Of a DNA stretch of 28,947 nucleotides, positions 1 to 28,947 are shown piece after piece (positions within the stretch are counted from its first letter, which is position 1; each line of letters begins with the position of its first letter). The notes under the pieces were generated by a model that saw only the letters and a program-made list of their open reading frames with translations, had not been told where the DNA came from and made no database searches. The position numbers and the translations under genes were made by a program. Origin of the DNA: a virus; IMG/VR virus record IMGVR_UViG_3300005295_000051, positions 1-28,947 of that record; one strand, written 5' to 3'.

Positions 1-307
1 CGCTCCGATCCGCCCGCCCGATCAGTCCGCCCCCGCCGTAGGCCCCGCCGATCCCCAGCCCCGCCGCCTCGTCCGCGAGGTCGTCGTCGATCCCGAAACT
101 CTGGGACTGCGCGGCAGCGGCCTCGCGGGCCTGCGCCACCGCCCGGTCGTAGGCGCTCCCGAACCCCGGAGAAAAGTCCCCGACCGCTGGCGCGCCGCCC
201 GGGGTGCCGCGTCCGCCGAACCCGCGATCGGTGTCGGCCCCGCTGAAGCCTTCGCCCCGGTCCCGGTCGCTCGTCCCGGCTCCGTTGCTCCCGCCGCCTG
301 ATTCCAT
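1..307 (-). CDS. Gly-rich hypothetical protein, 3' end beyond window
   Basis: The frame opens with ATG at 307, directly after the TAG of the upstream gene (308-310), and stays open for 102 codons to the left edge, so the C-terminus is missing. The visible part is rich in Gly, Ala and Asp, with a start MESGGGSNGAGTSDRDRG and a middle stretch AYDRAVAQAREAAAAQSQ that could form a short helix. No family was recognised. The tight junction puts it last in the visible part of the packaging unit. Low complexity of this kind is common in phage structural or assembly proteins, but that is only inference. Confidence 0.6.
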   Translation of the reverse strand, partial: MESGGGSNGAGTSDRDRGEGFSGADTDRGFGGRGTPGGAPAVGDFSPGFGSAYDRAVAQAREAAAAQSQSFGIDDDLADEAAGLGIGGAYGGGGLIGRADRS

Positions 308-1885
308 CTACGGCTCCATCCGCTGCCGCCCGCCCGTCAGCGCGCCCGCCGGTTCCGCCGCCTCGGCCTCGCCCCCACCGGGCCCGCCGATCACGCCCGA
401 CGCGAGCACCACACCCGCCATCGCCAGCGCCGTCGCCACCCTCGGGTCGAACGCACTCAAGTCCTTGCCCAGGTGGTGCTTCACGATCTTCAGCGAGTCC
501 ACGAAGGGCATCGAGCCCGTCAGCGCCGCCTCGCCCTGCTCCAGGTACTTCTGCGCCACCCAGAGCGCCGCCTGCACGTCCGCCTTCGACACGCCCCGCG
601 ATGCCGCGAACTTCCCGATCAGGTCCGACACCTCGGCGTACTGCGTCGGATTGAAGTCGCCGTACTCCGCCGTCTTCAGCTTCCCCGTCTCCGCGTAGCC
701 CTTCGTCTGCTTCGGCCCCAGCACGGGCGACGTGCCCGGTTTCCACGGCGGCGCGGCCACGTCCTTCATCGGGAGCCCCTCTAGCTCGCGCACGTCGTAG
801 CCCTTCGTCGGCACGTAGGGGTCTTTCTGGAGCGGGTAGAAAATCTTCTTCATCCACGTGTCGAGGACGACGGCGTCGGGGTTGCCCAGGAGGGCCTCGC
901 GGAAGTTCTTGATCTTCTCGCCGCTCAGTTCCTGGCCGTGGAGCGCCCGCAACACGTTGTTCCGCGCCGACTCCATCACGCCGATGCCGAGATGCGACTC
1001 GCCTCGCGCCTCCAGGGCCTTCGCGAGCGCCGTCGGCACGCCCTGGTCGGTGAGCAGCGCCCCCAGCGTGCGCTCCACCTCGGGGATGCCGCCCCGCTTG
1101 TAGGCGTCCCACACCTTGTCCGCGTAGAGCAGGTTGGACCCCATGTGGATGTCGCCCGCGTGAATCTCGGAGAGCTTCGACGCGGCCCCGGAGCCGAGAC
1201 GCTTCGCGGCCTTCTCGGTGAGCGCGCCCGCCTCGCGGAGCGGTGAGAGCGCCGCGACGACCCCCGCGTAGGTGCGCGCCTCGTCGCCGTGGATGCGCTT
1301 GATGGTGTCCCCGAACCCGTGATACCAGATGTTGCCGCCCAGCTTCACGCCCTCCTCGTAGAGCTTCCGCATGCGGCGCGTGTCGGGGCGCTCGATCGCG
1401 CGCGTCACCTTCGCGCCCTCCACCGACTTCGTCGGCACCCGCGCGATCCCCATCTGGTTGGGGAGGTCCGCGAGCGTGCCCCGGGCGGGCTCCGCCGTCG
1501 AGACGAGCGCCCGCAAGAGCCCTGGCGCGCCCACGGCAGCGGCCTCAAAGGGCTGCGCCTGCCCCACCACGTCGGCCACCTGGGCCACGTGCTCGCGCGG
1601 CGCGAGGCGCGTGTCGGGCGCGCCCGTCGCATACTCCTCGCTCGTCGTCCACTGGGGGTAGAGCGCCGCGATCTCGGGGGGGTAGCGGGTCGCCGTCGGG
1701 GTCACTTGCCGTTGGGGTGGTGTTTCTGGAAACGTCGCGGTCGCCAGCGTCGGGGCCGCGTTGAGGGACTGCGGCCCCAGCGACGCGCGGAGCCGGTCGA
1801 GCGTCTCGGGGTCGAGGGCCTCCTCCGACGGCGCGATCGCGGTCGGGGACCGGGTGAACACGTTCCGCGCCAGCGAGGGCTCCAC
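308..1885 (-). CDS. Large phage protein with DUF7178-like central block
   Basis: 525 residues, starting with GTG at 1885 immediately after the TAG of the lipoprotein gene (1886-1888). Residues about 165-345 hold a pattern I associate with a family of small phage proteins (DUF7178-like, helical, possibly related to helix-hairpin-helix glycosylase folds): NIWYHGFGDTIKRIHGDEA, then VVAALSPLREAG, later a run around NNVLRAL, KIKNFREALLGNP and DAVVLDTWMKKIF. Flanking regions are Pro- and Ala-rich. A Gly/Ala segment near the C-terminus (ALAMAGVVLASGVIGGPGGG) could touch a membrane. The family usually stands alone at under 250 residues, so here it would be a domain in a larger, perhaps virion-associated, protein. 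Biochemical function is not known. The coding call is firm; the family link is a recollection of pattern. Confidence 0.7.
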   Translation of the reverse strand: MEPSLARNVFTRSPTAIAPSEEALDPETLDRLRASLGPQSLNAAPTLATATFPETPPQRQVTPTATRYPPEIAALYPQWTTSEEYATGAPDTRLAPREHVAQVADVVGQAQPFEAAAVGAPGLLRALVSTAEPARGTLADLPNQMGIARVPTKSVEGAKVTRAIERPDTRRMRKLYEEGVKLGGNIWYHGFGDTIKRIHGDEARTYAGVVAALSPLREAGALTEKAAKRLGSGAASKLSEIHAGDIHMGSNLLYADKVWDAYKRGGIPEVERTLGALLTDQGVPTALAKALEARGESHLGIGVMESARNNVLRALHGQELSGEKIKNFREALLGNPDAVVLDTWMKKIFYPLQKDPYVPTKGYDVRELEGLPMKDVAAPPWKPGTSPVLGPKQTKGYAETGKLKTAEYGDFNPTQYAEVSDLIGKFAASRGVSKADVQAALWVAQKYLEQGEAALTGSMPFVDSLKIVKHHLGKDLSAFDPRVATALAMAGVVLASGVIGGPGGGEAEAAEPAGALTGGRQRMEP

Positions 1886-2287
1886 CTAGCTCGTCCGCAC
1901 GCAGTACTTCACCGTCGCGGTCGTCGCGTAGCCCGTCGGACAGTGGCCGCTCGCGTCGGGGTAGGGCGCGCCCCCGTCGTCCACGGGGTCGGGCACGGTG
2001 TCGGGCGCGACCGGCAGGCACTGACCGGGCGCGGTCGGCCCCGCGAGCGCCATGCCCGTCGGGCAGGGTGACGATGGTGACGATCGTGGCGAAACTCCAG
2101 GCGGCGGAGCCGGGGCCGCAGGCGGCGCGGCCTTCACCGGAGCCGCCTGGGCCACCGCGACGGGCCGCGAGGCCCCCGTGACCGGCGTGCCGTCCCCGTG
2201 GGAGCACGCGACCAACGTGAGGATGGCGATCCCGGCGATTCCCCCGGTACGACTCGGTACGACTCGGTGCCACTGGGTGTGACTCAT
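1886..2287 (-). CDS. Small secreted lipoprotein with duplicated CPTG motif
   Basis: 133 residues. The ATG at 2287 overlaps the terminase TGA as ATGA (2284-2287). The N-terminus has a charged start, a hydrophobic run (GIAGIAILTLVAC) and a lipobox LVAC with Cys28 as the probable lipidated residue, so the mature protein should be anchored in a membrane after signal peptidase II cleavage. After it comes a Pro/Ala-rich linker, then two copies of a short Cys module (CPTGMALAG...C and CPTGYATTA...C) that could form two small disulfide loops. The first codons lie on a four-unit 10-base tandem repeat. A lipoprotein directly behind a terminase gene is an unusual place; it could act in lysis, superinfection exclusion or surface alteration. 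None of these is shown by the sequence. Confidence 0.75.
   Translation of the reverse strand: MSHTQWHRVVPSRTGGIAGIAILTLVACSHGDGTPVTGASRPVAVAQAAPVKAAPPAAPAPPPGVSPRSSPSSPCPTGMALAGPTAPGQCLPVAPDTVPDPVDDGGAPYPDASGHCPTGYATTATVKYCVRTS
2246..2285. repeat. Four 10-base tandem repeats at lipoprotein start
   Basis: On the plus strand four units follow each other: GGTACGACTC (2246-2255), the identical GGTACGACTC (2256-2265), GGTGCCACTG (2266-2275) and GGTGTGACTC (2276-2285). They cover codons 2-14 of the lipoprotein and touch the terminase stop. Because 10 is not a multiple of three, loss or gain of one unit would shift the lipoprotein frame. Confidence 0.8.
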
Positions 2288-3042
2288 CCCAGGAACTCCC
2301 CCCGGATCATCTCCGCCCAGGTTCCAGGCCACGCGGAGGACAGGAGCGTGAGTCGGCCCCCGCCGTCGATGCACGGGCGCATCGCGGAGAAGGCCTGACG
2401 CGGCCACTGCCACGTCCCGAACTCGTCGGCCAGGATCGCGGTCGCGGTGTACTGGCGGAGTTGGTCCGCGCCCTCGGCCACCCCCATGATGAGGGCCCCG
2501 TTGTCGAGGCGGAGGGACGGGGGGCCGTTCTTCCGCTCGACGAGCGCGCCCCCGCCGCCCTCGACGGGGAGACGGAGCAGGATGCCGTGGGCGCGCTCGA
2601 CGAGTTCAGCGGACTTCTCTTCCTTGGACGAGACGAAGAACACGTTGGCGTGGGGGCGCTGCAAGGCCAACCAGACGTGGACCGCGACGAAGCACCACGT
2701 CATCCGCATCCGGCGGGCCTTCGGCACCAGGAGGAGCGGCGGCACCCCAGCGGCCACCTGTCGCGCGAGATCGCGCAGGTACGTGAGGGGGGCCAGCGAC
2801 CCGGTACAGGTCGGGCACTGGGACACTCCCCCGCCCACGTACCGCGCGCACGGGCGGCAGACGGCCACCGGAAAGGCCTTGATGGGATTGGCTGCATCCA
2901 ATTCGTCCACGGTCGTGACGCAGTCCGACAGCCACGCCCAGGGGTCCGCCCGGTACAGCGCGGCGCGGTGGATGGCCTCCACCTCGTCGAGGAGCGCCTC
3001 TGCCGTCTCGGGGCCCTCGGCCAGCGCCGCCAGATCGAGCAT
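2284..3042 (-). CDS. Terminase large subunit, ATPase domain only
   Basis: 252 residues, about half the usual 450-550 of a large terminase. It is the motor that threads DNA into the procapsid. The usual NP-x-K-x-FP segment (52-58) is followed by a four-Cys zinc-like insert (C62-x2-C65, C76-x2-C79), then a degenerate Walker A (VPKARRMRMTW, 106-116) of the type seen as KSRRM or SRQxG in phage terminases, FFVSSKEEKSAEL (135-147), Walker B with catalytic Glu (ILADEF, 203-208, E207) and the coupling motif LLSSAWPG (233-240). The protein then stops. The RNase H-like nuclease domain with its Asp triad is absent, and the next gene is a lipoprotein in another frame. Neighbours are a small-subunit-like gene upstream (6-base gap) and the lipoprotein downstream (ATGA overlap). 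Either the nuclease is a separate gene elsewhere or another nuclease is used. Confidence 0.85.
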   Translation of the reverse strand: MLDLAALAEGPETAEALLDEVEAIHRAALYRADPWAWLSDCVTTVDELDAANPIKAFPVAVCRPCARYVGGGVSQCPTCTGSLAPLTYLRDLARQVAAGVPPLLLVPKARRMRMTWCFVAVHVWLALQRPHANVFFVSSKEEKSAELVERAHGILLRLPVEGGGGALVERKNGPPSLRLDNGALIMGVAEGADQLRQYTATAILADEFGTWQWPRQAFSAMRPCIDGGGRLTLLSSAWPGTWAEMIRGEFLG

Positions 3043-3048
3043 GCGGGC

Positions 3049-3498
3049 CTAGGAGCCCCCCAGGAGCCCCGCAGGGGGCGGGGCGGGGGTCTGGGCCTCG
3101 ATCGCGCGGCGGAGGAGCGCCATGAGGGCTTCCCGGTCCTCTGGGGACATCGCCGCGATCAGGGTCCGCCGCTCGGCGCGGGTGCCGTCGCCCTCCGTGA
3201 TCTCGACGGACTCCTTGGGGCGTCCGAACGCGCGGTCGGCCAGCCACTCGGCGGCGTACATCCGGGCCTTCAGGCTGGGGATGCGGTCGCGCTTGGCGAG
3301 GCGGGACTTCAGGATCGGCTCGCCGCGCAGGACGCCCAGCATGAAGTCGGCCATCTCGCGGCCATCGAGGGTCTGCTGGCGGATGTAGTGGCGGAGGGGG
3401 TTCCGCTTGGGGTTGCCGCGATAGGTGCGGTCCTCGGGTTGCCAGGGGCGCAGGTTGGCGAGGGAGTTCGCCCGCGACGCCGACACCACGGGAGCCAC
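3049..3498 (-). CDS. Terminase small subunit-like protein
   Basis: 149 residues, predicted GTG start at 3498 (no strong Shine-Dalgarno, so the start is the weakest part). The block SLKARMYAAEWLADRAFGRP followed by KESVEITEGDG matches the segment common to DUF5681-type and other small terminase-like phage proteins, where a helix ends in a DRAxGRPK motif. The C-terminal third is helical (MSPEDREALMALLRRAIEAQ) and ends in a Pro/Gly tail. Its position just before the large subunit supports a role in recognising the packaging site on phage DNA. The N-terminal SLANLRPWQPEDR segment also resembles the start of DUF5681 proteins. Function is inferred from pattern and neighbourhood. Confidence 0.75.
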   Translation of the reverse strand: MAPVVSASRANSLANLRPWQPEDRTYRGNPKRNPLRHYIRQQTLDGREMADFMLGVLRGEPILKSRLAKRDRIPSLKARMYAAEWLADRAFGRPKESVEITEGDGTRAERRTLIAAMSPEDREALMALLRRAIEAQTPAPPPAGLLGGS

Positions 3499-3572
3499 GG
3501 GGCTAGAGTGTCCCCAGAATGGGGATCGGGCGCAATGATTTCGCGCCCTTGGCCCGGGAGGTCAGGGGTCGG

Positions 3573-3815
3573 TCAGACGGAGGTGTCTTTGATATCAGGC
3601 TCCCGCCGCGCGAGCGCCCTGCGACAGGGCTGGCAGGAGGTGAGGACGGGATCGCGGGTGTAGCGGCCCCGGTACAGGAGACGGCCACAGGCGGTGCGGA
3701 CGCGGGGGACGGACTGGGTGCGGACGGCCAGGGCGAGGTCGGGGGCCGTGACCGCGAAGTGGTAGGGACGCCAGCGGGGGCCGACAGAGGTCTGGTGCTG
3801 GCCGTAGACGGGCAT
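3573..3815 (-). CDS. Small Cys-containing protein, zinc-binding type
   Basis: 80 residues, ATG at 3815, four bases after the stop of the upstream gene. The pattern HFAV...TACGR...VLTSCQPCRRAL (one C-G followed about 20 residues later by C-x2-C) is that of short phage and plasmid proteins with a His/Cys site that usually reads H...CGR...TCxRC. A structural zinc ion is likely. It is co-transcribed with the terminase genes. No specific role can be given. Confidence 0.65.
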   Translation of the reverse strand: MPVYGQHQTSVGPRWRPYHFAVTAPDLALAVRTQSVPRVRTACGRLLYRGRYTRDPVLTSCQPCRRALARREPDIKDTSV

Positions 3816-3819
3816 GACG

Positions 3820-4170
3820 CTAGGCTCCCAGGGCGGGGAAGCTCCCGCCCACGGGCACCACCGCCACGTCCTGGTAGGTCGGGCCCACGTCCACCAGCTT
3901 GGCGAACGGCTTCACGGTGTAGTCCCAGCGGCGGACCATCTCCTTCTGGAACTTCGCCACCATCTTCGACGGGTCCACCTGGGTCCAGCCCAGCACGTGG
4001 AGGTCGAGGTAGCCGCGCGCGCGGAGCCGCTCGACGCGGTTGGCATCCGCGCCCTCCGCGACCTTCACCTGGGTGTCCAGCACCATCCGCCCGATGATGG
4101 CGAAGCGGTACGGGCGGGCCGTCCGCCGCGAGAACGCCTTGCCGTTGAGGGTCACCGTGATCTTGGGCAT
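3820..4170 (-). CDS. Hypothetical protein, first gene of packaging unit
   Basis: 116 residues from ATG at 4170, chosen because GAAGGAGA lies 7 bases upstream. An in-frame ATG at 4203 would add MQSTLTPKETT and sits at the predicted transcription start of the promoter at 4210-4237 (see findings). The sequence MPKITVTLNGKAFSRRTARPYRF suggests a small mixed alpha/beta fold; a Lys/Arg-rich middle (SKMVAKFQKEMVRRW) may be a helix. Not recognised. Being first behind an operator-controlled promoter, it may be an early-expressed or regulatory protein of the unit, but that is a guess. Confidence 0.7.
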   Translation of the reverse strand: MPKITVTLNGKAFSRRTARPYRFAIIGRMVLDTQVKVAEGADANRVERLRARGYLDLHVLGWTQVDPSKMVAKFQKEMVRRWDYTVKPFAKLVDVGPTYQDVAVVPVGGSFPALGA

Positions 4171-4209
4171 CGTCGTCTCCTTCGGGGTCAGCGTTGACTG
4201 CATGCCACC

Positions 4210-4237
4210 AAGGTATCACGGATACCTGGCGTGTCAA
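4210..4237 (-). promoter_or_regulatory. Promoter with perfect 7-3-7 operator
   Basis: On the minus strand: TTGACA (4237-4232), a 16-base spacer and TACCTT (4215-4210). In between lies the perfect palindrome AGGTATC-N3-GATACCT (plus-strand 4211-4227). Directly upstream is TTATTTCCCGC, shared almost exactly with the promoters at 12579 and 17090. It should drive the packaging unit leftward, with a repressor bound across the spacer and -10. Confidence 0.7.
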
Positions 4238-4243
4238 GCGGGA

Positions 4244-4298
4244 AATAAGGGCCCAGTGGACCCCTATTGTTTCGCGCACTTATGGCTCAGAGGAGCCA
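4244..4298 (-). terminator. Possible terminator of the early operon
   Basis: Two hairpins follow the last gene of the early operon on the minus strand. One is TGGCTC/GAGCCA with a 4-base loop (4283-4298) spanning the stop codon. The second has arms 4244-4251 and 4261-4268 with one mismatch, ending in TTATTT. The run of T is short, so termination strength is uncertain. It separates the early operon from the next promoter. Confidence 0.4.
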
Positions 4299-4385
4299 GA
4301 AGGCGAGGGCCAGGAGGATCAGGAGGACCGCCGCGATCGCGCCCGCGAGACGCTCCGCGCGCGTCGCTTGGAGCCAGCGGGTCAC
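4287..4385 (-). CDS. Single-pass membrane peptide, 32 residues
   Basis: GTG at 4385 overlaps the previous TGA as GTGA (4382-4385), the coupling seen along the whole operon. After a basic N-terminus (TRWLQATRAERLAG) the rest is one hydrophobic helix (AIAAVLLILLALAFWLL) ending at the stop, so an N-in single-span membrane peptide is expected. It is the last gene of the early operon. Such peptides can be holin-like, antiholin-like or exclusion factors; the sequence does not decide. Confidence 0.55.
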   Translation of the reverse strand: MTRWLQATRAERLAGAIAAVLLILLALAFWLL

Positions 4386-4606
4386 CGGAGCGCCTGGAGC
4401 ACCGCGTCGATGATGAACCGCGTCGAGGGCGTGTTCCGCTCCGCCCCCAGGGCCGTGATGATCGCCCGCACCCGCTCTAGCTGGACGCCCTGCCCCTCGA
4501 CGTAGCTCCCCTGGGCGAGCGCCATCGCGCACGGGAGACAGACCACCTTCGGGTGCTGGCAGTTCACGGACTTCTCGACGGCCCAGGCATTCGCGTCGAA
4601 GGTCAT
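4382..4606 (-). CDS. Small protein with CxxH/CxxC motif
   Basis: 74 residues; ATG at 4606 overlaps the preceding stop as ATGA (4603-4606). The segment CQHPKVVCLPC (C16-x2-H, C23-x2-C26) is a compact likely zinc site, followed by a helical C-terminal half (QLERVRAIITALGAE, FIIDAVLQALR). Small phage proteins with C-x2-H-x4-C-x2-C are frequent in early operons and mostly uncharacterised. Translational coupling on both sides supports it being real. Confidence 0.65.
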   Translation of the reverse strand: MTFDANAWAVEKSVNCQHPKVVCLPCAMALAQGSYVEGQGVQLERVRAIITALGAERNTPSTRFIIDAVLQALR

Positions 4607-4908
4607 AGCGCGTCCCGCGCCTCGGGCGCGCGGAGCCGGTAGCGGTAGAGGCCCCGCCCGTCGGTGACGCGCTGGCGATCCACGCACCATGCGCCGAACC
4701 GATCCTTGCGGAGATCGCGAAGCCGCGCGCTCACGCTCGCCTCGGGCGCTCCGGTCTTGTCCGCGATCTGGTGGAGCGTGTGCCACGCGCCATCCGCCAT
4801 CACCGTGCGGACGGCGAGCAGTTGACTGGCGAGCCGCTCGCGATCCTGTCCCGGGTCGTAGGTGTCGCCGTCGAAGAACAGGTTGCCCTGGCGCGGTGGA
4901 CCCATCAT
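4603..4908 (-). CDS. Winged helix-turn-helix protein
   Basis: 101 residues. The gene starts MM; the first ATG (4908) overlaps the Mom-like gene's TGA as ATGA (4905-4908). Residues 31-72 form a winged-helix pattern: VMADGAWHTLHQIADKTGAP, then EASVSARLRDLRKDRFGAW, with the recognition helix around ASVSARLRDLRK and a wing around DRQRVTDGRGLYRYRL. This is the arrangement of small phage proteins that control replication or transcription by DNA binding. It is one of two candidates, with the ribbon-helix-helix protein at 12229-12459, for recognising the repeated palindromic operators. The N-terminal QGNLFFDGDTYDPGQD segment is acidic and probably flexible. Confidence 0.75.
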   Translation of the reverse strand: MMGPPRQGNLFFDGDTYDPGQDRERLASQLLAVRTVMADGAWHTLHQIADKTGAPEASVSARLRDLRKDRFGAWCVDRQRVTDGRGLYRYRLRAPEARDAL

Positions 4909-5624
4909 CGCCTCCGTTTCGGATAGGGCTGAAACCGCGAGGCCAGCCGCGCGCGATGGTGCCGCGCGGACGGGCCGCGAAACGCGAAGTAGCGAGCGCG
5001 CGAGGGGACGTAGGACGCCGTGACGGGCGTGTCGAGGCGGGCGAGCTTCGTGATGGTGTCCGCGTCCTCGCGGCGCAGTTGGCGCTCGGAGACGGTCGTG
5101 CCATTCGTGGTGCGGGCCTCGTAGCGCCCGTGGCCCATGACCCCGACGTAGTCGAAGCCGCACGCCTGATAGATCGTGCCGATCTCCCCAGCAGCGGGAT
5201 CGACGAGCGCCGTGATGACTTCGACCGTGGGGGGCAGGAGGCGCATCGCGCGGCGGATCAGCCGGGACGCGGAGCCGGTCGGCGTCCAGTGCGCGCACGC
5301 GCCGCGTGCGAGGAGCCACAAGCGTCCGCCGCCCCACCCGTAGCGGTCCCACACGCCCAGGTTCTCCGCCGGGTCAGGCCCGAACACGATCGCGCCGCCC
5401 AGCACGCCGGAAAAGAATACCCCGTAGTGCGCGTGCGTGACCGTCGGCATCGTGCCCAGCCACTCGTAGGGCAGGATCATCGACGCCGCCGTCGCGCGGT
5501 CGATCGCGCGCACCTGACTCCGCTTCAGCGTGAGGTCGCAGTGCGTCCAGTACGCGCCGAACAGGTCGTGATCGAGGGCGAGGCGCGCGCGGGCGTCGCG
5601 GATCTGGCGCTGCCACGCGATCAC
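4905..5624 (-). CDS. mom: Mom-like DNA adenine modification enzyme
   Basis: 239 residues from GTG at 5624, which overlaps the resolvase stop as GTGA. The pattern is that of phage Mu Mom, a GNAT-fold enzyme that converts adenine in phage DNA to a carbamoylmethyl derivative and so blocks host restriction: HYGVFFSGVLGGAIVFGP (H66-Y67 at the start of the core), then LLARGACAHWTPTGSASRLI, then VDPAAGEIGTIYQACGFDYVG with D142 and Y152. A His-Tyr pair, an Asp and a Tyr 10 residues later are what I recall as the essential residues of Mu Mom. The basic tail (PSRARYFAFRGPSARHHRAR and PKRRR) fits DNA contact. Coupling to RuvC-like and winged-helix genes puts it in the early DNA-handling operon, unlike Mu where mom is late. 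The exact modification is not provable from sequence. Confidence 0.8.
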   Translation of the reverse strand: MIAWQRQIRDARARLALDHDLFGAYWTHCDLTLKRSQVRAIDRATAASMILPYEWLGTMPTVTHAHYGVFFSGVLGGAIVFGPDPAENLGVWDRYGWGGGRLWLLARGACAHWTPTGSASRLIRRAMRLLPPTVEVITALVDPAAGEIGTIYQACGFDYVGVMGHGRYEARTTNGTTVSERQLRREDADTITKLARLDTPVTASYVPSRARYFAFRGPSARHHRARLASRFQPYPKRRR

Positions 5625-6139
5625 TTCGGTCCCAACACCTCGGCCTCGACGTAGTGCAAGAGGCCGATCGCGTCGAGTTCGTCGTCGGTGAGCGCGGAGG
5701 CATGCGAGCCCGCAGGGAGCCACCCGCGCCGCTGCACGGCCTCCGCGATGGCGTCCTTGCTGGCGCGCCCGTTGCCCGATACCCACTTCTTCAGCGTGGC
5801 GGAGTGGACGGAGACGTGGTTGAACTGCCACCGCGCGCAGTGCTCCTGCACCCGGGTCGTGAAGCCGTTCGCGATCTCCGTCGCCGCGCCCCCGCGATGA
5901 TGCGCGGCCTCGTAGGCGATGAGCGCGAGCCGTCCGTCAGCGGCGACATCGAGGAGCGGGGTTGCTATTTCGCGGAGCCAGCGATTGAACGCGACGTAGC
6001 GCATTCCAGGCGACTCCCCGCGCTTGACCGCGAACTCCTGCACGCCGCTTTCGAGCCGCCCCTCGACGCGGAGCGCCCAGCCCGTGAAGGTGCCGAGATC
6101 GAGCGCGAGGACGGCGTAGAGATCAGGCGGGTGCCTCAC
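5621..6139 (-). CDS. RuvC-like Holliday junction resolvase
   Basis: 172 residues; ATG at 6139 overlaps the upstream stop as ATGA. RNase H-like fold: first strand ALDLGTFTGWAL with D14, second acidic residue E77 in LALIAYEAAHHRGGAA, lysine pair KKWVSGNGRASKDA (118-130), and the last acidic cluster DDELDAIGLL (152-161). This is the layout of RuvC-type crossover junction endonucleases, close to the family's usual 150-190 residues. It probably cuts branched DNA made by recombination-dependent replication before packaging. Since the phage terminase here lacks its own RNase H-like nuclease, this is the only protein in the window with that fold, which is worth noting. Confidence 0.85.
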   Translation of the reverse strand: MRHPPDLYAVLALDLGTFTGWALRVEGRLESGVQEFAVKRGESPGMRYVAFNRWLREIATPLLDVAADGRLALIAYEAAHHRGGAATEIANGFTTRVQEHCARWQFNHVSVHSATLKKWVSGNGRASKDAIAEAVQRRGWLPAGSHASALTDDELDAIGLLHYVEAEVLGPK

Positions 6140-6537
6140 ACGCCGCCCGCGTCGGGGGCGAGGGCCGCTTGCATCTTAGCGAGGTAGTCCCCAGGCACTG
6201 CGAGCATGGTCAACCCCGTTGCATTGTTCACCGACTGGATACTCTGAAACCCATCCCTCAGAGCCTGCCGCAGCGCCGACTCCAGCGTCGCCACGCGGGC
6301 CTGCGCCGCATCGCACTGGCGTTCGTGCTCGTCGCGCTCTCGGATGAGTTCGTCAATCCCATCGGTGAGAAACTTCGCGCTGTCCCTCAGTTCACTGATC
6401 GTTTGCTCCAGCACGGCCACGGGGGCGTTCTCAGCGACGACACAGCGCGGGACGCGATCCGCCTGATGGACGCCGCACCACGTGCCGTACTTTCCCCACT
6501 CTCCGCACGCCCGATCTGCCGCCGTGCCCTCAGTCAT
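6136..6537 (-). CDS. Coiled-coil hypothetical protein, paralogue of next upstream gene
   Basis: 133 residues; ATG at 6537 overlaps the preceding stop as ATGA. It begins MTEGTAADRACGEWGKYGTWC, followed by a long helical stretch with heptad-like spacing (LEQTISELRDSAKFLTDGID and on to ARVATLESALRQAL), and ends ALAPDAGGV. The start EGTAADRA, the QARVAxLExALR helix and the end ALAPDAGG are all shared with the protein encoded at 6534-7010, so the two arose by duplication. Function not recognised. Confidence 0.65.
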   Translation of the reverse strand: MTEGTAADRACGEWGKYGTWCGVHQADRVPRCVVAENAPVAVLEQTISELRDSAKFLTDGIDELIRERDEHERQCDAAQARVATLESALRQALRDGFQSIQSVNNATGLTMLAVPGDYLAKMQAALAPDAGGV

Positions 6538-6567
6538 GCCGTCCCTCCCGCGTCGGGGGCGAGAGCC
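6146..6567. repeat. 21-base direct repeat at ends of paralogous genes
   Basis: CCCGCGTCGGGGGCGAGGGCC at 6146-6166 recurs at 6547-6567 with one change, 401 bases apart. Each copy encodes the ALAPDAGG end of one of two adjacent paralogous genes, so it marks the ends of a tandem gene duplication. Confidence 0.8.
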
Positions 6568-7010
6568 TTGGCAACAGCGAGCGCGTCTTCAAACTTGACC
6601 GCGTTCCCGCGAGGATCGTTGTCGAACAGCGACTCGTAGGTCGTCACCAGTGCCCGCAGCGCCGCCTCCAGCGCCGCCACGCGAGCCTGGAGCGTGTCAT
6701 GCTCACATCGCACACAGGGCTCACCGTCGTCATGCGGATAGTGACTTACTCCCTGCGCGATCTCGGCGACATAGCTACGGCAGTCCTCTAGTTCCACCCA
6801 CGCCGCTCTGCCTTCCGCCCGCGCGGTCGCGAGGGCGGTGGCGATAGTGTGCTCGCATAGCTGACACTCGGTAGACCGGCCGCAGTATCCACAGCCGTCC
6901 CGAACGATGGCCTGCGCGAGCGCACGATCCGCCGCCGTCCCCTCGGGGGGCGTCTCGTTCCGCGCCCGCCATGCTTGGGCCTTGCGCTCCGGGTCCACCG
7001 GGCGCGTCAT
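6534..7010 (-). CDS. Zinc-type/coiled-coil hypothetical protein
   Basis: 158 residues; ATG at 7010 overlaps the preceding stop as ATGA (7007-7010). The N-terminal half has CGYCGRSTECQLCEH (C-x2-C plus C-x2-C), followed by another C-x2-C (EPCVRCEHD) and a helical segment QARVAALEAALRALVTTYES, ending ALAPDAGGTA. Six Cys in CxxC pairs suggest one or two bound zinc ions. It is a longer paralogue of the gene at 6136-6537. Similar coiled-coil proteins with CxxC pairs are frequent in phage early operons and lack known function. Confidence 0.7.
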   Translation of the reverse strand: MTRPVDPERKAQAWRARNETPPEGTAADRALAQAIVRDGCGYCGRSTECQLCEHTIATALATARAEGRAAWVELEDCRSYVAEIAQGVSHYPHDDGEPCVRCEHDTLQARVAALEAALRALVTTYESLFDNDPRGNAVKFEDALAVAKALAPDAGGTA

Positions 7011-7129
7011 CGCGGGCCACCAACGCAGAACACGCAGCCTGAGTTACACCATCGGTCGTAGCAGCGTCGGCACCACGGACACGTCGGTCCCTTGCCGCAG
7101 AACTCGCATGCCGTCACCTCGGGGGTCAT
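7007..7129 (-). CDS. 40-residue Cys-rich zinc-ribbon-like peptide
   Basis: ATG at 7129 lies in an ATGA overlap with the upstream 47-residue gene (7126-7129), and its own stop overlaps the next start as ATGA (7007-7010). It carries CEFCGKGPTCPWCRRCYDRW and then CNSGCVFC: eight Cys in 40 residues, enough for two zinc sites. The couplings on both sides, rather than its length, are the reason for calling it. Confidence 0.6.
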   Translation of the reverse strand: MTPEVTACEFCGKGPTCPWCRRCYDRWCNSGCVFCVGGPR

Positions 7130-7269
7130 CGAGCGATCCACTGGGCGACCGTCATCCAGTACGCCAGCTTCTTGCGGAGGATCGGCGCACAGAGCGTCAC
7201 GCGCCCCCGTTCCACCAGAAATCCCGCACACAGGGACGGCGTCGTCACTTGGTAGAGCCCATCCCTCAT
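7126..7269 (-). CDS. 47-residue phage protein of the GLYxVTTxxLCAGF type
   Basis: Translated directly from the minus strand: ATG at 7269 within ATGA (7266-7269), stop TGA within ATGA (7126-7129). It reads MRDGLYQVTTPSLCAGFLVE, then RGRVTLCAPILRKKLAYW and a short hydrophobic end. This matches, from memory, a short protein found in many phages of high-GC hosts (GLYRVTTxYLCAGFVVExGxVxxCAPILRRR), always near replication genes and of unknown function. Two Cys and a strand-rich first half followed by a basic helix are its visible features. Confidence 0.75.
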   Translation of the reverse strand: MRDGLYQVTTPSLCAGFLVERGRVTLCAPILRKKLAYWMTVAQWIAR

Positions 7270-7385
7270 ACCCACGGGAGATACCAGCGCCAGCGCCGCC
7301 ACCAGGAGAGCCGGGTCCGCCGAGACACGCCCCAGAAGTGCAACGCAAGATGCTCGCTCGGAATGTCATAGGCGCGCCCCTTCAT
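7266..7385 (-). CDS. 39-residue basic, Trp-rich peptide
   Basis: ATG at 7385 overlaps the upstream stop as ATGA (7382-7385), and its TGA overlaps the next ATG as ATGA (7266-7269). The sequence starts MKGRAYDIPSEHLALHFWGV and continues with a cluster of Arg and Trp (RLSWWRRWRWYLPW). The Trp/Arg tail might sit at a membrane surface. Evidence is the double coupling; no family was recognised. Confidence 0.5.
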   Translation of the reverse strand: MKGRAYDIPSEHLALHFWGVSRRTRLSWWRRWRWYLPWV

Positions 7386-7600
7386 CGCTGGCTCCGCACG
7401 TAGGCCCACGCCGCCGCCTCCAGTTGCCGCTCGGAGAGGGACGCGAGCGTGACCGACGGCGCGGTGAGCGTGAGGCGGAGCACGCGGCCCCGGCGGGTGA
7501 CCTTCACGGTCCAGCGGCGCGGGGCGGCGCGGCGTTCGTGGTCGGGCACGAAGGACGGGCCCGCCACCGGCACGGCGCGGCCCACGATGCGGTCGCTCAT
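7382..7600 (-). CDS. Small basic hypothetical protein
   Basis: 72 residues; ATG at 7600 overlaps the previous stop as ATGA (7597-7600). The protein alternates charged and hydrophobic residues in the middle (RRWTVKVTRRGRVLRLTLTA), which looks like a beta hairpin, then ends in a helix (SLSERQLEAAAWAYVRSQR). Strongly basic. Not recognised; nucleic-acid binding is possible from charge alone. Confidence 0.65.
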   Translation of the reverse strand: MSDRIVGRAVPVAGPSFVPDHERRAAPRRWTVKVTRRGRVLRLTLTAPSVTLASLSERQLEAAAWAYVRSQR

Positions 7601-7848
7601 GGCTCCCTCCCCGTCTCGGTCCACCAGCGGCCCTTCGCCACTTCGTACACGAAGTCGGGGTTCCGCACGAGCCGCTCCGCCTGCCGGATCGCACGGAGCA
7701 CCGCCTGACACTCGGCATGCGACGGCAGACGGCCCTGCCGCTCGTCCTCGCAGAGCGTCCACCAGTCCCGATAGCTCTCGGCCAATGCGAGGTCCGCCCC
7801 TGCCGTCACCGTGTCGCGCAACGTGTCCTCCGTTTCCACTAATACCAT
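7597..7848 (-). CDS. Hypothetical protein, first gene after the AT-rich element
   Basis: 83 residues from ATG at 7848. This start has no Shine-Dalgarno match and sits exactly at the inner edge of an 18-base inverted repeat. In-frame GTG codons at 7842 and 7986 are alternatives; the last would overlap the primase end. The protein is helical and charged: ETEDTLRDTVTAGADLALAE, then WTLCEDERQGRLPSHAECQA, then a basic end. Not recognised. Its stop overlaps the next gene as ATGA. Confidence 0.6.
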   Translation of the reverse strand: MVLVETEDTLRDTVTAGADLALAESYRDWWTLCEDERQGRLPSHAECQAVLRAIRQAERLVRNPDFVYEVAKGRWWTETGREP

Positions 7849-7949
7849 TTTTAGATTTACTAGAAAGAAAGAGACACGATAGACACCAAACACATGGGAG
7901 GTGTACGTGTCTGCACACCGTAGTGCCTGCCGATGGTATGAGTGGAAAC
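7831..7949. repeat. 18-base inverted repeat enclosing an AT-rich, self-complementary stretch
   Basis: CGTTTCCACTAATACCAT (7831-7848) and its inverse ATGGTATGAGTGGAAACG (from 7933) match with one mismatch. The interval holds an AT-rich run (7846-7872) that stands out in this GC-rich DNA, and a nested inverted repeat, AGACAC (7883-7888) against GTGTCT (about 7904-7910). It lies just downstream of the primase-helicase gene and just upstream of the coupled small genes. Possible origin, operator or site of processing. Confidence 0.65.
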
Positions 7950-7963
7950 GCGGGCCATCCCAC

Positions 7964-9934
7964 TCACCACTGGGTCCATGGCTCACTGGCCTCCATGGAA
8001 ACCATGGAAATGCCTGTCACCACTTCGGTTTTCACGGCGTAGGTCGTCTCGTCCTCGTCCCCGTGCGTGATGACGAGTCCCAGCACCATGAGGGCGTCGA
8101 GGGTCCGTTTGATGGTGTTGTGGGGGCTTCCTAGCCGTCTCCGCACGTCTGACACCTTCGTGTCAGGGTGTAGCGACACGTCGTGGAGGACACGCCACCG
8201 GAGGGGGGGCATCGAGTCCTTCGCCGCCCGTGCGGCCAGCCCCAGGGCCGTCTCGCGGGTCAGCCCTAGGGCCATCCCCCCCCGGACGAGTTGACACAAC
8301 TGCTTGCCCAGCCGCGTCGGCATCTCGGGGGCGTTGGCCTCGATCACGTCGAGGCGGTAGTCCACATCGACCGCCGTCCGGATCAACGTGGTCAGGTTCG
8401 CCAATTCAAAGAGGCGCTCCACGTCGTCGGGGGCCAGGGGCTCGATCCGCGTCCCGTCGAGCGACGCCAGGGTGCGGCTCACGGCCTGGGCCAGTTCCTG
8501 CCGCATCTGCCGCTCTTTCCCGTTGTTCAGGTGCGCCTGGACGAAGGCGGCGTGCCGCCCGTGGCGGGAGTCGAACCGGACGATCAGGAACCGATCCCCC
8601 ATCGTGGCGATGACGCCGTGCGCCTTGTCCCACGCGGTCGTGCAGGCCGCGACGATCGTCAGACGGCCCGCCCAGTCGATCCGTCGCCCGCCCTCGGCTC
8701 CCACCTGCCGGGACCAGCGTCCGTCGTGAATCTCGCGGAACGCCGACAGCACCTCCGCCCGCGTCGTCGAGTGCATCTCCAAGATCGACGTGAAGTCCTT
8801 GATGAGGAGGATGCCGCTGTCCCCGATCTCGCGGAGGAGTCCGCCGGTCGCGTCCGATGCCCGGTCCCGACGGGGGGTGCCCGACAGGAGCGCGGCCACC
8901 GACGCGATCTGCGAGATGACGCGGCCACCGGCTCCCTCGATCGCCTGCATCGACTCCGTCTTTGCCGCCCCGGGCCCGCCGACCAGCATCAGCCAGCACG
9001 GCTCCCCGTCGAGCCAGTGCGCCGCCGTCGCGGCCAGCATCACCTCCAGCACCGTCAGGTCGTACTCGGGGCCCAGCCACTTGGCGTACACCTCGCGCAC
9101 GGTGGTGAGGGGCGTGTAGGTGCGGGCCGCGACCATGGCGGCGGCGAACGCGGGAGCCCCCTGGGCGGCGAGGAAGTCGGAGGCGTCTCCGTGCTCCTCC
9201 AGGCCGTCGAGGATGAGCAGGCGGGCCACCAGCCCCTCGGTGCGGCACGTCGCGATCACCTGGGCCGCGTGGGCACGCCCTGGCTCGTCGTTGTCGGGCA
9301 CCACCAGCACCTCGGTGACGCCCGCGAGCTTGAGCATGCGCGCGTAGGCGATCGTCCACTTCCCCGCGCCACCCACGTTCGTGGTCGCGGGCTGGCCGAT
9401 GTCCCACAGGGCGTCGGCGTCCTTCTCGCCCTCGACGATCACCACCGTGGTGCGGCCCATGCGGCAGAAGCCCACGATCTCGTCGAGGCGGTAGGGCACG
9501 CGCGTGACGCCGTCCATGTTCCAGACCCACGCGCCTGGATGGTCAGGGTCAGGACGGCGCTGGCGAAAGTCCTTCGGCTCGTAGCGCACCACCTGATAGC
9601 GGAGCGTGCCCCCAGGATCGCGGTAGTCGTAGCACGCGACCTCGATCCGCGCGTCAGGCGCGGGCCGTCGTGGGGCGCGCGGGGCGCGCGGGCGGGGCCC
9701 GTTGGTGGACCGCTCGACACTGATGTCGGCCAGGGTCAGGCGCAGGACATCGAGGATCGTGTGTTTCGAGCAGCCCGCGTGGCAGTAGGCGACGATGGGC
9801 TGCGTGCGCCCGACCTTCACGCTGAGACTCTGGCGGCGGTCGTCGTGGGCGGGGCACTGGGCCATCCAGGCTCCGTCCCCGCGTGGCGTGACGCCCTGGA
9901 GGCGGGACAGAAACTCGGCCATGGACAACGGCAT
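7964..9934 (-). CDS. Primase-helicase, multi-domain phage replication protein
   Basis: 656 residues; ATG at 9934 with AGGGGG about 8 bases upstream. Domain order: CHC2-type zinc finger (C27-x2-H30, C51-x3-C55), TOPRIM primase domain (IVEGEKDAD with E168, D172, then VVPDNDEPG with D214 and D216), an AAA/P-loop ATPase with Walker A GGPGAAKTE (319-327) and Walker B ILLIKDF (375-381), an Arg in GDRFLIVRF (about 448) as possible Arg finger, and a C-terminal winged helix (VSDVRRRLGSPHNTIKRTLD). It probably primes and unwinds phage DNA. Unlike T7 gp4, the ATPase lacks obvious RecA-type motifs and more resembles the DUF3987-like or MCM-like ATPases fused to TOPRIM in many phages. The Walker A has Ala before Lys-Thr instead of the common Gly-Ser. 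Confidence 0.9.
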   Translation of the reverse strand: MPLSMAEFLSRLQGVTPRGDGAWMAQCPAHDDRRQSLSVKVGRTQPIVAYCHAGCSKHTILDVLRLTLADISVERSTNGPRPRAPRAPRRPAPDARIEVACYDYRDPGGTLRYQVVRYEPKDFRQRRPDPDHPGAWVWNMDGVTRVPYRLDEIVGFCRMGRTTVVIVEGEKDADALWDIGQPATTNVGGAGKWTIAYARMLKLAGVTEVLVVPDNDEPGRAHAAQVIATCRTEGLVARLLILDGLEEHGDASDFLAAQGAPAFAAAMVAARTYTPLTTVREVYAKWLGPEYDLTVLEVMLAATAAHWLDGEPCWLMLVGGPGAAKTESMQAIEGAGGRVISQIASVAALLSGTPRRDRASDATGGLLREIGDSGILLIKDFTSILEMHSTTRAEVLSAFREIHDGRWSRQVGAEGGRRIDWAGRLTIVAACTTAWDKAHGVIATMGDRFLIVRFDSRHGRHAAFVQAHLNNGKERQMRQELAQAVSRTLASLDGTRIEPLAPDDVERLFELANLTTLIRTAVDVDYRLDVIEANAPEMPTRLGKQLCQLVRGGMALGLTRETALGLAARAAKDSMPPLRWRVLHDVSLHPDTKVSDVRRRLGSPHNTIKRTLDALMVLGLVITHGDEDETTYAVKTEVVTGISMVSMEASEPWTQW

Positions 9935-9959
9935 CGGCGGGCCCCCTATCCCTCAGTGA

Positions 9960-10033
9960 AAGTGGCGGGCCCGGGTATCCCGTGTAGGGGCACGGGAATC
10001 CGGCGAGGGGGGCGCGACCCCCACCCGCCACTT
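9960..10033. repeat. Nested inverted repeats upstream of the primase gene
   Basis: AAGTGGCGGG (9960-9969) pairs exactly with CCCGCCACTT (10024-10033). Inside is a second perfect stem, CCCGTG (9979-9984) with CACGGG (9991-9996). The whole 9935-10062 gap between the annealing protein and primase genes is non-coding. It lacks a TTGACA promoter, so it may be an RNA structure in the operon transcript. Confidence 0.55.
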
Positions 10034-10062
10034 CGCGTTATACCAAAGATGTCGCGGGAAGT

Positions 10063-11370
10063 CTACGGCTGGGCGGACTGGAGCGCGTCTCGGCGCTCAC
10101 TGATCCACCCCAACGCATCGCGTTTCACCTCGCGCGGCACGGTCGTGTCCAGATAGATGCGCCCCAGGATGGCATCGCAGGCCTCGGGCGTCGAGGCCCC
10201 CGCGATCTCCGTCGAGAGGCGGAGGCGGAGGGTCATGTCGTCCCCGTTCGTCACGGGCGTCACGGGCGTCACAGGCTGGGGCTCGGGCATGGTCACCTGG
10301 GCGGGCTCGACGTAGGGCACGGCGCGCTTCTTCTTCGGCGCGGCGGGGGGTTCTGTCGGTTGTGTCGGTTTCTGCCCCCAGCCACTTGGCTCGGCGGGAA
10401 TGGAACTCGGCGGGGACGGAACGGACGGCACGGGCGGAGCCGTCGGGGGTGTCGGCGGTAACGGCGCGGATTCTTTGAGTTGTCCATCGCGGGCGTCGAG
10501 GACGACCGCCTGACCCGTTGGGGGAGAGCTACGAACCTCCCCACTTGCGCCAGCCGGGGAATCGGGGCCGAATGCCTCCGCGACCGTCGCCTCCCCGTCA
10601 CGCAGGGCGTCATGGAGCGCCTGGAGCGTCGCGATGTCGCCCCCCACCCACTGGGACCGGGGCTTCTCGATGTAGGCCTCTAGCTGGGCGGCGGAGACGC
10701 CGTGCTCCTTCTGGAACCGCTCGACGGCCCGGTCGATGCGGTCGGGCGCGGCGGGCTGGTTCAGATCGCCCCCCGCGATCTTCTTCCGCACCTCCGTCTC
10801 GAAAAAGGCGCGGAGGTGGAGCGGCAGCACACTGAGCACCACGTTGCGCTTCAGCTTCGCCGCCGCCGCGCCCAGCACCTGCAACTGGCGGCGCTCGTCG
10901 AGGAGCACGATGCGGCCCTCGCGGGTCTTCTCGTACTTCGACGCCTTGCCGGTCGTCTGGTCCCAGTTGTTCTTCTCCATGTCGCCCACGCGCGCGACCA
11001 AGTCCCACCCGTGCTCGTCTTCATTGGTGTAGAACACGCTCGCCAGGATGTGGCCCCACTCGGCGCGGAGCGTCTCGGCGGCGCGGATGGACAGGCCCTC
11101 GACGCGCACGGTGCGGTTCGTGCGCCGGTCCTGGTAGGGGATGGAGTAGAGCATGCGGTCGGAGTACTGCGGGTAGCGGTCGAGCGCGCTCTGGAGGTTG
11201 GCGAAGATGAGCGCCTCGTCGCGCGGGTAGCGGCGGGCCGTGCTGACCGCCGCCATCAGGAGGTCGGGGTCAATCGCACCGCCGCGCGTGACCAGCGCCT
11301 CGCCGTTGGGCGGGCCCTCGGGCGGCGGCGGCGGCGGCTGGAAGCCGGTCGTGTTCGATCGCGATGCCAT
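10063..11370 (-). CDS. Putative single-strand annealing protein (recombinase)
   Basis: 435 residues from ATG at 11370, preceded by AGAGGAG. An in-frame ATG at 11385, in an ATGA overlap with the nuclease stop, would add five residues. Residues about 40-210 are conserved in style with phage annealing proteins: YPRDEALIFANLQSAL, RVEGLSIRAAETLRAEWGHI (the GxSIRxAE...WGxI signature), WDLVARVGDMEKNNWD, LGAAAAKLKRNVVLSVLPLH. The C-terminal half is a long Pro-rich linker (with PVTPVTPVTNG from a 9-base tandem repeat at about 10242-10271) ending in a short helical domain. Together with the nuclease just upstream it forms the usual exonuclease/annealing pair for recombination. Assignment to a named family (RecT, ERF or other) is not possible by eye. 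Confidence 0.7.
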   Translation of the reverse strand: MASRSNTTGFQPPPPPPEGPPNGEALVTRGGAIDPDLLMAAVSTARRYPRDEALIFANLQSALDRYPQYSDRMLYSIPYQDRRTNRTVRVEGLSIRAAETLRAEWGHILASVFYTNEDEHGWDLVARVGDMEKNNWDQTTGKASKYEKTREGRIVLLDERRQLQVLGAAAAKLKRNVVLSVLPLHLRAFFETEVRKKIAGGDLNQPAAPDRIDRAVERFQKEHGVSAAQLEAYIEKPRSQWVGGDIATLQALHDALRDGEATVAEAFGPDSPAGASGEVRSSPPTGQAVVLDARDGQLKESAPLPPTPPTAPPVPSVPSPPSSIPAEPSGWGQKPTQPTEPPAAPKKKRAVPYVEPAQVTMPEPQPVTPVTPVTNGDDMTLRLRLSTEIAGASTPEACDAILGRIYLDTTVPREVKRDALGWISERRDALQSAQP

Positions 11371-11381
11371 GCGGGCTCCTC

Positions 11382-12221
11382 TCATGGGGTGACGTAGGGG
11401 CAGGTGGCCCAGTAGGGGCACTGTTTCTCGCTGCACCACCAGTCGGTGTTGGGATTGGAGTGGAGGAAAATCCCGGCGCGCAGTCCCTTCGACGCATTCT
11501 GGATGCGGCGCATGAGCGTCGCGTAGTCGGCGGGGCCCCGCACGGAGTTGAACCGCTTGTGCTCGATCGCGCCGCTCTTGCGCCGGATCAAGTAGTCGAG
11601 GCTCACGGGACGCGGATCGTCGTGCGGCTTCTCGGCCTGCCGGAAGAGGCTGTACATCGTCAGTTGGTCGGAGGTGTCCGCCACGTGGTCGGGCGGCGTG
11701 CGCTCGGAGGTTTTCACGTCGCGGATCGTCTCGCCCACCGACTCCATGGGCGTCGCGTCTACGAGGTCGATGGTGCCTTTGAGATTCACCTCGGGAATGA
11801 GCCCCGTGATCGTCACGGTGCGCTCGACGGCGAGGGGCGTGATCTGGGAGGCGACGCCCGTGGCGTAGCCGCCCGCGTAAGCGACCGCGTGATCTTTGAG
11901 CGTGCCAAAGACCTTGCTGACGCCGATCGTCATCTCCTCCTTGGTCAGCGTCGCGCCCGCTCGCCGTGCGAGGTCGATCTGGCTGGCCGCGACATCCTCG
12001 TACAGTTCGATGGGCGCGGGAGCCTGGATGCGCTGCTGCTCGATGAGCCCCGTGCCGATCGCCCGATGGACCGCGCCCCCGCGAATCTGGGGCGTGGTCG
12101 CGGGCGTGTGGTCCCGCTCGACGTACTTCCGGCGGTACGCCTCGCCGCACCGCGTGTAGGCGGCGAGCGACGAGGCGTGCCACGTCTCGACGGTCTGCTG
12201 GACTTTCTCCGCGAAGCTCAT
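11382..12221 (-). CDS. RecB-like PD-(D/E)XK exonuclease with Fe-S cluster cysteines
   Basis: 279 residues; ATG at 12221 with GGAG six bases upstream. Core motifs: helix with H52 (RGGAVHRAI), D152 in LKGTIDLVD, the D168-V-K170 pair in ETIRDVKTS, and Q186-L-x-x-Y in DQLTMYSL, which is the RecB/AddB nuclease arrangement. Four Cys fit a 4Fe-4S staple: C25 near the N-terminus (YTRCGEAY) and C263-x4-C268-x5-C274 at the C-terminus. It should degrade DNA ends to make single strands for the annealing protein encoded next. Length is typical for phage Cas4/RecB-like nucleases. Confidence 0.88.
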   Translation of the reverse strand: MSFAEKVQQTVETWHASSLAAYTRCGEAYRRKYVERDHTPATTPQIRGGAVHRAIGTGLIEQQRIQAPAPIELYEDVAASQIDLARRAGATLTKEEMTIGVSKVFGTLKDHAVAYAGGYATGVASQITPLAVERTVTITGLIPEVNLKGTIDLVDATPMESVGETIRDVKTSERTPPDHVADTSDQLTMYSLFRQAEKPHDDPRPVSLDYLIRRKSGAIEHKRFNSVRGPADYATLMRRIQNASKGLRAGIFLHSNPNTDWWCSEKQCPYWATCPYVTP

Positions 12222-12228
12222 GGCTCCT

Positions 12229-12459
12229 TCAACTGGCGACGGTGATCCCCCGCCGGTCGAGGTACTCCGCGATGGCCTTGGAAACGAGCGCGGTGCGGCT
12301 CGACTCCCTCAACGCGAAGCGGGCCTCGTTCAACCGGGCGATCAGCCCCGCTGGGCAACGGTAGGTGAAGACAAAGGGCCGCTGGGGCGTGGGCCCCGGT
12401 GGCGTGGTGGGAGCAGCGCCCCTACGCCGCGTAGCGATCTTCGGCTGCGCGGTCGGCAT
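12229..12459 (-). CDS. Ribbon-helix-helix regulator candidate
   Basis: 76 residues; ATG at 12459 with a strong GGAGG six bases upstream. After a basic, Pro-rich N-terminus comes a strand (PFVFTYRCP), helix A (GLIARLNEARFALRES) and helix B (SRTALVSKAIAEYLDRRG), the order of Arc/CopG/ParG-type ribbon-helix-helix proteins that bind DNA as dimers. It is the first gene of the leftward early operon, right behind an operator-bearing promoter and divergent from another such promoter. That position is typical of an autoregulating repressor, so this is a good candidate for the protein recognising the repeated palindrome. The link is inference. Confidence 0.72.
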   Translation of the reverse strand: MPTAQPKIATRRRGAAPTTPPGPTPQRPFVFTYRCPAGLIARLNEARFALRESSRTALVSKAIAEYLDRRGITVAS

Positions 12460-12505
12460 GTGAACCCTCCTGTGGCTCGCCCCTCGCGGGTTGCGGCCAC
12501 TGAGG

Positions 12506-12533
12506 AGTATACCTGGGATATCGCGCCTGTCAA
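12506..12533 (-). promoter_or_regulatory. Early leftward promoter with operator
   Basis: Minus strand: TTGACA (12533-12528), 16-base spacer, TATACT (12511-12506), the best -10 in the window. The spacer holds the imperfect palindrome GATATC-N3-GGTATA (plus-strand 12507-12523). It should drive the RHH-nuclease-recombinase-primase operon. The leader to the ATG at 12459 is about 40 bases. A rightward promoter starts 45 bases away, making a divergent control region. Confidence 0.75.
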
Positions 12534-12578
12534 GGTTTCGAGCCAAAAGGCCCGCCAAATGGCTCTTGTTTTTCCTGC

Positions 12579-12606
12579 TTGACATGTGGGATACCGGGTG
12601 TATCAT
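12579..12606 (+). promoter_or_regulatory. Rightward promoter with operator
   Basis: TTGACA (12579-12584), 16-base spacer, TATCAT (12601-12606). The palindrome GGATACC-N3-TGTATCA covers 12589-12605. Upstream GTTTTTCCTGC is shared with promoters at 4210 and 17090. The predicted transcription start coincides with ATG 12613. Confidence 0.75.
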
Positions 12607-12651
12607 CACGGTATGGACGCGATCACCACCCCAACCCAAGGAGGCCCGACT

Positions 12652-13065
12652 ATGAAGCGACTCAGCCAGCCCGTCCCGCCCAACGGGGCGATCGTTCACA
12701 CCCGCACCGGGGGCACCCGGTTCGCGTGGCTCATCACCACGGGCGTCAACGTGGACCGCGCCGCCCTCGCGGGCGCGATCGGGGCCGAACGGGACTTTGC
12801 CTCGGAGTGCCTGTGGGCCGCGCGCGCCCTCATGGCCCACCGTCTGCCGACCGCCACCGTGTCGCTGAAGCAGACCCAGTCCCTGGTGAAGGCCGCACGG
12901 CGGGCCCTGCTCAAGGGCGCGGCGTCCTTCAGGATCACCACCCCCAAGTCGAAGGCGCTCCTCCTGGTGGACGCCATCGTCCTCAACGCCATCCTGACCG
13001 TGGCCGCGAAGCGCCGCCGCCTCGCCGCCTCGCCCCCCGCCGCCGGGGGGTTGACAGCCTCCTGA
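12652..13065 (+). CDS. Hypothetical basic protein
   Basis: 137 residues from ATG at 12652, which has AAGGAGG about 7 bases upstream. An in-frame ATG at 12613 would add 13 residues (MDAITTPTQGGPT) and coincides with the predicted transcription start. The protein begins MKRLSQPVPPNGAIVHTRTG and is mixed, with a helical middle (RDFASECLWAARALMAHR), Lys/Arg-rich stretches and a hydrophobic helix (ALLLVDAIVLNAILTVAA) near the end. Not recognised. Its 3' end carries the -35 box of the next promoter. Rightward counterpart of the RHH gene across the divergent region, so probably expressed early. Confidence 0.65.
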   Translation: MKRLSQPVPPNGAIVHTRTGGTRFAWLITTGVNVDRAALAGAIGAERDFASECLWAARALMAHRLPTATVSLKQTQSLVKAARRALLKGAASFRITTPKSKALLLVDAIVLNAILTVAAKRRRLAASPPAAGGLTAS

Positions 13066-13080
13066 TATCAGTGGTATCAT
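13051..13080 (+). promoter_or_regulatory. Promoter with operator before amidoligase
   Basis: TTGACA (13051-13056), 18-base spacer, TATCAT (13075-13080). The palindrome TGATATC-N3-GGTATCA lies at 13063-13079, and its first TGA is also the stop codon of the upstream gene. The leader carries a C/A-rich run (accccaaccccaacc) and GGAGG before the ATG at 13130. Confidence 0.72.
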
Positions 13081-13129
13081 CCTAGACATGGACAGGACGA
13101 ACCCCAACCCCAACCGGAGGACGCGGACC

Positions 13130-13765
13130 ATGGAATTCAACCGGATCGCGAAGGTGGGCATCGAACTTGAGGGCGGCTGGACCCAGCGGCCCTTCGGGCG
13201 CGTGGACGCCGCCCGCAACATCGAGTGGCACGGCGACGGCAGCGTGCGCGTCGCCGCCGCCTACGTGGGCGAGGCCGTCGTGCAGACCCCGCTCGACAAC
13301 TGGCAGGCGGTGTCCGACTGGATCGTGACCGCCTACCCCCAGGTGGTCAACGCGACGTGCGGCCTCCACGTCCACGTGTCCTTCAAGCGGATCGCGGACT
13401 ACGCGCTCCTCATGGACGACAAGTTCTACGCGTTCTTCATCGAGCGCCTGAAGGCGTGGGGCACGCGGACCAACATCAAGGCGCACCACTCGTTCTGGCA
13501 CCGCCTGGACGGCGGGAACCCGTACTGCCGGAAGACGTTCGTGCCCGACGCCCAGGTCGCGACGCGGATCAAGACCTCGGCCCGGTACGCGCACCTGAAC
13601 TTCTGCCTTTCGCTCCACACCACGATCGAGGCGCGCGTCCTGCCGATGTTCAAGCACCCCCACGTCGCGGTGAGCGCGGTGCAGGAACTGCTCTCGATCT
13701 ACGAGGACTACCTCTCCCAGAACCGGAAGCTGGACATCGAGGAAGTGGTCGAGGGCCTCGCCTAA
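13130..13765 (+). CDS. Amidoligase-family enzyme (glutamine synthetase-like fold)
   Basis: 211 residues from ATG at 13130 (GGAGG nine bases upstream); an in-frame ATG at 13088 would add 14 residues. Motifs in order: KVGIELEGGW (8-17) with two acidic residues, WHGDGSVR (33-40) with the DGS typical of the family, GEAVVQTPL (47-55), CGLHVHVSF (77-85), SARYAHLNF (150-158) and TIEARVLPMF (165-174). These are the hallmarks of the phage/bacterial amidoligases described as glutamine synthetase-like ATP-dependent ligases that join an amine to a carboxylate. The next gene, in a 1-base TAATG overlap, is a class II glutamine amidotransferase. The substrate is not known; ideas include a peptide tag, cell-wall peptide or a small metabolite. 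Confidence 0.85.
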   Translation: MEFNRIAKVGIELEGGWTQRPFGRVDAARNIEWHGDGSVRVAAAYVGEAVVQTPLDNWQAVSDWIVTAYPQVVNATCGLHVHVSFKRIADYALLMDDKFYAFFIERLKAWGTRTNIKAHHSFWHRLDGGNPYCRKTFVPDAQVATRIKTSARYAHLNFCLSLHTTIEARVLPMFKHPHVAVSAVQELLSIYEDYLSQNRKLDIEEVVEGLA

Positions 13766-14562
13766 TGTGCGTCATCGCGATCTGCCAGACCCGCACGCTC
13801 CGCTGGGCCGAGACGCAGGCCATGGACGCCGCGAACCCCGACGGGATCGGCGTCGCGTGGATCAACCCCAAGGATGGGCTCGTCGAGTACGTGAAGGGGC
13901 TCGACGCGCCCAGCGCGCAGAGCCTCATCGACCGCCTGCCGCTCCCCCAGGTCGTCCACTTCCGGTGGGCGTCGGCGGGCGGCACGTCCCCGATGCTCAG
14001 TCACCCGTTCCCACTTACGGAGGCCCCGCCGATCGGACTGGTCGGGGCCGCGCCCGCCGTGCTCTTCCACAACGGCCACTGGACGGGCTGGGAGCGGGGG
14101 CTCGACGCGATCCGCGCGGCGGGCGAGTACGTGGACCCCTCGGAGCCCTGGTCCGACACGCGAGTGATGGCGGTGTTGGCGACGCTCCACTCGCCGCACG
14201 CGGTGTCCCAGATCGTCGGCTCGGGACAGCGCCTCGCGGTGCTCCACGGGGATGGGCGCGTGTGGACGGCGGGGACGTACCACAAGCATGAGGGCCTCCT
14301 CGTCTCCAACCTCTGGTGGGTGCCGCGTCCGCCCGTGATCGGGGACGACGATGAGGACGACGTGGACTGGAGCGAGGCGGAGGACGAGGCCCGCGACGTG
14401 CCGCCCCCGCCCCCGGCGATGCGGCGCGCGCGGCGGGTGCGGGCGAAGGCGAAGCCGCGCGCCCAGGCCACGCAGATGTTCCTCGCCCAGGTGCCGCAGG
14501 CGGCGCGCCGCTACTTCCCTCCGGTGCCCCGTCCCACGTCGCCGTCGCGGCGGCGCGGTTGA
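13765..14562 (+). CDS. Class II glutamine amidotransferase
   Basis: 265 residues; ATG at 13765 shares its A with the TAA of the amidoligase gene. Starts MCVIAICQ, so removal of Met exposes Cys2, the catalytic N-terminal nucleophile of Ntn hydrolases. Further motifs fit: NPDGIGVAWI (24-33), VVHFRWASAGG (63-73), and FHNGHWTGW (101-109), corresponding to the glutamine pocket and oxyanion hole. After residue 190 a very acidic stretch (GDDDEDDVDWSEAEDEARD) is followed by Pro then Arg/Lys-rich tail, extra to the family core. The predicted role is to release ammonia from glutamine, perhaps feeding it to the amidoligase, or to hydrolyse a gamma-glutamyl bond made by it. Pairing of such genes is known for amidoligase operons. 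Confidence 0.85.
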   Translation: MCVIAICQTRTLRWAETQAMDAANPDGIGVAWINPKDGLVEYVKGLDAPSAQSLIDRLPLPQVVHFRWASAGGTSPMLSHPFPLTEAPPIGLVGAAPAVLFHNGHWTGWERGLDAIRAAGEYVDPSEPWSDTRVMAVLATLHSPHAVSQIVGSGQRLAVLHGDGRVWTAGTYHKHEGLLVSNLWWVPRPPVIGDDDEDDVDWSEAEDEARDVPPPPPAMRRARRVRAKAKPRAQATQMFLAQVPQAARRYFPPVPRPTSPSRRRG

Positions 14563-14585
14563 CACGTGTGGTATCCTAGATACAT
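14559..14585 (+). promoter_or_regulatory. Promoter/operator-like site, compressed form
   Basis: TTGACA (14559-14564) overlaps the amidotransferase stop. The palindrome TGGTATC-N3-GATACAT occupies 14569-14585 and touches the next ATG. Compared with the site at 13051 about 10 bases between -35 and -10 are missing, so the -10 is either weak TACATG or TATCCT at 7 bases distance. The operator part is good; promoter strength is doubtful. Confidence 0.5.
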
Positions 14586-14817
14586 GGACACGATCAGCCG
14601 GAAGGTCCGCGCGTACCTCGACGCGAAGGCGGAGCATGACGCCTACGCGAAGCAGCGAGAGAAGTACCCGGAGTTGCGCCAGCGCCCCGGGCATGCCGCG
14701 CAGTACACCGCCGCCCGCGCCACGTGGCTGGTGTTGATGGGCCGCATGACGGGCGGAGAACTTGGACAGGCCGCGCGCATCGAACGCGCGGCCCAGAAGG
14801 AGACGACCAATGCCTGA
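14584..14817 (+). CDS. Small helical hypothetical protein
   Basis: 77 residues from ATG at 14584. There is no Shine-Dalgarno sequence; the ATG sits inside the operator site, and the first 15 bases resemble the start-site sequence at 12613 (ATGGACRCGATCASC). If transcription starts here the mRNA is leaderless. The protein is charged and helical throughout (RKVRAYLDAKAEHDAYAKQR, then QYTAARATWLVLMGRM, then RIERAAQKETTNA). Not recognised. Its end overlaps the DUF932 gene by 8 bases. Confidence 0.6.
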   Translation: MDTISRKVRAYLDAKAEHDAYAKQREKYPELRQRPGHAAQYTAARATWLVLMGRMTGGELGQAARIERAAQKETTNA

Positions 14818-15547
14818 CGCGACCGCCACGCTCCTCAGCAAGAAGTCCACGCGCGTCACCCGCCAGCAGCTACGCGGGATCGAGACGCCGCTCTCCACCC
14901 CCACTCATCGCCCCGTGCCGCACGCGGACTTGGTGGACATGCTGGAGGACCGGCTCAACGCGAGCGGCCTCTTCATCTTCCGCGAGCAGTACGCCGTGCA
15001 GTCGCACGGGCAGAAGCTCTTCGGAACGCTCGATCTCCACAACGGCGGCGCGTCGGCGGGCGAGGGCACCACGCTCGCGCTCGGCTTCCGCCACGGGAAC
15101 GACAAGTCGATGGCGTTGAAGTGCGTGGGCGGGTGCCGCGTGACCATCTGCGACAACATGGCGATGATGGGCGACACCACGGTCTTCCGGCTCATGCACA
15201 AGCACGGCGTGATGGCAGGCCTCCGCGAACGGCTGTCGCGCTACTTCGGGGAGTACGACAAGCAGGTTGCGTCCATCAAGGATCGCATCGAGGCGTGGCG
15301 CTGGGCGGGATTGACCGACATCGAGGCGAAGGCGACGGTCTACGACGCGGTGACGACGGGCGTGATCCCGTCCCGCCTCCTGGGCGACATCGACACGGCG
15401 TACTTCCGCGCGACCGACCTCGGCTACACCGACTGCGAGCCCCGCTCCAAGTGGGGTCTTCACAACGCCTTCACCCGGAGCTTCAAGTCCTTGAACCCCG
15501 CGCCCGAATGGGCGGCGCAGACCGGCCTGACGCGGCTCCTCGGCTAA
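14810..15547 (+). CDS. DUF932 family protein
   Basis: 245 residues; ATG at 14810 preceded by AAGGAG. Pattern of the DUF932 (phage/plasmid-like protein) family: PVPHADLVDMLEDRLNASGL near residue 35, then YAVQSHGQKLFGTLDL, LALGFRHGNDKSMALKCVGG, the ICDNMAM motif, a helical region, and the C-terminal DCEPRSKWGLHNAFTRSFK. These proteins are carried by plasmids and phages and are thought to act near DNA, but their activity is unknown. Length is at the short end of the family. Overlaps the preceding gene, so likely co-translated. Confidence 0.85.
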   Translation: MPDATATLLSKKSTRVTRQQLRGIETPLSTPTHRPVPHADLVDMLEDRLNASGLFIFREQYAVQSHGQKLFGTLDLHNGGASAGEGTTLALGFRHGNDKSMALKCVGGCRVTICDNMAMMGDTTVFRLMHKHGVMAGLRERLSRYFGEYDKQVASIKDRIEAWRWAGLTDIEAKATVYDAVTTGVIPSRLLGDIDTAYFRATDLGYTDCEPRSKWGLHNAFTRSFKSLNPAPEWAAQTGLTRLLG

Positions 15548-15558
15548 CATTCCGTGAC

Positions 15559-15584
15559 GGGGCGGGGGCCCGCGCTCCCGCCCC
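15559..15584 (+). terminator. GC hairpin after DUF932 gene
   Basis: Perfect 8-base stem GGGGCGGG (15559-15566) and CCCGCCCC (15577-15584), 11 bases after the stop, followed by CTGGAGG. There is no T-run, so it is an atypical terminator, attenuator or mRNA-stabilising stem. One of three similar hairpins on this strand. Confidence 0.5.
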
Positions 15585-15662
15585 TGGAGGGTCCAGCACC
15601 CCTGGCGGAGCCCAGGGCGTCGGTCATGCGCGTGCAGTGAACCGATCACCAAGAGGTCTGGC

Positions 15663-16328
15663 ATGAAGATCGTCGTCACACTCCTCACCATCCTGGCGCT
15701 CGCCTGCGCCCCGGGCATCGCGTCCGCCGCCGCGATCGTGTTCGACACGGTCCCGAATGGCGCGGGCGGGACCGTGACCTACGACGGCGTGGGCGGGCCC
15801 GCGATCGGGACCGGCATCGCTTTCGTGGACATCGTGGGCGTCGGGACGCCCCAGAACAGCGGGCTGCTCCTGTCCTGCGTGGACTGCCTCCTCAACTTCG
15901 TGACCGGCCCCAACATCTCGGAGGGGCCGACGTACCAGTGGGCGGGCGGCGGAAGCTTCTCGATCACGGGGGACGTGCCGTTCCTCGGCCTCGACGATGT
16001 CGTCCTGCTCTCGGGGACGTTCATCGGTACGCCGAATACCCCGGGCCTCGCGGCGGGTGACCTCGGCGGGTTCTTCATCGGGGCGGGGTCCGACACCAAG
16101 AATGACTTCCTGACCGGCTTCTACGGACTGCCGGGAACCGGCTGGACGTTCGCGAACACGGAGATCATGCTCGGCACCCTCACCGTCGATCCCGTGACCG
16201 GCGCGTTCACGGGCATCCCGAACCAAGCCGACATCGTCAACGTCAACCCGGTGCCGGAGCCCGCCACGCTCCTGCTGCTCGGCAGCGGGCTCGTCGGCGC
16301 GGCGTGGTTCCGGCGGCGGACCCGCTAA
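15663..16328 (+). CDS. PEP-CTERM sorted secreted protein
   Basis: 221 residues; ATG at 15663 with AGAGGT nine bases upstream. A signal peptide (MKIVVTLLTILALACAPGIA, cleavage near SAA at 21-23) leads into a strand-rich, Gly/Thr-rich domain with the style of PEP-CTERM proteins (TVTYDGVGGPAIGTGIAF, LNFVTGPN, GGGSFSITGDVP, VVLLSGTFIG). The C-terminus is a full PEP-CTERM signal: VPEPATLLLLG (197-207), a hydrophobic span and RRRTR. In host bacteria an exosortase (EpsH/XrtA type) recognises this tail, so the product should be delivered to the surface or biofilm matrix. Such a gene in a phage is unusual. It is flanked by two GC hairpins like a moron acquired from a host. Two Cys (SCVDC) could form a disulfide. 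Confidence 0.9.
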   Translation: MKIVVTLLTILALACAPGIASAAAIVFDTVPNGAGGTVTYDGVGGPAIGTGIAFVDIVGVGTPQNSGLLLSCVDCLLNFVTGPNISEGPTYQWAGGGSFSITGDVPFLGLDDVVLLSGTFIGTPNTPGLAAGDLGGFFIGAGSDTKNDFLTGFYGLPGTGWTFANTEIMLGTLTVDPVTGAFTGIPNQADIVNVNPVPEPATLLLLGSGLVGAAWFRRRTR

Positions 16329-16338
16329 CTCCGAGACC

Positions 16339-16366
16339 GGGCGGGGGGCCGCGTGGCCCCTCGCCC
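16339..16366 (+). terminator. GC hairpin after PEP-CTERM gene
   Basis: Arms 16339-16350 and 16355-16366 pair over 12 bases with one G-T, loop GCGT, starting 11 bases after the stop codon. It is followed by CTGGAGG, the ribosome binding site of the next gene. No T-run. Confidence 0.5.
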
Positions 16367-16378
16367 CTGGAGGACTCA

Positions 16379-16654
16379 ATGGCTTGCGACGCCTGTGGCA
16401 AGGAAGAGCGCGAGATCGACGCGGCCCTCGCGGAGGCGGAGGCGGAACTTGCCGCCCGCACCCGCTACGCGCCGCTCACGTGGACCCAGCGGGACGACGG
16501 CGCGTGGCAGAGCGACCGCGAGGGCTACACCACCCTCGCCATGACGAGCGGCGAGGTCATGCTCCACCACGACACCTTCAGCGCCGTCTGCGCGGATCGC
16601 TACGAGGCGCAGGCGTTGGCCGACTTCGATTGCTGGATGCGTGGCCCCCGATGA
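16379..16654 (+). CDS. Small hypothetical protein with N-terminal CxxC
   Basis: 91 residues; ATG at 16379, GGAGG six bases upstream. Begins MACDACGKEEREIDAALAEA, a C-x2-C followed by an acidic helix, then YAPLTWTQRDDGAWQSDREG, a likely small beta sheet, and a C-terminal part with two further Cys. A single zinc site is possible. Its TGA overlaps the next ATG as ATGA (16651-16654). Not recognised. Confidence 0.7.
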   Translation: MACDACGKEEREIDAALAEAEAELAARTRYAPLTWTQRDDGAWQSDREGYTTLAMTSGEVMLHHDTFSAVCADRYEAQALADFDCWMRGPR

Positions 16655-16860
16655 CGCTCCTCACCGGGCAGAACCTCCGCACGGTGCTGGCGGAGGCCCG
16701 CCGCCTCGGGTGCGCCGTGAACTACAACTCTGCCGGGGAATGGGCCGTCAGCCACCCGACATGGCCGCGACGGGTGCGGGTTAGCGGGCACCGACGAGAC
16801 GCCCCCCGGAGCCTGACCTGCCTCCTGGCGCGGCTCCAGAAGGCCCGCCAGCGGGCCTAG
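16651..16860 (+). CDS. Small phage protein, possible HicA/dsRBD-like fold
   Basis: 69 residues; ATG overlaps the previous stop as ATGA. The sequence LRTVLAEARRLGCAVNYNSA then GEWAVSHPTWPRRVRVSGHR and RDAPRSLTCLLARL follows a helix, three strands, helix layout common in short phage proteins that resemble the HicA/double-stranded-RNA-binding fold (xxRVxxxRRDAPRxLxxxLRRL). There is no visible catalytic His of HicA toxins in the usual G-S-H setting, so a toxin role is not supported. Basic, hence nucleic-acid binding is plausible. Confidence 0.65.
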   Translation: MTLLTGQNLRTVLAEARRLGCAVNYNSAGEWAVSHPTWPRRVRVSGHRRDAPRSLTCLLARLQKARQRA

Positions 16861-16920
16861 GAGCCCGCCAGAGACCGTCGGACCCCCGCCCCGATACGGC
16901 GGCATGGGGTCAAGTCCTGC

Positions 16921-16959
16921 GAGGCCGACATTTCAGGGGTGGGCTTAAATGTCGGTCTC
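16921..16959. repeat. Hairpin with 9-base perfect stem in 307-base non-coding region
   Basis: CCGACATTT (16925-16933) pairs with AAATGTCGG (16947-16955); GAG and CTC extend the stem past one G-T pair. It lies in the 16861-17167 stretch, which has no gene. Further down GTGTC (16982-16986) and GACAC (16995-16999) form another short inverted pair. The region looks like structured RNA or a replication/regulatory site. Confidence 0.65.
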
Positions 16960-17001
16960 CCGCGAGTACCCAAACCTCCCAGTGTCCGATCGCTGACACG
17001 T

Positions 17002-17043
17002 AGGGGTTGTCCACGGCTCATCCACGCCCGGTGGACAACCCCT
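17002..17043. repeat. 13-base inverted repeat with two DnaA-box-like sequences
   Basis: AGGGGTTGTCCAC (17002-17014) is the exact inverse of GTGGACAACCCCT (17031-17043), with a 16-base loop that contains a further ATCCAC. TTGTCCAC, present once on each strand, is close to the DnaA box form TTGTCCACA favoured in some high-GC bacteria. Possible origin or transcription terminator. Confidence 0.6.
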
Positions 17044-17044
17044 G

Positions 17045-17084
17045 ATCCGCTCCGAAAGGTGGGGGGCTTTACGAGCGGATTTTT
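17045..17084 (+). terminator. Rho-independent terminator
   Basis: ATCCGCTC (17045-17052) pairs with GAGCGGAT (17073-17080), with an inner AAAG/CTTT stem, followed by TTTT (five T from 17080). This is the only hairpin with a T-run on the plus strand. It closes the transcript before the promoter at 17090. Confidence 0.65.
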
Positions 17085-17089
17085 CCCGC

Positions 17090-17118
17090 TTGACAGCCAG
17101 TGATGTCACTGATACCAT
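17090..17118 (+). promoter_or_regulatory. Promoter with operator before DUF6011 gene
   Basis: TTGACA (17090-17095), 17-base spacer, TACCAT (17113-17118). The imperfect palindrome TGATGTC-N3-GATACCA lies at 17101-17117. Upstream ATTTTTCCCGC is shared with two other promoters; here it also forms the terminator T-run. A GTG at 17127 lies near the predicted start. Confidence 0.72.
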
Positions 17119-17167
17119 CCTCTCCGTGAACAGCAACGCACCCAAAACCCACACGAAGGAGATCCCG

Positions 17168-17890
17168 ATGACCACCGACTTTCGCGGCCAACTTACCTCC
17201 TCCTCCACCGCCCTCCAGTACCTCCTCGCGGGCGACGCGCGGATCACGATCGCGTCCGACGCGGGCCAGCGGTTCACCTTCAAGGTGAGCGCGCCCAAGA
17301 TGGACACGCCCAAGGGCGGGCGCGTGACGGACTTCGCCAGCCCCATGCGGTTCGTCGCGCTCGCGGACAACGAGCGGAGCTTCAACTACCTCGGCTTCAT
17401 CCGCGACGGCGGAGAGTACGTCCACGGCTTCCGCAAGAGCCGCGTGAGCCAGGACGCGCCCAGCGTGCGGACGTTCGCGATGGTCTGGAACGCACTCCGG
17501 GGCGGCATGATCCCGATCGGCTTCTCGATCTGGCATGAGGGCGCGTGCGCGCGTTGCGGGCGGACCCTCACGGTCCCGGCCTCGATCGCCTCGGGCTTCG
17601 GCCCCGACTGCGCGGCACTCCTCGGCATCGCGCAGCCAGAGCCGGTCGCGGCCCCAGTCGAGGAGCCCGTGGCGATCGCGGGCGGCTCCGACCTCAACCC
17701 GATTCTCCCGTGCGTCATCGATCCCACCCACTCCACCCACGTCGGCCCCTGCGCCGCGTGGCAGGGCCCCAGCGCCCCCGTCCCGGCCTCCGAGACGCTC
17801 GCGCTGATCCGGCACCTCCTGGCCCTCCAGGCTCGCGGCGAGATCACCGACGCGGAGGCGCTCGTCGCCATCCGGGGGTACGTGGCCTAA
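17168..17890 (+). CDS. DUF6011-type phage protein
   Basis: 240 residues from ATG at 17168 with AAGGAG about 7 bases upstream; an in-frame GTG at 17126-17128 could add 14 residues. N-terminal two thirds are strand-rich (ITIASDAGQRFTFKVSAPK, MRFVALADNERSFNYLGFI). A zinc-type motif follows, ACARCGRTLTVPASIASGFG with PDC (CxxCGRxLTxPxSIxxGxGPxC), which is the DUF6011 signature. Then a Pro/Ala linker and a C-terminal helical part (LALIRHLLALQARGEITDAE) like a short helix-hairpin seen in phage proteins. Function unknown; the family is common in phages of high-GC bacteria. Confidence 0.8.
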   Translation: MTTDFRGQLTSSSTALQYLLAGDARITIASDAGQRFTFKVSAPKMDTPKGGRVTDFASPMRFVALADNERSFNYLGFIRDGGEYVHGFRKSRVSQDAPSVRTFAMVWNALRGGMIPIGFSIWHEGACARCGRTLTVPASIASGFGPDCAALLGIAQPEPVAAPVEEPVAIAGGSDLNPILPCVIDPTHSTHVGPCAAWQGPSAPVPASETLALIRHLLALQARGEITDAEALVAIRGYVA

Positions 17891-17902
17891 ACCATCCTGA
17901 TC

Positions 17903-17926
17903 GCGGGGGGCCTCCGGGCCCCCCGC
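17903..17926 (+). terminator. GC hairpin after DUF6011 gene
   Basis: Perfect 10-base stem GCGGGGGGCC (17903-17912) with GGCCCCCCGC (17917-17926), loop TCCG, starting 12 bases after the stop codon and followed by TGGAGG, the next ribosome binding site. No T-run. Third of the series at 15559 and 16339. Confidence 0.55.
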
Positions 17927-17940
17927 TGGAGGCACCTGTG

Positions 17941-18144
17941 ATGGAGAGCCTCGCGGGCGTCCTCGCCGCGCTCTGGCGCTGGAGCGAGGCGCACCTTCCC
18001 GATCTGTCCGATTGGCTCGACACCCTGCTTGGTGGACTGCTGTACGTCGGGTGGGTGGGGCTGGTGGCGCTCGCGATCTGGATCGTGCCGCTGCCCTACT
18101 CGCTCGTCTTCATCTTCCTCCTGCCCATCCGGTGGGGCGGCTGA
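17941..18144 (+). CDS. Small membrane protein
   Basis: 67 residues; ATG at 17941, GGAGG eight bases upstream. After an amphipathic start (MESLAGVLAALWRWSEAHLP) there are one or two hydrophobic spans (LLGGLLYVGWVGLVALAIWI and VPLPYSLVFIFLLPIRW). It is followed in a 1-base TGATG overlap by a 30-residue membrane peptide. The pair resembles holin-like or membrane-associated phage genes, but no lysin lies beside them. Not recognised. Confidence 0.65.
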   Translation: MESLAGVLAALWRWSEAHLPDLSDWLDTLLGGLLYVGWVGLVALAIWIVPLPYSLVFIFLLPIRWGG

Positions 18145-18236
18145 TGATGGACGAGGTCGTCTGGAGCACCGTCGAGTGGCTGTTCACCGGCCTGTGCGCG
18201 GCGGCGTGCATCTGGGCCATTGGCCGCAACCGTTGA
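18144..18236 (+). CDS. 30-residue membrane peptide
   Basis: ATG at 18144 shares a base with the previous TGA; a second ATG follows directly. MMDEVVWSTVEWLFTGLCAA continues into ACIWAIGRNR: one hydrophobic helix with acidic N-terminus and basic C-terminus, so probably N-out. Coupling to the preceding membrane gene and the immediate ribosome binding site of the next gene (GGGGAGG, 18242-18248) support it. Confidence 0.5.
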   Translation: MMDEVVWSTVEWLFTGLCAAACIWAIGRNR

Positions 18237-18253
18237 CCGTAGGGGAGGCACCG

Positions 18254-19204
18254 ATGTCAGGGACCGCCGTAGGCAACGCCGTCCGCCGTCGGAAACTCGC
18301 GGAGAGCGACGCCGTCCGTCTGGGCCATCTGGCCCGCAAGCACCGGAAGCCCGTCGTCCTCGACGCGCTGAAGTCGTACCGCGCCACGATCCCACCCGCG
18401 CGATTCCGGCAGTTGAACGTCTGCGAGATCTACCAGCGCATCCGCATCGCGGCGTGGGTGAACGATCTGATTCACACGATCAAGGCAGGCGGCTCGATCC
18501 CCGATCCGATCGCCATTGCGGAGCGCCCCGACGGGACGCTCTGGATCGTGGACGGCCAGCAGCGATACTGGGCCGCTGACGAGTGCAAGATCAGCCTGGA
18601 GGCCACGATCTACAAAGTCCCCGATCCGCACACCGACGACTACGCGACCGAGAAAAAGCTCTTCTATGTGCTGAACCGGACGCGCGCGCTCTCCTCGATC
18701 AAGCGCGTCGGCGCGTGGGCGGGGCACGTCACCGGCCTCCTCCGCCGCGTGATGGGCGCGGGCGCGTACCCGCACCCGATCGACCTGAACAACCCCGGGG
18801 CCTCGTCCTACTCCGCGCCCAACTTGGTGCGGGGCGTCGTCGCGCTCCTCTCGCCTGCGGCGTCGTCGGCGTTCCACGGCATCGACGCGGTCCTGGGACA
18901 CTCGGAGACGCTCCTCCCCTCCAAGGACGCCCAGCAGAAGGCGCAGGCGTTCCTCCTGCTCGTCCCGCGCGTCTACCCCCACCCGTCGGCGGCACGGATG
19001 CTGCCGGTCATCGCGCTCGCGCGCGTCGCGGCGGAGCGATGGCGCGAGAAGGTCACCGACGTGGACGCGACCACGATCAACAACCTGCGCCGCATGAACG
19101 TCGCCAGCTACGCGCCCACGTGGTCGTCGAAGTTCCTGCCGCTCGTCGAATCCGCGTATGCGTCGCGCTGGCCGGAATCGTCCAAGAAGAAGGGCGGGAA
19201 GTAA
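18254..19204 (+). CDS. ParB/Srx-like domain protein
   Basis: 316 residues; ATG at 18254, GGGGAGG about 5 bases upstream. The segment IPDPIAIAERPDGTLWIVDG then QQRYWAADE (82-110) is the ParB N-terminal/sulfiredoxin-like signature (D-G-Q-x-R), as in DGQHR proteins of phages and mobile elements. The flanks are helical, with a basic N-terminus (VRRRKLAESDAVR) and C-terminus (SSKKKGGK). No ParB helix-turn-helix is obvious, so partitioning is unlikely. DNA nicking, CTP-dependent binding or a modification role are options known for the superfamily. Confidence 0.78.
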   Translation: MSGTAVGNAVRRRKLAESDAVRLGHLARKHRKPVVLDALKSYRATIPPARFRQLNVCEIYQRIRIAAWVNDLIHTIKAGGSIPDPIAIAERPDGTLWIVDGQQRYWAADECKISLEATIYKVPDPHTDDYATEKKLFYVLNRTRALSSIKRVGAWAGHVTGLLRRVMGAGAYPHPIDLNNPGASSYSAPNLVRGVVALLSPAASSAFHGIDAVLGHSETLLPSKDAQQKAQAFLLLVPRVYPHPSAARMLPVIALARVAAERWREKVTDVDATTINNLRRMNVASYAPTWSSKFLPLVESAYASRWPESSKKKGGK

Positions 19205-19483
19205 GTGGCCCAGGTCTGCCCCGGCTGCCAGACGCTGAAACCGCTCGCGGCCTTCTACCCCAGTCGGGGGCGCGCGGGCGGCGTCAGCTACTACTGCCGA
19301 GACTGCGCGAAGGTGGACGCGAAGCGGCGCGCGGCCCAGCACAAGGCGGCGAACCGCTGCCCGTGCGGGATGCCGCGCATGCGGGGCTACATCACGTGCC
19401 TGCGGTGTCTGAGGCGGGACCGCCGACGGAAAGCAGTCGGGGCGTGGAAACCCGGGGGGCGCGGTCGCCCCCCGGGGAAGTAG
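19205..19483 (+). CDS. Zinc-ribbon protein, HNH-like but without HNH core
   Basis: 92 residues; GTG at 19205 directly after the upstream TAA (19202-19204). VCPGCQTLKPLAAFYPSRGR and then YYCRDCAK give C-x2-C...C-x2-C, the zinc ribbon that precedes the catalytic part in recombination endonuclease VII and HNH proteins, followed by CPCG and CLRC. The His-Asn-His core itself is missing, so it is probably a DNA-binding remnant or stand-alone ribbon. The end (GGRGRPPGK) is encoded by a strong hairpin. Confidence 0.7.
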   Translation: MAQVCPGCQTLKPLAAFYPSRGRAGGVSYYCRDCAKVDAKRRAAQHKAANRCPCGMPRMRGYITCLRCLRRDRRRKAVGAWKPGGRGRPPGK

Positions 19484-19490
19484 CGCGCTA
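19451..19490. terminator. Bidirectional hairpin and palindrome at convergent gene ends
   Basis: Perfect 11-base stem CCCGGGGGGCG (19451-19461) with CGCCCCCCGGG (19466-19476) and 4-base loop. It is followed by the palindrome TAGCGCGCTA (19481-19490), which contains the stop codons of both converging genes (plus-strand TAG and minus-strand TAG). Both directions of transcription would meet this structure. Confidence 0.6.
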
Positions 19491-19982
19491 CCGTCTCGGC
19501 TGCGCGGTGGGCGGCAGGCCCTGGTCGGGCTTGACCGGGGCGGGCGGGAGGCCCTGGTCCGGTTGCCCGCCCGAATGAATCCAGCGATAGCCCACGCCCA
19601 CGATCCAGACGAGGATGAGCGCGGGAATCTGGAGGCTCGGCGGCAGCGGGGGCCAGATGGTCGGCGGCGGCGGCGGCACCGGCTGGCCGCTCACGTGCGG
19701 CGGATCAGGCAGCACGATCGGATTCGATGGCAGTCCCGGCACCCCGGGTAGCCCGTGCCCCGGATGGGGCCCACCGCCCGGGCGTCCGTAGCCAGGATCG
19801 ACCGGCCCCCCGGGCGGCACCGGCCCCGGCGTCGGATACCCGGGTGGGGGCGCGGGCAGCGTGTTGTCGATCTGTCCGCCGCCCGGGAGTCCGTGACTCG
19901 GGTACACCGGGGCCCCGGGCAGGCCCTGGTCGGGATAGTCGCTGCCGACGGGGATCACCATCGCGAGGAATGGTCTCGTCAT
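19488..19982 (-). CDS. Pro/Gly-rich repeat protein with one membrane span
   Basis: 164 residues; ATG at 19982 with AGGAG about 8 bases upstream. Repeats of the type DQGLPGxPVYPSHGLPG, HPGHGLPGVPGLP and PDQGLPPAPVKPDQGLP dominate, ending with a hydrophobic span (LQIPALILVWIVGVGYRW) at about 118-135 and a short Pro-rich tail. The DQGLP/HGLPG repeats recall Pro-rich phage proteins seen before in similar form, of unknown role. Extracytoplasmic extended structure anchored by the C-terminal span is likely. Confidence 0.75.
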   Translation of the reverse strand: MTRPFLAMVIPVGSDYPDQGLPGAPVYPSHGLPGGGQIDNTLPAPPPGYPTPGPVPPGGPVDPGYGRPGGGPHPGHGLPGVPGLPSNPIVLPDPPHVSGQPVPPPPPTIWPPLPPSLQIPALILVWIVGVGYRWIHSGGQPDQGLPPAPVKPDQGLPPTAQPRR

Positions 19983-20025
19983 AGGATGCGCTCCTGTCTG
20001 TGAGGGGTGGTGGGAACGACGCCTC

Positions 20026-20229
20026 TCAAAAGAACCATGACAGGCTCCAGAAGAACAAGCCCAGCCCTATCCAGTTGAGCCGCGTGTAGTAGGACGGGGG
20101 CGCGGCGGGCGTCCAGAATCCCGCGAACGCCGCGAACGCGAAGAAGATCGTCGCGAGGATCAGCAGGACGAGGTGCGCCCCGACATGCGCCTGCGTCGCG
20201 ACCTGTTGCAGCACGGCATGGTGGATCAT
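20026..20229 (-). CDS. Two-span membrane protein, holin-like
   Basis: 67 residues; ATG at 20229 overlaps the lipoprotein stop as ATGA, with GGAG upstream. Hydrophobic spans at about 17-38 (GAHLVLLILATIFFAFAAFA) and 51-67 (NWIGLGLFFWSLSWFF). Size and two spans fit a class II holin; the neighbour is a short lipoprotein that could be a spanin. No lysin was found in the window, so this stays a suggestion. Confidence 0.65.
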   Translation of the reverse strand: MIHHAVLQQVATQAHVGAHLVLLILATIFFAFAAFAGFWTPAAPPSYYTRLNWIGLGLFFWSLSWFF

Positions 20230-20456
20230 TCGGTGGCACTCCCACTGCTCCGGGTGCAGTTGATCGTGGGATCGGGGCGCGGGATGTTGACGATGATCGG
20301 CGTCCGGTCCCGGTCCCGATTGTCGCGAACCGGCTCGCTGTTCAACCCTTCCGAACAGGCGCTGACGATCGAGGGCCGACTGTCGCTCGGGCTGGTCGTG
20401 CCGATCTTCTGCTCGCAACCCCAGAGCGCGAGCGCCAAAACAAACCAACGCCACAT
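20226..20456 (-). CDS. Small lipoprotein
   Basis: 76 residues from ATG at 20456, with AAGGAGGT eight bases upstream. The signal MWRWFVLALALWGCEQKIG carries the lipobox LWGC with Cys14. The rest is polar with two further Cys (VSACSEG, TINCTRS) and no membrane span. Length and position beside a holin-like protein fit an outer-membrane spanin subunit, but surface exclusion or other roles are possible. Confidence 0.7.
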   Translation of the reverse strand: MWRWFVLALALWGCEQKIGTTSPSDSRPSIVSACSEGLNSEPVRDNRDRDRTPIIVNIPRPDPTINCTRSSGSATE

Positions 20457-20470
20457 GCGTCGCACCTCCT

Positions 20471-22834
20471 TCATGGTGGGGTCTGGGTGGGCGGCTCTAG
20501 GTTGCTCCGGTTGAGCGTGGCGGAGAGGATGGCGAGGCGCTGGACCGCCGTCTGCGCGGCGCGCGTCCCGGGTGCCGCCTGGACCGCGTCGAGCAGGAGC
20601 TTCGCGTGCTTCGGGCGGACCAGGAACTGCGCGAGCATCGCGGGCGTCAGCACCGCCGCGCCCGCCGCCGTGATGCCCGCCACGTTGCCGATGAGCACCG
20701 CGCCGCCCAGTTGCGCCGCCTGGACGAGCGCCTTGGCCCCGATCACGCGGGTGCCCGACCCGGAGGGATTCGCGCCGATGCGATGGATGCGCTCCTGCTC
20801 CGACAGCACGCGCTTGAGCGTCTCCACGTAGTCCGCCGTCTCGTCGCCCAGGAGGAGGCGGAGCCTCTCGGGGCCCGTGTTCTTCAACTGGGTCAGGAAC
20901 CGCTCGCGCGAGAACACGTCGGTGTTGCCGAAACTGCCCTTGCGTTCCCCTGGGTTCAGCACCACGTCCTGCCACCAGGAGCGTGCGAGCGCCTCCCAGT
21001 CCGTCGGGTTCATCGCCTCCTTGATCGCCGCGAGGTCGGAGGGGGGCCGTTCCGCGAGCGCCCCGACGATCAATTCATGGTTCTTCCCGGCGAACTCCTT
21101 GAACACCGCGCCCGCCTGGACCGGGTTGTCGAAGGTCACGTCCCCGCCGCGCGCCGCCGCCTGGAACTTCGCGCGGAGCTTGTTGAAGCCCTCGGCCCGG
21201 TCGCCCAGGATCGCGTTCAGCGCCTCGGGCGGATACTTGTGGAGCGCCTGCGCGAACTTCTGTGGACTCAGGACGCCCGTCGTGGGATCGATCGCCTGCT
21301 TGAGCAAGTGCTCCCCGAACCGGCGCTCGACGCGCTGCCACCCATTCGGATCGACGCGGAGAATCTCGGCCTTGATCTGCTGGGTGCGTTCCGCCGCGTG
21401 GGGATCGAACAGCATACGATCGTAGTCGTGGACGGCGTCGGTGTCGCGGAGCGTGCGGATCGCGGAGTCCTCGTCGAACGGCCCGACGCGCGTCCGGTAG
21501 AACTCGCGCGCCTCACGGAGTTTTCGCCCCACGTCCCCGGGCGAGTCCGCCGCGAAGGCGTCGATGTCTTTTCGCACCGCGTCGCGCAGGATACGAAGCT
21601 GGCGGGCGCTGGCGTCGCCGCGCGCCGCGTCGATCAGACCCGTGAGCCGTTGGTCGAGGAGGTTCGCCGTTTCAAAGTCCACGTTGCGGACTTGGTTCAG
21701 CCCGTACTGCTCCACGAACTCCAGCGCGAGGTTCTGGAGCGAGCCCGCGACCCTCGCTTCCGGGTTGCGCGCGAGGGCCCCCAGCTTGCCCTCCTGCCGC
21801 GCCATCTGGCTGGCCTCGTCCGCCACATTACGAAGCGAGATGATGGGCGCGTCGCCCGCGAGCCGCTCCACGTCCTTGTAGAGTTCGCTGGCCTGATTCC
21901 GCGCCGCCGCCTCGCCTTTTTTTAGGTGTTCCTTGACGCCCGCCATCCAGGGCGCGGCTTCTTCCCCGGGCCCCAGCGCCCCGACGGCCTGTCGAATCGG
22001 GCCTTCGCCCAACTCGCCCGCCTGCTGGGCCCGCATCGCCTGTCGGAGTTCCTCCGCCGCGCGCGCGCGATTCACCTCCTGCTCCGATACCTTCGCGACC
22101 GGCTCGCCCGCGCCCGCCCGCGATCGTGTCTCGCCCAACTGCTCGCCCACGCCGCGCGCGGCCCGCTCCGTGGCCTCTAGCTGGCGCTGCTTGTAGCGGC
22201 GCACCGCGCCGCCGCCGAACGGCACCGACTCCACCACGCCCTCGACGAGGCGCTTCGTCGGGCTCAGGGTGGACTCGGCGCGCGTGAGCGGAATGGCGAC
22301 GCGCGCGGCCTCCCGCCGCATCGTCTCCGCCGCCGAGACGGGCTTCACGGGCACGTCCCCCAGGACGAGCTTGCCCAGCCGCCCCAGCCAAGGCACCCCA
22401 GCGGCCAGGAGCCCCGGCACGTCCGCGCTGGTCTTGGAGATGGGGGTCGAGCGCGCGGGCTCGCCCACCAGGGTCGGGGCCTGCTCCGACGCCCGCTCGA
22501 CGAGCTTCCCGGGCGCACCCAGGATGGACAGGGCCCCCGCGCCGGTCAGGCGAAGCCCGCGCTCCACGCCACTGAGGGCCCGCGTGGCGAAGCTCTCGGG
22601 AAGGTACTGCTCCGTCCACGTCGGGTGACTGCCCATCGACTCGCGCGCGGGAGCGAGGAGATCACTCGCGATCGAGCCTGTGCGCTCGGGCGCGTCCACC
22701 AACTCGCTCGGATCGGGGCTGGGCGCGGCGGAGATGTCGTAGTCCCCGGCCTTGATCTCGCGGATCGCGCGCTGCTTCTCGGTCGGGTCTAGGCTCTGGA
22801 ACTTCTGCGTGCGGATCAACTCTTGAAGCGTCAT
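20471..22834 (-). CDS. Large internal virion (ejection) protein candidate
   Basis: 787 residues; ATG at 22834 overlaps the upstream stop as ATGA. N-terminus MTLQELIRTQKFQSLDPTEK resembles phage proteins with a short peptidase-like or scaffold start. The body is mostly helical with many charged stretches, e.g. RNVDFETANLLDQRLTGLID and RQLRILRDAVRKDIDAFAAD. Near the C-terminus a hydrophobic block (AAQLGGAVLIGNVAGITAAG, AAVLTPAMLAQFL) could enter a membrane. Three large helical genes in a row after tail genes are typical of podovirus ejection proteins that form a channel through the envelope. The role rests on size, composition and order. Confidence 0.65.
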   Translation of the reverse strand: MTLQELIRTQKFQSLDPTEKQRAIREIKAGDYDISAAPSPDPSELVDAPERTGSIASDLLAPARESMGSHPTWTEQYLPESFATRALSGVERGLRLTGAGALSILGAPGKLVERASEQAPTLVGEPARSTPISKTSADVPGLLAAGVPWLGRLGKLVLGDVPVKPVSAAETMRREAARVAIPLTRAESTLSPTKRLVEGVVESVPFGGGAVRRYKQRQLEATERAARGVGEQLGETRSRAGAGEPVAKVSEQEVNRARAAEELRQAMRAQQAGELGEGPIRQAVGALGPGEEAAPWMAGVKEHLKKGEAAARNQASELYKDVERLAGDAPIISLRNVADEASQMARQEGKLGALARNPEARVAGSLQNLALEFVEQYGLNQVRNVDFETANLLDQRLTGLIDAARGDASARQLRILRDAVRKDIDAFAADSPGDVGRKLREAREFYRTRVGPFDEDSAIRTLRDTDAVHDYDRMLFDPHAAERTQQIKAEILRVDPNGWQRVERRFGEHLLKQAIDPTTGVLSPQKFAQALHKYPPEALNAILGDRAEGFNKLRAKFQAAARGGDVTFDNPVQAGAVFKEFAGKNHELIVGALAERPPSDLAAIKEAMNPTDWEALARSWWQDVVLNPGERKGSFGNTDVFSRERFLTQLKNTGPERLRLLLGDETADYVETLKRVLSEQERIHRIGANPSGSGTRVIGAKALVQAAQLGGAVLIGNVAGITAAGAAVLTPAMLAQFLVRPKHAKLLLDAVQAAPGTRAAQTAVQRLAILSATLNRSNLEPPTQTPP

Positions 22835-24750
22835 GGGACCAGCGGCGGCGACGTGGGCCGCGTCGAGGGAATCCCCAAGTCTTTCATCGTGCTTTCGACG
22901 GTCGGCTTGGTGTTGACTTGGTCGGGCTCTCCGTACTTCCGCACGTGTTCCTCCACCACGCGCCGGATGGCGGCGCGCGCGCGCGTCTGCGCCTCCGCCA
23001 CCGATGCGTTCTGCTCGCGCGCCGTCTGGTAGGCCGTCGCCGCCTCCATCATCTTGAGCGACGTTTCGACCGACGCCATGAACCGCTCCTTCGTGGTGTA
23101 GACGCTGGGGAGGAACGACGCATACCGTTGAATCTCGCCCTTCGTGAGGGCCGCGCCCGCGAGTTCGTTCAGCTTCTCGGCGGTGAACATCCCCAGGTTG
23201 GCGCGGAACGTGTCGTATCCCTTCGGGAACTGGACGAGCCACGCTGCCGTGCCCTTCGCCGCGTCGGGCAGGTCGTAGGCTTGCGCCCACGTCCACGCCC
23301 AGCCCGTGCCCCCCACCCAATGAGGATTCTTCGCGACCGTCTCCCGGGACTCCTTCAAGGCCTCCGTAAACACCAGCCGCTCCTGCTGGGCCTTCTCGGA
23401 CTGGAAGGTGGGTTTCGGCACCATCGCGAGATTCTCGTCCATCTTCCGCTGGTGGGCCGCTGCGATGATCTTCGTGGCGATGGCCTTGTCCTCGGGCGAC
23501 GTGGCGGGGTTCGCCACCATCGCGTCCGCTTCCGTCAGCGTGATGCCCTCCCACTTCGACTTCTCGGGCTTCACCTTCTGGCCGGGGATGACGTTCAGCA
23601 CCTCCTCCCCAGCCTCGTTGGTGCCCAAGCGATACCCGACGCCGTTGATCTCGACGACCTTCTTCTTCAGTTCCTCGGCCCTCAGCCGGTTCGTCTCCTG
23701 GTCCGCCAGATTCTTTTCGTGCGCTTCCAGGCGCTCCGCGAGCTTCGGATCGGCGGCGAAGGCCTCGTAGAGATCGGCTAGCTTCTGATCCTTCGGGTCG
23801 GACGACTTCCGCAGTTCATCGGCGCGCGCCTTGATGTACCGCTGGGCCTCCGTCTCCTTCTCGGCCTTCCGGCGTTTCTCCGCCTGCTCCAGGTCTTTCG
23901 TCTGCTTCGCCTCGATGCTCGTCAGGAATTTTCGTCCGACCTCGGAGGCTTCCATCGCGTCGCCGAACTGGTCGAGGGCGTCCTGCTCGGACACCCCGCT
24001 CTTCCGCGCCCGCACGTAGTCGCGCACAGCCTTCCGGCCCACCGTCTCCACGTCCGCCGTCTCGGCTTCGACCAGGGCCTTCCGGTTGCCCAGGTACGCG
24101 CGCCCGACAGCGGGCTGCTCGCGGAGCAACTGGTCGAGGGACATTCCCGGCACCTCTTCGCGCGTGCCGCCTGCGCGGTAGGGCGCTGGCGTGTACGGGA
24201 GGGGCGGCTGGGGCACCTCGGGCTCCGCGACAGTCGCGCCGCCCAGCGTCTCCGGGGGCTCCGGTCGCACGGGCGGCGTCGGCACTTCGGGATAGACATC
24301 GCGCCAGTTCTGCTCCTGATGGACACCGCCGATGGGCGGCTTGATCTCGCCCGCCCGAATCTCCGACGGGGCACCCTGCGGATACAGCGCCTCGTTGCCC
24401 CACGTCGCGCGACCCGGGCCCGGGAAGACCGTGTCCGCGAGCGAGGGCGGCGGCAGAGGCGACGTGACCCCGGTGATGTTCAGCGAGGGTTCTTGCAGCA
24501 CGGGCCCTAGCTGATTGGGATTCCTGACCGTCGTGGACGGAGCCATCGCGCCCATCGCGGTGCCGAGATTTCGGGCCTCCTCGTCCGCGACGCGGTCGGC
24601 CTCGTCCTGCTTCATGCGGAGCAGTTGCCGCTGCCGCTCCAGCGCGAGGTCGGCCTGATGTTGCTGGAGCGCCTCGTCGCGCGTGCGCCCGCCGAACACG
24701 TTCTGCGCGATCGTGTAGAACGGGTGCTCGTTGGGATCGTAAGGGGCCAT
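22831..24750 (-). CDS. Internal virion protein candidate, coiled coil
   Basis: 639 residues; ATG at 24750, two bases after the TAG of the upstream gene. N-terminus MAPYDPNEHPFYTIAQNVFG, then a Gln/Arg/Leu-rich helix (QQHQADLALERQRQLLRMKQ), a Pro-rich stretch (about 125-190), a long charged coiled coil (KDLEQAEKRRKAEKETEAQR) and a helical C-terminal half. A Trp-rich loop (VGGTGWAWTWAQAY) stands out. Similar proteins make up the inner core of podovirus particles. Family not identified. Confidence 0.65.
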   Translation of the reverse strand: MAPYDPNEHPFYTIAQNVFGGRTRDEALQQHQADLALERQRQLLRMKQDEADRVADEEARNLGTAMGAMAPSTTVRNPNQLGPVLQEPSLNITGVTSPLPPPSLADTVFPGPGRATWGNEALYPQGAPSEIRAGEIKPPIGGVHQEQNWRDVYPEVPTPPVRPEPPETLGGATVAEPEVPQPPLPYTPAPYRAGGTREEVPGMSLDQLLREQPAVGRAYLGNRKALVEAETADVETVGRKAVRDYVRARKSGVSEQDALDQFGDAMEASEVGRKFLTSIEAKQTKDLEQAEKRRKAEKETEAQRYIKARADELRKSSDPKDQKLADLYEAFAADPKLAERLEAHEKNLADQETNRLRAEELKKKVVEINGVGYRLGTNEAGEEVLNVIPGQKVKPEKSKWEGITLTEADAMVANPATSPEDKAIATKIIAAAHQRKMDENLAMVPKPTFQSEKAQQERLVFTEALKESRETVAKNPHWVGGTGWAWTWAQAYDLPDAAKGTAAWLVQFPKGYDTFRANLGMFTAEKLNELAGAALTKGEIQRYASFLPSVYTTKERFMASVETSLKMMEAATAYQTAREQNASVAEAQTRARAAIRRVVEEHVRKYGEPDQVNTKPTVESTMKDLGIPSTRPTSPPLVP

Positions 24751-24752
24751 GG

Positions 24753-25733
24753 CTACTTCATCGCCGCGACTTGGTCACCCAGTCCAGCGGGGGGCTGGGA
24801 GTCGGGCCGCTTCCACCAGTCCGCGAGGGTGTTCCCCAGACCCTGGACGATCGGGGCCGCTTGCTTGATGTAGCCCTGCATCGCCTCGTTGGGGCTCTGT
24901 CCCACGATCGGACTGACGGGCTTCGTGCCCCGCAGGCTCATGTACTGGAGCGCGGTGCGGATGCTCGCATCGTCGTACCCGCGCGCGCGAAGCGCCGACT
25001 CGATCGCTTCCGTGTTGCCCGCCTGCTCCGCCGACCGGAGCTTCTCGCCGCCCTCAAAGACCGACGCCGCGAGCCCGGGAGCGAGCGCGGTGCCGCCCCG
25101 CGACGCCTGCTCCTGATAGCCGCGCTCTGCGCCGTACTGGCCCCAGCCCGCCTGCGCGATGTCCTGCGCGGCCTGCGTACTGACGCGGCCCGCCTCGCGA
25201 TTCAGTTGCGCCTGTCGCGCGGAACTGTTGAACGCCCGCGACGTGGCATTCACGCCCGTGCGGGCGTCCCCGAACATCTGGCGCGCGAGCGACTGGCGCG
25301 CGTCCGCCATGCGCTGGAACGCGGGCGAGTTCATCGGGTCGAGATACTTCCCGCCCACCACGTCGCGCTGCTGCTGGACGCTCTCCCCGAACAGGGGCGA
25401 CGCCTGCCCCTGGTAGCCCTCCAGGGCCGCGAGCATGCGCTCCTGCTCCGGTCGGGGCCCGACGTAGGGGTTGCCCCCGCCGCCGCCGCCGCGCCCCATG
25501 TTCGCCAGCACCGCGTTCTCGATCTGGCCTATCGCCGGGAAGGAGGCGTAGGGGTCATACGACCCCAGCTTCTGCTTCGTCTGGCGGGGGTCTTGGCTGG
25601 TGGGATCGAGCGCGCCGCCCAGCGCGCTGCCCGCCGTCGCGCCCATCTCGGCCCCCCCGGGGACGCCCGTGTACGCGCCGATCGCGGCCCCACCGAGTTG
25701 TCCGACCGTGCTGCCTGCGCCTTTACCGGCCAT
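24753..25733 (-). CDS. DNA transfer/ejection protein candidate
   Basis: 326 residues; ATG at 25733 overlaps the upstream TGA by one base. The N-terminus MAGKGAGSTVGQLGGAAIGA and following GAEMGATAGSALGG is a Gly/Ala-rich amphipathic segment typical of podovirus ejection proteins annotated as DNA transfer or internal virion proteins. A Gly run (RGGGGGGN) and helical, Gln/Arg-rich middle follow. Probably the smallest of three ejection proteins in this block. Confidence 0.65.
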   Translation of the reverse strand: MAGKGAGSTVGQLGGAAIGAYTGVPGGAEMGATAGSALGGALDPTSQDPRQTKQKLGSYDPYASFPAIGQIENAVLANMGRGGGGGGNPYVGPRPEQERMLAALEGYQGQASPLFGESVQQQRDVVGGKYLDPMNSPAFQRMADARQSLARQMFGDARTGVNATSRAFNSSARQAQLNREAGRVSTQAAQDIAQAGWGQYGAERGYQEQASRGGTALAPGLAASVFEGGEKLRSAEQAGNTEAIESALRARGYDDASIRTALQYMSLRGTKPVSPIVGQSPNEAMQGYIKQAAPIVQGLGNTLADWWKRPDSQPPAGLGDQVAAMK

Positions 25734-26239
25734 CAGTCGTCTCCGATCGGCACCCGGTAGAGCGTCGCGACCGGCAGCGCGCCCACGCGCCGCCACGCGC
25801 CCGCTGACGGGCGTCGGGTCTGAAAGTCGAGGGACACCGCGCCCAGTGTGGCCCCCCAGGCGCGAATGGCCTGGGCGAGGTGGGCCAACACCGAACGCGG
25901 CGTCCGACGAGGATAGAGGTACGCGGCCTGCACGAACACGCGCGGCGGCGCGCCAAACTCCCACACGATCTCCGCGAGCGCGAAGCCGAGAAACCGATAG
26001 TCGGCCTGGAGGACGAACCACACGGCGCGGTGCGCCTGCGCGAGCGCGTCCCGTAGCTCCTCGATGACGCCCTCGGGCGTGCCCGCCTGCTGGGCCCGCG
26101 TCAGAAAATCCTGGGCCGCGATGGTAAGAATCTTCTCGTACTCGCGCACCCACTCGTCGTCCCCGACGCCCAGGCGCACGATGCGAACCCCCGACGGCAG
26201 CACCGTCAACCGCGTGTCCACTGGCATCTCAGCGAGCAT
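25733..26239 (-). CDS. GNAT-like acetyltransferase-fold protein
   Basis: 168 residues from ATG at 26239, overlapping the upstream gene by 11 bases; ATG at 26227 is an alternative. The core AVWFVLQADYRFLGFALAEI, VFVQAAYLYPRRTPRSVLAH, LAQAIRAWGATLGAVSLDF and the final WRRVGALPVATLYRVPI follow the GNAT order with strand, strand, helix, strand and a late aromatic. The acetyl-CoA loop (usually RxxGxG/A) is replaced by RRTPRS, so catalysis is uncertain. GNAT-fold proteins between tail and ejection genes are common in podovirus-like phages; the substrate is unknown. Confidence 0.65.
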   Translation of the reverse strand: MLAEMPVDTRLTVLPSGVRIVRLGVGDDEWVREYEKILTIAAQDFLTRAQQAGTPEGVIEELRDALAQAHRAVWFVLQADYRFLGFALAEIVWEFGAPPRVFVQAAYLYPRRTPRSVLAHLAQAIRAWGATLGAVSLDFQTRRPSAGAWRRVGALPVATLYRVPIGDD

Positions 26240-27737
26240 AGCCCCCCGGGATCACGGCGGTGCCGTAGGCCGCGACCGCCCAGTCGTCGTCGGCCCGGTT
26301 CGACTCCAGGCGCACCTGCCAGAGCCGCCCGTAGGCCCGCACGTCCACCCAGGGGCGCGTCTGGGACGCGGGCAAGGGGTAGAAGGCGGAGGCGTGGGGC
26401 GACGCGGGCCAGGGGGGCAGGGGCGTCCTGGCCTCCATCGCGGCCCGGAGTTGGACGATGAGCGTGCCGTTGCCCGTCGCCATCACCGGCACCGCGAGAA
26501 TCTTCGCGGGCGCGAGTTGGTCCGTGAAGTGCCGCGACTCCACCCAGGCGTGGATCGGCGCGCCGTCGGCGTTGCGGCCCGTGTAGACGAGGATTTTCCC
26601 GTCGATCTGCCCGAACACGTCCCGCACGGACGGCGGGCTGACGGGCGCGTGCGCGTCGTCGAACGCCGTGCCCGGGAGGGCGTTGCTCGGCACCTGGGTG
26701 AAGGCCGTCCCGGGGTCGTGGTCCGTCACCGACCACGTCTGGTCGCGGTGGTTGTAGACCGCCGTCAGGGAGGGTTGCTCGACGCCCCGCGTGGGGAACT
26801 TCCAGCAAATCTCGTCGAACTGATCCCTTCGATAGGCGTAGGTCAGGTGCGCCTGGGGCCAGTCGATCGCCGCCGCGATCTCGGGCCAGATCGCGTCCCC
26901 GATCGGCTCCGCGAAGCTGCCCAGGCGGAACATGTTGGTGTGGCCGGGATAGTACTGATAGCTCCCGACCGAGATCGGGCCGCGCGCGGAGATCGAGCCC
27001 TCGTCGGCGGGAATCGACTCGTAGATGTACGGCTCGGGGGGACCGACATACATCATTCGGTATAGACGGTTGGGCTTGTGGACGACCACGTGCTCGCCCA
27101 GCGTCTTCAGCGCCGTGAGGCCCGTCGAGTCGTCGAGGAAGTCGAGGTCGCCCCCGGTGTCCCCCGTGAAGTCCACCTCGCCCGTCTCGTCGTTGATCAG
27201 TCCCCGGGTGGAGTACTGGACCCGCCACGGGGCCTTCTCGGGGGCCGTGATGTGGCCCAGGAGGACGTGGTCCGTGTGAATCTCAACGAGCTTCGCCGTC
27301 GGCGCGCCGCCGCCCAGCACGGTCGCGAGCCCGGTGCCGGTCCAGTGGAGGACTTGCTTCCCGTCGGCCCAGATGAGCCGCCCCATGTACTGGTCGATCG
27401 TGACGACATCGTCCTGCGAGCGATCGGTGAACGCGGCGAACGCGGTGCTGGCGCTGCCGAGACCCTGGATCGCGACCGTCGTGCCGATGCGAACGAGCGT
27501 CTGCGGCATCACGCCATCGGGATCGACGTACCACCAGAGGCCCCGGATCGGCTCGGCGGGGAGCGTGTTGTCCACCCGCTGGTAGCCGTCCGTCTTCCGC
27601 ACCGTGGAGCCGCCCGTGGGAAAGCGGATGTTCCGGCCTGCCGCCCAACTCCGCTCGGGCACGTGGCGCGGATCGACGTGACGGATCAGGCCCGCCCCGG
27701 GGGTCTCGATCATGCGGGGCTGGATCGCGCTCGGCAT
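26229..27737 (-). CDS. Tail or head-completion structural protein
   Basis: 502 residues; ATG at 27737 shares a base with the previous TGA. N-terminus MPSAIQPRMIETPGAGLIRH, then GRNIRFPTGGSTVRKTDGYQ, repeated strand-rich segments with Trp and Asp (LIWADGKQVLHWTGTG, VQYSTRGLINDETGEV, WPEIAAAIDWPQAHLTYAY), suggesting a beta-propeller such as that of P22 gp10-like stabilisation or tail proteins. It probably sits at the tail or connector. Assignment is by architecture and gene order, not by a specific motif. Confidence 0.65.
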   Translation of the reverse strand: MPSAIQPRMIETPGAGLIRHVDPRHVPERSWAAGRNIRFPTGGSTVRKTDGYQRVDNTLPAEPIRGLWWYVDPDGVMPQTLVRIGTTVAIQGLGSASTAFAAFTDRSQDDVVTIDQYMGRLIWADGKQVLHWTGTGLATVLGGGAPTAKLVEIHTDHVLLGHITAPEKAPWRVQYSTRGLINDETGEVDFTGDTGGDLDFLDDSTGLTALKTLGEHVVVHKPNRLYRMMYVGPPEPYIYESIPADEGSISARGPISVGSYQYYPGHTNMFRLGSFAEPIGDAIWPEIAAAIDWPQAHLTYAYRRDQFDEICWKFPTRGVEQPSLTAVYNHRDQTWSVTDHDPGTAFTQVPSNALPGTAFDDAHAPVSPPSVRDVFGQIDGKILVYTGRNADGAPIHAWVESRHFTDQLAPAKILAVPVMATGNGTLIVQLRAAMEARTPLPPWPASPHASAFYPLPASQTRPWVDVRAYGRLWQVRLESNRADDDWAVAAYGTAVIPGGYAR

Positions 27738-28750
27738 CAGATCACCTGGAGCAGGAGGTCGCCGCCGCCCGCGTCCACCCAGAGGCGCATGTCGGTGCCC
27801 GCCTCGTCCCGGGCGGCGAACCAGACGCGCTTGTCGTGGTAGCCCAGGGCCGTCGTGTGGTTGTGATCCTCCCCGGTGTCGAGTTCTGGAATCTCGTCGT
27901 GCCGCACCCACTCCGACCCGTCGGCGCTTTCCCACACTTCCACCGGATGCGCGGCGACGCAGTAGAGCACGTCGCCCGTCTCGCGCGGCACCCAGACGAG
28001 GTGCTCGGGAATCCCCGTGGTGGTGTGGACGACTTCCCACGCGGAGCCGGTCCAGCGATACACGTTGGGATCGGGCGCGCCGACCTCCTCTTCGTGCGAG
28101 CCGCAGGCATACACGGCACCGAGAAAGACCTCGCCCCCGGAGGTACTGTGCGTGGGCGATTCAATCTCGACGCCGTCCACGAACACCTGGGCCACCGTCT
28201 CGGAGCCCGCGACGCCGTGCCAGAACTCCCAGATCACGCCGTCCTCGGTGACGAGCACTTCCCAGCAGATGCCCGGGGCAATGATGCGCCGGGAGCCATC
28301 CCCGTGGAACAGTTCCCCCTTCCGGTGGTCGGGGTTCTCGCCGTCGTTCCAGTACCAGGAGCCGCCGACCAGCAAGCCGCCTGAATGCGCGGCGAGGCCC
28401 CGCCCGCCGACGAAGTCCACGGTGGAGGGCCCGTCGAAGGCCCACCCGCTCGCGCCGCCCGCGATCGCGCGCGAGATGACCGGCGTCTCGCCGCCCGTCT
28501 CGAAAAAGGCGTAGAGCGTCTCGCCGTCGTCCACGATCTTGTTGATCGTCTCGGCGTTCTCGGGCACCTCCTCGCTCTTCCAGACCGTGTCGGGGTCACG
28601 CTTCCCGTGCCGGAACACGCGCGAGGTGCCCCCGAATCGCGCGCTCGTCGAGAGGTAGATGGCGTCGAGTTCCCCGTAGCGCCCACCCCACAGGCCCATC
28701 GGCGTCCGCTCGGCCACCGTCCCGACCTCGCGGAATCGCTTCAGCGGCAT
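27737..28750 (-). CDS. Beta-propeller-like tail protein
   Basis: 337 residues; ATG at 28750. The protein consists of repeated strand-rich blades with Trp, Gly and Asp/His turns (LYAFFETGGETPVISRAIAG, GGLLVGGSWYWNDGENPD, EVLVTEDGVIWEFWHGV, GDVLYCVAAHPVEVWESADG, VWFAARDEAGTDMRLWVDAG), similar to kelch/BNR-type propellers found in phage tails and adhesins. No signal peptide. Overlaps the previous gene by 10 bases and the next by one base, indicating an operon. A receptor-binding or tail structural role is likely. Confidence 0.7.
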   Translation of the reverse strand: MPLKRFREVGTVAERTPMGLWGGRYGELDAIYLSTSARFGGTSRVFRHGKRDPDTVWKSEEVPENAETINKIVDDGETLYAFFETGGETPVISRAIAGGASGWAFDGPSTVDFVGGRGLAAHSGGLLVGGSWYWNDGENPDHRKGELFHGDGSRRIIAPGICWEVLVTEDGVIWEFWHGVAGSETVAQVFVDGVEIESPTHSTSGGEVFLGAVYACGSHEEEVGAPDPNVYRWTGSAWEVVHTTTGIPEHLVWVPRETGDVLYCVAAHPVEVWESADGSEWVRHDEIPELDTGEDHNHTTALGYHDKRVWFAARDEAGTDMRLWVDAGGGDLLLQVI

Positions 28751-28947
28751 CGCACCTGCACCACCACGTCCGCGATGTCGGCGTCCACCGACGCGATCAC
28801 CACGCGGAGCTTGTCGTCCTTCAGCACCTTGTGCGGCGCGTCCAGCGGGAAGGGCACGGCGACGAAGGGCACGTGATCCAGCGTCAGTGTCACCAGATCC
28901 ACCTCGTTATGCTGCACGATGAACGTGACGGCCCCCTCGGGCACTTC
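28741..28947 (-). CDS. Structural protein, N-terminus beyond window
   Basis: The frame is open through the right edge and ends at TGA 28741-28743. The visible part, about 68 codons, has alternating strands (GAVTFIVQHNEVDLVTLTLD, VPFVAVPFPLDAPHKVL, DKLRVVIASVDADIADVVVQ) and looks like a small beta-sandwich. An internal ATG exists near 28942-28944 but the true start is probably upstream. It may be part of the tail module with the two propeller-like genes. Confidence 0.6.
   Translation of the reverse strand, partial: EVPEGAVTFIVQHNEVDLVTLTLDHVPFVAVPFPLDAPHKVLKDDKLRVVIASVDADIADVVVQVRCR

Follow-up and report, generated by a model that had tools for sequence, protein, structure and literature searches.

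The window, that is, the whole stretch of DNA analysed, is a 28,947-base virus contig that encodes a primase/helicase, a RuvC-like resolvase, a Mom-like DNA modification protein (4905-5831, minus strand; phrog_1384, 8.6e-17) and a virion structural protein. A gene for a PEP-CTERM protein sits in it between a DUF932 and a DUF6011 gene, with a GC hairpin on either side (Table 1). Homologues in the same order across nearly the whole window were found in a second virus contig of 46,353 bases (G001; IMGVR_UViG_3300036397_000001), the shared gene order wrapping round the ends of the latter, and the virion proteins of the two are 57% identical. G001 also encodes a weakly matched terminase. The carrier backbone is like that of SU10-type phages in the SU10-type major capsid (PF17236, 6e-37) and SU10-type portal (PF23899, 7.3e-20) of G001, and unlike it in that the G001 capsid is 25-37% identical to those of the isolates in the phage collection and that the window fragment does not include these two genes. 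The first-pass annotation would have fallen if the segment were bacterial chromosome; since the window carries phage genes and is collinear with G001, its phage origin is upheld. Among the other genes of this backbone, the G001 homologue of window 13088-13765 (plus strand) has a weak amidoligase match (PF12224, below the cut-off), and the product of window 18029-19204 (plus strand) has weak ParB-like and DpdB-like matches.

Table 1. Coordinates of the PEP-CTERM locus in the window and of gene X in L123 (G001, G002 and L002 are other viral contigs).
Feature	Position	Strand	Basis
Promoter-like site, perfect TTGACA	12506-12533	-	Consensus scan
Promoter-like sites, perfect TTGACA	12579-12606, 13051-13080, 17090-17118	+	Consensus scan
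DUF932 gene, upstream neighbour, common to G001 and G002	14762..15547	+	PF06067; alignment
GC hairpin, 11-bp stem, 4-nt loop, then CGCCCCTGGAGG	15559..15584	+	Folding against shuffles, z -2.5
PEP-CTERM protein gene, ATG start, 221 aa	15663..16328	+	PF07589 and TIGR02595 above cut-offs; full-length viral homologues
Predicted Sec signal peptide, residues 1-22, A-S-A/A	15663..15728	+	By inspection
Exported domain, ~170 residues, invariant cysteines C72 and C75	15729..16247	+	Family alignment
PEP-CTERM sorting signal: VPEP, hydrophobic helix, Arg-rich end	16248..16319	+	PF07589 positions 1-24 of 24, 36.7 bits
GC hairpin, 12-bp stem, 4-nt loop, then GGAGG of next gene	16339..16366	+	Folding against shuffles, z -3.7
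Small ORF after second hairpin	16379..16654	+	Read from sequence
Small ORF, WPRRVR motif, also downstream of PEP-CTERM gene in L002	16652..16861	+	54% identity over 59 aa to L002 1556-1759
DUF6011 gene, downstream neighbour, common to G001	17090..17890	+	PF19474; 66% identity to G001
Gene X	L123 18617-19888	-	Homologues in L086, L127, L141, L143, L144

The N-terminus of the protein, MKIVVTLLTILALACAPGIASA/A, is by inspection typical of Sec signal peptides and includes an A-x-A site. Its C-terminus, VPEPATLLLLGSGLVGAAWFRRRTR, matches PF07589 (cut-off 20.7) with 36.7 bits when the genome was searched and with 32.5 bits (8.3e-8) in hmmscan, and TIGR02595 with 26.8 bits against a cut-off of 16. 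The first-pass annotation, which had described a signal peptide, a PEP-CTERM domain and a full tail and had made its case depend on a PEP-CTERM profile match, is therefore confirmed in this respect. Once the tail was removed, the NCBIfam search gave no match; no PHROGs family matched the protein, the family profile retrieved chance-level SiaP matches alone from the PDB sequences (E 0.2 and worse), and the AlphaFold2 model reached a pLDDT of 35. Among several PEP-CTERM families in NCBIfam, the complete protein has its best matches to NF033554, the flocculation protein PepA (PMC9850573), which shares the PEP-CTERM tail and a similar size with the window protein. It differs in that the window family scores at most 41 bits against a cut-off of 80 and that the likeness is gone without the tail; identity with PepA was consequently rejected and is not claimed, the match being wholly dependent on the tail.

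Relatives of the PEP-CTERM protein, assembled from a single-protein scan, a motif scan with HMM comparison and then a profile scan, were recovered over the whole length in 10 viral contigs besides the window, on at least three genome backbones. One is SU10-type (the window, G001/L063 and L086/L031/L114), another is that of L002, which has a family A DNA polymerase with a PurZ-like adenylosuccinate synthetase and whose copy is 63% identical to the window protein in the single-protein scan, and the third, with its own terminase and capsid, comprises G002/G003/G010/L016. By inspection, the signal peptide and the A-x-A site are present in all distinct members aligned, and the tail is retained with them, the PEP motif and the basic end being kept in every member. 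Among bacteria and archaea, two scans covering the genomes of 84,980 species, which need a short peptide match and which distant relatives may escape, gave no relative, nor did the plasmid records or 50,697 phage records, where a search with the tail only likewise returned nothing. Close relatives, sought in phage and host databases, were thus found in viral contigs only, and no bacterial donor of the gene came out of the genome scans and the plasmid search. PEP-CTERM as such is already known; no phage-encoded substrates were apparent in the accessible text of the mainly open papers joining PEP-CTERM or exosortase with phage, and in the open papers searched phage-encoded exosortase substrates appear to be without a report.

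VPEP-type motifs were seen in at least 119 viral contig stretches (L003-L121), most of them with full PEP-CTERM tails, and L015, L036, L042, L064, L070, L078 and L080 carry two or three such genes. A terminase profile match, weak in some cases, was obtained for at least 14 of the 44 VPEP-motif contigs tested, a lower bound given that the phrog_2 screen is insensitive and misses G001.

The position of the gene varies between collinear phages. In G001, a small ORF and repeats alone lie between the collinear DUF932 and DUF6011 genes, and the PEP-CTERM gene is found elsewhere, near the terminase and on the opposite strand relative to the shared backbone, in the order PEP-CTERM gene, a gene here called gene X, a 506-aa gene and terminase. 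The copy in L086 is also at another site than that of the window. L151, collinear with G001 at the G001 site, has a small upstream gene, a 75-aa ORF and the terminase, without the PEP-CTERM gene, gene X or the 506-aa gene; presence and absence were judged in this contig, the others from the capsid and DUF932 scans being mostly too short. The L002 and G001 proteins are 86% identical on unrelated backbones with few short matches, a comparison that covers part of the genome as L002 is 7.5 kb long, and tblastx between the window and L002, noisy at this GC, is usable for the PEP-CTERM gene and the small downstream ORF alone. The leader and signal peptide are alike among G001, L086 and G002. These results are direct evidence that the PEP-CTERM gene is an accessory ('moron-like') gene exchanged between phages, in agreement with the earlier claim of such a gene. 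Because its relatives lie at different places in partly unrelated phages, phages appear to share among themselves a protein intended for the host cell surface or slime layer.

The GC hairpins had been taken at first pass as the mark of a horizontally gained cassette, and of this proposal their existence stands, both being more stable than shuffles (Table 1). Directly 3' of each lies CGCCCCTGGAGG, which resembles a ribosome-binding site and has its only exact copies in the window at these two places. A scan of the window for perfect stems of at least 9 gave no more of them than in shuffles and missed these two hairpins, whose arms are not perfect Watson-Crick matches. Neither has a U tract, and the scan detected no terminator-like site. 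A similar hairpin follows the gene copy in L002; none was seen by inspection directly beside the copies in G001 and L086, so that no cassette can be inferred from the hairpins, and the differences in site together with the identity between the L002 and G001 proteins are better evidence for exchange. The gene has a GC of 0.69 and a GC3 of about 0.93-0.94, as in the other genes of the phage, and its synonymous codon score falls inside the range of phage genes. The comparison with its neighbours thus showed no difference and no sign of recent gain, and the idea of a gained cassette was not sustained; with so uniform a composition, the gene has either been adapting to these phages for a long time or derives from a source of like composition. 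In the consensus scan no promoter or terminator of its own was found beside the gene, the nearest plus-strand promoter-like sites being at 13051 and 17090. Around the rightward gene block, four promoter-like sites have a perfect TTGACA box, against 0.2 expected.

The PEP-CTERM gene is intact, and the sequence of its exported domain is conserved between L002 and L063, with a pN of 0.10 against a pS of 0.52 (pN/pS about 0.2), which places the domain under purifying selection. The signal peptide has a pN of 0.41, such free variation being as expected, and the tail a pN of 0.27, with its key residues kept.

Gene X follows the PEP-CTERM gene in G001 and L086, where the latter overlaps its start, and it is present in G002 at another place with 76% identity to that of G001, the two phages being otherwise different. 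It is also present in L141, L143 and L144, which have no PEP-CTERM match. Its product matched nothing in Pfam, PHROGs or NCBIfam, and was modelled as an N-terminal beta domain followed by a helical toroid-like domain (pLDDT 61.5). The Foldseek matches of this model are weak and include GH76, polysaccharide lyases, fibronectin type III (for the N-terminal part) and unrelated proteins; a link of gene X to slime degradation is a lead only.

Phage morons and lysogenic conversion genes alter the cell surface. The PEP-CTERM gene is like them in that one collinear phage has it at a site where another lacks it and in having a predicted product aimed at the host envelope, and unlike them in its neighbour-like composition, in the lack of a promoter or terminator of its own in the scan and in its proposed route, exosortase sorting; no integrase was found among the searched proteins of the window and G001. 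In the PEP-CTERM model, proteins are exported by Sec, anchored in the inner membrane, cut by exosortase and released to the surface or exopolysaccharide (PMC1569441), and one such protein keeps exopolysaccharide attached to the cells of a floc-forming bacterium (PMC9850573). The window family resembles the substrates of the PEP-CTERM/exosortase (EpsH) system (PF07589/TIGR02595; PMC1569441) in its signal peptide, its exported domain without known relatives, the PEP motif starting the C-terminal helix and the basic end. It differs from them in being phage-encoded, with no exosortase gene in the tested records, and in that one family is common to different phage backbones. As no exosortase match (PF09721) was obtained in G000-G004, G009 and G010, the host would have to supply the enzyme.

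On balance, the gene is somewhat more probably than otherwise an accessory gene of the phage whose exported product acts on the surface of the infected cell. The protein would be produced in the infected cell, directed through Sec by its predicted signal peptide and held in the inner membrane by the PEP-CTERM helix, after which a host exosortase would cut at the PEP motif and hand the domain to the cell surface or exopolysaccharide, by analogy with the published model (PMC1569441). The delivered domain may then change the infected cell's surface or slime to the advantage of the phage; our best guess within this class would be receptor masking or matrix binding that keeps competing phages out.

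Export and a good tail would also suffice for a decoy that competes for host exosortase, leaving host PEP-CTERM proteins unsorted and the matrix weakened and thereby easing progeny release or spread, and the overlap with the start of gene X in G001 and L086, with its weak fold matches to polysaccharide-active enzymes, is consistent with such a role. A decoy, however, needs no conserved exported domain, whereas it is this domain that varies least between L002 and L063, and neither the window nor G002 has gene X next to the PEP-CTERM gene, making the decoy unlikely. The location upstream of the terminase and head genes in G001, L086 and G002 would suit a virion component or a secreted matrix-binding protein freed at lysis, in which case the surface of the producing cell would not be the target; it is a distinctly unlikely explanation, as the gene in the window is set apart from the head and tail genes, on the opposite strand, and the gene is missing from that place in L151. 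Proximity to packaging genes in G001 and L086 could likewise point to a phage protein anchored by its C-terminus with a lysis or inner-membrane role (spanin-like or holin-accessory), its PEP-CTERM likeness being secondary, and unimolecular spanins generally combine a signal peptide with a C-terminal helix. Since no aligned member has a conserved lipobox cysteine, since all members keep the PEP motif and the basic end, neither of which a plain anchor needs, and since the site is not fixed near lysis genes, we consider this role quite improbable.

Outside this family, PEP-CTERM proteins have been described from bacteria and archaea, and host flanks could be present on many of the IMG/VR contigs that contain such genes, which raises the question of a bacterial gene on mis-sorted or chimaeric contigs. 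Collinearity with a phage to the left and right of the gene, the recurrence of the family in independent viral contigs, phage-like codon use and the lack of any bacterial relative in the searches make such an artefact most improbable. The reading as a surface-acting accessory protein is favoured by the complete tail, the phage context, the spread of the family, its mobility, the purifying selection and the precedent of PMC9850573; the lack of an exosortase match in those contigs of the family that were searched, the neighbour-like composition, the lack of a detected promoter or terminator of its own and a tail more variable than the domain (L002/L063) count against it.

We would put forward a broader proposal as doubtful but worth considering: phages may own a family of exosortase substrates that is exchanged among them and remodels the surface of the infected cell through the exopolysaccharide-linked sorting of the host, sometimes paired with the possibly polysaccharide-active gene X; in at least one integrase-bearing viral contig (G037), an unrelated PEP-CTERM gene is accompanied by a small exosortase of its own. 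To our knowledge most PEP-CTERM proteins have no tested function, and one that phages carry, exchange and retain under selection gives a modest opening onto the role of such proteins. A surface-acting role of the window protein, if true, would also show that phages exploit exosortase sorting to act on biofilm or slime, a route for which no report came to light in the open papers searched.

Two further contigs deserve mention. In G037 (IMGVR_UViG_3300020061_000007, at about 54.4-55.6 kb; L060 4735-5909), the unrelated PEP-CTERM gene is overlapped at its end by a gene for a 171-aa exosortase-like protein (PF09721, 1.5e-37), with the pair located between an HNH endonuclease and an integrase, an arrangement compatible with a possible phage-borne exosortase with its own substrate or, alternatively, with a host flank. 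In L002, the DNA polymerase and the PurZ-like synthetase are encoded on the one contig at 2922-7537, and this phage possibly has 2-aminoadenine DNA.
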